From NCBI GenBank assembly GCA_913061095.1, contig CAJXVM010000014.1, positions 80,072 to 127,729 on the forward strand: a DNA stretch of 47,658 nucleotides. The letters are read 5' to 3'. A program made the translations under genes and the position numbers. Positions 1 to 47,658 of this stretch are shown here, one piece after another (position 1 is the first letter of the stretch; every line of letters begins with the position of its first letter). The stretch comes from an uncultured Ignavibacteria bacterium. Lineage in GTDB: Bacteria; Bacteroidota; Ignavibacteria; SZUA-365. The notes under the pieces are model-generated. The model saw nothing but the letters and a program-made list of their open reading frames with translations. It was not told the origin of the DNA and searched no databases.

Positions 1-1
1 C

Positions 2-1633
2 ATCGCCTATGAAGTGCACGTGGAGGATTTCACGCTGGCGCTTCCCGGCATCCCGGATTCGCTGCGCGGCAGCTTCCGTGCGTTTTTTACTCCCGGACTC
101 CGCAATGCGCAGGGCGAGCCGGTGGGCTTCGATTATCTCGCCGATCTCGGCGTCAACGTGGTGCATCTGATGCCCGTGCAGGAATTCCTGCACTATCCGG
201 ATCCGGAATGGCGGCGCGCATTCGCCGACGATCCCTACATGCGGGAGCAAATGGTCGACAGCAGCAATTACCAGTGGGGATACCGCACGTCGCACGCGTT
301 TGCGCTCGAGTCGCGCTTCCGCGTGCGCGGCAGTGAGCCGGGATCGCAGAACACGGATTTCCGCGACCTCGTCGCCGCCTTTCATGAGCGCGGCATCGCG
401 GTGATCGTTGACCTCGTGTTCAATCACACGGCCGAGCGCATGGATGCGCGCGAGATGTATTTCAACCTCCGCGTCTTCGGCAAGCATGCCTATTACCGTA
501 CGAACGACGATCTGCAGTTCATCGGCAGCTACGGCACGGAAACGAAGTCCGAACAGCGCCCGATGACCGCGCGCTGGATATACGATCAGTGCGATATGCT
601 CGTGAAGGAATACGGTGTGGACGGTTTCCGCATCGACCTGGCGGGCCTCACCGATGAGCAGACGCTGCGCGAACTGCGCCGCCGGCTGGGTCCGGAGATC
701 ATCATCTACGGCGAACCCTGGATCGGCTCCTCGGATCCCGATTATGAGGCGAATCCCGACTACGACTGGTACAAGGAAGACGCGCCAATCACCTATTTCC
801 AGGACGACACACGGAATGCGCTCTGCGGTCCGCCCGACAATCCCGAAGACAAGCGCCGCGATCGCGGATATGCCGGCGGCAACGGCAGCCGTGACGCTGC
901 GAAGCAGGCCGTGGCGAACACCTTCATGTATGAGGATACCCCGAATGAGGGCATCAACTATCTCGACATTCATGATAACTGGGCGCTGGCCGACCGTTTC
1001 GCCGTCGAGGACTGGAACGGACTCAGGGGAGTGGAGGAGGATCGCTTCCGTATCGCGGCGGCCATGCTGCTGACCTCTCTTGGTCCGGTGGTGATTCACG
1101 GCGGCACGGAATTCATGCGCAGCAAGGCCTCGACACCTCTTGTCAGCCATGTCAAGCACACCGAAACCGGTCCGATTTACATCCACGGCAGAAGGGATAC
1201 ATACAACCTGCGGCGTCCCAACCTTTTTCTCTGGGAAACACTTGGCCTGAACACCGAAGACGGTGCGGCCTGCAACTTCCAGCGGATGATGGAGTACTGG
1301 AAGGGACTGATCTCGCTTCGTCGCAGCGAGCACGGTGCGGTGTTCCGTATCGGTGAGGCCCCGGAAGAGGGATACATCCGCTGGTTCGAGCCCGATGATG
1401 TGATGCAGCTGGGATATGTGGTTGATGACAGGGTGCTGGTGCTGGTCAATATCGCTGACGATCAGCGGACATTCAATAATATTCAGCTCCCGGCGGGACG
1501 CTGGGTGCTGGTTGCGGCCGGTGACCGGGCGGGCACGACACCGATCGACGGTCATCGTCACTCCGTGCTGGAGGGCGGAGCGCGGCAGCTGACACTGCCC
1601 GCGCGGGACGTGCATATTTGGATACGTAAATAG
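2..1633 (+). CDS. Pullulanase-type GH13 alpha-glucan debranching enzyme (5' end cut by window)
   Basis: Glycoside hydrolase family 13 enzyme, probably hydrolysing alpha-1,6 branches in glycogen-like or pullulan-like glucan. The frame is open to the window edge and reads IAYEVHVEDF before the first possible GTG at 14; this matches the YELHVRDF strand that opens the pullulanase barrel, so N-terminal domains are missing. Numbering from that GTG, the four GH13 regions are all present: VDLVFNHT (region I), GFRIDLAG with nucleophile Asp208, YGEPW with acid/base Glu234, and LDIHDN with Asp321. A YQWGY element like the pullulanase YNWGY signature supports the subfamily. After the barrel comes a beta-rich C-terminal domain. 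It ends 31 bases before the stress-protein gene on the same strand, so co-transcription is plausible. The family is secure; pullulanase rather than another debranching enzyme is likely but not proven. Confidence 0.88.
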   Translation: MAYEVHVEDFTLALPGIPDSLRGSFRAFFTPGLRNAQGEPVGFDYLADLGVNVVHLMPVQEFLHYPDPEWRRAFADDPYMREQMVDSSNYQWGYRTSHAFALESRFRVRGSEPGSQNTDFRDLVAAFHERGIAVIVDLVFNHTAERMDAREMYFNLRVFGKHAYYRTNDDLQFIGSYGTETKSEQRPMTARWIYDQCDMLVKEYGVDGFRIDLAGLTDEQTLRELRRRLGPEIIIYGEPWIGSSDPDYEANPDYDWYKEDAPITYFQDDTRNALCGPPDNPEDKRRDRGYAGGNGSRDAAKQAVANTFMYEDTPNEGINYLDIHDNWALADRFAVEDWNGLRGVEEDRFRIAAAMLLTSLGPVVIHGGTEFMRSKASTPLVSHVKHTETGPIYIHGRRDTYNLRRPNLFLWETLGLNTEDGAACNFQRMMEYWKGLISLRRSEHGAVFRIGEAPEEGYIRWFEPDDVMQLGYVVDDRVLVLVNIADDQRTFNNIQLPAGRWVLVAAGDRAGTTPIDGHRHSVLEGGARQLTLPARDVHIWIRK

Positions 1634-1664
1634 ACAGAACGCTCACGAACATGAGGAGCAAATC

Positions 1665-2501
1665 ATGAGCAAGAGAATTGTGGTTGGACTCGACGGTTCC
1701 CCGCATGCCGACAGCGCGCTGCGGATGGCGGTGCGCCGCGCGAAAGTCTATGAGGGAACGATTGTCGGTGTGGCGGTTATCGACCGTCCGAGCATCGAAC
1801 AGCTCGCAGCCGGGGCGCAGCCGGGCGCGATCCAGATGTCGGAGCATACCGTTTCGTCCATGCTCAATGACGCGAAAACGCATGCCGAAGAACTCATCGC
1901 CCGCTTCCGCATGACCTGTGATCTCGAAAAAGTGGATCATGAGGATATCATTTACACGGGGTCACCCTTCGAAGGATTGCTGGACGAAGCGAAGACCGCG
2001 GACCTGATCATTTCAGGACTGCGGACGTACTTTCATTATCCCACGCGCGAAGGACCCGGGGACACGCTCGAGCATCTGCTGAAGGAGCCCGTCTGTCCCG
2101 TGCTCGCGGTGCCGGAAACGGAAGAGCTGCCGCAGAATGTCATCATCGCTTACGACGGGTCGAAGGGCGCTGCGCGGGCCCTGCAGGCATACGCGCATGT
2201 CACGCCCGACATCCCGGAGATCTATCCGGTGACGCTGCTCTGTGTCGCCTCCGAGTATGACAAGAACAAGTACCATCTCGAAAAGGCCTCCCGCTTCCTG
2301 CGTGCCCACGGCATCGACGCACGCATGATGCTCCGCACGGGACGGCCTGCCGACGCCATCAAGCAGGTCATCAAGGAGCTGCATCCCGCCCTGGTCATTC
2401 TCGGGCAGCCCGTGCGCCGTGGTCTGACGGAATTCCTTTTCGGAAGCACCGCGCGCGACATCATCAAGGACGGCTCCATCCCCGTGTTTGTCTACCATTG
2501 A
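1665..2501 (+). CDS. Tandem-domain universal stress protein (UspA family)
   Basis: A 278-residue protein made of two Usp folds in tandem. Domain 1 (about 1-145) starts with RIVVGLDGSPHADSALRMA; domain 2 (about 150-278) starts with NVIIAYDGSKGAARAL, the usual beta1 and Asp of Usp domains. The second domain ends with GQPVRRGLTEFLFGST followed by SIPVFV, close to the nucleotide-binding loop of ATP-binding Usp proteins, whereas domain 1 lacks a clean copy. Such proteins are cytoplasmic stress or nucleotide sensors without a defined reaction. The ATG at 1665 follows a GAGGAG-type ribosome binding site. It lies between the glycosidase and the nucleotidyltransferase genes, all on plus with short gaps. 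Confidence 0.9.
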   Translation: MSKRIVVGLDGSPHADSALRMAVRRAKVYEGTIVGVAVIDRPSIEQLAAGAQPGAIQMSEHTVSSMLNDAKTHAEELIARFRMTCDLEKVDHEDIIYTGSPFEGLLDEAKTADLIISGLRTYFHYPTREGPGDTLEHLLKEPVCPVLAVPETEELPQNVIIAYDGSKGAARALQAYAHVTPDIPEIYPVTLLCVASEYDKNKYHLEKASRFLRAHGIDARMMLRTGRPADAIKQVIKELHPALVILGQPVRRGLTEFLFGSTARDIIKDGSIPVFVYH

Positions 2502-2519
2502 TGCGAGTGCGCTATCGAC

Positions 2520-3317
2520 ATGCATGACATGCAGCCATACCCGGTCATCATACTCTGCGGGGGACTTGGTCTCCGCATGCGGCATGTTGCCGAGGGAAAG
2601 CCAAAGGCCCTGGTTCCGATCGGTCCGCGTCCCGTCATCTGGCATGTCATGAAAATTTACTCACGATTCGGATTCCGAGATTTCATTCTTCCTCTCGGAC
2701 ACGGAAGCACGCAGATCATCGCGTGGTTCGAACGATATCTCAGCATGACATCCGATTTCACATTGCATCTGCATGACGGGAGCCATCAGTATCATACGGC
2801 GCTCCCCGAGGATGAACGCGCATGGCGCATCACCTTCGTCCATGCCGGTGAGGAAACGGAGACCGGCGGGCGGCTCAAGCGCTGTCTGCCCTACATCGAC
2901 AGCGAGCATGTGCTCGCCACGTACGTCGACGGGGTGGCGGATGTCGATCTCAACGCAGTGTTCACGCAGCATCGCGAGGACGAACGGGATGTCACGCTCA
3001 CCTCGGTTCGGCTTCCGACGTCGTTCGGCATCGTCGAAACGCAGCAGCGCATGCTCATGGAGTTCAGCGAGAAGCCCGTCACGCACTGCAGCGTCAACGG
3101 GGGATTCCTGGTCTTCCGCACGCCCGTACTCGATGAGATCAGCGGGGATGCGTCTGTACTGGAGAAGGATGTTCTTCCGCGCCTTGCCCGCGAGGGCAGG
3201 GCCGGGGTGTTCGCACACGATGGATTCTGGCACTGCATGGACACGCCCAAGCACGTCGAGCATCTCAACCGTCTCTGGGATCAGGGTCGCGCCCCCTGGA
3301 AATGGTGGGGGGACTGA
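2520..3317 (+). CDS. RfbF-like sugar-1-phosphate nucleotidyltransferase
   Basis: A 265-residue enzyme of the nucleotidyltransferase superfamily that makes NDP-sugars from sugar-1-phosphates. The N-terminus carries the pyrophosphorylase signature (LCGGLGLRMR, then KPKALVPIG) followed by PVIWHVMKIYSRFG, and near the end FWHCMDTPKHVEHLNRLW; both are characteristic of glucose-1-phosphate cytidylyltransferase (RfbF), so CDP-glucose is the most likely product. DGVADVD occupies the place of the acidic metal-binding motif. No dehydratase or other CDP-sugar gene follows, so its pathway is not shown here. An in-frame ATG at 2529 is an alternative start, and neither has a strong ribosome binding site. 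It converges on comF with 4 bases between the stop codons. Confidence 0.75.
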   Translation: MHDMQPYPVIILCGGLGLRMRHVAEGKPKALVPIGPRPVIWHVMKIYSRFGFRDFILPLGHGSTQIIAWFERYLSMTSDFTLHLHDGSHQYHTALPEDERAWRITFVHAGEETETGGRLKRCLPYIDSEHVLATYVDGVADVDLNAVFTQHREDERDVTLTSVRLPTSFGIVETQQRMLMEFSEKPVTHCSVNGGFLVFRTPVLDEISGDASVLEKDVLPRLAREGRAGVFAHDGFWHCMDTPKHVEHLNRLWDQGRAPWKWWGD

Positions 3318-3321
3318 ACCC

Positions 3322-4023
3322 TCAATGCCGCGGGGGACGAGCCAACGACAGCAGACGCACATCCGTGACACCCGCGGCCGTGAGCGCATGCACGCATTCG
3401 CTCATCGTGGCACCGGTCGTGATCAGGTCGTCGATCACGATCACCGGCCTTCCGCGCACTTGCCGCAGCCCGGCATCATCAGCGACAAAAGCATTCCGGA
3501 TACTTTCGCGCCGCTGCTCCTGCTTCATCTTCGACGCCGAGAGCGAGGCGGTGTAGCGCGTCCGCCGCAGCAGATACTCGCGCAGTTCGATGCCGCATTC
3601 CGCGGCGACGCCCCGCGCGAGATACGCGGCCTGGTTGTATCCGCGCTCCCGGCGCTTGACCTGATGTAGCGGGACGGGCACGAGCACGGGCGTACCCTCG
3701 AGGATCGGTGCATCGTGCAGACGTTCGCCCAGCAGTCGTCCGAGCCAGAGGCCGACGCTGTACAGCTGGCGGTATTTCATCGCGCGGATGCAGGGCTCGA
3801 GCGCGCATTCCTCGTCGTATTCGAATCCCACGCTCATCATGGTTGCGTCACAGACGTGGTGCAGCGATGCGAGGTGCAGCAGCGACTGCTCCCGCGTCTG
3901 CGGCCAGGGATGGAGCCCGGCGACGCAGTCGGGACACAGAACGTCATGTGCGTGTATCCGCCGCTCGCAGGCATGGCAGAGCGGCGGATACAAAATGTCA
4001 AGAATGGCTTCGATGGCGCGCAT
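3322..4023 (-). CDS. comF: ComF family phosphoribosyltransferase-like protein
   Basis: A 233-residue ComF-family protein. The N-terminus holds a zinc-ribbon-like set of cysteines (LCHACERR then LCPDC), and the C-terminus holds the PRPP-binding loop VIVIDDLITTGAT of type I phosphoribosyltransferases at about residues 193-205. ComF proteins are cytoplasmic and linked to DNA uptake by natural transformation, though their precise reaction is not established. I start the gene at the ATG at 4023: a GGGGAG sequence (plus 4031-4036) lies at the right distance upstream, while a TTG at 4038 would overlap that site. It is the last gene of the minus-strand run pgk, rhomboid, ispG, comF; ispG ends 43 bases upstream. 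No other competence gene is nearby. Confidence 0.88.
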   Translation of the reverse strand: MRAIEAILDILYPPLCHACERRIHAHDVLCPDCVAGLHPWPQTREQSLLHLASLHHVCDATMMSVGFEYDEECALEPCIRAMKYRQLYSVGLWLGRLLGERLHDAPILEGTPVLVPVPLHQVKRRERGYNQAAYLARGVAAECGIELREYLLRRTRYTASLSASKMKQEQRRESIRNAFVADDAGLRQVRGRPVIVIDDLITTGATMSECVHALTAAGVTDVRLLSLARPPRH

Positions 4024-4030
4024 GTGAATT

Positions 4031-4036
4031 CTCCCC
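4031..4036 (-). promoter_or_regulatory. Ribosome binding site that sets the comF start
   Basis: On the minus strand this reads GGGGAG, 7 bases before the ATG at 4023. It favours that ATG over the TTG at 4038, which would place the site inside the gene. Confidence 0.6.
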
Positions 4037-4066
4037 AATTGATATGCGCTTCTGTTGGACTGCGTT

Positions 4067-5209
4067 CTATTCCGTCTTTTCCTTTTCCTCTTCGGGAACG
4101 AACTTCAGTGCCTCTTCATAGACGGCGTCGATGATCTCGTCCTCCTTCAGGCGGCGCACGACCTCGCCCTTGCGGTAGAGGATGCCCACGCCCTTGCCGG
4201 CGGCGATGCCGATGTCGGCCTCGCTGGCCTCGCCCGGACCGTTGACCACGCAGCCCAGCAGGGCTATTTTCACAGGTTTCTTGATGCCCGCGAGGCGCTC
4301 TTCGAGTTCGTTGGTGATCTTGAACAGGTCGACCTCGAGGCGTCCGCAGGTCGGACACGCGATGATCTCAACGCTGCGGCTGGCGAGCCCGAGCGAGCGC
4401 AGGATTTCCTTCCCGACCTCGACTTCCCTGTACGGTTCATCGGTCAGCGATACGCGGATGGTGTCGCCGATGCCCTCGGCCAGCAGCGTGCCGATCCCCA
4501 CCGCCGACTTGATCGTGCCGACCTTGGTGGTGCCGGCCTCGGTCACGCCGAGATGCAGCGGATAGTCGGTGCGTTCGGCAATCAGCCGGTAGGCCTCGAT
4601 CATCAGGCGCACATCGGTGGATTTCACGGAAATGATGATATCCCCGAAGCCGTAATCCTCACAGATCTCCGCATGGCGCATGGCACTCTCGTACAGCGCC
4701 TCGGCCGTCGGGTAGCCATGCTTCTCGAGGATGTCTTCCTCGAGCGAACCGGAATTCACGCCGATGCGGATGGGGATGCCGCGCTCCTTCGCGGCGCCAA
4801 GGACCTGGTGAATGCGGTCGACCGACCCGATGTTGCCGGGATTGATACGCACTTTCGCCACGCCAGCCTTGATGGATTCCAGCGCGAAGATGTGATTGAA
4901 ATGGATATCGGCCACGATGGGGACCGGTGATCCCTTCACGATGTCTGCCATCGCGGCGGCGGCTTTCTTGTCGTTGACGGTGACGCGGACCACGTCGCAT
5001 CCCTCGTCGACGGCGCGACGGATCTGCTCAAGCGTGCCCTCGACGTCAGAGGTCTTGGTTTTGGTCATCGTCTGCACCGGGATCGGGGCATCACCGCCGA
5101 CCGGCACATCTCCCACCCACACTTTGCGTGTCTTGCGGCGGATGGTTTTTACCTGGGGAGGCTGCCATACCGGCGCGTTGGGATCCTGGATAACGGGGAT
5201 ATCTATCAT
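4067..5209 (-). CDS. ispG: 4-hydroxy-3-methylbut-2-enyl diphosphate synthase IspG, short two-domain form
   Basis: IspG (GcpE) converts methylerythritol cyclodiphosphate to HMBPP in the non-mevalonate isoprenoid pathway, using a [4Fe-4S] cluster. The 380-residue protein has an N-terminal TIM barrel (PIPVQTMTKTKTSDVE onward) and a C-terminal reductase-like domain. The cluster ligands are visible as Cys285 and Cys288 (CPTCGR), Cys320 (GCVVNGPGE) and Glu327, with the same spacing as in E. coli. The length is that of the two-domain bacterial form; from memory, Bacteroidota, Chlorobiota and plants usually carry a longer version with an extra barrel-like insert, which is absent here. The start ATG lies 24 bases after the rhomboid stop, suggesting co-transcription. 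Confidence 0.96.
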   Translation of the reverse strand: MIDIPVIQDPNAPVWQPPQVKTIRRKTRKVWVGDVPVGGDAPIPVQTMTKTKTSDVEGTLEQIRRAVDEGCDVVRVTVNDKKAAAAMADIVKGSPVPIVADIHFNHIFALESIKAGVAKVRINPGNIGSVDRIHQVLGAAKERGIPIRIGVNSGSLEEDILEKHGYPTAEALYESAMRHAEICEDYGFGDIIISVKSTDVRLMIEAYRLIAERTDYPLHLGVTEAGTTKVGTIKSAVGIGTLLAEGIGDTIRVSLTDEPYREVEVGKEILRSLGLASRSVEIIACPTCGRLEVDLFKITNELEERLAGIKKPVKIALLGCVVNGPGEASEADIGIAAGKGVGILYRKGEVVRRLKEDEIIDAVYEEALKFVPEEEKEKTE

Positions 5210-5233
5210 GGTGCGTTCCGTCTGTATCGATGG

Positions 5234-6169
5234 TTAGGAATGATCCCTGTCGGGATGAATGCGCTTGCTCGCGTCGAGGAGGATGCGCTTTTCTTCCTCG
5301 GTCAGGCTCGAATATCCCGAGACGCTGATCTTGTCGAGAATGTCGTCGATGCGCTTCTGGGACTCGTCGAATTCCGGATCGTCTGTTTTCGGCCGGTTTT
5401 TGCCGGATGTGAATTCGTAGAATTTTGCCTCGCGGGGGGGACTCTCCCATGTGGGCGTCCCGCCTGACACGGATTTCTTCTTTCCAACCGAGGAAAGCAT
5501 GCGGTCAATGGAACCGCGACGCTCGAGCAGCACCCAGACCGCGCCGACCACCGCGCCGCCGAGATGGGCGATATGCGCGATGCCGTCCATCGTGCCGGAT
5601 ATGCCGTTGAACACCTCGAGCAGGATGAAAAACGTGATGAGGTATTTCGCACGGATCGGCACGAAGAACCACAGGTAGATGTAGCGGTCCGGGAACATCA
5701 TGGCGAATGCCACGAGTACCGCGTACACGCCTCCCGATGCGCCGATGGTGGGACCCGGCGTCGAGAACATCGGGGCAATGAACAGATTCGCCAGTCCGGC
5801 GACGATCCCCGAGGCAAAGTAGAAGATCAGGAATTTCTTCGAACCCCAGGTGTTTTCCAGCTCCATGCCGAACATCCAGAGCATGAGCATGTTGAAGAAA
5901 ATGTGCATGAAGTTGCCATGCAGAAACATGTACGTGACGAGCTGCCACGGCATGAATTCCGGTCGTCCGATTGGCCACAGATAGAAGGATTTGGCGAACC
6001 AGTTGTATATCGGCTGTCCACCGAGCGTCAGGCCGCTCTGAAAGACCATCTGCAGGATGTACGCCCCCACTGTGATAAAGATGATGTTCTTAAGCACAGG
6101 AGGGAAGAAGCTGAAGCCTCCGAACTGGGGACGGTAACCGCCGCTGTTGTAAGATCGATATGCTGACAT
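5234..6169 (-). CDS. Rhomboid-family intramembrane serine protease with C-terminal extension
   Basis: A 311-residue inner-membrane rhomboid protease. It has six or so hydrophobic segments between about residues 25 and 220, a HGNFMHIFFNMLMLW segment typical of the family, the catalytic serine motif GASGG (Ser145) and the catalytic histidine in HIAHLGGA (His202). Rhomboids cleave transmembrane segments of client proteins; no client is evident here. Residues 225-311 form a soluble, charged tail containing ISVSGYSSLTEEEKRILLDA, a short helical domain often attached to rhomboids in Bacteroidota (DUF6576-like, from memory). It lies between pgk (69 bases upstream) and ispG. Family assignment is secure; the role of the tail is unknown. 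Confidence 0.93.
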   Translation of the reverse strand: MSAYRSYNSGGYRPQFGGFSFFPPVLKNIIFITVGAYILQMVFQSGLTLGGQPIYNWFAKSFYLWPIGRPEFMPWQLVTYMFLHGNFMHIFFNMLMLWMFGMELENTWGSKKFLIFYFASGIVAGLANLFIAPMFSTPGPTIGASGGVYAVLVAFAMMFPDRYIYLWFFVPIRAKYLITFFILLEVFNGISGTMDGIAHIAHLGGAVVGAVWVLLERRGSIDRMLSSVGKKKSVSGGTPTWESPPREAKFYEFTSGKNRPKTDDPEFDESQKRIDDILDKISVSGYSSLTEEEKRILLDASKRIHPDRDHS

Positions 6170-6238
6170 GAGTTTCTACTGTTATACACTCTAGAAAACA
6201 GAGGAGCACAGGTGAACGTTCCTCCCGCGGCACCCCTG

Positions 6239-7435
6239 CTATTTGTCGGTCAGAGCAGCGAGTCCGGGCAGCGTCTTACCCTCGAGCAGTTCGAGTGAGG
6301 CTCCGCCGCCGGTGGAAACATGAGAAACACTGTCCTGCAGTCCGATCTGGCTGATGGCCGCCGCGGAATCGCCGCCGCCGATCACCGTCACCGCGCCGTT
6401 TTTCGTGGCCTCCGCCAACGCCTCGGCGACGGCGACGGTACCTTTTGCAAAGTTCGGCATCTCGAAGACGCCCATCGGACCGTTCCATACGATGGTCTTC
6501 GCATCGGCGATGTGCTTTTTGAACAGGTCGATAGTTGCCGGACCAATATCGAGGCCCATCATGTCTGCGGGGATATCGCCCACGCGCACGGTGTGGAATT
6601 CCGTGTCATTGTCGAAGGATTGCCCCACGACGGTGTCGATGGGAAGCAGCAGCTGCTTGTGGCGCATTTCGGCCATCTGCATCAGCTGACGGGCCATGGC
6701 GATTTTGTCATCTTCCAGAAGCGAATTCCCGATTTCCATGCCCTGCGCTTTCAGGAAGGTGTACGTCATGCCGCCGCCGATCAGCAGCGTGTCGACTTTT
6801 TCGAGCAGATTTGCGATGACGTCGATTTTTCCTGAGATCTTGGCACCGCCGAGAATGGCGATATAGGGATGCTCGGGATGTTCGACGGCGCGACCGAGAT
6901 AGTCGATTTCCTTTTCCATCAGCAGTCCGGCGAGGCACGGTGACAGGTGATGCGTCACGCCTTCGGTGGATGCATGGGCGCGATGCGCAGTGCCGAACGC
7001 GTCGTTGACATAGATGTCGCCGAGTGCGGCGAGCTGCGCGGCGAAGTCTTCGTCATTGCCGGTTTCTCCGGCATGGAAGCGCAGGTTCTCGAGCAGCATC
7101 ACCTCGCCCGGAGCAAGCTCGCCGGCGAGCTTCCGGACCTCCTCGCCCACACAGTCGGGAGCGAACCGCACATCCATATCGAGCAGCTCGGACAGCTTTT
7201 CCGCAACGGGCTTCAGGCTCATCTCTTTTTTGAATTCTCCCCTGGGCCGACCGAGGTGGCTCATGAGAATGACGGCGGCGCCTTTCTCGAGCATCATGCG
7301 GATGGTCGGAAGGGCGGAGACGATACGCGTGTCGTCGGTGATCTCCTGCCGGTCGTTGAGTGGGACGTTGAAATCGACGCGCGTCAGTACGCGTTTCCCG
7401 GAAAGATCGGCGTCCTTGATGGTGCGTTTGTTCAT
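6239..7435 (-). CDS. pgk: Phosphoglycerate kinase
   Basis: Cytoplasmic glycolytic kinase that transfers phosphate from 1,3-bisphosphoglycerate to ADP. The 398 residues match the normal length. The N-terminus has the signature KRVLTRVDFNVPL, then SHLGRPRGE with the substrate-binding arginine and histidine, and GGAKISGKIDV. The C-terminal nucleotide domain has WNGPMGVFE and TVIGGGDSAAA. The ATG at 7435 follows an AGGAG site. It sits directly downstream of gapA, the preceding glycolytic enzyme, but a terminator separates them, so part of its transcription must come from readthrough or a promoter in the short gap. Confidence 0.98.
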   Translation of the reverse strand: MNKRTIKDADLSGKRVLTRVDFNVPLNDRQEITDDTRIVSALPTIRMMLEKGAAVILMSHLGRPRGEFKKEMSLKPVAEKLSELLDMDVRFAPDCVGEEVRKLAGELAPGEVMLLENLRFHAGETGNDEDFAAQLAALGDIYVNDAFGTAHRAHASTEGVTHHLSPCLAGLLMEKEIDYLGRAVEHPEHPYIAILGGAKISGKIDVIANLLEKVDTLLIGGGMTYTFLKAQGMEIGNSLLEDDKIAMARQLMQMAEMRHKQLLLPIDTVVGQSFDNDTEFHTVRVGDIPADMMGLDIGPATIDLFKKHIADAKTIVWNGPMGVFEMPNFAKGTVAVAEALAEATKNGAVTVIGGGDSAAAISQIGLQDSVSHVSTGGGASLELLEGKTLPGLAALTDK

Positions 7436-7492
7436 TGCTGTGCTCCTGTATAGTCAGCCGGATAAAAAAACCTACGAAAACAGTGCCGAAAC

Positions 7493-7521
7493 AAAAAGTG
7501 AGGCCGACAGCGCGGCCTCAC
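7493..7521 (-). terminator. Intrinsic terminator of gapA
   Basis: Perfect 9-bp stem (plus 7498-7506 GTGAGGCCG with 7513-7521 CGGCCTCAC) and a 6-base loop. On the minus strand it is followed by TTTTTG, starting 25 bases after the gapA stop. It lies between gapA and pgk and would limit readthrough. Confidence 0.9.
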
Positions 7522-7546
7522 TCACAGAACGGATCGCTGCCGTTGA

Positions 7547-8584
<1,038 letters not shown>

Positions 8585-8603
8585 TCAACATATTTCCCGG
8601 GTG

Positions 8604-8612
8604 GGAAACATA
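8604..8612 (-). promoter_or_regulatory. Putative promoter element of gapA
   Basis: On the minus strand this reads TATGTTTCC, 68 bases before the gapA ATG, and resembles the Bacteroidota -7 element TAnnTTTG. Similar TATGTT sequences stand before other operons in this window. No convincing upstream -33 box was found. Confidence 0.35.
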
Positions 8613-8635
8613 CAATCATAACGGAAAGGGGGAAA

Positions 8636-10054
8636 TCAGGGTTCCTGCTGCAATATCCGCTGCTGCATGAGCAGTTCTTCCGCCTTTTGGGCGCGAAGCA
8701 CGGCGTCGGCATTTTCTGTCTGTCCGAGTTCCCGGTAGGCGAAAACGAGCAGCGAGGTCAGCGTGTCGCGAATGCCGTCGCGCGCCCGTATATCCTGCAC
8801 CTGCAGCCAGGCATGCTGCTCGTTGAGCCGGCGCAAACGGTAGACGATCTTGCCGGGATGCGTGGAGTCTTTCATCGCCCGCGTGTAGACGCGCCGCAGA
8901 TAGGAGGCCACATCCGGGGCTCCGTTGCTTTCCCCGACGCGGCTCTCGACGCGCGCCAGGGTGTTGTGTATCGTGGCGGAATCGGCAACCATCTGCTTGA
9001 GCCGGATGTTGTTGCCGGGCAGCATGCGCAGCCGTACCGCGTCGGGACGATGGTCCGGGAATCCGCGCTGCTTGAGGCTGAAAACGAGACCCAGACAGAA
9101 ATCCCTGCTGAGATTCGTCGTCAGGAAATTCAGCGCGGCGGTGATGATCATGTCGCCGGTGGCACCGGTGAGCAGCGGAAACTTCTCGATCAGGTTCTGC
9201 CGCATGAACACCGCCTGATTGTGTGCGCGCTGAATATCGCCGCCCGGCAGGGTGCGCCGTGTGCGCAGGAACTGCAGTGTTTTCACCGGATCGCGGTAGC
9301 CGAGAATTTCCATGATTCCCATCGCCTGGCTGAAGCCGACTTCCACGTAATAGTTGACCGGACCGCGCTTGGCAACCTCCGCCACCTTATGCATGAGCCA
9401 GCGGTTGTCGGTCGTCTTCGCGTTTGCAATGATGTTGAATGTCGTGGTGTCGGGATAGCCGAGATCGACATAGGTGTCGCGGGGGATGGACATGATTTCG
9501 ACGACGGCGGAATCCGGATTGACCGTGACGAGATGCAGCGCATCGGCGCGGGCATCCCGGGCGGAAAGCCGGGAATCGATACCGATGATTATGACGTTGA
9601 TCAATCGTCCGCCGATCGGCGGCGTGCGGGAAATGTTGCGAAGCTGCTCATGCAGCACCGAGTCTTCAATCAGGGGGCGCATGGGGAGAAGCGACCGGCG
9701 CTCGGCGCTCAGCTTCTCGATATCCGAGCGAATCGTGTCTACGGTGTCGCGCTCCACGGCGGCATCACGCACGCGCTCGGCGGCCCGCTCGAGCCGTTCC
9801 TCCTCGATCCACAGGTATACCGCGTCGCTTGCCGTTTTCACGCCACGCAGGGCGGTATGCACCGCGTCTGGCGGACCGGGCAGACCGGGCACCATCGATG
9901 CGGCCATCCACCAGAACAGCACGACGACCACCGTCCAGAACAACACGCGGAAAAGCCGAAGGAGACAACTTCGCTTCCGGGGTTCTTCCATGCGGTCCGC
10001 ATTGCCGGGCTGTGTGCCGTCCTGCTTGGGAGGCGTGGCGGAATCACTTGACAT
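8636..10054 (-). CDS. LytR-CpsA-Psr (LCP) family membrane protein
   Basis: A 472-residue membrane-anchored protein. A short basic cytoplasmic N-terminus (about 1-35) precedes one transmembrane helix (VLFWTVVVVLFWWMAAS, about 38-58). Then comes a helical stretch of about 80 residues and an LCP domain (about 150-310) with INVIIIGIDSRLS, LHLVTVNPDSAVVEIMSIPRDTYVDL and the later FLRTRRTLPGGDIQRAHNQ, matching the polyprenyl-phosphate-binding arginines of the family. LCP proteins attach polyprenyl-linked glycopolymers to the cell wall in Gram-positives; in a diderm the acceptor is unclear. The C-terminus (about 350-472) is helical and TPR-like. Its ATG overlaps the end of the MetH gene by 11 bases, implying coupled translation although no functional link is known. 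Confidence 0.85.
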   Translation of the reverse strand: MSSDSATPPKQDGTQPGNADRMEEPRKRSCLLRLFRVLFWTVVVVLFWWMAASMVPGLPGPPDAVHTALRGVKTASDAVYLWIEEERLERAAERVRDAAVERDTVDTIRSDIEKLSAERRSLLPMRPLIEDSVLHEQLRNISRTPPIGGRLINVIIIGIDSRLSARDARADALHLVTVNPDSAVVEIMSIPRDTYVDLGYPDTTTFNIIANAKTTDNRWLMHKVAEVAKRGPVNYYVEVGFSQAMGIMEILGYRDPVKTLQFLRTRRTLPGGDIQRAHNQAVFMRQNLIEKFPLLTGATGDMIITAALNFLTTNLSRDFCLGLVFSLKQRGFPDHRPDAVRLRMLPGNNIRLKQMVADSATIHNTLARVESRVGESNGAPDVASYLRRVYTRAMKDSTHPGKIVYRLRRLNEQHAWLQVQDIRARDGIRDTLTSLLVFAYRELGQTENADAVLRAQKAEELLMQQRILQQEP

Positions 10055-11903
10055 TGAAGTATTTTGCTTCCGGGTGATGAACGATGATTGCGCTGGTGCT
10101 CTGTTCCGGCACCAGCTGATATTCTTCCGTCAGACTGATGCCTACGCGTTCGGGACGCAGCAGTTCGAAGAGCTGCACCTGGTCTTCAAGGTTCGGACAT
10201 GCCGGGTACCCGAAGGAATAGCGCGATCCCTGGTATCCCTGCGAGAACAGGCGGCGGATGTCTTCGGCGTCGCTGCCGGCGATGCCGAGTTCCATACGGA
10301 TCGACCGATGCCAGTATTCGGCAAGCGCCTCGGCACACTCGACGGTGAGGCCATGTGCGTACAGATAATCCTGATACCGATCTTCGGCAAATAGCGCGGC
10401 GGTATATTCCGAGGCCGTGCTGCCCATGGTTACGACATGAAAGGCACAGACATCCGGGGCGCCTTCGCCCGCGGCGCGAAAATAATCCGCTATGCAAAGA
10501 TAACGGTCGCCGCTCTGTCGCGGAAATGCAAAGCGTTGCCACTCCTCGAGTTCGTCGATCGTGTATGAGCGCTTCGGCCATGGCTCGTGCAGAACCTCGT
10601 CGGACAGCTCGCGCGGCCGATAGACGACCAGGTCGTTTCCGTCGGAATGGCAGGGGAAGTAGCCGTAGACCAGGCCCGGATGGAGGATACGCTCGCGCTT
10701 CATGCGCAGTTTCAATTCCTCTAGCCGCGGACGGACGACGGTCTCGAGTTCCTGCTCGTATTCCTCGGCATCGCGTTTGCCTCGGCGAAACTGCCACTGT
10801 CCGCGGATCAGGGCAACCTCGTTGATGTACTCATACACTTTTTCGATGGCGACGTCGCGCACGATTTTCGAACCGAAAAACGGCGCTTCGGGCACCGGAA
10901 CGTCGCGTGACACTTCCGACCGCACCGTATAGACGGGTCGGCCGCTGCGGCTGGGAGCGACGTGGCGACTGCCCCCCGCCTGCCGTTCCTGCACGCTGCG
11001 CAGATGCATCGCCGTTTCCATTGCCGCACCGCCGGGAGCGGTATCCGCAGAGGACGGCTTCTCCCTGTCTTCAGCTGCGGCAATTTTGGCTTCCATGCCG
11101 GAGAGATCCTCGTCGGACGGCTGCTCCGCGCTCGTGCCGTGGTCGCGTCCGTCGGGGAAGTGCTTCCCCGCCGCGATTCCGTCCATGAAACGGAGTCCGT
11201 CAAAGGCATCCTTCGCATACTGCAGGGTGCCGCCATAGAGCGGACGAAGGTCGTTGTCCACGAAGCGCCGGTTGAGCGCGGCGCCTCCGAGAATGACCGG
11301 GATGCGAATCCCCCGTTCCCGCATGAGTTCGAGATTCTCTTTCATGATCAGCGTCGATTTCACGAGCAGGCCGCTCATGCCCAGCGCATCGGCGTGATGC
11401 TCGCGGATCGCCGCGAGCATGGTTTCCACCGGTACCTTGATGCCGAGGTTGATCACGCGATAGCCGTTGTTCGAGAGAATGATGTCGACCAGGTTTTTGC
11501 CGATGTCGTGTACGTCGCCTTTCACCGTCGCCAGCACAATCGTGCCCCGTGTGCTGCCGTCGATTTTTTCCATATACGGCTCGAGATGGGCGACAGCGGT
11601 CTTCATTGATTCGGCGGACTGCAGCACGAAGGGCAGCTGCATCTGTCCGGATCCGAACAGATCGCCGACCGTCTTCATGCCGTCGAGCAGGATGTGATTG
11701 ATGATGTGCAGCGCATCATGCGTCTTCAGCGCCTCGTCGAGATCGGCATCGAGTCCGATGCGGTCGCCGTCGACGATCCGCCGCTTCAGGCGCTCCTCGA
11801 TCGGTGCGTCATCGGCGAGCGCCCGGGCCTGCGGGGCGGCGGACGTTCCGCTGTAGTGCTCCATGAATGCTGTGAGCGGATCGTATACGCATCTGCTGGT
11901 CAT
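10044..11903 (-). CDS. Stand-alone C-terminal half of cobalamin-dependent methionine synthase (cap, B12 and activation domains)
   Basis: A 619-residue protein equal to the C-terminal half of MetH. It starts with VYDPLTAFMEHY, which in full-length MetH lies at the end of the folate-binding barrel. The methylcobalamin cap (about 25-115, FGSGQMQLPFVLQSAESMKT) and B12-binding Rossmann domain follow, with the lower axial ligand His132 in GDVHDIGKN. A variable linker (about 255-315) leads to the AdoMet-dependent reactivation domain, ending PEQSTSAIIVHHPEAKYF. The homocysteine and methyltetrahydrofolate domains are absent, and upstream is the divergent Rrf2 gene, so the other half must be encoded elsewhere or the protein serves another methyltransferase. 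The ATG is followed directly by family sequence and no frameshifted remnant lies upstream. Domain calls are strong; catalytic partnership is inferred. Confidence 0.88.
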   Translation of the reverse strand: MTSRCVYDPLTAFMEHYSGTSAAPQARALADDAPIEERLKRRIVDGDRIGLDADLDEALKTHDALHIINHILLDGMKTVGDLFGSGQMQLPFVLQSAESMKTAVAHLEPYMEKIDGSTRGTIVLATVKGDVHDIGKNLVDIILSNNGYRVINLGIKVPVETMLAAIREHHADALGMSGLLVKSTLIMKENLELMRERGIRIPVILGGAALNRRFVDNDLRPLYGGTLQYAKDAFDGLRFMDGIAAGKHFPDGRDHGTSAEQPSDEDLSGMEAKIAAAEDREKPSSADTAPGGAAMETAMHLRSVQERQAGGSRHVAPSRSGRPVYTVRSEVSRDVPVPEAPFFGSKIVRDVAIEKVYEYINEVALIRGQWQFRRGKRDAEEYEQELETVVRPRLEELKLRMKRERILHPGLVYGYFPCHSDGNDLVVYRPRELSDEVLHEPWPKRSYTIDELEEWQRFAFPRQSGDRYLCIADYFRAAGEGAPDVCAFHVVTMGSTASEYTAALFAEDRYQDYLYAHGLTVECAEALAEYWHRSIRMELGIAGSDAEDIRRLFSQGYQGSRYSFGYPACPNLEDQVQLFELLRPERVGISLTEEYQLVPEQSTSAIIVHHPEAKYFNVK

Positions 11904-12031
11904 TTTGTACCTGAAGATTTTTGCATCTGAAACTTTAATACTACGAGATGATTTTGTATTTTTTCATCGTTCTTCAGACGAAGGAGACAGCCCCTCGTTG
12001 CACTTTCCGGCAAATTTTTTTTGCGCGGCAC

Positions 12032-12060
12032 TTGACAAAGCCGGGAAAAGCGCTTACTTT
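12032..12060 (+). promoter_or_regulatory. Putative sigma-70-type promoter of the Rrf2 regulator gene
   Basis: TTGACA (12032-12037), a 17-base spacer and TACTTT (12055-12060) lie 61 bases before the GTG start. The inverted repeat at 12044-12063 covers the spacer and -10, which suits repression. It lies in the divergent gap with the MetH-half gene. Confidence 0.55.
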
Positions 12061-12063
12061 TCC
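12044..12063. promoter_or_regulatory. Inverted repeat over the rrf2 promoter, possible autoregulatory operator
   Basis: GGAAAAG, six bases, CTTTTCC: perfect 7-bp arms centred on the -10 region of the putative promoter. Rrf2 dimers bind dyad sites of about this size, and many repress their own gene. The link to this protein is inferred from position only. Confidence 0.45.
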
Positions 12064-12120
12064 TACAAAAAGGTAATCATATCTTAATTTATTTATAACC
12101 ACAGCCAGGAGCGGTTTGAC

Positions 12121-12675
12121 GTGTTATACTCAAAGACAGCCCAGTATTCCATCCAGTCCATGCTGTTCATCGCAGCGAACAATTCCGACCAGAATATTCT
12201 CGTCCGCGATGTCGCCAAGGAACTGGGTCTTCCTTCCTCCTTTCTGAGCAAGATTCTGCAGACGCTCAGCCGGTACGGTTTTCTCAACTCGGTCAAGGGC
12301 CCGAAGGGTGGCTTTTCACTTTCCGAGAAGGGCGCCGGATCCACCATCGCCGAACTCGTCGCTGTCGTTGACGGTCCGATGAACTTCGACATGTGTCTTG
12401 CGGGCTTCAGCCCCTGCAACGAGGAGAACGCCTGTCCGTTCCATCAGGAGTGGAAACGCATTCGCGAGGAAATCCGCGAAGTGGTCAACAGCAAGAGCAT
12501 TTATGAGCTGGCTCAGGAAATGCCCATTCGTTATCGGACGCTCCTGGCAGGTGACGCCCCGCAGTCTTCGGCGAAGAAAGCCGTGAAAAAGGCCGCCACC
12601 AAGAAAACGGCGAAAAAGAAGCCCGCCAGAAAAGCCGCAGCAAAGAAAGCCGCTGCAAAGAAGAAAAAGAAATAA
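12121..12675 (+). CDS. Rrf2-family Fe-S-type regulator with histone-H1-like Lys/Ala tail
   Basis: A 184-residue transcriptional regulator. Residues 1-135 form an Rrf2 winged-helix protein: LYSKTAQYSIQSMLFIA at the start, recognition helix PSSFLSKILQTLSRYGFL and the wing VKGPKGGFSLS. Cys92, Cys99 and Cys105 lie where IscR has its three [2Fe-2S] ligands (92, 98, 104), so a redox-sensing cluster is likely. Residues 149-184 are almost only Lys, Ala, Thr and Pro (AKKAVKKAATKKTAKKK and so on), like a histone H1 tail; this is not part of the Rrf2 fold and should bind DNA nonspecifically. The GTG start has AGGAG at 12107-12111 and the first residues match other Rrf2 proteins. It is a single-gene unit with promoter, inverted repeat and terminator. 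Target genes are not shown; the divergent MetH-half gene is one candidate. Confidence 0.9.
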   Translation: MLYSKTAQYSIQSMLFIAANNSDQNILVRDVAKELGLPSSFLSKILQTLSRYGFLNSVKGPKGGFSLSEKGAGSTIAELVAVVDGPMNFDMCLAGFSPCNEENACPFHQEWKRIREEIREVVNSKSIYELAQEMPIRYRTLLAGDAPQSSAKKAVKKAATKKTAKKKPARKAAAKKAAAKKKKK

Positions 12676-12701
12676 CGCTTCGCGTTCTCACGCAGCAGAT
12701 G

Positions 12702-12736
12702 AAATCCGGGACGGTTCGCCGCTCCCGGATTTTTTT
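12702..12736 (+). terminator. Intrinsic terminator of the Rrf2 gene
   Basis: Perfect 10-bp stem (12702-12711 AAATCCGGGA with 12723-12732 TCCCGGATTT), an inner CGG/CCG extension closing a TTCG loop, and a run of seven T. It lies 27 bases after the stop codon. Confidence 0.92.
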
Positions 12737-12855
12737 CTTCCCGAATGCGAAGATCAATCCGGCAAAGAGTGCGGGATCAGGGAAGCGCTTTCTATTGATT
12801 CTGCCAATGTGGCGATCTATTTTACTAATCTATAAATAATTCGTTCAGTTTTCAC

Positions 12856-12868
12856 TGTCAAATTGACA
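12856..12868. promoter_or_regulatory. Palindrome just upstream of miaB
   Basis: TGTCAAATTGACA is a perfect dyad around one central base, ending 8 bases before the miaB ATG. No ribosome binding site is evident between them. It may be an operator, or a chance palindrome in AT-rich promoter sequence. Confidence 0.3.
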
Positions 12869-12876
12869 TACATCGC

Positions 12877-14202
12877 ATGCATCGTTCGATTTACATAGAG
12901 ACCTACGGCTGCCAGATGAACTTCGCTGATACGGAGATCGTCAATGGCATCCTTCGCGAGCAGGGGTATGAAATCGCCTCGGACGTCGAGAAGGCGGACG
13001 CGGTATTCCTCAACACCTGCGCGATTCGTGACAACGCCGAGCAGCGCATATACGGCCGGCTTTCCAACCTCGAGCATCTCAAGAAGCGCAACCCGCATCT
13101 GGTGTTCGGGATCCTGGGCTGCATGGCCGAGCGCCTCCGTTCCGATCTTCTCGAAAAAAACAGCGCGGTCGATATCGTGTGCGGTCCCGACGAGTATCGC
13201 CGCCTTCCCGCGCTCATCGACGACGCGTTCGCCGGCGAAAAGGGCATCCGCACGCAGCTGTCGCGCGTGGAGACCTATGATGACATCGTTCCGCTTCGCA
13301 CCGACGGCATCAGTGCCTGGGTGGCGGTGATGCGCGGCTGCGACAAGTTCTGCACGTTCTGCGTCGTTCCGTTTACCCGCGGACGCGAGCGCAGCCGTCC
13401 GCGCGCCGGCGTCCTGCGCGAGGTCGAGCAGCTCCTCGAGGGCGGCTTCCGCGAGGTGACGCTGCTCGGGCAGAACGTCAATTCCTACCGTGACGAGGAA
13501 CACGATTTCGCGGACCTGCTCGTGGCGGTGGCGGCGCTCGATCCGACACTGCGGGTGCGCTTCACGACGTCGCACCCCCAGGACATGTCTGACAGGCTGA
13601 TCTCAGCGATCGCCGAGCACGGGAATATCTGCAGCTACATTCATCTTCCCTTCCAGTCCGGCTCGAACCGCATCCTCGAGCTGATGAACCGGACCTACAC
13701 CCGTGAGCACTATCTCGAACTCGTGCGGAAGATCCGCGCCGCCATTCCGGGCGTCGCACTGTCGACCGACGTGATCGCCGGCTTCCCGACCGAAACGGAG
13801 GAAGACCACCGGGCCACGCTCTCACTCATGGAGGAGGTTCGCTATGACGGCGCCTTCATGTTCAAATATTCGCCGCGCGAGCGCACACGCGCCTGGAAAA
13901 TGGGTGACGACGTTCCGGAGGAGGTCAAGGGCCGGCGTCTCGAGGAAATCATCGACCTGCAGCGGCGCATTTCGTACGACGTGAACGCGCAGGTTATCGG
14001 AACGCGGCAGAGCATCCTGCTGGAGGGACCGAGCAAGCGTTCGGAGGAGGAGTGGATGGGAAGAACCGACACGAACAAGACTGTCATCGTGCCGCGCGGC
14101 GATTTCGCCGTGGGCGACACGATCGACGTTGAGATCACCAGTGCGACGTCGGCCACGCTGTTCGGCCGTCTCGCCGGCGCGCGTGCGATGGAAGCCGCCT
14201 GA
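12877..14202 (+). CDS. miaB: tRNA-2-methylthio-N6-dimethylallyladenosine synthase MiaB
   Basis: Radical SAM methylthiotransferase that adds the 2-methylthio group to i6A37 of tRNAs. The 441 residues match the family. The N-terminal domain (YIETYGCQMNFADTE, LNTCAIRDNAEQ, GILGCMAERL) carries the three cysteines of the auxiliary cluster. The radical SAM core has CDKFCTFC with Cys155, Cys159 and Cys162, and the C-terminal TRAM domain spans about 375-435. It begins a plus-strand run continuing with the SPOR, metallo-beta-lactamase, sigma-54 activator, lptE and GT2 genes. The ATG at 12877 has no visible ribosome binding site; an AT-rich stretch at about 12816-12841 may hold the promoter. Confidence 0.97.
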   Translation: MHRSIYIETYGCQMNFADTEIVNGILREQGYEIASDVEKADAVFLNTCAIRDNAEQRIYGRLSNLEHLKKRNPHLVFGILGCMAERLRSDLLEKNSAVDIVCGPDEYRRLPALIDDAFAGEKGIRTQLSRVETYDDIVPLRTDGISAWVAVMRGCDKFCTFCVVPFTRGRERSRPRAGVLREVEQLLEGGFREVTLLGQNVNSYRDEEHDFADLLVAVAALDPTLRVRFTTSHPQDMSDRLISAIAEHGNICSYIHLPFQSGSNRILELMNRTYTREHYLELVRKIRAAIPGVALSTDVIAGFPTETEEDHRATLSLMEEVRYDGAFMFKYSPRERTRAWKMGDDVPEEVKGRRLEEIIDLQRRISYDVNAQVIGTRQSILLEGPSKRSEEEWMGRTDTNKTVIVPRGDFAVGDTIDVEITSATSATLFGRLAGARAMEAA

Positions 14203-14218
14203 ACCGGAGTCAGAGTCC

Positions 14219-14941
14219 ATGATCTGGATACTGCGATCGAGCATTCTCCTTTTCCTCGTTCTGTTCATCCTCCCGGCACAAGCGCAGAATCGCCGGGACC
14301 TGAATGCGCTTCTCGCGCAGGCAAAGGCCGGCGCGCGCGAGGAGGTCCGGAAGCTGCTGCCGTCTTTGAAGGAATCACATCCCGACAAGGCGGGGGTGCT
14401 TTTTCTCGAAGCTATCTGCGAGGAGGATGCGGAGAAGGCAGTGGAGCTTTACCAGCGGATCGTGAACGAATATCCGCGCAGTTCGTGGGCCGACGACGCA
14501 CTCAACCGTCTCGCGCAGTACAGCTATGCGGTCGGGGCCTACAAGACCGCGCGCGCATATACCGAACAGCTGGCGCGCGAATACCCGCAGTCGCCCTATG
14601 TGCCCGAAGAGCAGCGCGGCAGCGGCCGGAATGGCGGCAGCCCGGGCAGCAGTGCCCGCAGCGGCGATACTGGCGGCAGTGACGCGCGGGGCAGCGGGAA
14701 TGGAGACGCGCGAAGCTATGCCGTTCAGGTCGGCGCGTTTTCGAAACAGGCCGACGCACAGAAGCAGGTAGTGAAGCTGAAGGAAAAGGGATACACGGCT
14801 TACCTGCGGGAAAAGACGGTCAACGGCCGGACCGTTCACGCGGTGTGGCTCGGGATATTCACCGATTTCAATCAGGCCCGGGCATTTGCGGGCAAACTCA
14901 AGGAGCAGCAGGGACTCGACGCACTCGTGGTGCGCCGCTAG
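14219..14941 (+). CDS. Secreted TPR-like protein with C-terminal SPOR domain
   Basis: A 240-residue exported protein. A signal peptide (MIWILRSSILLFLVLFILPAQ, cleavage near AQAQ) is followed by a helical TPR-like region (about 25-125) in the style of YbgF/BamD repeats. A Gly/Ser/Arg-rich low-complexity linker (about 128-163) then leads to a SPOR domain (about 164-240: YAVQVGAFSKQADAQKQVVKLKEKG cut here to its ends YAVQVGAF and KLKEKG, then GIFTDFNQARAFAGKL). SPOR domains bind denuded glycan strands of septal peptidoglycan, so a periplasmic role at the division site is likely. I use the ATG at 14219 because an upstream frame extension has no family sequence and overlaps miaB. It ends 13 bases before the next gene. 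Confidence 0.85.
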   Translation: MIWILRSSILLFLVLFILPAQAQNRRDLNALLAQAKAGAREEVRKLLPSLKESHPDKAGVLFLEAICEEDAEKAVELYQRIVNEYPRSSWADDALNRLAQYSYAVGAYKTARAYTEQLAREYPQSPYVPEEQRGSGRNGGSPGSSARSGDTGGSDARGSGNGDARSYAVQVGAFSKQADAQKQVVKLKEKGYTAYLREKTVNGRTVHAVWLGIFTDFNQARAFAGKLKEQQGLDALVVRR

Positions 14942-14954
14942 TCCCGGCAGACGC

Positions 14955-15727
14955 ATGCAATTCATCCTGACTGGTACCGCATCCGGAATTCCCGTGGCGC
15001 ATCGCCGGCACGCATCGGTGCTGCTGCGCCACGGGCAGCGCATGGTGCTTCTCGATGCAGGCGAGGGTGTTTCCGCCTCGCTGCTCTCGCAGGATATCGA
15101 TCCCGTGCTCCTCGACGCCGTTCTCATTTCCCACACGCATGCCGATCACGTCGCCGGTCTTCCCCTGCTGCTGCAGGGGATGCATCTCGCGGAACGTGAG
15201 GCGCCGCTGGACATCCGGGTGCCGCCGGGACGCGAGCAATGGTTCCGCGACTGGTTTGCCGGACTCTACATCTTCGAGGAAAAATGGTCTTTCCCCGTGG
15301 TCCTGCGTCCGCTTGACGAGGAGATCCGGGTCGGAGAGGAACTGCGCATCCGTCCGTTCCCGAACCGCCATCTCGACCGGGTGCGCGAGCTCGCCGGGCG
15401 TCATGGCATACCGGCGGATTCATTTTCCTTTTTCATCAGCGGTCCGGATGGTGGTGCTGTGGTCTCGTCTGACATTGCCTCGATTGACGATATCGCCGAG
15501 GCCGCCGCGACCGCGGATCTGCTCATCATCGACAGTACGCATGTCGCTGTCGGGGAGCTGGAAGCGTACATGACCGCGCATCCGGAGCTGACCGTCGTCT
15601 GCACGCATGTGCCGCCGGAGCTCGAGCCGGAAGCGGGGCGGCACCGTCCGGATGATGCCTCCGGCGCTTCGCATCCACTGCTTTTCGCGCATGACGGCAT
15701 GCGTATCGATCTGGAGAACCATCAGTA

Positions 15728-15728
<1 letters not shown>
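14955..15728 (+). CDS. Metallo-beta-lactamase-fold hydrolase, RNase Z-like
   Basis: A 257-residue metal-dependent hydrolase of the MBL superfamily. [14 protein letters not shown] opens the fold as in RNase Z-like proteins, and [13 protein letters not shown] supplies the HxHxDH zinc ligands. Later family strands are visible in VVSSDIAS (Asp ligand), IIDSTHV and VVCTHVPPE (His). The resemblance to tRNase Z is general; the flexible exosite arm is not obvious, so the substrate could be RNA or a small phosphodiester. I start at the ATG at 14955 because an upstream in-frame start at 14886 would overlap the SPOR gene. Its TAA shares one base with the ATG of the sigma-54 activator, implying coupled translation. 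Confidence 0.82.
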
Positions 15729-16887
<1,159 letters not shown>

Positions 16888-16888
<1 letters not shown>

Positions 16889-17412
16889 TGGATCGCTTGC
16901 GTTCGTTTCAGATTTCCTTGTATCTTAGTCCTATTATTTTCAGTGTCGCCCTGCTTGGCGGATGCGCTTATTCCTTCACCGGTGCTTCCGTCCCAGCGCA
17001 CTGGAAAACGATTGCTGTCCCGCTTTTCGATGATGAAAGCGGCTTCGGTCAGCCGTCGCTTCGCGAGGATTTGACCAATGCGCTGATTCAGAAATTTCAG
17101 CAGGACAACACGTTGCAGCTCGCGGACAGAGAGTCGGCGAATGTGGAGTTGCGCGGCAGCATCACATCCGTGACTGCGGACCAGCCTATTGCCGTGGCAC
17201 AGGGTACGCAGGCATCCCGGCTGCAGCTGAGCCTCAAAGTTCGAGCCACTTTGATCGATCACGTAAAGAACAAGGAGGTCTGGAGCAAGAATTTCACTGC
17301 CACCGGAGACTATCCGGCATCGGGCGGGCAGGCCGGGCGGGAAAGCGGGCTTCAGCAGGCGATTGAAAACATTGGCGACGATCTCTTGCTGGAAACCGTC
17401 TCTGCTTGGTAA
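16888..17412 (+). CDS. lptE: LptE-family outer-membrane lipoprotein (LPS assembly)
   Basis: A 174-residue lipoprotein of the LptE type, which plugs the LptD barrel and helps place lipopolysaccharide in the outer membrane. A hydrophobic leader ends in the lipobox LLGGC with Cys26 as the lipidated residue; YSFTGASVP and KTIAVPLFDDES follow, typical of LptE in Bacteroidota. The C-terminal part holds KVRATLIDHVKNKEVWSK. It confirms an LPS-type outer membrane. The start shares one base with the stop of the sigma-54 activator. LptD is not in the window. The family is diverged in sequence, so the call rests on pattern and synteny. Confidence 0.85.
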
Positions 17413-17427
17413 ATTTGTCTTTCGTTT

Positions 17428-17449
17428 TCACACGTGTGAGGTGACACCT
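17428..17449. promoter_or_regulatory. Two adjoining palindromes upstream of the glycosyltransferase gene
   Basis: TCACACGTGTGA (17428-17439) is a perfect 12-bp palindrome; it runs into AGGTGACACCT (17439-17449), palindromic around one base. Both lie in the 42-base gap between lptE and the GT2 start and could be an operator or a 5' leader structure. The GT2 ribosome binding site is not otherwise obvious. Confidence 0.4.
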
Positions 17450-17454
17450 ACATT

Positions 17455-18915
17455 ATGGAACAATTTATACTGGGTGCATATGTGTTCTCACTGAGCATCT
17501 TGTTCCTGTTCGGATCACACGGGTTCGTGATGATCTATTATTATTTCAAGAACAAGGACAAGCGGCCGGTGGGAAGGACGGATATGGAAGAGCTTCCCAT
17601 GGTCACCGTCCAGCTCCCGGTGTACAACGAGCTGTATGTCGTGGAGCGGCTCATTGATGCCGTATGTGCCCTTGACTATCCCAGCGACAAACTGGAAATC
17701 CAGGTTCTTGACGACTCGAACGACGAGACCGTGGAAGTTGTCGCCCGGGCGGTCGCGCAAAAAAAGGAGGAGGGGTATGACATCGTACAGGTTCGGCGTG
17801 AGAACAGAGTCGGTTTCAAGGCCGGCGCGCTTCGCTATGGTATGGAAGTCGCCAAGGGTGATTTCATTGCCATTTTTGATGCCGATTTTGTTCCCAAGCC
17901 CAATTTCCTGAAAGATACGCTGCGCCATTTCACCCATGAACGCATCGGAATGGTGCAGACGCGATGGGAGCATCTGAACAACGAATTTTCCCTGCTGACC
18001 CGTGCCCAGGGGATCGCCCTTGACGGCCATTTCGTCATCGAACAGCAGGTGCGCAACAAGTCCGGCTTCTTTATCAACTTCAACGGTACCGCCGGTGTCT
18101 GGCGCCGCGAATGCATCATCGATGCAGGGAACTGGGAAGACGATACGCTGACCGAGGATCTCGATCTCAGCTACCGTGCCCAGCTGAAAGGCTGGAATTT
18201 CGTCTTCCTCAACGATGTGACCTCGCCGGCGGAACTTCCGTCGGAGATCAATGCGCTCAAATCGCAACAGTTCCGCTGGACGAAGGGCGCGATCGAGACG
18301 TCGAAGAAAATCCTTCCCCGCGTCTGGAAGGCCGATCTCCCGCTGCGTGTCAAACTGCAGTCGACCGTTCACCTGACGAACAACCTGGTGTTCCCGTTCA
18401 TCCTGTTGACGGGAATCCTCAATGTCCCGCTGGTATTCATCAAGAATACCGGCCGCTACGAGACCTTTTTCGCCTTCATGTCGATTTTCGTACTCGCGTT
18501 CATCAGTTCCTTCCTGTTCTACCTGTATTCCCAGAAAGACGTGTATCCCGACTGGAAAAAACGGATTTTCCTCTTCCCGCTTTTCATGTCGGGCAGCATG
18601 GGATTCTCGGTGAACAACACGCGCGCCGTGCTTGAAGGGCTGTTCAACCGCAAGAGCGCTTTCATCCGTACGCCGAAATTCAAGATCGAGAACGAAAAGG
18701 ATTCCTGGAAAAACAAGAAGTACCGCGCGACGAGCAAGCTTTCAGTGGCCGCGATATTCGAAATCTTCCTGGCGGCCTATTGCTCCGTCGGGGTGATCGC
18801 ATCCCTCTGGTTTCTTGAAATCGCGGCGCTTCCGTTCCAGCTGCTCTTTTTCCTCGGTTTCGGTCTCGTCGGTCTGCTCTCGATTCGTCACGCGCTGTCA
18901 CCGCAGGGAAGCTGA
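17455..18915 (+). CDS. Membrane glycosyltransferase family 2, cellulose-synthase-like
   Basis: A 486-residue processive-type GT2 enzyme of the inner membrane. One N-terminal helix (about 5-30) precedes the cytoplasmic catalytic domain with the four-part signature of cellulose/hyaluronan synthases: VLDDSNDE, DADFVPKPNFL, TEDLDLSYRA and QQFRWTKG. Four or five further hydrophobic segments follow (about 305-480). It probably polymerises a beta-linked glucan or transfers sugar to a lipid; no PilZ domain or BcsB/C partner is present, so cellulose itself is not supported. It lies 42 bases after lptE, behind a pair of palindromes, which suggests separate control within the run. It may draw on UDP-glucose from the UGP gene elsewhere in the window. 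Confidence 0.85.
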   Translation: MEQFILGAYVFSLSILFLFGSHGFVMIYYYFKNKDKRPVGRTDMEELPMVTVQLPVYNELYVVERLIDAVCALDYPSDKLEIQVLDDSNDETVEVVARAVAQKKEEGYDIVQVRRENRVGFKAGALRYGMEVAKGDFIAIFDADFVPKPNFLKDTLRHFTHERIGMVQTRWEHLNNEFSLLTRAQGIALDGHFVIEQQVRNKSGFFINFNGTAGVWRRECIIDAGNWEDDTLTEDLDLSYRAQLKGWNFVFLNDVTSPAELPSEINALKSQQFRWTKGAIETSKKILPRVWKADLPLRVKLQSTVHLTNNLVFPFILLTGILNVPLVFIKNTGRYETFFAFMSIFVLAFISSFLFYLYSQKDVYPDWKKRIFLFPLFMSGSMGFSVNNTRAVLEGLFNRKSAFIRTPKFKIENEKDSWKNKKYRATSKLSVAAIFEIFLAAYCSVGVIASLWFLEIAALPFQLLFFLGFGLVGLLSIRHALSPQGS

Positions 18916-18953
18916 GCCGGCATTTTCCGAACAAGCGGAAAAGCGTCATTATT

Positions 18954-18965
18954 CGTATGTTACCT
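18954..18965 (+). promoter_or_regulatory. Putative promoter element of the TPR gene
   Basis: Reads CGTATGTTTACC, containing TATGTT, like the elements upstream of gapA, hemB and the HAD/M16 operon and the Bacteroidota TAnnTTTG -7 box. It lies 38 bases after the GT2 stop and immediately before a strong hairpin. Confidence 0.4.
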
Positions 18966-18998
18966 TCGCCACAGCGGAATGGTCTGCTGTGGCGAAGT
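18965..18998. other. Perfect 12-bp inverted repeat in the leader of the TPR gene
   Basis: CTTCGCCACAGC (18965-18976), a 10-base loop, and GCTGTGGCGAAG (18987-18998). It begins just after the putative -10 element, so it would sit at the 5' end of the transcript. No T-run follows on plus, which argues against a simple terminator of the GT2 gene; operator or mRNA-stabilising leader are alternatives. Confidence 0.6.
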
Positions 18999-19032
18999 CC
19001 GTTGATGCACCTGCAGCGATGCAGTCCTGAAG

Positions 19033-19932
19033 ATGTCCAAGACCTCCACACATACCGTCCCGGACGTTGACGCACTCGAGCGCGCGCTGGATGACCATCC
19101 TGCATCCCCGCTGTTCGCGCGCCTTGCCGCCGCGTATATCGATGCGAACCGTCCTGCCCAGGCGCTGAAGACCTGTCTTCAGGGCATGCGCAGCTATCCG
19201 GAATATCCCACCGGTCTGCTCCTGATCGCCAAGGCCCAGGTCATGCTGCGGCAGTACAGCGATGCGCGGGATACGCTGCACGAGCTGCTGCGCATTCTGC
19301 CGTCCTGTCCGGCCGGCGTTCGTCTGCTCGACCGTATGACGGAGCTGGAACTGGAATATCCGCCCTACACCGCGAGTGCGGGAAGTTATTTCGTGGAAGC
19401 GGGATTCGACCGCGCGCTTTCTCACACCGGATCGGAGCAGTTCAGCAGGCAGGACGACATTCTCCCGGATTTCGAAATCAGACGCCCGGGATCGGATGAT
19501 CAGGGAAAAGACCGTGCCGGCGGTCAGCGGTCAGCAGATGAGTCTTCTGCGTATGGTGGCGAGACGGAGCTTCCCGGCGGCGGGGACGGGGAACAGGCGG
19601 ATGATGTCTCGGAGTCGGGGCGCCTGCGGTCCGGACCGCCCGCGTTCGATCTGGCCGGACTCGCATCGAAACTCGAAAACGCGCGCATCCCGGCACTCCC
19701 CGAGCAGAAAGACGATGCCCCTGAGGCGGAAGGGCTCGAGCACATCGAGTCAGTGAATCTCGATGCCCGTCCGATCACCGAGACACTGATCGACATTTAC
19801 ATCCAGCAGGGCCGACTGCGTGAAGCCATCGATGCGCTGCAGCGGCTCTCGGATCGGAATCCCGATCGCACTCAGGAGATTGCAGTGAAAATCCGCGGGC
19901 TGAAAGAGAAGCTTGAAAACGAAGATTCCTGA
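19033..19932 (+). CDS. TPR-containing protein of unknown function
   Basis: A 299-residue soluble protein without signal peptide. Residues 5-110 are tetratricopeptide-like (ALERALDDHPASPLFARLAA, then helices of similar period). Residues about 125-225 are acidic, Gly/Ser/Asp-rich and probably disordered, and 240-295 are helical again (LIDIYIQQGRLREAIDALQR, a last TPR). I cannot assign a specific function. A TPR gene commonly follows lptE in Bacteroidota; here the GT2 gene lies between. It has its own promoter-like element and a hairpin leader. The next gene begins 67 bases downstream. Confidence 0.75.
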   Translation: MSKTSTHTVPDVDALERALDDHPASPLFARLAAAYIDANRPAQALKTCLQGMRSYPEYPTGLLLIAKAQVMLRQYSDARDTLHELLRILPSCPAGVRLLDRMTELELEYPPYTASAGSYFVEAGFDRALSHTGSEQFSRQDDILPDFEIRRPGSDDQGKDRAGGQRSADESSAYGGETELPGGGDGEQADDVSESGRLRSGPPAFDLAGLASKLENARIPALPEQKDDAPEAEGLEHIESVNLDARPITETLIDIYIQQGRLREAIDALQRLSDRNPDRTQEIAVKIRGLKEKLENEDS

Positions 19933-19999
19933 CGTCAGGGTGATGAGAACCTGAGCCCGTGACTATCCCGGTTCCGATTATCAGATTGCAGGAGGCAGC

Positions 20000-20539
20000 A
20001 TGCTGAATACCGAACATTCGTTACTTCTTGTCATTGATGTGCAGGGCAAGCTGGCGGACCTGGTATGGCGCTCTGAACGTCTCCGCGACAATATCCGTAT
20101 CCTCATCGAGGGAATGCGTGTCCTTGGCGTTCCCATGGTAGCGACCGAGCAGTATCCCAGGGGACTCGGTCCGACCGTGGAACCGATCGCCCGGGCACTT
20201 GGCGATGCGCCCGTCATCGAAAAAAACAGTTTCAGTTGCTGCGGGGAATTCGCCTTCGAGGTCAAGCTCAACGAGCTGCACAAGACCGACATCATTGTCT
20301 GCGGCATCGAAACGCATGTCTGCGTCTACCAGACCACGCGCGATCTGCTCGATCTCGGGTACAACGTCCATCTCGTCACCGATGCCGTCTCCAGCCGCAC
20401 CGAAGACAACTGGAAACTCGGCATGGAAAAGTGCAAAACGCTCGGTGCCAAGATGACCGGAACCGAAATGGTGCTTTTCGAAATGCTCAGGAAATCTGGG
20501 ACGGAGGAGTTCAAGGCGATTTCGAAGCTCGTGAAGTAG
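20000..20539 (+). CDS. Isochorismatase-like cysteine hydrolase
   Basis: A 179-residue hydrolase of the isochorismatase/nicotinamidase superfamily. The catalytic triad is visible: Asp in LLVIDVQGKL, the Lys region EKNSFSCC, and nucleophile Cys108 in GIETHVCVYQTTRDLL. The length and the absence of nicotinamidase metal-site histidines suggest the YcaC-like branch with unknown substrate rather than PncA. A perfect AGGAGG at 19990-19995 precedes the ATG. It is followed by a bidirectional terminator shared with the converging M16 gene. Confidence 0.88.
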   Translation: MLNTEHSLLLVIDVQGKLADLVWRSERLRDNIRILIEGMRVLGVPMVATEQYPRGLGPTVEPIARALGDAPVIEKNSFSCCGEFAFEVKLNELHKTDIIVCGIETHVCVYQTTRDLLDLGYNVHLVTDAVSSRTEDNWKLGMEKCKTLGAKMTGTEMVLFEMLRKSGTEEFKAISKLVK

Positions 20540-20617
20540 GTTGTGCGAGAGCATCGGGAGGGGCGTGAGGAGCGTGAGGACAGACGGCAGCCCACAGGCA
20601 AGGCAATTAAGAACACA

Positions 20618-20655
20618 ACGGCCGCCCCGGGAAACCGGAGCGGCCGTCTGCTTTT
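20618..20655. terminator. Bidirectional intrinsic terminator
   Basis: Stem ACGGCCGC (20618-20625) with GCGGCCGT (20640-20647), extended inside by CCGG/CCGG. On plus it is followed by CTGCTTTT; on minus by TGTGTTCTT. It lies between the converging isochorismatase and M16 genes. Confidence 0.85.
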
Positions 20656-20685
20656 CAGGCACAGAATCGGGTTGTTGACCTGCGG

Positions 20686-22809
20686 TCAGTTGACCTGCTT
20701 CGTGAACGTCGATTCATCGATGTCGCTGTTGTGCGTGTACGATGTGATCGTCGCTTTCAGCGTCATGGCGGGATTTTCCGTCTGCAGGCTGAAGGGCAGC
20801 ATCACACCGTCCACCGCGCGATAGTCGCTGAAGCGCGTGACACTGGTCATCGGACCCTGCGGCGTTTCTGCCGTCTCCGATTCACCGTAGAGCAGGAAGC
20901 TGTTCGCGTCGATGAGCATCTCCTTTTCCGAATGCTTCCGCTTCACGTTCAGCACGTACACCGTGCGGTCTTCCATTTTTTTCTTCTCCGTGAGCGCGAC
21001 CTCGACGCCGGGAGCATTGAGATGCAGCATCTCGTTGAAGATGTTGTCTTCAAGTGTCTTCTCCAGATCCTCGCCGCTGAGTTCCGTCACGGGCTGCATC
21101 GGCTGACTGACGACGGCGGTCTCTCCGTCAATCCATTCCTCGAATTCCAGCATCTGCATGCCGCCGCCCATGTCGACGGCCATGGTCATGAGCTGATACT
21201 TCTTGTTCGGTGCCATTTCGATTTCCTTCAGCGTGCCTTCCGCCTCTCCGCCCATGCCGAGCGCGATCGAGACGTCGGCCTCGGTGATACGCGATTCGAT
21301 CTTTTCGAGAGTCGTGCGGCCGCCCATTGCCTCGATGGCTTTTTCGATCAGCGACTGCGCATCCATGTCCACATCGAGCGACACTGCGGCGTTCACCGGC
21401 TGCATGTCCGCATCATACATGTGAACGTCGCCGAACTGCGCGAGCGGTTCAGCGATCACATCGGCGTCACCGACGGCGAGCAGTGCAATGTTGTCGGTAT
21501 CGAGATATTTCCGCGCCACGCGTCGTACGTCGGCGGGAGTCACCGCCATGATGTTCTGCACGTAATTACGGTAGTAATCCTTCGGCAGGTCGTACAGGTC
21601 GATATTCTGCACCATGCGCGCGATGGTGGTCGGACTCTCAAGCCCGAGCAGGAAGCGCCCGCTTGCGTACTGCTTGTGCATCTCCAGTTCCTCGGTATCC
21701 ACACTCTCGTCGCGCATCCGCTCCATTTCGTAAATCACCTGCGTGAAGGCGGAGTCGGTCGCGATGCGTCGCACCGAGGCGGAAGCGTTCCAGAGCCCGG
21801 CGTTTTTGCGCGCTTCCACACTGCTGTAGGCGCCGTACGTGAAGCCGTGCGTCTCGCGTAGGTTGGCGAACAGACGGCCGCTGAAGCCGCCGCCGATAAT
21901 CGAGTTCATCATCGACAGCGCGATGTAATCGGGATTGCTGCGTTCGATGCTGCTCGTGGTGACGGTGATGGCCGTCTGCGTCTGCGTCTTGCCGAGATCC
22001 ACGAGGTGCACCGTGCGGCCGGTGATCGGTTCCGGGGATGTGAAGTCGTCTGCGGGAAGCGGCGCCTTCGCCCAGCTGCCGAAATACTTCCGGATAACAG
22101 GGAGGATTTCATCCTCCGTCACATCGCCGACGACGGCAAGCGAGGCATTGTTGGGGACAAAGAAACGACTGTGAAAGGAGGCGAGATCATCGCGCGTGAT
22201 GGCATTGACATCCTCCTCGGTCTGGAAATTGGCGTAGGGGTGGACGTTATATCCCACGGTAATCTGCAGGCGGCCCATCACGGCGTCGGGATCCCTGTGA
22301 ATCGTCTTGAGTCCCGAAAGCGTCTGTGTTTTCAGCTTGGCGAGCTCATCCTCCGGGAAGGAGGCGTTGTAGAGCGCGTCGGTCATCAGTCCGAGCAGCT
22401 TGTCCATGTGTTTCTTGAGGCCGGAGCCGTTCAGCGACATCTGGTCATCGGCGGCGCTTGCGCTGATACTCAGACCGAGCAGATCCGCCTCACGCGCAAA
22501 TTCCAGCGATGAGCGCGAATTCGTTCCGGAGGTCAGCAGATCCGTTGTGAAACCGGCGACCCCCGATTTGTCACCGTCGTACTCGCTGCCCGTGCGGAAG
22601 AGGAGACGGAAGGTGACTACCGGCTGCGCCGGATTGTTGATGACAAACACCTTCAATCCGTTGTCCAGTTCGGTTTCATTGAACTCGGGGAAGGACGCCT
22701 CCGGCGCGGGACCCGGTTCGGGTTTCTGTGAACGATCGATCTGTGCGGCTGCCTGCCCTCCGATGAGAAGCAGGATCAGCGCGGCTGCGATAATATGAAT
22801 GTGTTTCAT
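20686..22809 (-). CDS. M16-family peptidase homologue without zinc site, fused to a C-terminal lipoprotein-sorting-like domain
   Basis: A 707-residue exported protein. A signal peptide (IIAAALILLLIGGQAAAQ) precedes an M16B fold (about 40-470) whose HxxEH zinc motif is replaced: the site reads GVAGFTTDLLTSGT, so it is a non-catalytic subunit. The substrate-binding segment of such partners is present (GGGFSGRLFANLRETHGFTYGAYSS). Residues about 480-707 form an extra beta-rich domain (LIEKAIEAMGGRTTLEKIES, EMLIDANSFLLYGE, FSDYRAVDGVMLPFSLQTE) resembling LolA/outer-membrane lipoprotein-sorting folds. The catalytic M16 gene lies 31 bases upstream; the two probably form a periplasmic heterodimer. 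The identity of the C-terminal domain is inferred. Confidence 0.88.
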   Translation of the reverse strand: MKHIHIIAAALILLLIGGQAAAQIDRSQKPEPGPAPEASFPEFNETELDNGLKVFVINNPAQPVVTFRLLFRTGSEYDGDKSGVAGFTTDLLTSGTNSRSSLEFAREADLLGLSISASAADDQMSLNGSGLKKHMDKLLGLMTDALYNASFPEDELAKLKTQTLSGLKTIHRDPDAVMGRLQITVGYNVHPYANFQTEEDVNAITRDDLASFHSRFFVPNNASLAVVGDVTEDEILPVIRKYFGSWAKAPLPADDFTSPEPITGRTVHLVDLGKTQTQTAITVTTSSIERSNPDYIALSMMNSIIGGGFSGRLFANLRETHGFTYGAYSSVEARKNAGLWNASASVRRIATDSAFTQVIYEMERMRDESVDTEELEMHKQYASGRFLLGLESPTTIARMVQNIDLYDLPKDYYRNYVQNIMAVTPADVRRVARKYLDTDNIALLAVGDADVIAEPLAQFGDVHMYDADMQPVNAAVSLDVDMDAQSLIEKAIEAMGGRTTLEKIESRITEADVSIALGMGGEAEGTLKEIEMAPNKKYQLMTMAVDMGGGMQMLEFEEWIDGETAVVSQPMQPVTELSGEDLEKTLEDNIFNEMLHLNAPGVEVALTEKKKMEDRTVYVLNVKRKHSEKEMLIDANSFLLYGESETAETPQGPMTSVTRFSDYRAVDGVMLPFSLQTENPAMTLKATITSYTHNSDIDESTFTKQVN

Positions 22810-22840
22810 TGCGTGTATTCCTGTGTTCTCTTGAGAGGGA

Positions 22841-24169
22841 TCAGCTGTTGGTATCCATGACCACGTACTTCACGGCGTTGCGTCGCTCGGGACGCAGATA
22901 CTCCTGCGCAACGCGCTGGATGTCTTCGCGCGTGACGTTCATATATTTCTCGAGTTCCCTGTTGACCAGGTCGGTGTCGTTGTAGAACAGCGAGTACGCC
23001 GCGAGATTGCGCAGCTTGGAGTCGAGTGAAAGGAAGCTGCGCGTGAAGGAGGTTTCCTTTGCGTTGCGCACCTTCTGGAACTCCTCTTCGGTAATCCCTT
23101 TGTTCTGCACCTTTTCAATTTCCTCGCGGATGGCATTCTCAATGGGCTCAAATCCCACACCCGCATTGGCGATGGCGATAAACGCGAACATGCCGGCCTT
23201 GTCGAGCGGCATGCCGAAGCTCGAAGCCTGCAGTGCGAGCTGATCGGTATCGACGAGACGCTGATACAGGCGCGAGCTCTTTCCGCGGGAAAGGACGTCG
23301 GAAAGGAGATCGAGTGCGTAGGCATCCTCATTGCGGTAGTCGACGGTCACATAGGATTCGATGTAGGCAGGAAGCGGGGTGACTTCCTCTTCGACGATCA
23401 GCTCACGCGGTTCGGTCTGCTCGGGAATGACCACCGTGCGGCGCTCCGGATCGGGACCGGAAGGGATGCTCCCGAAATACTGTTCGATCCATTCCTTTGT
23501 CTGCGCTACTTCGAGGTCCCCGCCCACGACCAGACAGGCATTGTTCGGCAGGTAGTATTTGTCATGGAACGTGCGGAATTCCTCGATGGAGGCACTATTG
23601 ATATCCTGTGCCACACCGATGGGCATCCACTCATACGGCGTGCCCTTGAAGGTGGTCTTGAACAGGTTGTCGCCGAGTGTGCCGAACGGGCGTCCCTCAT
23701 AGCGCTGCTTGAGTTCCTCCTTGACGACCTTGCGCTGCGTTTCCACGCCGAGCGAGTCGACGACCAGGTGCATCATGCGTTCGGATTCAATCCACAGCGC
23801 GAGCTCGAGCTGGTTGACGGGTACCTTGAAAAAATAATCCGTCTGATCGAAGGACGTCGAGGCGTTGAGCACGCCACCGGCAGCGGTGATCAGTTTGTCG
23901 ATTTTGCCGCGCTCGATGTTCTCGGTTCCCTCGAACATCAGGTGCTCGAAGAAATGCGCGAAGCCGGTGCGGCCCTCCACCTCGTCCTTGGATCCGACGC
24001 GGTACAGGCAGTAGGTCATGGCGGTCGGCGCCGAGCGATCGACGTGCAGGATGACCGTCAGGCCGTTATCAAGCGTGTATTCCTCGTAGTCGATGGGTTT
24101 GAAGTCCTGCGCGCCGGCGCTCATGGCGGCCAGGAGCAGAATCAGCAGAAGGGGAAAACGGTGTGTCAT
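22841..24169 (-). CDS. M16-family zinc metallopeptidase (catalytic subunit)
   Basis: A 442-residue exported insulinase-family protease. After the signal peptide (FPLLLILLLAAMSAGAQ), the inverted zinc motif is intact: His72, Glu75 and His76 in AHFFEHLMFEGT, with the downstream glutamate supplied in the WIESERM region. It is the M16B size (about 430 residues), which works as a dimer with a partner bearing the R/Y substrate pocket, here the following gene. Such pairs degrade peptides in the periplasm; the substrate is unknown. The HAD gene is 27 bases upstream, so the three form an operon. Confidence 0.93.
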   Translation of the reverse strand: MTHRFPLLLILLLAAMSAGAQDFKPIDYEEYTLDNGLTVILHVDRSAPTAMTYCLYRVGSKDEVEGRTGFAHFFEHLMFEGTENIERGKIDKLITAAGGVLNASTSFDQTDYFFKVPVNQLELALWIESERMMHLVVDSLGVETQRKVVKEELKQRYEGRPFGTLGDNLFKTTFKGTPYEWMPIGVAQDINSASIEEFRTFHDKYYLPNNACLVVGGDLEVAQTKEWIEQYFGSIPSGPDPERRTVVIPEQTEPRELIVEEEVTPLPAYIESYVTVDYRNEDAYALDLLSDVLSRGKSSRLYQRLVDTDQLALQASSFGMPLDKAGMFAFIAIANAGVGFEPIENAIREEIEKVQNKGITEEEFQKVRNAKETSFTRSFLSLDSKLRNLAAYSLFYNDTDLVNRELEKYMNVTREDIQRVAQEYLRPERRNAVKYVVMDTNS

Positions 24170-24196
24170 AAAGACAGCCTCTGGAATGAAAAAATG

Positions 24197-24865
24197 TTAT
24201 GTGATGTGATTGTTCGTCTCAGTGCGCTGAAGGATGGGAAGATCCGGCAGCTCGCGGATGTCGTGAATGACCACATCCGCCAGGCCGAGGTATTCGCGAC
24301 CGAGCGTGGTTTCGACCGCCACGCAGGTCATGCCGGCATTTTTGGCCGATTCGATGCCCAGCGGGGCGTTTTCGACCACGACGCATTGCTCCGGTGCCAG
24401 ACTCATATGATGCATGGGAGCGAGGTAGGGATCCGGATTGGGTTTCGCGCGATGAACCTCGTCGCCGCTGATCAGGAAATCGAACAGTGCGCGGCGGTTT
24501 TCGGGAAGCGCGGCTTCCATGTTTTTCCTGGAGGATGCGGTGACCAGCGCCGTGCGGAATCCCCGCACGCGCAGGTCCGCAATGACCTCGAACACATGCG
24601 GGAAATACGACATTTTCACGATGGAGCGGTAATACGCGCGCTTGCGGTCGATGAATGCCTCATGCTGATCCGCGGGGAGCGAAACGCCCGCCTCCTCGAG
24701 GAAGGTGGGGAGGATTTCGCGTGATGCGCGTCCCTCATGCAGCAGCACTGAATGCTCGGAGACACTGCCCCCAAGCTCCTGGAACATCTTCTCCCACGCA
24801 AGATAGTGGTAATGCAGTGTATCGGCGATGACCCCGTCAAGGTCGAAAAATACCGCTTCGATCAT
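24197..24865 (-). CDS. HAD-superfamily phosphatase, beta-phosphoglucomutase-like
   Basis: A 222-residue HAD hydrolase. Motif I is FFDLDGVIADT with the nucleophile and acid Asp, motif II is ALVTASS, motif III includes KPNPDPY, and motif IV VVVENAPLGIESA has Glu where others have Asp-Asp. The alpha-helical cap between motifs I and II is of the PGM type. It could be a beta-phosphoglucomutase, fitting a glucan-degrading cell, or a sugar phosphatase; the sequence alone does not decide. It opens the HAD/M16/M16 operon and is preceded 16 bases upstream by a TATGTT promoter-like element. Confidence 0.88.
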   Translation of the reverse strand: MIEAVFFDLDGVIADTLHYHYLAWEKMFQELGGSVSEHSVLLHEGRASREILPTFLEEAGVSLPADQHEAFIDRKRAYYRSIVKMSYFPHVFEVIADLRVRGFRTALVTASSRKNMEAALPENRRALFDFLISGDEVHRAKPNPDPYLAPMHHMSLAPEQCVVVENAPLGIESAKNAGMTCVAVETTLGREYLGLADVVIHDIRELPDLPILQRTETNNHIT

Positions 24866-24880
24866 ATGAGATGCAGCTGT

Positions 24881-24888
24881 GGAACATA
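24881..24888 (-). promoter_or_regulatory. Putative promoter element of the HAD/M16 operon
   Basis: Reads TATGTTCC on minus, 16 bases before the ATG at 24865, giving a very short leader. It matches the TATGTT element found before gapA, hemB and the TPR gene. Confidence 0.35.
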
Positions 24889-24999
24889 CACGGGAAAATC
24901 CGCTCGTCCGGCGGAAAATCCTTCAATCTTATAATTTACGCACAAAACGGAGAAAAGTTCTAGTCAATAGAGTAGGCAGGAGTACGCGGAGGTTTTTTT

Positions 25000-25154
25000 A
25001 CCGCGGAGGAACGCAGAGGAAGACAGAGAATGGGTTCGATACGCGGTTTGTTTGAACTGGAGCTTTCACGATGGTGATCGTGCAGACCTGCGATGGCGGA
25101 ATCGACACCCCGCGCCGTAAAAGTTCTCTGTGTTCCTCTGCGCTGATCTGCGGT
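25000..25154. repeat. Imperfect inverted repeat, 31-base arms
   Basis: The left arm (25000-25030) begins ACCGCGGAGG and ends ACAGAGAA; the right arm (25124-25154) is its inverse with five mismatches, sharing CGCAGAGGAA. T-runs flank the outer ends. The 93-base centre shows no coding signal. The arms look like a dispersed intergenic repeat rather than a terminator. Confidence 0.75.
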
Positions 25155-25189
25155 GAAAAATTCTGCGTCCTCTGCCCAACTCGCTGATA

Positions 25190-25813
25190 CTACATCACCG
25201 GGAGGATGACCTCGAGCAGCAGCCAGATCTGAGCGAGTGTCAGGACGATACCCGCCGCGGCGCCGGCGAGAACCTGGGGGAGATCATGGGCGCGCAGGGC
25301 GATGCGGGCCCAGCCGAGGAGAATGACAACGGAAAGCAGCCAGAGCAGGTCCGCGCCGAGGACGGGCCAGAGAAAGACCAGCGGTCCGGTGAGTCCCATC
25401 ATGTGCGCGCTGATCTTCCAGCGGAGGTTGATCGCGTACAGAATGAGCGTGTTGACGGCGAAGCACCACATCAGTCCCCAGACGAACACCGAAGCGTCGA
25501 GGAAAAGCAACAGCATCAGTCCGCCGAAGGATATACCCGCGCTGATGAGGTAGGGCTGCGTGCGCTGCACGCGCTCGGGCACGTCGTAGGCGGTGACGCG
25601 ATCAAGACGCTGCAGATAAAGCACGTAGACGATCTGCAATCCGCCTCCGCAGGCCGCGGCCACCAGCCAGACGACGATGCGATGGAAGATGCTGCCGTGT
25701 TCGTATCCGAGAACGAGCACGGCGAACACGGCTGCCGCAACGACGGGCGGGACGAGCAGCACGGAGATGCGATGCGCGAAGCGCAGGGCGGGGGAGGTGT
25801 CGGGTGCACTCAT
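25190..25813 (-). CDS. PAP2-like integral membrane protein with degenerate catalytic motifs
   Basis: A 207-residue protein with six predicted membrane segments. The pattern resembles PAP2 phosphatases: ERVQRTQPYLISAG where motif 1 (KxxxxxxRP) would be, WKISAHMMGLTGP in place of PSGH, and RIALRAHDLPQVLAGAAAG in place of SRxxxxxHxxxD. Several catalytic positions differ (Ala before His in motif 2, Gln for the final Asp), so activity is doubtful. I start at ATG 25813 (MSAPDTSPALRF); the frame stays open 81 bases further upstream, but that part lacks hydrophobic or family character. Function unknown. It stands alone between two repeat-bearing gaps. Confidence 0.65.
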   Translation of the reverse strand: MSAPDTSPALRFAHRISVLLVPPVVAAAVFAVLVLGYEHGSIFHRIVVWLVAAACGGGLQIVYVLYLQRLDRVTAYDVPERVQRTQPYLISAGISFGGLMLLLFLDASVFVWGLMWCFAVNTLILYAINLRWKISAHMMGLTGPLVFLWPVLGADLLWLLSVVILLGWARIALRAHDLPQVLAGAAAGIVLTLAQIWLLLEVILPVM

Positions 25814-25892
25814 GCCTGCAAAATGGGAAAGCTCGCGGGAATATGAAACTGCGATGGACATCGTCGGCACGCATCCGCTCTGCGCCGATTCC

Positions 25893-25959
25893 ATCCTGCG
25901 GCCGGTGGCGTCCTGCGTCCGGTGGCATCCCCTGAACGATAGTATCCTGTGCCCGGTGG
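25893..25959. repeat. Three imperfect 17-base direct repeats
   Basis: ATCCTGCGGCCGGTGGC (25893), GTCCTGCGTCCGGTGGC (25910) and ATCCTGTGCCCGGTGG (25944). They lie in the 239-base gap upstream of the secreted-protein gene and have no evident function. Confidence 0.55.
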
Positions 25960-26040
25960 TGCGTGAGGGACGAAGGGAGAGCTGTGGGTCTTGATCCCTG
26001 CAGCCCCGATGCGTACTATATTTTTTTTCGCTTCAAGGAA

Positions 26041-26047
26041 AGGAGGG
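26041..26047 (+). promoter_or_regulatory. Ribosome binding site that sets the start of the 1,032-residue secreted protein
   Basis: AGGAGGG, 5 bases before ATG 26053. It selects this start over an in-frame codon 90 bases upstream, and the resulting protein begins with a proper signal peptide. A TATATTTT stretch at about 26017-26024 may be the promoter element. Confidence 0.7.
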
Positions 26048-26052
26048 CATCC

Positions 26053-29000
26053 ATGTCACAGCGTTTCGTCCCCCGCATCCGGAGAACTCTGTTCTTCCCG
26101 CTTCTGCTGTGTGCACTATCCCTAATGCCGGCATTCGTCGCAGCACAGGACGATGCCGCGCCGCCCGCTCCGTGGGAGCGCTTCGAGGCGGGGAACATGG
26201 AACTGATCATCTCCCGCTTCGGACGCATCGGGTACGACCGCGAGCGCGATGGCTCCCACGGGCTGTTCTGGCCCGGAGCGCCACCCGCGAATTCCCAACG
26301 CGACATCACGGCGCATGGGCTTCTGCATTCCGCCACGCCCGTGCTCGTCGGCACGGTACGCGGCGAGCGCCGCGTCTCCGCCAGCTATTACCGCGAGCTG
26401 TTCCGGCCCGGACCGATCGTCGAGGGACTGCGAACCGTCAATCCCGACGAGCCGTACTATCGGCCATACACCATCAGCATCGACCGTCCCGACCAGCAGG
26501 ATTACCGCGAGTGGCCGGTCGGGCTCGGCGCGCCGTTCATTGCATTTCAGCAGCCGTACTTTTTCGGTGCGCAGCAGATGTACTGGGTGATGAACGATCT
26601 CGACAGCACGCTGATGCGCCAGTACATGGGCAGCGATCCGATGGGCGTCGAGATTCGCTGCCTGGCCTACGGTCCCTTCGGATCGGGCACGCTCAACGAT
26701 GACTACATGATGCTGCAGTTCACCTATGTCAACCGCAGCAGCGACACGATCCGCGATGCCTATGCCGGTTTCTTCGCCGATGCGGATATCCGCGATGGGA
26801 TGGACGACCTGCCGGGATCGGATTCGGCGCGCGCCCTGGTGTACGCCTGCGATTTTTATGCGGATACCAACGGGGAGCTCAGCCTGCCGGCGGCGTTCGG
26901 CGTGTGCATGGTGCAGACGCCAGCAGTCAGGGGCGCACCCACTGACAGCGCCCGCTGGAAGCAGGGATGGAAGCCCGGCTTTCGTAATATCCCCGTGACG
27001 GCGGCGGTCATCCCCACGAAGTGGTCGCATCCGCAGCTCACCGAACCGCCCTTCGGCGAGGATGCTCCCGCGCAGTGGGATGCGCTGATGCGGGGCGAAG
27101 GACGCAGCATGGCGGTGCGCGATCCGACGACCGGAGCGCCGTCACGTTTCTGGTTCTCGGGCGATCCGGTGGAGGATACGGGTTGGCTTCCGCGTGACGG
27201 CTACCTGCTCGGCGACGGCAGCACGGTCGAGCAGGGAGCGGGGGATCAGCGCATGCTCATTTCCAGCGGTCCGTTTACGCTCGCTCCCGAAGACACGCAG
27301 CAGGTCGTCATCGCGCTGATCGCTTCGCGCGGTGCGACGCGGCAGGCGGCGGTGCGCGGACTGCGCGACCGCGCGGAGTTTCTGCGTGCCCGCCATCTCA
27401 GCCATCCTGCTGCGACGGCACTCTCGAATACGGTGGTGACGACCTCGCGCGACAATCCCCCCTTCACCTCCCTGCGTGTCATCGCGCGCTCCGAGCAGCG
27501 GGCGCTGAATCTGCAGGCCGAGCTGTCGCGCATCGGATCCACGCCGGAACGCTACCCGCTGCAGCGCACGCAGTTCGGTGACGCATGGGTGTACAATGCG
27601 GATATCGATCTGGCTCCCGGCGGGGACGGTATCGATGTGTCACTGATCGCGGGGGATGGTGCCGGGGAGGATATCCGTGTGCCGGGACGCGTCTCCGTGC
27701 CCGTTATCGGGGATGTCGTCATTCCGGATATCCGCATCCTGCAGGAGGGGGACGGCAACGGCCGTATCGCGCCGGACGAAGAAGCCCGCTGGTTCCCGGT
27801 TGTCCGCAACGAGGCGGTCAACGCCGTGCGGCTGTACCTGCAGCATCCGGAATTGCCCGTCAGCCAGTGGATGCAGCTGCCGCTGATGGAGCCGGGCACG
27901 GAGATACCCTCCGCGACGCTCTGGTGGCTGCCGCAGTACGGATACCGCGCGGTATTCCGCGCTGACGAGCGATGGGGTACGATTTTCGATTCCGTGGTCA
28001 CCGACTACGATGTCTGGGATCCGGGGCGGAACTGCTGGTGGCGCCTGCGCAGCAGTGTTCCGGTTGACAGCAGCGCCGGCGAATGGTATGACGTGCTCAT
28101 GACGCAGGTGCGCGGCGTCTCGAACGAACGGCCTGGTGCGCGCATCATCGACAGGGATGCATTGCTCGATCGCTGGTACGTGGTGTCGGTCACCGGCAGT
28201 GGCGGCGCGCGCGTACTGGCGATGAAAGACTCCGTCACCGGCGTCCCGTATTTTGATGATTATGGCGTCGATGTCTTCACCGGTGCGCCGCCGGAAACGC
28301 ATGGTTTTCGCGTCGTGCGCGGCACCATGGCCGCGACGCGGGACGCACTGCCCCACTACGCGCTTCGGGAATCCAGCGGTGCGCCGCGTCCGGCACCCGA
28401 ATTTTATCCGGAGATTATCGGCAGTGACGTGCAGGGGAATGCCGACTATGCGGATGTCCGTCTCGTCATCGACTCCGCGCAGGGACAGCGGGCATGGCAT
28501 TACCGTGATGGCGAACTGCAGGGTTCGGTCGTGCTGCCGCTGCGTGCGTATCGCAGGGTCGCCGAAGGAGAATGGCAGCAGGTGGAAATCGGGCTTTCCG
28601 AGGATGAGGGGGCCGTGCCGTATGAATCATGGACCGGCGGTCTGACCGAAAGACTGCTCGTGTTCAATGCTCCGCGCGGGTCGGAGTGGGCGCCGCCGGG
28701 TGATCTGCCGAGGTACTGGTCGGACCTAGCCGGATTGCTGTTCATCGGGGCCGACGCCGTGCCCGACCGCGGGAGCTACGATTTCATGTTTCACATCCCC
28801 GCCGATGCGCGCGACCTGTACGTGTTCAATCCACGGCACACGCTGCTGGCGCGCAGCAACAAGTCTGCCGCAGCCGCGACGCTGCATCCGCCCGCGCCCA
28901 TGCCCTTCAGCGAGTGGACATCAGCGGTCATCGAGCTGCAGCAGGGCACGCCCCTGCGCGCCGAAGTCTATTCCCTGCTCGGTCAGCGCGTCTCCCTGCT

Positions 29001-29148
29001 GCGCGACGACTACGCGGAAGCCGGTCGGCATCTCCTCATCTGGGACGGGCGCTGGGATGACGGTCGTCCCGCGGATTCGGGCGTCTACCTCTTACGGGTT
29101 CACGCCAACGGCGGAGAGGTAACACGGAAGATTGTCATCGTGAGATAA
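26053..29148 (+). CDS. Large secreted protein with type IX-style C-terminal sorting domain
   Basis: A 1,031-residue exported protein that I do not recognise beyond its ends. The signal peptide (LFFPLLLCALSLMPAFVAAQ) follows a basic start MSQRFVPRIRRT. The body (about 40-930) is rich in Gly, Asp, Trp and Tyr with beta-strand character and no enzyme motif that I can name; the first 400 residues contain stretches such as FTYVNRSSDTIRDAYAGFFAD seen in uncharacterised Bacteroidota surface proteins, here cut to its core DAYAGFFAD. The last 85 residues form a FlgD-like Ig fold used as a T9SS signal: PMPFSEWTSAVIEL, AEVYSLLGQRV, LIWDGRWDDG, DSGVYLLRV and final KIVIVR. It is monocistronic and converges on the PAP2 gene. 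Confidence 0.85.
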   Translation: MSQRFVPRIRRTLFFPLLLCALSLMPAFVAAQDDAAPPAPWERFEAGNMELIISRFGRIGYDRERDGSHGLFWPGAPPANSQRDITAHGLLHSATPVLVGTVRGERRVSASYYRELFRPGPIVEGLRTVNPDEPYYRPYTISIDRPDQQDYREWPVGLGAPFIAFQQPYFFGAQQMYWVMNDLDSTLMRQYMGSDPMGVEIRCLAYGPFGSGTLNDDYMMLQFTYVNRSSDTIRDAYAGFFADADIRDGMDDLPGSDSARALVYACDFYADTNGELSLPAAFGVCMVQTPAVRGAPTDSARWKQGWKPGFRNIPVTAAVIPTKWSHPQLTEPPFGEDAPAQWDALMRGEGRSMAVRDPTTGAPSRFWFSGDPVEDTGWLPRDGYLLGDGSTVEQGAGDQRMLISSGPFTLAPEDTQQVVIALIASRGATRQAAVRGLRDRAEFLRARHLSHPAATALSNTVVTTSRDNPPFTSLRVIARSEQRALNLQAELSRIGSTPERYPLQRTQFGDAWVYNADIDLAPGGDGIDVSLIAGDGAGEDIRVPGRVSVPVIGDVVIPDIRILQEGDGNGRIAPDEEARWFPVVRNEAVNAVRLYLQHPELPVSQWMQLPLMEPGTEIPSATLWWLPQYGYRAVFRADERWGTIFDSVVTDYDVWDPGRNCWWRLRSSVPVDSSAGEWYDVLMTQVRGVSNERPGARIIDRDALLDRWYVVSVTGSGGARVLAMKDSVTGVPYFDDYGVDVFTGAPPETHGFRVVRGTMAATRDALPHYALRESSGAPRPAPEFYPEIIGSDVQGNADYADVRLVIDSAQGQRAWHYRDGELQGSVVLPLRAYRRVAEGEWQQVEIGLSEDEGAVPYESWTGGLTERLLVFNAPRGSEWAPPGDLPRYWSDLAGLLFIGADAVPDRGSYDFMFHIPADARDLYVFNPRHTLLARSNKSAAAATLHPPAPMPFSEWTSAVIELQQGTPLRAEVYSLLGQRVSLLRDDYAEAGRHLLIWDGRWDDGRPADSGVYLLRVHANGGEVTRKIVIVR

Positions 29149-29178
29149 TCTGAAATTTGAAATCTGCAATCAGCAATT

Positions 29179-30204
29179 CTATACAGGCCTGTACCGCTCG
29201 ACGAGAACGTAGATCGTCCCCGCGGCGATGAATCCCAGAATGACATCGATCACGTAGTGCGCCTGGATGTACATGGTGGCGGCGATAATGCCGATGCCGG
29301 GGAGAAGGAAGATCCAGAAGAATGTGCGATGGAAGCGCCACGCGTACATGAGCGTGAGGAGCGTAACGCCCGTGTGCATGGACGGAACACAGTCGCGCAC
29401 AGCCGGCGCGAGATTGGCCGCCAGAAACCCCTGTATCCACTCCGTCGTGGGCAGCCAGCCCGTGAGCACCGGCAGCTCGTCAGGCATCCAGCGGCTGGGT
29501 CCGAGGGCAGGGAAAAGCGCATAGCTGATTAGCGCCCCGTACCAGCCGATGACCATCGCGGCAAGCGCGCGGCGGAAATCACCGAGCCGGCTGCCGCGAA
29601 ACATCAGGATCATCAGCACCGGCATCCCGAGGTAATACGAAAAATACGCGAGGTACAGCAGGTCGGTCACGAGCGGATGCTGATGCGCGCCGAGCCAGGC
29701 GATCGGATTGACGCCGAATATCGCGATGTCGATGTCGAGCAGCACCCGGTCGATCAGGTGCGTCTCGGAGGGGCGTCCCGCAGTGACCATGGCATGCACG
29801 ATGCCGTACATCACGGGATACAGCAGCAGCGGTGTCATGTATCGAATGAAATTCGCCGTGCGCGGGATCCGTGTACGGAAGCGGAACGCCGCATACCAGA
29901 GCAGGATGAATCCGGCGGTGATGCCCGCGACACCCGCGATATGCGCGGTGCTCCCGTGCATCAGAGCGTCGAAGATCAGCAGCAGGATTACGAGCAGGGC
30001 GAATACGGCGGCGAAGGACGTCCACTGCCGCAGCGTTCGCAGCTGCGTGACGTCTTCATGCAGTGCCGTGACCTGGGCTGCCGGTCCATTTCCAGCGTGC
30101 GCAGCCGGTGCTCCGCCAGTGCCTGCAGCCGGTGCTCCGCCAGAATCTGCATTCTGCGTTCCGGCCGGATCTGCGACAGGCCTCTCGCCCGAGGACGCGC
30201 TCAC
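29179..30204 (-). CDS. PAP2-superfamily membrane enzyme, inositolphosphotransferase/Aur1-like type
   Basis: A 341-residue inner-membrane protein. An Ala/Gly/Pro-rich N-terminus with an eight-residue repeat (GGAPAAGT, GGAPAAHA) leads to about seven membrane helices. Near the C-terminus are the PAP2 motifs of the Aur1/PAP2_3 branch: RDCVPSMHTG (the PSxH motif) and YIQAHYVIDVILGF (HxxxD). Such enzymes move or remove phospho-head groups on lipids, so a role in lipid or glycolipid synthesis is likely; the substrate is unknown. I use the GTG at 30204, which overlaps the stop of the preceding gene in a GTGA arrangement; an ATG at 30231 would give nine more residues. It is third in the UGP, haem-binding, PAP2 set. 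Confidence 0.8.
   Translation of the reverse strand: MSASSGERPVADPAGTQNADSGGAPAAGTGGAPAAHAGNGPAAQVTALHEDVTQLRTLRQWTSFAAVFALLVILLLIFDALMHGSTAHIAGVAGITAGFILLWYAAFRFRTRIPRTANFIRYMTPLLLYPVMYGIVHAMVTAGRPSETHLIDRVLLDIDIAIFGVNPIAWLGAHQHPLVTDLLYLAYFSYYLGMPVLMILMFRGSRLGDFRRALAAMVIGWYGALISYALFPALGPSRWMPDELPVLTGWLPTTEWIQGFLAANLAPAVRDCVPSMHTGVTLLTLMYAWRFHRTFFWIFLLPGIGIIAATMYIQAHYVIDVILGFIAAGTIYVLVERYRPV
30101..30144. repeat. 24-base tandem duplication inside the PAP2-type gene
   Basis: GCAGCCGGTGCTCCGCCAG occurs at 30101 and again at 30125. It encodes the GGAPAA repeats of the low-complexity N-terminus on minus and keeps the frame, so copy number may vary between strains. Confidence 0.7.
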
Positions 30205-30638
30205 CGCTCGACGCCGCCCGAGGCGACCCATTTCTTGATCACGATGTAGTCTTCCGGCGTGAGCTCCGCATCGCCATGCAGCCAGAGGTAGCGCGAGAGA
30301 GGCATTTCGCCGGATTCGACGACTTCGAGAATCTCCTGCCTGATGTGATACTGCTTCCGTGCGTCGTACGCCTGCCAGTTCGAAAAATTGACATGCTCGC
30401 GACCGTGCGACACATCATAGTCGATCACCCATCCCACCGGATTGACGTAGCTGTACCACGGCCAGTCGGTTTGGTTGGAATGGCAGTCGTAACAGGACTT
30501 CCCGAGCACGTTCATGACCTCCGGCGGGGCCTTCAGTTTTCCCTTCGGTGCCGGTGTGCTGCGGTCGGGCTGGAAGAACTGAATGACGACGAAGGCGGCG
30601 AGCAGCAGGAACAGAAGGATTTTCAGCCAGGTACTCAT
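30201..30638 (-). CDS. Haem-binding-domain protein (c-type CxxCH), membrane anchored
   Basis: A 145-residue protein with one N-terminal membrane helix (WLKILLFLLLAAFVVIQFF) and a periplasmic Haem_bd-type domain. The haem-attachment motif is SCYDCHSNQTDWPWYS, followed by NPVGWVIDYDVSHGREHVNFS and the final KKWVASGG. Proteins of this family carry one covalent c-type haem; they occur widely in Bacteroidota without known function. Its ATG overlaps the UGP stop in ATGA and has GGAGGAG upstream; its own stop overlaps the following GTG. The tight coupling to a UDP-glucose enzyme and a lipid enzyme is unexplained. Confidence 0.88.
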   Translation of the reverse strand: MSTWLKILLFLLLAAFVVIQFFQPDRSTPAPKGKLKAPPEVMNVLGKSCYDCHSNQTDWPWYSYVNPVGWVIDYDVSHGREHVNFSNWQAYDARKQYHIRQEILEVVESGEMPLSRYLWLHGDAELTPEDYIVIKKWVASGGVER

Positions 30639-32044
30639 GACTCCTCCAGCACCGTTCCGTCATCGATAACACGCTGTTCCCCGGCGGGGATCTGCAGATG
30701 CACAGACCCGCGGCAGACGACGTTCCTGCCGAACAGCGCATCCCCCTCAATGTGCAGTTCGGCGCAGTGCAGCAGCGACGGCGCGCCGTGAGGGAAGCGC
30801 TCTTCGAGCTGCGACACGAATTTGTAGAAATCGCGGTCGAGCACGATGTCGATCGTGGACAGCGTGCGTGCGGGATTCTGCACGATGCGGAAATCATCGG
30901 TGAGGACGTAGGCGTCGGACCAGATGCCGAGCAGATCGTCGGTGGTCTTCACCGGGGCGAATCGCCGGCGCGGTACGCGCAGCGCTGCGGCGTTCTCGAA
31001 CAGTGAAATGGCTGCCCCCATGGCGGTTTCCAGCTGGTAGACACCGGGAGATTCCGGGTCACGCGGATTCAGCGTTTTCCGGTTGCGGATCAGCGGCAGC
31101 GGCAGGATGCCGTCATAACGGTCGAGTGTCTCCTTGAGCGCCTTCAGGTCGATCCAGAGATTGTTCGTGTTGAAAAAACGGTACCGCGTGATATCCTGGA
31201 ATTCCTCAGTTTCGTCTTCCGGACACTGCGCCCGCTCCCGCAGCGTCAGGCGGCCATCCTTCAGCAGCGCCAGGTGTCCGCCCTTGCGGTCGGCCGGCGT
31301 GCGGTCGGCGACTTCCATCATGAACGGAAACTCCTGTGAAGCGAAATATCCGAGGATTTCCGGATCGAGCACCGCGCCGAGGTTGTCGGCATTGCTGACA
31401 AAGGCGTAGCGGATGTCGCGCGCAAGAAGCTGATCGAGCAGGCCCGACGTAACCAGTGCAGTGTAAAGGTCGCCGTGCCCCGGCGGACACCACTCCAGCT
31501 CGGCATCCTCCGCGCCGTTGGCAGGATCCAGACCGTCGACAAGCACTTTCGGGATGCGGTGCTGCAGGAAATCCAGCGGCAGGTCACCCGTGAGTTCCGG
31601 CCAGGCCTCGAGCGCCTCGAGGCTGTCGTCGCGCGTGTTGAAACTGTTCATCAGAAGCAGCGGCACGGCTGTGCCGTACTGCGTGCGCAGATGCAGGGTC
31701 TGCTGTGCGATGATGTCAATGAAGCGCAGTCCGTCCTTGACCGGAATCAGGCTCTTCGCCTGCTCCAGTCCCATGCTCGTGCCAAGTCCCCCGTTGAGCT
31801 TGATCACGACGGCCTGCCGCAGTGCATCCGTCCCGGTGCTTGCATGGCCAGACAGCTTCTCCGCGTCCGGAACATCCTCGATTGCGTCGATCTGAGAGCG
31901 CGCGATCGTGCCCTCCGAGCCACTGATCAGCTGCAGGTAATTGCGTTTGAACATGTTGATCACCAGCGGATGCGCCCCCGCCTCGCGCATTTTCGCTTCG
32001 AACGGACGAAACGCGTTTAGCATGTCTCCCGGGTATTCTGCCAT
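30635..32044 (-). CDS. UTP--glucose-1-phosphate uridylyltransferase, eukaryotic UGP type
   Basis: A 469-residue UDPGP-family pyrophosphorylase making UDP-glucose from UTP and glucose-1-phosphate. The nucleotide-binding loop is KLNGGLGTSMGLEQAKSLIPV; further family segments include LLMNSFNTRDDS, PPGHGDLY and YAFVSNADNLGAVLD (quoted in parts FVSNADNLGA). The C-terminus has the left-handed beta-helix pattern with repeated hydrophobic strands. This is the eukaryotic-like enzyme, unrelated in detail to bacterial GalU. One variation is visible: the P of the usual PKS motif is Ala (QAKS). UDP-glucose would serve glucan or glycolipid synthesis, for instance by the GT2 enzyme. It opens the three-gene set. 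Confidence 0.9.
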   Translation of the reverse strand: MAEYPGDMLNAFRPFEAKMREAGAHPLVINMFKRNYLQLISGSEGTIARSQIDAIEDVPDAEKLSGHASTGTDALRQAVVIKLNGGLGTSMGLEQAKSLIPVKDGLRFIDIIAQQTLHLRTQYGTAVPLLLMNSFNTRDDSLEALEAWPELTGDLPLDFLQHRIPKVLVDGLDPANGAEDAELEWCPPGHGDLYTALVTSGLLDQLLARDIRYAFVSNADNLGAVLDPEILGYFASQEFPFMMEVADRTPADRKGGHLALLKDGRLTLRERAQCPEDETEEFQDITRYRFFNTNNLWIDLKALKETLDRYDGILPLPLIRNRKTLNPRDPESPGVYQLETAMGAAISLFENAAALRVPRRRFAPVKTTDDLLGIWSDAYVLTDDFRIVQNPARTLSTIDIVLDRDFYKFVSQLEERFPHGAPSLLHCAELHIEGDALFGRNVVCRGSVHLQIPAGEQRVIDDGTVLEES

Positions 32045-32102
32045 GATGACTTCGTGTTGATGGACAAATGCTGTTCTTCTTGGAATGTACGAATCCGGGG
32101 GG

Positions 32103-34292
32103 TTACTTCACTACCACAAACTGCGTGGTCCGCTGCTGATGCGGGGTGCTGAGGATGATGAAATAGCGTCCGCTCGACAGCGCATCTGTTTCAACCGTCG
32201 CGCTGTGCGACCCCGCGGGGCGGTTACCCTGGAACAGCGTGGCGACACGTCTGCCAAGTGCATCGAACAGCAGCAGACGGATTTCTCCGGTCTCGATGGT
32301 CGCATAGCGCAGCACCACGCTGCCGTTGGCGGGATTCGGGAATGGCACCGTGAGCGCAAGACGCGCGGAGCCATCGAACAGCCGCCGGTCACCCTCCTCG
32401 CAGAATCCGTAAACGGTGAACGCGGAGCCGCTCCCGGCCAGAGTCACCGGACACAGCGATGAGACCGAATCCACGCGCCACTCCAGCGCGCAGAGCGAAT
32501 CCGTTCCGAGCAGCACGAGAAACGGCAGCAGCGCCGCCGTGTCCGTGTTCAGGCCCGACTGCGCGAGGGAATCCTGCATGCCGCTCACCTGCACGGCAAG
32601 CGGCACCGTGCGCACCCTGGCATCCCACCTGCCGCCATCGCCGAACAACGGGTACAACGCATGACAGTCGATGCGCAGGCTGCCGTGAATGATACCGCCG
32701 TCGAGCCCGAAAAAACCGCCAGCGCTGCGCAGCAGCAGGGGGATGAGCACCGTATCGCCGGGACTGCCCTGCGCATCGCCGGCGAGCAGCTCGCCGGACT
32801 GCAGCGGCGGACAGCCCTGCGCCGTGATATCGGACGTATATGCGCAGCCGTCAATTACGATGGCGATCGTCGCCTGCAATGAGCCGAACACCGCGGGCTG
32901 ATATCTGATGACCAGCTCCCGGGCAGAGGCCGGGGGGATGGCCAGCGGCAGCGGCGTCTCCAGCGACAGATGCGCCGATGGTGCGATCTGCACATCGGTG
33001 ATCGTGGCTGTGCGTTGCGTGGAACGGTTGAGCACGCGCACGACCTCGGTGACGGCGGCTCCGTCGATACTGTGAAAACGCAGCGGCAGTCCTTCCAGCT
33101 CGACCAGCGGACCGTCGTACGATGCCACCACTTCGATGCGTATCGTCGTATCCGCGAGCACGAGCAGCAGTGTGGCGCGGCGCGTGCCGTGATCGCCCGG
33201 CCGGAAGCCGAGGCGGATTGCCGCGCTGTCACCCGGCATCAGAAGCAGCGGCGTTGGATCGGTGAGGATGCTGAAATCGCCGGCATGATCCCCGAGCAGG
33301 ATGAGGCGTTCGATGCTGCGCGGCGTTTCCGCGTCATTGAAGACGGTGACTTCGGCGAGGGCGAGGGAGTCGCGCAGGCAGGGATTCGGCGGGAACGCGG
33401 GAGCGCGCCAGCTGATCGCGGGCGGATCGACGGCAGGGGCATCGCAGGAAAGCGCGAGCGGGAGTCCGGTCACATCTTCCGGGCGCAGCACCCCGTATGC
33501 GCGAAGGTCATGTCCGTGTCCGCTGGAATCGGCGAAGTTGCCGCAGAAGCTCCAGTAGCCGACCAGTCCGTCGCGCTCATCGATGCGCAGCCGCCGGTTC
33601 ATCGTTCCGCGGATGTCGTCAATCGCGCGGATATGATTCCAGTACCGTCCCTCGTCGATTGCCCCGGCGAGATACGATCCGCTGGCATTCCCGAAATATC
33701 CTCCCCAGGCCAGTCCCGTTCGCGCATTGAACTGTCGCGACGAGAACTCCGGCCGGATGACCGTGACGCCGTCGATATACAGCTCCGCCCAGCCGTCCGT
33801 GCCATGCACCTGCAGTGCGATGTGATGCCACTGCCCCGGCGTGATGGACCCGCGCGGTGTATAGAAGTAGGAGTCCGGAGGGGTGCGCGCCGTAATGAAG
33901 GCGAGCCGGCGGTCCTCATACCAGAGCTGCCAGTCCGACGGCGTGCCCGCTTCGTCGTCACGCGTGACGATCAGCCCGCTGCTCTCGACACGGATCCAGC
34001 ATTCGAGCGTGAACACCGGGATGGCGATGTCGGGGGTGTCGCCCACTTCAAGCCACTCTCCGGGTCCTGTAGTGACAAAGGCTTCATTGATGGGGGTGGA
34101 TTGCGCCGCGAGCGGTGCGGCTGCGCACAGCAGCAGGCAGAAGAGGATGCCGGCGGAAACTGCAGTGACAGGAGGGCTGTCGTGAGATGCTGACTGGCGG
34201 ATGCGTCGGTTCCGCGGCCTTCGGGATACTGAAAACGGCATCCACACTGCGTGAATGCCGTTTCCCCTGAAGCCGTGTGTCCCCGCAGTCAT
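32103..34292 (-). CDS. Secreted LamG-domain protein with type IX-style C-terminal sorting domain
   Basis: A 729-residue exported protein. A basic, about 45-residue lead precedes the signal helix (AGILFCLLLCAAAPLAAQ). Residues about 75-235 form a laminin-G/concanavalin-like lectin domain: FTLECWIRVE, WHHIALQVHG, AELYIDGVTV, GAIDEGRYWN and LVGYWSFCGNFAD. Several Ig-like beta domains follow (about 270-640), and the last 80 residues are the sorting domain (PFPNPANGSVVLRY, LLLFDALGRRVATL, SGRYFIILS). Probable cell-surface or released adhesion/carbohydrate-binding protein. The start at 34292 is supported by GGAGGG at 34298-34303; ATG 34241 is an alternative. It lies between hemL and UGP on the same strand. 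Confidence 0.85.
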   Translation of the reverse strand: MTAGTHGFRGNGIHAVWMPFSVSRRPRNRRIRQSASHDSPPVTAVSAGILFCLLLCAAAPLAAQSTPINEAFVTTGPGEWLEVGDTPDIAIPVFTLECWIRVESSGLIVTRDDEAGTPSDWQLWYEDRRLAFITARTPPDSYFYTPRGSITPGQWHHIALQVHGTDGWAELYIDGVTVIRPEFSSRQFNARTGLAWGGYFGNASGSYLAGAIDEGRYWNHIRAIDDIRGTMNRRLRIDERDGLVGYWSFCGNFADSSGHGHDLRAYGVLRPEDVTGLPLALSCDAPAVDPPAISWRAPAFPPNPCLRDSLALAEVTVFNDAETPRSIERLILLGDHAGDFSILTDPTPLLLMPGDSAAIRLGFRPGDHGTRRATLLLVLADTTIRIEVVASYDGPLVELEGLPLRFHSIDGAAVTEVVRVLNRSTQRTATITDVQIAPSAHLSLETPLPLAIPPASARELVIRYQPAVFGSLQATIAIVIDGCAYTSDITAQGCPPLQSGELLAGDAQGSPGDTVLIPLLLRSAGGFFGLDGGIIHGSLRIDCHALYPLFGDGGRWDARVRTVPLAVQVSGMQDSLAQSGLNTDTAALLPFLVLLGTDSLCALEWRVDSVSSLCPVTLAGSGSAFTVYGFCEEGDRRLFDGSARLALTVPFPNPANGSVVLRYATIETGEIRLLLFDALGRRVATLFQGNRPAGSHSATVETDALSSGRYFIILSTPHQQRTTQFVVVK

Positions 34293-34297
34293 TTCCG

Positions 34298-34303
34298 CCC
34301 TCC
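34298..34303 (-). promoter_or_regulatory. Ribosome binding site of the LamG protein gene
   Basis: Reads GGAGGG on minus, 5 bases before ATG 34292. It supports the longer start despite the long leader before the signal helix. Confidence 0.6.
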
Positions 34304-34314
34304 GCGGATGGGGA

Positions 34315-35607
34315 TTATCCGTTTCGCTTGATCACTTTCAGACTCTCGCGGTTGGCCTCCACCGTGCGTGCGATGATGTCGTCGTCGTGCATGATGGAGA
34401 GGAACGCTGCTTCGAACTGTGCCGGCGGCAGATAGATGCCGCGGCGCAGCATTTCAGAAAAGTAGCTGCCGTACAGGCCGGTATCGCAGGTCTTGGCATC
34501 GTCCCAGTTGCGCACGTTCCTTTCAGTGAAGAACAGCGTGATCATCGAGCCGACGCGGTTGATCGTGTAGGGCAGGTCCATGTCGTCGAGGTTTGACTGG
34601 AAGCCTTCTTCGAGCCGGGCAGTCTGCGCGTCGAGTTTCGGGTACAGCTCGGGATTCTCGGTGAGGACGCGCAGGGTTTCGAGGCCGGCTGTCATTGCCA
34701 GGGGATTGCCCGACAGCGTGCCCGCCTGGTACATCGGACCCGCGGGAGCGACCATTTCCATGATGTCGCGGCGTCCGCCGTAGGCGCCCACAGGCAGGCC
34801 GCCGCCGATGATCTTGCCGAGCGTGGTGAGATCGGGCGTGACACCGAACCGCTCCTGCGCGCCGCCGGGCGCGAGACGGAAGCCGGTCATCACTTCGTCG
34901 AAAATCAGCAGGATTCCTTCGCGCGTGCACAGGTCGCGGACGTCCTGCAGGAAGCCGTCCTGCGGCGGCACGCATCCCATGTTGCCCACGACGGGTTCGA
35001 GGATGATGCACGCGATCTGGTCGGGAAACTCCGTGACAAGCTCCTCGATGGAGGCGCGATCGTTGTAGCGCGCGGTCAGAGTATCGTTCGCCGTGGACGG
35101 GGTCACGCCGGGAGAGTCGGGCAGTCCGAGCGTGGCCACGCCGGACCCGGCCTTGATCAGGAAGGAATCGCCGTGTCCGTGATAACAGCCCTCGAACTTG
35201 ATGATCTTATCGCGCTTCGTAAATGCGCGCGCGAGACGGATGGCAGAGAGCGTTGCCTCCGTGCCGGAGTTCACCATGCGCACCATTTCGATCGACGGCA
35301 CGATCTCGATGATTTTTTGTGCGAGCTCGTTTTCGATTTCCGTCGGTGCGCCGAAGCTCATCGCGCGGTCGAGCTGCGCGTGCAGCGCCTCGACCACGCG
35401 GGGGTGGGAATGCCCGAGAATGAACGGTCCCCAGCTGCCGATGTAGTCGATGTAATCTTCACCGTCGACATCGGTGAGCATCGGTCCCTTCGCCGAAGCG
35501 AAAAACACCGGATCTCCACCCACCGCGCGAAACGCGCGCACGGGCGAATTCACTCCGCCGGGCATGAGGTTCACTGCGTCGTTGAAGAGTTCTTTGCTTT
35601 TGGTCAT
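34315..35607 (-). CDS. hemL: Glutamate-1-semialdehyde 2,1-aminomutase
   Basis: PLP enzyme converting glutamate-1-semialdehyde to 5-aminolevulinate, the second step of the C5 haem route. The 430 residues match the family. Visible motifs are MPGGVNSPVRAF at the start, NSGTEATLSAIRLAR, GCYHGHGD, LIFDEVMTGFR with the PLP-ring Asp, and the Schiff-base Lys265 in LGKIIGGGLPVGAYGG, the same number as in E. coli. It follows the YceH-family gene by two bases and continues the hemB unit on the minus strand. Confidence 0.98.
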   Translation of the reverse strand: MTKSKELFNDAVNLMPGGVNSPVRAFRAVGGDPVFFASAKGPMLTDVDGEDYIDYIGSWGPFILGHSHPRVVEALHAQLDRAMSFGAPTEIENELAQKIIEIVPSIEMVRMVNSGTEATLSAIRLARAFTKRDKIIKFEGCYHGHGDSFLIKAGSGVATLGLPDSPGVTPSTANDTLTARYNDRASIEELVTEFPDQIACIILEPVVGNMGCVPPQDGFLQDVRDLCTREGILLIFDEVMTGFRLAPGGAQERFGVTPDLTTLGKIIGGGLPVGAYGGRRDIMEMVAPAGPMYQAGTLSGNPLAMTAGLETLRVLTENPELYPKLDAQTARLEEGFQSNLDDMDLPYTINRVGSMITLFFTERNVRNWDDAKTCDTGLYGSYFSEMLRRGIYLPPAQFEAAFLSIMHDDDIIARTVEANRESLKVIKRNG

Positions 35608-35609
35608 AA

Positions 35610-36311
35610 CTAATACTGCCCCATATCATCATCATACAAATCCTCCTGCATCCCCATCACGTCGCCCTGAATTCCGGTCAGGATGTTCCGCAGGTAGGTG
35701 AGATCCTTCTGCATGTGCCGTATCGTGTCTTTGAGTCCCTCGATTTCCTTGCGCAGGGAACGATGGGATTCCGGTGCGTCGTCTTCCTGTCCGGTTTCAC
35801 CGTCTTCGTATGTATAGAAGAGATGACGGTAACGCACTTCCTTCTGTCCGACCATGCGCGGTGCTTCCTCGAGATAGGGATGCTCCTTCTCGATGAGGCC
35901 GTCGATACCGTGCTGCACGGAATCGGTCGAGGGGAAATTGAACTGACGGCCGGCGCGGGCCTTGATTTCCCCGACCGTCTGCGGACCACGGAGCATGATG
36001 AGACTCATGATCGTCGCCTGTGCAGGGGACAGCCCCAGCCCGTTTTGTCCGGCGCGGTGCAGGTACTTGAGCGCGCGGCCGCTGCCCGAGGCGAAGGCCA
36101 CGAGCCCCTTGCTGCGAAGATCGGTCAGTGCGTCCTCAACGGTCGCTTCGTCATAATCGACCACCGGATCGCGCCCGGTTTTCTGGTTGCATGCATTCAT
36201 GAGCGCATTGAGCGTCATGGGATAGTACTCCGGCGTGGCCTGGCTTTTCTCGATGAGACAGCCGAGCACGCGAACCTCTTCCGGTGTCAGTTTCGGCAGT
36301 TGCTGTGTCAT
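35610..36311 (-). CDS. YceH family (DUF480) winged-helix protein
   Basis: A 233-residue protein of the DUF480/YceH family: LTPEEVRVLGCLIEKSQATPEYYPMTLNAL (in parts, LGCLIEKS and YYPMTLNAL), NQKTGRDPV, and a second winged helix around LSPAQATIMSLIMLRGPQT. Two winged-helix domains suggest DNA binding, but the function is not established. The C-terminal 50 residues are a coiled coil (EIEGLKDTIRHMQKDLTYLRN). GGAGGAG precedes the ATG. It lies between hemB (18 bases) and hemL (2 bases), so it is co-transcribed with haem genes and could have a regulatory link to them, which is inference. Confidence 0.9.
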   Translation of the reverse strand: MTQQLPKLTPEEVRVLGCLIEKSQATPEYYPMTLNALMNACNQKTGRDPVVDYDEATVEDALTDLRSKGLVAFASGSGRALKYLHRAGQNGLGLSPAQATIMSLIMLRGPQTVGEIKARAGRQFNFPSTDSVQHGIDGLIEKEHPYLEEAPRMVGQKEVRYRHLFYTYEDGETGQEDDAPESHRSLRKEIEGLKDTIRHMQKDLTYLRNILTGIQGDVMGMQEDLYDDDMGQY

Positions 36312-36329
36312 GCTCTCCTCCGGTGATTC

Positions 36330-37328
36330 CTATTTCAGCAGCGTTGCAGCCTCCTTCGCGAAATACGTCAGCATCATGTCGGCGCCCGCGCGCTTGATGC
36401 TCAGCAGCGACTCCATCATGACGCGGTCATGATCGATCCAGCCCTTTTCCGCTCCCGCCTTGATCATGGCGTACTCGCCGCTGACCTGATAGGCAGCCGT
36501 GGGCATGCCGAATTCGTCCTTCACCCGGCGGATGATATCGAGATACGGTCCCGCCGGTTTTACCATCACGATATCCGCGCCCTCTTCGATGTCGATGGCC
36601 ACCTCGCGCACGGCTTCCTCGGCATTGGCCGGATCCATCTGATGCGAGCGGCGGTCGCCGAAGCTCGGCGCCGACTCCGCAGCGTCACGGAAGGGACCGT
36701 AGAAGCCCGATGCGTATTTGGCCGCGTACGACATGATGGGAAGATTCTGGAAGCCGTTGTCGTCGAGCGTGTCGCGGATCACCGCGACGCGTCCGTCCAT
36801 CATGTCCGACGGCGCCACCATGTCCGCGCCCGCCTCGGCATGTGACAGCGCCTCGCGCGCCAGCAGCTCAAGGGTGGGATCGTTGAGGATTTCCTCGCCG
36901 CGCACGATGCCGCAATGTCCGTGCGAGGTGTATTCGCACATGCACACATCGGTGGTCACGACCAACTCGGGCACGGCTTTTTTGATTTTGCGGATGGCCT
37001 GCTGCACACCGCCGTCGGGATCCCATGCCTCGGAACCGACCTCGTCCTTGTGCTCGGGGATGCCGAAGAGAATGACCGCCGGGATGCCGAGCTTGTACAC
37101 CTGTCGGCATTCCTTCACCGTTTCGTCAACGGAAAGCTGGAAGACGCCCGGCATGGATTTCACCTCCTTGCGCACGCCCTTGCCGGGCACGACGAACAGC
37201 GGGTAGATGAAATCCTTCGGTGTCAGCGCGGTCTCGCGTACCATCGACCGCAGTCCTTCGGTCATGCGCGTGCGCCGTGTGCGGATGAACTGTGTATAGG
37301 GGGTGTAAAGGGATTCGCCTGTCTGCAT
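36330..37328 (-). CDS. hemB: Porphobilinogen synthase (5-aminolevulinate dehydratase)
   Basis: Condenses two 5-aminolevulinates to porphobilinogen. 332 residues, normal length. The zinc-site cysteines of the Zn-dependent class are Cys129, Cys131 and Cys139 in [14 protein letters not shown]. The two active-site lysines are in the [15 protein letters not shown] region and in [11 protein letters not shown], and [10 protein letters not shown] is conserved. It starts a minus-strand unit hemB, yceH-like, hemL, behind a TATGTT element. The toxin-antitoxin pair on the opposite strand separates it from the rest of the haem genes. Confidence 0.98.
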
Positions 37329-37367
37329 GGCAATGTCCGTATGCGGGTGATGGAAGCTCTGCTGATC

Positions 37368-37376
37368 GTAACATAC
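37368..37376 (-). promoter_or_regulatory. Putative promoter element of hemB
   Basis: Reads GTATGTTAC on minus, 40 bases before the hemB ATG, matching the TATGTT elements before gapA, the TPR gene and the HAD operon. It lies in the divergent gap with the antitoxin gene. Confidence 0.4.
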
Positions 37377-37450
37377 GGTTCATCGAGGAAATGGGAAAGT
37401 GCGGAACAATGATTTCACCAGACCTCACTTTCTTCCTTGCATGTTCCATG

Positions 37451-37473
37451 CGGTATGAATAATATTCATACCG
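37451..37473. promoter_or_regulatory. Inverted-repeat operator upstream of the antitoxin gene
   Basis: CGGTATGAAT, three bases, ATTCATACCG: perfect 10-bp arms, ending 8 bases before the antitoxin ATG and overlapping its ribosome binding site region. RHH antitoxins usually repress their own operon at such sites. Confidence 0.75.
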
Positions 37474-37481
37474 AGGTTCAT

Positions 37482-37724
37482 ATGGCAAAAATCAAAATTG
37501 CAATTGCTGTGCGGCCCGGCCTGCTTGCCCGTCTTGATGAGATCGTGGCGCGGGGCACATTTCCCAGTCGCAGTCAGGCGATTGAGGATGCGATAAACGA
37601 AAAGCTCGAGCGCATGGATCGCAGCCGTCTCGCACGCGAATGCGCCAAGCTCGATCCGGACGATGAGAAAGCGTTTGCAGAGGAAGGTATGCAGGGAGAG
37701 AGTGAGGAATGGCCCGAATACTGA
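37482..37724 (+). CDS. Ribbon-helix-helix antitoxin
   Basis: An 80-residue antitoxin. The N-terminal RHH fold reads MAKIKIAIAVRPGLLARLDE then FPSRSQAIEDAINEKLER, with the beta strand KIAIAV for DNA contact. The C-terminus is acidic (DPDDEKAFAEEG and SEEWPEY) and would neutralise the toxin. I start at ATG 37482 because GAGG at 37473-37476 precedes it and the RHH strand begins at once; an upstream frame ATG at 37437 would run through the operator. It overlaps the toxin gene by 16 bases. The pair lies on the opposite strand from the haem genes around it. Confidence 0.88.
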   Translation: MAKIKIAIAVRPGLLARLDEIVARGTFPSRSQAIEDAINEKLERMDRSRLARECAKLDPDDEKAFAEEGMQGESEEWPEY

Positions 37725-38050
37725 GAGGGGATATTCGCTGGGCGGATCTCAATCCCGTTCGCGGAAAGGAACAGTCCGGACAGCGCCCTGTACTGATATT
37801 GAGCCAGGACGTATTTAATGCGCGCTCAGGGACCGTCATCGCAGTCGCGATCACGAGTCGGGAACCACGTGCCGGTTTCCCTCTGACACTGCCGGTCGAA
37901 GATGTCACACTCCCCAGGCAGTCATGGATCAAGATAAGTCAGATCCGGACGCTGACTGTTGAACGCATCGGCCGCCGTATCGGCCATCTCGAACCGGAGG
38001 CACTCGAACGGGTGGTGGACGGTCTGAACGAAATTATCGGGAGGCCATGA
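37709..38050 (+). CDS. PemK/MazF-family endoribonuclease toxin
   Basis: A 113-residue toxin of the MazF/PemK family, which cleaves mRNA at short sequences. Motifs are ILRGDIRWADLNPVRGKEQSGQRPVLIL (in parts, RGDIRWADLNP and GQRPVLIL), FNARSGTVIAVAITS, and SWIKISQIRTL. The Gly-Gln-Arg-Pro loop and Ser/Thr of the catalytic face are present, so the toxin looks intact. Its start lies within the antitoxin gene, so it is made by coupled translation. The 3' end overlaps the end of hemG on the other strand by 17 bases. Confidence 0.92.
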   Translation: MARILRGDIRWADLNPVRGKEQSGQRPVLILSQDVFNARSGTVIAVAITSREPRAGFPLTLPVEDVTLPRQSWIKISQIRTLTVERIGRRIGHLEPEALERVVDGLNEIIGRP

Positions 38051-39425
38051 CCCGGTCCACCACCGCATGCGCGGACTTCACGCAATCCCCCACCGAAATC
38101 CCGCCGCGGTAATTCGCACAGTAATGCAGTCCGGGATGCGCCTGCTCCACCTCCTCGACCGTCGCCATGCGCTCGAGATGCCCGCGCACGTACTGCGGAA
38201 TGGCATGCTTCCAGGCCGTCACGTAGACGAAATCGGGCTGCTCCGGCGTGCCCAGCAGTGCGCGCTGCTCGTCGAGCGCGGTCTGCACGATTTCCTGGTC
38301 CGGACGCAGCGCCTCCTCCGGCTGCCGCATCCCGCCGATGAATGTCGTCAGATGCACCTTGCCCTCCGGTGCGCGCTTCCGGAAAATCGTGCTCGAAAAG
38401 ATTGTCCCCAGGATGCGCCGCTTCTCGACCTTCGGGATGAGAAAGCCGAATCCGTCCAGCGGATGCATGTCCGCAGTCGGCGTGTATCCCGTGATCACCT
38501 CGGCCACCGGGGGATAGGGAATCTCCTCGAGCTCGGCGGACAGCTTCGGGGCGAACGCCCGCGACAGCTCGGCTGCCGGACCCGCCGGTGTCGCAATAAT
38601 CAGATCCCGCGCCGCGAATTCCTTCTCCTCGCCGTCATGCGCGACCGTGACAGTGAAGCGAGAGTCGTTTCCTTCGGTTTCACCGATGCGGATCGCCCGC
38701 ACCTCGGCGCTGTGGATTTTGTCGGGGATCGCGTTTGCAAGCGCATCGGTCAGTGTCTGCATGCCGTCAAGGAAGGAGAACATCCGGGCGGATTGTTTGC
38801 TCTCCTCCCCGCGCTTTTTCCGCTCACGCGCGCCCTTGATCTGTCCCTTGATCAGTCCGCCATACGTCTGCTCCAGCTCATACAGCTTTGGAAACGCCGC
38901 GCGCACGCTCAGCAGCTCGGGATCGCCGGCGTACACGCCCGCCACGAAGGGATTGATTGCGTAATCGAGAAACTCCTGCCCCAGCCGGCGGCGTACGAAG
39001 TCCGCGACGGACTCCTGCGCATCCGGCGGCGACGGCTTTTTGAACGGCTCGCCGAAGAGTCCCAGCTTGGTGCCCCAGGTGAAAAGGCCCGTCTTGAAAA
39101 ACGCCGGCGGCGACATGGGCAGCGCGGTCAACTTCCCGTGTTTGAGGATGTAGCGGTTTTTGCTCGCGTCGGACGCATAGAGTTTCTGGTCCTCCACACC
39201 CGCGTCGCGGATGAGTTCGGTGAGGAGCGGCGTCGTCTCGAGCGTGCTGTTCGGACCGGCTTCGATCAGCCATTCGTCTTCCCGCGCGCTGCGGATCGCG
39301 CCGCCGAAACGCGGCGCCTTTTCCAGGAGCAGCACGCGCTGCCCCGCCTCCTGCAGGCGGTACGCGCAGGTCAGTCCGCTGATCCCCGCCCCGATAATGA
39401 TGGTGTCGTAGTGGTTGTGTGGCAT
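38034..39425 (-). CDS. hemG: Protoporphyrinogen oxidase, oxygen-dependent HemY type
   Basis: FAD enzyme that oxidises protoporphyrinogen IX to protoporphyrin IX (also called hemY). 463 residues from ATG 39425; the dinucleotide fold is DTIIIGAGISGLTCAYRL, followed by LLEKAPRFGGAIRS, the FFKTGLFTWGTKLGLFGEP region and the C-terminal GLHYCANYRGGISVGDC (the FAD-binding end; two parts YCANYRGGIS and VGDCV). The frame stays open 81 bases upstream, but that part encodes a low-complexity stretch from the GGCCGTTGGC repeat, so I do not include it. It lies downstream of hemH after a 247-base gap with repeats. Its stop overlaps the toxin gene. Confidence 0.95.
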   Translation of the reverse strand: MPHNHYDTIIIGAGISGLTCAYRLQEAGQRVLLLEKAPRFGGAIRSAREDEWLIEAGPNSTLETTPLLTELIRDAGVEDQKLYASDASKNRYILKHGKLTALPMSPPAFFKTGLFTWGTKLGLFGEPFKKPSPPDAQESVADFVRRRLGQEFLDYAINPFVAGVYAGDPELLSVRAAFPKLYELEQTYGGLIKGQIKGARERKKRGEESKQSARMFSFLDGMQTLTDALANAIPDKIHSAEVRAIRIGETEGNDSRFTVTVAHDGEEKEFAARDLIIATPAGPAAELSRAFAPKLSAELEEIPYPPVAEVITGYTPTADMHPLDGFGFLIPKVEKRRILGTIFSSTIFRKRAPEGKVHLTTFIGGMRQPEEALRPDQEIVQTALDEQRALLGTPEQPDFVYVTAWKHAIPQYVRGHLERMATVEEVEQAHPGLHYCANYRGGISVGDCVKSAHAVVDRVMASR

Positions 39426-39477
39426 GTGTGATTTTTCTGATACCTGCGTTTCGAATGTGCGTCGATGTTTGTAAGAG

Positions 39478-39500
39478 GCCGTTGGCTGTTGGCCGTTGGC
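39478..39500. repeat. GGCCGTTGGC minisatellite-like repeat
   Basis: GGCCGTTGGC TGTT GGCCGTTGGC: two copies of a 10-base unit. It lies upstream of hemG and is read as a spurious N-terminal extension of that frame. Confidence 0.55.
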
Positions 39501-39636
39501 TTCCATTTGGAGGACGGATTCACTGCCGTCCGGATTCTGCCACGTCGTCGGGATGGCTGATGATGTCCGGCCTCGTCATGGGTCAGGAAATCAGGGCAGG
39601 AAATCCGTCATTCGGTTTTCAACCGCCCCTCGATAC

Positions 39637-39673
39637 GACCCGTTGCGTCCCGCTTCGCGAGACCGCACGGGTC
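39637..39673. repeat. Long imperfect hairpin after hemH, dispersed-repeat-like
   Basis: GACCCGTTGCG (39637-39647) pairs with CGCACGGGTC (39664-39673) with one bulge; the inner CGC/GCG extends the stem. Its outer flanks CCTCGATAC and TACTCGGGG look like a dispersed element. On minus it begins within the hemH stop and has no T-run, so it is not a standard terminator. Confidence 0.5.
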
Positions 39674-40704
39674 TACTCGGGGTGACGGCTTGTGAGGTTC
39701 ATCCGGCCCTCATACCGCCGCACGATCTGCTGTGCGAGTGCATCGATGTACAGCGGATGCGCGTTGAGCGCGGGCATGACGTGAAAATGCTCGATGCCTG
39801 CCGCCTCCGCATCCTCGCGGAGTTCGATGCCCAGCTCGTGCAGCGTCTCGATGTGCTCGGTCACGAAGGCGATGGGAATCACCAGCAGATCGCGCACACC
39901 CGCTGCGGCCAGCTCCTTCGCCTTGTCTACCGTGTCGGGCTCCAGCCATTTGGCCGGACCGACCTTGCTCTGAAAACTCAGGTGATACGGAAGATCGTTC
40001 CCCCGACGGCGCATCACCTCCTCCATAGTGTCACGGATCTGATGCGAATACGGATCGCCCTCTTTCACCAGGCTCACCGGTGTGCCGTGCGCGCTGAACT
40101 GCAGCGTCACCTGCGCGCGCCGGTCCGCGGGAAAGCGCTGAAGTCCCTCGTCGATGCGCGCGTTGATCGCGTCGATGAACGCATCCTCCGCGGGATAGGC
40201 CTTCACGCTCTGTACTTTGAAGAGGTGATTGCCGCGCGCGCGATGCAGATCCCGCCAGGTTTTGAAACACGAGCCCGTCGTGGTTTTCGAATAGTGCGGA
40301 TACAGCGGCATGAGAAACACGTTGGTGTAGCCGTCCTTCTCCAGCGCCTCCATCGCTTCGCGGATGAAGGGATGCCAGTAACTGAAGCCGACCTCCACCC
40401 GGACGCGCACGCCGTCGCCGTAGTGGTCGCGTAGACGCTGCTGCAGCGCATCCGCCTGTTCGCGCGACAGCTCCGCAATTGGCGACTTCCCGCCGATCAT
40501 CGCGTAATTTTCCTTGACGGTTTCCGCCCGCTTCTTCGCGATGAAGCGCGCCAGCGGCTTGCGCGCAAACTCTACGGGACCAAACGAAATGATCTCCCGG
40601 TCGAGAAACAGATTCTCCAGAAACGGCCGCACCGACTCCAGCGACGTCGGTCCGCCCATGTTCAGCAGTATGACTCCGAGGTCGTCTATCGCTTCCGTGC
40701 GCAT
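39673..40704 (-). CDS. hemH: Ferrochelatase
   Basis: Last step of haem synthesis: insertion of Fe2+ into protoporphyrin IX. 343 residues. Family motifs are VILLNMGGP at the start, FLMPLYPHYSKTTTGS, the metal-site histidine in QFSAHGTPVSLVKEGDPY, FQSKVGPAKWLEPDT, and the Glu in PIAFVTEHIETLHELGIE. It follows hemN by 4 bases, and a hairpin starts at its stop codon, so the haem run may be attenuated here before hemG. Confidence 0.98.
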   Translation of the reverse strand: MRTEAIDDLGVILLNMGGPTSLESVRPFLENLFLDREIISFGPVEFARKPLARFIAKKRAETVKENYAMIGGKSPIAELSREQADALQQRLRDHYGDGVRVRVEVGFSYWHPFIREAMEALEKDGYTNVFLMPLYPHYSKTTTGSCFKTWRDLHRARGNHLFKVQSVKAYPAEDAFIDAINARIDEGLQRFPADRRAQVTLQFSAHGTPVSLVKEGDPYSHQIRDTMEEVMRRRGNDLPYHLSFQSKVGPAKWLEPDTVDKAKELAAAGVRDLLVIPIAFVTEHIETLHELGIELREDAEAAGIEHFHVMPALNAHPLYIDALAQQIVRRYEGRMNLTSRHPE

Positions 40705-40708
40705 CAGT

Positions 40709-42106
40709 TCAGACCGTTTTACTGAAAATCGGCTTCTCCATCTGCGTCGGCAGGTAGGCGTCGAAGGCCATGGCGACGTTTCGGATCACCAGCACGCCCA
40801 TGTCGCTCGTGCGGATCCAGTCGTCGTCGATGCGCACGATGCCGTCGTCCACAAGCTCCTGCAGCCGCGCATAGGCGTCGGCGAAATACTCGTCAAACGT
40901 GATATCCCACTTCTTCTCCATCGCGCGCTTGTCGAGCTCAAAGTCGCACATCAGTGTCATGATCACGTCGCGGCGGATCAGGTCGTCACGCGAGAGCAGA
41001 TATCCCACATGCGTGGCGGGACGACCGGCGTCGATCGCCTCGTAATACTCGGGCAGCGTCTTCAGGTTCTGCGCGTACATGCGGTCGAACTGCCCGATGC
41101 TCGTGATCCCGAAGCCGTAGAGATCCGCGCCGGCATGCGTCGTGTAGCCCTGGAAATTCCGGTACAGTGTGCGGTTCGCCTGCGCCACCGCCAGCTCGTT
41201 GTCGGGCTTCGCGAAATGATCCATCCCGACGTAACGGTAGCCCGCCGCGTTGAGCATCTCGATCGTGCGTACCGTGATGCGCAGCTTCTCCTCGGGTGAC
41301 GGCAGATCCTCGCCCTTGATCAGCGCCATGTGCTTTTTCAGCCACGGCACATGTGCGTAATTGAACACCGCGATGCGGTCGGGATCGATGTCGATGATGC
41401 GCTCGAGCGTGTGTTCGAAACTCTCCACGGTCTGATGCGGGAGGCCGTAGATCAGGTCGAGATTGATGGATTCGAATCCCAGGTCGCGCGCCCAGTCCAG
41501 CACCTCGCGCGTCATGTCCTCGGGCTGGATGCGGTTGACCGCCTGCTGCACTGCGGGATTGAAATCCTGCACGCCCATCGACACGCGGTTGAAGCCACCC
41601 TCCTTGAGTGCCACCAGGTGGTCGCGCGTCATTTCGCGGGGATCGATCTCCACGCCCGCCTCGATGTTTTCGGCAAAGGGAAACAGCTTCTGCGTGTGTC
41701 CGGCCAGGTCGCGGATTTCGTCGGGATCAAGGTACGTCGGCGTGCCGCCGCCCCAGGCGATCTGCACCGTCTCGCGGTCATCGCGGATCAGCGGACGCAT
41801 CATGTCCATCTCGCGCTTCACATACTGCACGTAATTGTTGATCTTCCCGCGGTCGCGCGTGACCATCATGTTGCAGCCGCAGAAATAGCACAGCGTGTCG
41901 CAGAACGGGATGTGAAAATACAGCGACAGCGGCGGCGCGTCATCCGGGTTGTTGGTGCGCCGGACCTCGGCCAGGTAGTCGTCGGCGGTGAACTCCGGAG
42001 AAAACACCGGCGCGGTGGGATAGCTGGTGTAGCGCGGTCCCGGACGCGAGTACTTCTTCAGAAGATCGGTGTCGATGCTGTCGAACTGGTGTACGGCCTT
42101 GCTCAT
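40709..42106 (-). CDS. hemN: Oxygen-independent coproporphyrinogen III dehydrogenase
   Basis: Radical SAM enzyme that decarboxylates coproporphyrinogen III to protoporphyrinogen IX without oxygen. 465 residues, true HemN length rather than HemW. The N-terminus is DTDLLKKYSRPGPRYTSYPTAP (in parts, LLKKYSRPGPRYTSYPT), and the cluster motif CDTLCYFCGC holds CxxxCxxCxC, diagnostic of HemN. The C-terminal winged domain is present (RRDVIMTLMCDFEL). Gap of 90 bases after hemE. Paired with an oxygen-dependent HemY, it makes the pathway mixed with respect to oxygen. Confidence 0.97.
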   Translation of the reverse strand: MSKAVHQFDSIDTDLLKKYSRPGPRYTSYPTAPVFSPEFTADDYLAEVRRTNNPDDAPPLSLYFHIPFCDTLCYFCGCNMMVTRDRGKINNYVQYVKREMDMMRPLIRDDRETVQIAWGGGTPTYLDPDEIRDLAGHTQKLFPFAENIEAGVEIDPREMTRDHLVALKEGGFNRVSMGVQDFNPAVQQAVNRIQPEDMTREVLDWARDLGFESINLDLIYGLPHQTVESFEHTLERIIDIDPDRIAVFNYAHVPWLKKHMALIKGEDLPSPEEKLRITVRTIEMLNAAGYRYVGMDHFAKPDNELAVAQANRTLYRNFQGYTTHAGADLYGFGITSIGQFDRMYAQNLKTLPEYYEAIDAGRPATHVGYLLSRDDLIRRDVIMTLMCDFELDKRAMEKKWDITFDEYFADAYARLQELVDDGIVRIDDDWIRTSDMGVLVIRNVAMAFDAYLPTQMEKPIFSKTV

Positions 42107-42196
42107 GCGTGTCCTTTTCTGCCTCGGTGATGCAATCTGTTCAGGGGGATGTCCGTCCGCCGCTCTCCGCGACGCTTCGTGCGCTGGCGGTTCGTC

Positions 42197-43264
42197 TCAG
42201 TCATTCTTCTCGGCGCGGATTTCGCGGGATATCTCTTTGACCGCGTCGATCATCACGCGCGCGTGCTCGGGCGGCACCGTCGGCAGGATGCCGTGTCCGA
42301 GATTGAAAATGTGACCCGGATGGTTGCCGAACCAGGTCAGGATGTTGCGCACTTCCGCGCGGATGTTCTCCGGTGCGCTGTACAGCGCGACGGGATCGAG
42401 GTTGCCCTGCAGCGCCACGCGGTCGCCGATGATATCGCGCACTTCGCCGATATCCACCGTCCAGTCGAGTCCGACCACATCCGCGCCGCAGTCGGCCAGC
42501 TCCTGCAGCGAGGAGTTCGCGCCCTTGGCGAAGACGATGACGGGCACATTGGTGTGGGATTTGACATGCTCGACGATCTGCATGATGTAGGGCAGGGAGA
42601 ACTCGAGGAAGCTGTCCTTGCTCATGATCGACGCCCAGGTGTCGAAGATCTGCACGATGTCGGCGCCCGCCTGTGTCTGCCGCACGAGGTACTCGCCGAG
42701 CACCTTGGTGAGCTTCGCCAGCAGGGTGTGCAGCACGTCGGGCTCGTCGTACATGAGGCGCTTGATCGTCTCGAAATTCTTCGAGCCGCGTCCCTCCACC
42801 GCGTAGGATGCCAGCGTCCACGGCGCGCCCGCGAACCCGATCAGCGGCACGCGTCCGTCGAGACCTTTTTTCGTGGTGGACAGTGCGTCGTAGACGTACT
42901 GCAGGCGGTCGGCGGCGCCGTCGGCGTCGAGCTTGGTCACCGCGTCGAGCGAGCGCAGGGGCGTGGGGAACTGCGGACCGCCCTTGCCTTCTTCGACAAC
43001 CAGTGTCATCCCCATGGCCTCGGGCACGACGAGGATGTCTGAGAAGATGATCGCGGCATCCACGCCGACGATGTCCACCGGCTGAATCGTGACCTCCGCC
43101 GCCAGCTCAGGTGTGCGGCAGAGCGTAAGGAAATCGGCCTTCGCGCGTACTGCCCGGTACTCGGGCAGATAGCGTCCGGCCTGCCGCATCATCCAGACGG
43201 GCGTCCGTTCGGTCGGTTCGCGCCGCGCGGCGCGGAGAAGAAGATCGTTTTGCAGTGTCGTCAT
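42197..43264 (-). CDS. hemE: Uroporphyrinogen decarboxylase
   Basis: Decarboxylates the four acetate side chains of uroporphyrinogen III to give coproporphyrinogen III. 355 residues. The two Prosite-type signatures are visible: PVWMMRQAGRYLPEYRAVR at the start and IGFAGAPWTLASYAVEG. FSDILVVPEAMGM and GNLDPVALY are also conserved. It follows hemD after a 190-base gap carrying heptamer repeats. Confidence 0.98.
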   Translation of the reverse strand: MTTLQNDLLLRAARREPTERTPVWMMRQAGRYLPEYRAVRAKADFLTLCRTPELAAEVTIQPVDIVGVDAAIIFSDILVVPEAMGMTLVVEEGKGGPQFPTPLRSLDAVTKLDADGAADRLQYVYDALSTTKKGLDGRVPLIGFAGAPWTLASYAVEGRGSKNFETIKRLMYDEPDVLHTLLAKLTKVLGEYLVRQTQAGADIVQIFDTWASIMSKDSFLEFSLPYIMQIVEHVKSHTNVPVIVFAKGANSSLQELADCGADVVGLDWTVDIGEVRDIIGDRVALQGNLDPVALYSAPENIRAEVRNILTWFGNHPGHIFNLGHGILPTVPPEHARVMIDAVKEISREIRAEKND

Positions 43265-43320
43265 CTCGAAATACTATCGGTGATTAAATGAATTGTTGTC
43301 GTTATCTATTGGCACAAGTT

Positions 43321-43456
43321 CAAAGCGCAAAGCGCAAAGTGCAAAGCGCAAAGTGCAGAGTGCAGAGTGCAAAGTCGGTATCGAATCACTGAGAGGTTTT
43401 TGGAAGCATGTCACACTGAAAGCGACCTTTGCACTTTGCACTCTGCTCTTTGCACT
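43321..43456. repeat. Heptamer tandem array with inverted copies
   Basis: Eight copies of CAAAGYG or CAGAGTG-type heptamers (43321-43376) and, 50 bases later, four in inverse orientation (CTTTGCA units, 43427-43454). Together they can form a long hairpin. The right arm reaches the stop of hemD, so the array lies between hemD and hemE. Confidence 0.85.
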
Positions 43457-44225
43457 ACCTGGCTGCCCGCTCACCGTTGCCTTTGAGATAGTCCGTAATT
43501 TCCTTAGCCAGCGACTCCGCGGTCTGCTCGCGGGCGATGACGTCAACGCGCAGGCCGTGCTCGCGCGCTGCGTCGGCGGTGGTGTCGCCGATGACGGCGA
43601 CGGCGGTATCGTTCTGCTGCCATCCCTCGAGCGCCGCGGCGAACTGCCGCACGGCCGAGGGAGAAAAAAACGCCACGGCGTCGAAGCCCGTGCGGTCGAG
43701 CTCCTGCAGCTCGCGCAGCGCTTCGTCCGATGCGGGGAGCGTACGGTAGACGACCACCTGGTCGACATCCCCGCCGCGCTGGCGCATGGTATCCACGATT
43801 TCCGAGCGCGCGATATCGGAACAGGGCTGCAAAAACAGCTTCCCCTCGACATCCGGCAGCTCGGCGGCGAGTGTGGCACCGTAGGAGGCGGAGGGTAGGT
43901 CCCGCACCGCGAGTCCGAGCGCTTCGGCCTCCGCGGCAGTCTTCTCGCCCACCGCGTGCAGCGGGGGCAGCGCAGTGCGGTCGATGCTGCGGGCATCCAC
44001 GCCGCGCAGGAACCAGCGTACGGACTGCCTGCTCGTGAGCAGCACGCCGGCATAGCGTTCGAGCCGCGCCAGCGCCGCGTCGAGAGCGTCCCAGGTCTCC
44101 GGCGCCGCGATGCGGATCAGCGGCACGCGATGCACCGCGCATCCGCTCTCGCGCAGCATGCGCTCGAAGACGGGTGTCGGCTCGGGACGCGTGTAGAGAA
44201 CGGTATGGGTGGCGACCGAGCTCAC
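43455..44225 (-). CDS. hemD: Uroporphyrinogen-III synthase
   Basis: Cyclises and inverts ring D of hydroxymethylbilane. 256 residues in two alpha/beta domains. The sequence is poorly conserved as usual for HemD, but VLYTRPEPTPVFERML, the LLTSRQSVRWFL segment, FDAVAFFSPSAVRQF and VAVIGDTTADAARE are clear. The GTG start at 44225 overlaps the hemC stop (GTGA), fixing the start and implying coupling. The stop codon abuts an inverted heptamer repeat array. Confidence 0.92.
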   Translation of the reverse strand: MSSVATHTVLYTRPEPTPVFERMLRESGCAVHRVPLIRIAAPETWDALDAALARLERYAGVLLTSRQSVRWFLRGVDARSIDRTALPPLHAVGEKTAAEAEALGLAVRDLPSASYGATLAAELPDVEGKLFLQPCSDIARSEIVDTMRQRGGDVDQVVVYRTLPASDEALRELQELDRTGFDAVAFFSPSAVRQFAAALEGWQQNDTAVAVIGDTTADAAREHGLRVDVIAREQTAESLAKEITDYLKGNGERAAR

Positions 44226-45160
44226 TTCGCCTGCTCGTTGCGAATTTCATCGAGGATTTCCCGCGCGCCGTTGGCGATGAGTTTGCGCGCGAGACGGCGG
44301 CCCATCGAGGCGGCCCGTGAAAGATCCTGTGTGGACGCGCGCGCGTCGAGACGCACCGTGCCGTCCACCGAGGCCACCATGGCGTCGAGCGTCAGGCGTC
44401 CGTCAATGCGCCGTGCCCAGGCGCCGATGGGAATCTGGCATCCGCCCTCCAGCTCGTGCAGCAGGGCGCGCTCGGCCGTCGCGGCGGCGGCGGTTTCCTC
44501 GTGATGCAGCGCGCGGATGTAGCGCGCCGTCACATCGTCGTCCTCGCGGATCTCGATTCCCAGCGATCCCTGTCCCACCGCGGGCAGGATCAGGTCGGTC
44601 GGGATCACCTGCGCGATGCGATGCTCCCACTTCAGGCGTTTCACGCCGGCGTAGGCGAGCATCATGCCGTCCCAGTTCGAGGCGTCGTACTTCTTCATGC
44701 GCGTGTTCAGATTCCCGCGGATGTCCACGATCTCGAAATCCGGCCGCAGGTGCTTCAGCTGCGCGGTGCGACGCAGGCTGCCGGTGGCGATCACCGCGCC
44801 CTCGGGCAGGTCCGCGAGGGATTTCCACTTCGTGGATATCAGCACGTCGTTCACCTTCTCGCGCGTCGTGATCGCGGCGATGCGCAGTCCCTCCGGCGTG
44901 TTTGTCGGGAGGTCTTTCAGACTGTGCACGGCGATATCCACGCGCCGGTCGATCAGCGCGTTTTCGATTTCCTTGGTGAACAGTCCCTTGTCGCCGATTT
45001 TCGAAAGCGCCTGGTCGAGGATTTTGTCGCCCTTGGTCTTGATCAGGGCGAGTTCGACGGTGAGCGAGCGGAAACGTTTCTGCAGGCGGTCGCGCACGAA
45101 CTCGGCCTGCCAGAGGGCGAGGGGACTGTCGCGCGTGCCGATGATGAGCTTGTGAGTCAT
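44222..45160 (-). CDS. hemC: Hydroxymethylbilane synthase (porphobilinogen deaminase)
   Basis: Polymerises four porphobilinogens to hydroxymethylbilane. 312 residues. RDSPLALWQAEFVRD at the start, HSLKDLPTN, RRTAQLKHLRPDFEIVDIRGN (in parts, RRTAQL and DIRGNLNTR), and Cys241 in LEGGCQIPIGAWA, which carries the dipyrromethane cofactor. Its ATG overlaps the hemA stop (ATGA), and its TGA overlaps the hemD GTG, so hemA, hemC and hemD form a translationally coupled block. Confidence 0.98.
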   Translation of the reverse strand: MTHKLIIGTRDSPLALWQAEFVRDRLQKRFRSLTVELALIKTKGDKILDQALSKIGDKGLFTKEIENALIDRRVDIAVHSLKDLPTNTPEGLRIAAITTREKVNDVLISTKWKSLADLPEGAVIATGSLRRTAQLKHLRPDFEIVDIRGNLNTRMKKYDASNWDGMMLAYAGVKRLKWEHRIAQVIPTDLILPAVGQGSLGIEIREDDDVTARYIRALHHEETAAAATAERALLHELEGGCQIPIGAWARRIDGRLTLDAMVASVDGTVRLDARASTQDLSRAASMGRRLARKLIANGAREILDEIRNEQAK

Positions 45161-46446
45161 GAGCCGGAATTCGATGTGTTGGAGTCGTTGATTTCCTCTT
45201 CGCTCAGGTCGAAGAGGTCGCGCACGAGCTGGATGCGGCTGCTGAGCTCGGAGATGTCATGCGCGGGTTTCTTGATGCCGACCATGGTCGGATGCAGCAG
45301 CTTGTTGATGATGCGGCGCGTGAGCATCTCCACGGTGTCGTGCGAGTCGGGATCGAGCTTGTTGCGGAAGCGCTCCATTTCCGCCGCGCGCACCTGCTCG
45401 AACTTCTCGCGCAGCTGCGCGATGGTCGGCGCGGCTTCGAGCGTGTTGTACCAGAGAAAGAAATTCACCACCTCCTCGGTGATGATGGCCTCGGCGCGCG
45501 GGATCTCCTGCTGGCGCTGTGCAAGGTTCTGATCGATGATGCTCTGGATGGAATCCAGATCCTTGAGGAACACGCTGTTCAGGTCGTTGATGCGCGGATC
45601 GATGTCGCGCGGCACGGCGAGGTCGAGCATAAGCAGGGGACGGTTCTGCCGGCGCTTCATGGCGGCTTTCACCATGTCGTAGGTGATCACCGGTTCCGTC
45701 GCCGCGGTTGCCGAGACGACGATGTCATACTCCTGCAGCACGTCGGGGAAGCTCTCGAAGCGCACCACGCGCGCATGCAGTTCGTCGGCGAGCGCGACGG
45801 CGTTCTCGTAGGTGCGGTTGGTGATGCTCAGGTGCTCGGCTCCCTTCGAGAGCAGATGCCGCGCAGCGAGCGCGCTGGTCTCTCCGCTGCCCACGATGAG
45901 CACGTTCTTGCGGTGCAGGTCGGAGAAGATTTTCGTCGCCAGCTCCACCGCCGCGAAGCTGATCGACACCGCGCCGATGCCGATGGCCGTTTCGCTGCGC
46001 ACGCGCTTGCCGGTGTGCAGGGCACCCATGAACAGGTGGCTGAACACGTTGCCCGCGCTGCCTGCGTCGATCGCCAGTTCGTAGGAATGCTTCACCTGGT
46101 TGAGGATCTGCATGTCGCCGAGAATCTGCGAATCCACCGCTGCGGCCACCTTGTGCAGATGCGTGACGGCGCCGCAGTGGAAGAGGCGGAAGAAATGCTC
46201 GTCGCGCAGCTCCTCTTCGGGACGCAGGCGGCGCAGCGCGGCGATCAGATCCTCGCCGCCGATCTCGTCATGAGCCGGGAGGGCGTAGAGTTCCGTGCGG
46301 TTGCAGGTGGATACGATGCTGGCCTCGCGGAACAGGCGTCCGGTATTCACGCGCAGGAATTCGGCGATCTCGTCATCCGAAAGATGCAGGCACTCCCGGA
46401 TGGTCACCGGGGCGGTATGATGATTGACGCCGATAGCGAAAATCAT
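45157..46446 (-). CDS. hemA: Glutamyl-tRNA reductase
   Basis: First committed step of the C5 route: reduces Glu-tRNA to glutamate-1-semialdehyde. 429 residues. VNHHTAPVTIRE at the start, catalytic Cys48 in STCNRTELYA, the NADPH-binding VLIVGSGETSALAARHL, and the dimerising C-terminal helices. The enzyme confirms that 5-aminolevulinate comes from glutamate, not from glycine and succinyl-CoA. AAGGAG precedes the ATG, 57 bases after the hemX-like stop. Confidence 0.98.
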   Translation of the reverse strand: MIFAIGVNHHTAPVTIRECLHLSDDEIAEFLRVNTGRLFREASIVSTCNRTELYALPAHDEIGGEDLIAALRRLRPEEELRDEHFFRLFHCGAVTHLHKVAAAVDSQILGDMQILNQVKHSYELAIDAGSAGNVFSHLFMGALHTGKRVRSETAIGIGAVSISFAAVELATKIFSDLHRKNVLIVGSGETSALAARHLLSKGAEHLSITNRTYENAVALADELHARVVRFESFPDVLQEYDIVVSATAATEPVITYDMVKAAMKRRQNRPLLMLDLAVPRDIDPRINDLNSVFLKDLDSIQSIIDQNLAQRQQEIPRAEAIITEEVVNFFLWYNTLEAAPTIAQLREKFEQVRAAEMERFRNKLDPDSHDTVEMLTRRIINKLLHPTMVGIKKPAHDISELSSRIQLVRDLFDLSEEEINDSNTSNSGS

Positions 46447-46503
46447 GTGCCGATTCCTTTCTCCTTCATCACGATGTCACACGGGTAGCGCACGAAAGCC
46501 TTT

Positions 46504-47337
46504 CTACATGAAGCGGTGAAAATCACTGAGGAAGCCGTTGACGATGGTCATCGACACGATGGCGAAGGCAAAACCGCCGATGGCCAGGCGCACGATGCTC
46601 TTGCCGTCCATGTGCATGCCGTAGCGCGCCACCATCATCGCGGCATAAATCAGCCAGGAAATTCCCGTCGCGATCAGCTTCGGATCGTGATACGAGAAAT
46701 TATCATACACGAGCGGCAGCGAGAAAATGCCGATGGCCATCGACACGGTGAGAAACAGGAATCCCACCAATGACGAAAGCACGGTCATGCGCTCGAGCGT
46801 TTCGAGGCTCGGCAGATTGCGGTACAGCGACCCGAAGCCGCCGCGCTTGAGTTCGCGGTACATCAGCAGGTACATCACGCCGTGCATGGCGCCGAGCGCG
46901 AAGCCGGCGTAGCCGAAGACGGCAAAGGATACATGGAAACCCACGCCCATGTTGCTGAGCACGGGATTGGGGTCGCCCGAGGACGGCATTTTCATCACCA
47001 CGGCGGAAATCAGTTCGAGCACCATGGCCAGCGAGAGAATGAACACCCCCGTGCCGCGCTCCCCGGTGCGCAGTTCGAGAATCGTGTACGTCACCGCCAG
47101 CGTGAAGGCGATCAGCGACATGATTTCGAAGGGCGTGGTCACCATGCAGCGGCCGTACTCGGCCGTGTGCATCCCGATATAAAGGAAATGCAGGATGACC
47201 GTCGCCAGCAGTCCGCGCGTCTTCCACTTCCCCGAAATCGCCTCGCATTTCTGGAAGTCCATCGCATACATGAACGTCACCAGCACGTAGCCGACGGGCA
47301 GCAGAACTTCAGCGACACTGTTGAGGAAATGAAGCAA
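46504..47337 (-). CDS. HemX/CcsA-family membrane protein
   Basis: A 277-residue inner-membrane protein with eight predicted helices, related to the CcsA/HemX cytochrome c assembly family. Near residue 220 it has DNFSYHDPKLIATGISWLIYA (in parts, FSYHDPKL and ISWLIYA) where CcsA and CcmC have the tryptophan-rich WWD motif; the tryptophans are missing, as in HemX. Conserved histidines in LHFLYIGMHTAEYG and FHVSFAVFGY remain as possible haem ligands. HemX helps set glutamyl-tRNA reductase levels in some bacteria, fitting its place before hemA. The start is TTG at 47337; no better ATG precedes the first helix. Confidence 0.85.
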   Translation of the reverse strand: MLHFLNSVAEVLLPVGYVLVTFMYAMDFQKCEAISGKWKTRGLLATVILHFLYIGMHTAEYGRCMVTTPFEIMSLIAFTLAVTYTILELRTGERGTGVFILSLAMVLELISAVVMKMPSSGDPNPVLSNMGVGFHVSFAVFGYAGFALGAMHGVMYLLMYRELKRGGFGSLYRNLPSLETLERMTVLSSLVGFLFLTVSMAIGIFSLPLVYDNFSYHDPKLIATGISWLIYAAMMVARYGMHMDGKSIVRLAIGGFAFAIVSMTIVNGFLSDFHRFM

Positions 47338-47658
47338 ATCGCGCGCCTTCGCAATTCGGACAAGCTAAATCATGTTAAAATAAGGAAATTCGCGGGAAAT
47401 TCGCAGGGGGGAAAGCGTGGACCCAGCGGGATGCGCTAGCCGCACCCGTCAGGGTGTTGATGGGGGACGCACGCGTCGGACCACACGCTCACGCGTGTGG
47501 TTACCGCATGCCACCGACGGATGGCGCTAGCCGCACCCGTCAGGGTGTTGATGGTGGACGCACGCGTCGGACCACACGCTGACGCGTGTGGTTACCGCAT
47601 GCCACCGACGGATGGCGCTAGCCGCACCCGTCAGGGTGTTGATGGTGGACGCACGCGT
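47338..47658. other. Upstream region of the haem cluster, with promoter-like sequence and tandem repeats
   Basis: 321 bases with no convincing gene. On minus, CTTATTTTAAC (plus about 47374-47384) is a TAnnTT-type promoter candidate for hemX-hemA. From 47433 to the window edge lies a 91-bp tandem repeat. Confidence 0.5.
47433..47658. repeat. 91-bp tandem repeat with internal hairpins (runs off window)
   Basis: Copies at 47433-47523, 47524-47614 and 47615-47658 (cut by the edge). The first two differ at two positions; the third is identical to the second as far as seen. Each unit holds CACCC-GTCA-GGGTG, GACGC-AC-GCGTC and ACCACACGC-TGAC-GCGTGTGGT hairpins. The period is not a multiple of three, so it does not encode a repeated peptide in one frame. 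Confidence 0.92.

Follow-up and report, generated by a model that had tools for sequence, protein, structure and literature searches.

The window, a stretch of 47,658 nucleotides from an uncultured Ignavibacteria bacterium, carries a gene for an Rrf2-family regulator (rrf2) at 12121..12675 on the plus strand. The gene encodes 184 residues, starts with GTG, and has an AGGAG Shine-Dalgarno sequence ahead of it. Its divergent neighbor (10044..11903, minus strand) is the C-terminal half of metH, the cobalamin-dependent methionine synthase, with the B12-binding and activation domains. Downstream lies miaB (12877..14202, plus strand; UPF0004, radical SAM, and TRAM domains), and the same two genes flank the rrf2 locus in three other genomes (G296, G303, and G300). 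Methionine synthase appears to be split in this organism: the B12/activation half is in the window, and the homocysteine/folate half (S-methyl_trans plus Pterin_bind) is on another contig (L198 598-2487). A further gene (L199) joins S-methyl_trans to MTHFR. Immediately upstream of the divergent metH half, positions 11911-11936 hold a family-conserved element, ATCTGAAACTTT with AGATTTTT.

An intrinsic terminator, TCCGGGACGGTTCGCCGCTCCCGGATTTTTTT, follows rrf2 at 12705..12736 on the plus strand; 6 relatives have an equivalent hairpin and T run in the corresponding position, and the region has a folding energy of −22.5 kcal/mol (z −2.9). Because the two genes are separated by this terminator and by a conserved promoter region of miaB's own, rrf2 is probably monocistronic and miaB is probably not on its transcript; cotranscription was rejected as the default for the same reason. 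In the miaB leader (12795-12868), two TGNCAAWTTGNCA-like elements occur, one of them within a probable −35/−10 spacer, and positions 12856-12868 form a palindrome, TGTCAAATTGACA; relatives have similar elements.

Folded core and candidate operator of the regulator

Residues 1 to 143 (12121..12549, plus strand) form the Rrf2 core, in which Pfam, AlphaFold, and Foldseek together delineate a winged helix-turn-helix, a dimerization helix, and a cluster loop. Membership in the Rrf2 family is well supported: the Pfam model PF02082 matches residues 4 to 132 with 91 bits against a cut-off of 30, and TIGR00738 scores 98.4 against a cut-off of 73.3. The protein scores well below the cut-off of each equivalog model (IscR, Xanthomonas-SUF, CymR, RirA, and NsrR), with 65.1 bits against 207.55 for the NCBIfam IscR model. 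The AlphaFold prediction, made with a 62-row alignment, gave pLDDT values mostly between 79 and 95 for residues 1 to 140, and the best Foldseek matches of the predicted core were NsrR, CymR, RsrR, and IscR.

The original prediction placed cysteines at the IscR-type positions 92, 99, and 105, and translation bears this out. Three cysteines precede a long helix, and His108, which had gone unmentioned, completes the set as the fourth ligand in a C92-X6-C99-X5-C105-X2-H108 loop (12394..12444, plus strand). All four residues are invariant in a 62-sequence alignment of homologues. Like IscR, the protein thus has the Rrf2 fold, a Cys3-His set, and a palindromic site over its own promoter. The two are about 20% identical in a structure-based alignment, and they differ in ligand spacing (CX6CX5CX2H versus CX5CX5CX2H in IscR; the E. 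coli ligands are C92/C98/C104/H107 [PMC5411485]), in residue 43 (Ser instead of the IscR specificity residue Glu43), and in gene context, since rrf2 lies between the metH half and miaB and not beside isc or suf genes. NsrR, RsrR, CymR, and RirA belong to the same family; Streptomyces coelicolor NsrR uses Asp8 as a ligand where our protein has Gln8, and CymR carries no cluster. We conclude that rrf2 probably encodes an IscR-like, Fe-S-binding regulator. A role as the SUF regulator is unlikely, because the suf operon carries its own Rrf2. That probable operon lies elsewhere in the same genome (L163, about 6080-12866, contig C17), and its Rrf2 paralogue lacks both the Cys motif and a tail.

A family-conserved promoter, TTGACA (12032-12037) and TACTTT (12055-12060) with a 17-nt spacer, precedes rrf2 on the plus strand (12032..12060). 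It was assigned by reading the alignment; a simple promoter scan did not report it. A 23-bp imperfect palindrome, TTACTTTT-N7-AAAGGTAA, covers the −10 hexamer at 12054..12076, and its conservation and symmetry mark it as a candidate autoregulatory operator. The element is conserved across 10 genomes while the flanking sequence drifts, and its arms are complementary at 7/8 positions in 9 of the 10. It occurs once in the window, with 0.01 occurrences expected. In the window genome, G296 to G299, and G301, matches with at most one mismatch were confined to the rrf2 promoter. A regulon search with the operator pattern returned rrf2's own promoter as the sole recurrent site; the other matches with up to two mismatches shared no place across these genomes and were not commoner than those of a reversed control pattern. 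Given a unique, conserved palindrome over the rrf2 promoter, autoregulation through 12054-12076 is probable, although the palindrome could instead be a plain promoter element. We infer cluster occupancy and autoregulation from these features: the folded dimer would recognize the palindromic operator as a repressor of its own promoter, and, by what is known of the family, cluster occupancy would alter this specific binding by the core.

Composition, distribution, and evolution of the tail

From about residue 145 on, the chain consists almost exclusively of Lys, Ala, Pro, and Thr. Residues 149 to 184 (12565..12672, plus strand; SAKKAVKKAATKKTAKKKPARKAAAKKAAAKKKKK) make up the nearly pure K/A/P/T tail that had been predicted, and its position outside the Rrf2 fold is confirmed by the end of the Pfam match and by pLDDT values that drop to 45 to 64 past residue ~143. 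The net charge of residues 145 to 184 is about +17. Lysine accounts for 17 of 35 tail residues against a background frequency of 3.7% (binomial probability, about 1e-15), and, among 98 open reading frames in about 100 kb of the same genome, only one other reaches at least 10 Lys per 36 residues. Long, rich in K/A/P, poor in acidic residues, and disordered, the tail has the histone-H1-like character originally ascribed to it and resembles H1/HC2-type tails. Its match to the HC2 profile (PF07382) is weak, with 20.5 bits (E = 0.0012 in a search of its own genome) and thus below the curated cut-off of 40 bits; the longest orthologous tail (L205) scores 43.6 bits.

To see how widely the tail occurs, we used a family set (f1) of 12 genomes: besides the window genome, it has 4 from the same genus and 7 from other genera of the family. 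Its named members include Bacteroidetes bacterium SZUA-365 and Ignavibacteria bacterium BM516. A K/A-rich tail is present on the Rrf2 orthologue in 12/12 genomes, at 60 to 90% identity over the match. In the sister family of the same order (f53), neither of two orthologues is tailed; their cores are 58% identical and end in ..LLTPDIIKK. The tail is also absent from about 60 further Cys3-His homologues in Bacteroidota, Nitrospinota, Tectomicrobia, and Aquificota and from all three Rrf2 paralogues in the window genome. In a maximum-likelihood tree, the tailed proteins form one side of a single branch (support, 95/94; 96% of bootstrap trees), which fits a single origin of the tail. All 12 genomes keep the tail in frame, which rules out a frameshift or an assembly artifact as its source; absence from close relatives together with signs of a frameshift had been named as grounds for refutation, and neither was found.

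The 11 orthologous tails measured consist of 76 to 100% K/R/A/P/T/S and carry net charges of +10 to +26. They range from about 30 to 72 residues, and the order of residues drifts while composition and charge stay. Most of them mix their synonymous codons, with AAA and AAG for Lys and all four codons for Ala. Constancy of composition and charge under drifting length and order, together with mixed codons, is as expected under selection on composition and charge. In one species, the tail (L042) contains near-identical 15-nt copies that indicate a recent repeat expansion; low-complexity tails can be expanded by slippage in this way, so part of the length is probably neutral. We infer that tail evolution combines selection on composition with slippage-driven changes in length.

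The Rrf2 tail is not alone in this lineage. A census by HC2 profile searches gave 30 matches in the 12 family genomes versus 7 in 25 genomes from other orders of the class, counts that are approximate owing to fragmented assemblies and some overlapping matches. In the window genome, a DksA/TraR zinc-finger protein has an N-terminal H1/HC2-like segment of ~190 residues (L104 985-2145, contig C1, minus strand), and basic N termini of 35 to 320 residues are found on its DksA-like relatives throughout the class; DksA-like proteins are factors of the RNA-polymerase type. An ArsC-family protein likewise starts with an H1-like segment (L105 1198-1917; contig C14, about 30805-31527, minus strand). The same searches found a K/A segment at the C terminus of a TY-Chap/YbjN-like protein and on two unknown proteins, C-terminal on one and N-terminal on the other. 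The tail on Rrf2 therefore exemplifies a habit of the lineage. In four genomes, the ArsC/Spx-like domain joined to an H1-like N terminus has a single conserved Cys (e.g., IKQCQSTRKA). In place of this fusion, G299 and G301 have an H1-like protein on its own; its leader (..SLQGGxTMAK..) is very similar, and the locus may be the same. These observations cover loci L105, L154, L155, L156, L202, and L210. This joining of a redox-type domain to an H1-like protein may merit separate study.

The variable length, the repeats in L042, and the abundance of K/A segments in the lineage would also suit a nearly neutral by-product, in which slippage and a lineage tolerance of K/A-rich termini maintain a repeat-prone 3′ extension. 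We consider this unlikely: the tail has never been lost in the 12 genomes, down to 60% identity, it is always in frame and strongly cationic, and most tails have mixed synonymous codons.

Proposed role of the tail

H1-like, low-complexity K/A/P tails with variable repeat number, as in our protein, are known from AlgP and PhaF of Pseudomonas, chlamydial Hc2, and mycobacterial HupB and TopA. There the tail belongs to structural, granule, or topology proteins, whereas the carrier here is a putative Fe-S sensor. IscR has no K/A tail, and none comparable is reported on NsrR, RsrR, CymR, or RirA in the literature searched. A published parallel is PgFur/Har of Porphyromonas gingivalis, likewise a Bacteroidota metalloregulator with a K/A tail (KKAADKAAPKKKK), for which non-specific DNA binding and an in vivo role of the tail are described (PMC6613475, PMC4222909). 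This lysine-rich tail, which reportedly occurs solely in Fur homologues of Bacteroidetes, complicates DNA-binding assays through unspecific charge interactions (PMC4222909). With 13 tail residues removed, PgFur no longer copurifies with DNA and the phenotype resembles that of a knockout, yet the protein still binds the promoter in vitro (PMC6613475). PgFur/Har differs in having the Fur fold, a tail of 13 to 20 residues, and zinc and heme in place of an Fe-S cluster. The Fur protein of the window genome has no tail. The claim that the combination was undescribed therefore needs qualifying: an H1-like tail on a metalloregulator has a very similar precedent with a published truncation, and no Rrf2 protein with a lysine-rich tail was found in the literature searched, a weak sign of novelty.

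Likeness of composition suggests that the Rrf2 tail binds DNA. The best explanation of the data, and one that we consider fairly probable, is an IscR-like sensor in which the cluster governs binding to the operator and a disordered cationic tail adds a constitutive, sequence-independent affinity for DNA. As a disordered polycation of the same type as those of histone H1, HC2, and AlgP, the tail would supply this affinity electrostatically, holding the regulator on the nucleoid and increasing both its association rate and its residence time, whatever the state of the cluster.

K/A-type tails can alternatively bind RNA, polyphosphate, or acidic proteins. On such a reading, the tail would bind another polyanion (polyphosphate, RNA, or ribosomes) or target the protein to polyphosphate granules, with DNA binding incidental. 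AlgP, a well-studied bacterial protein with an H1-like tail, is found with polyphosphate granules, whose spacing depends on that tail, and KPAA peptides and the tail of AlgP also bind DNA (PMC9239181). H1-like modules moreover occur on the TY-Chap/YbjN-like and ArsC-family proteins, which are not known DNA binders. Yet here the tail sits on a DNA-binding regulator, and it is the tail of PgFur that brings about DNA copurification (PMC6613475); we accordingly give little credence to a polyanion other than DNA as the main target.

The original prediction went further and coupled cluster state to chromatin binding, so that core and tail would jointly let the cluster switch broad association with the chromosome. 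Sensor and tail do share one chain, and a wide role might need unspecific binding in genomes with a single high-quality palindrome. Nevertheless, nothing in the sequence ties the tail to the cluster, and no element that could couple the core to the tail is visible. Being disordered and cationic, the tail should work alike in the apo and holo forms, so cluster-coupled chromatin binding is not expected from the anatomy of the protein. In addition, Rrf2 regulators are usually less abundant than nucleoid proteins. We therefore regard cluster gating as very unlikely. Just as improbable is its boldest form, in which the sensor of this family would be a cluster-responsive nucleoid protein with essentially one operator, most of its molecules held unspecifically on DNA by the tail and adjusting broad chromatin and transcription to Fe-S or redox status, as one of a set of H1-tailed regulators spread through the lineage.

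The Rrf2 tail and PgFur together suggest that Bacteroidota-type bacteria put H1-like tails on metal or redox regulators more than once. Should the tail determine how long the regulator searches or stays on the nucleoid, the family would provide a clean natural experiment on the tuning of a sensor by unspecific DNA affinity, since the same order contains orthologues that lack the tail and whose cores are 58% identical.
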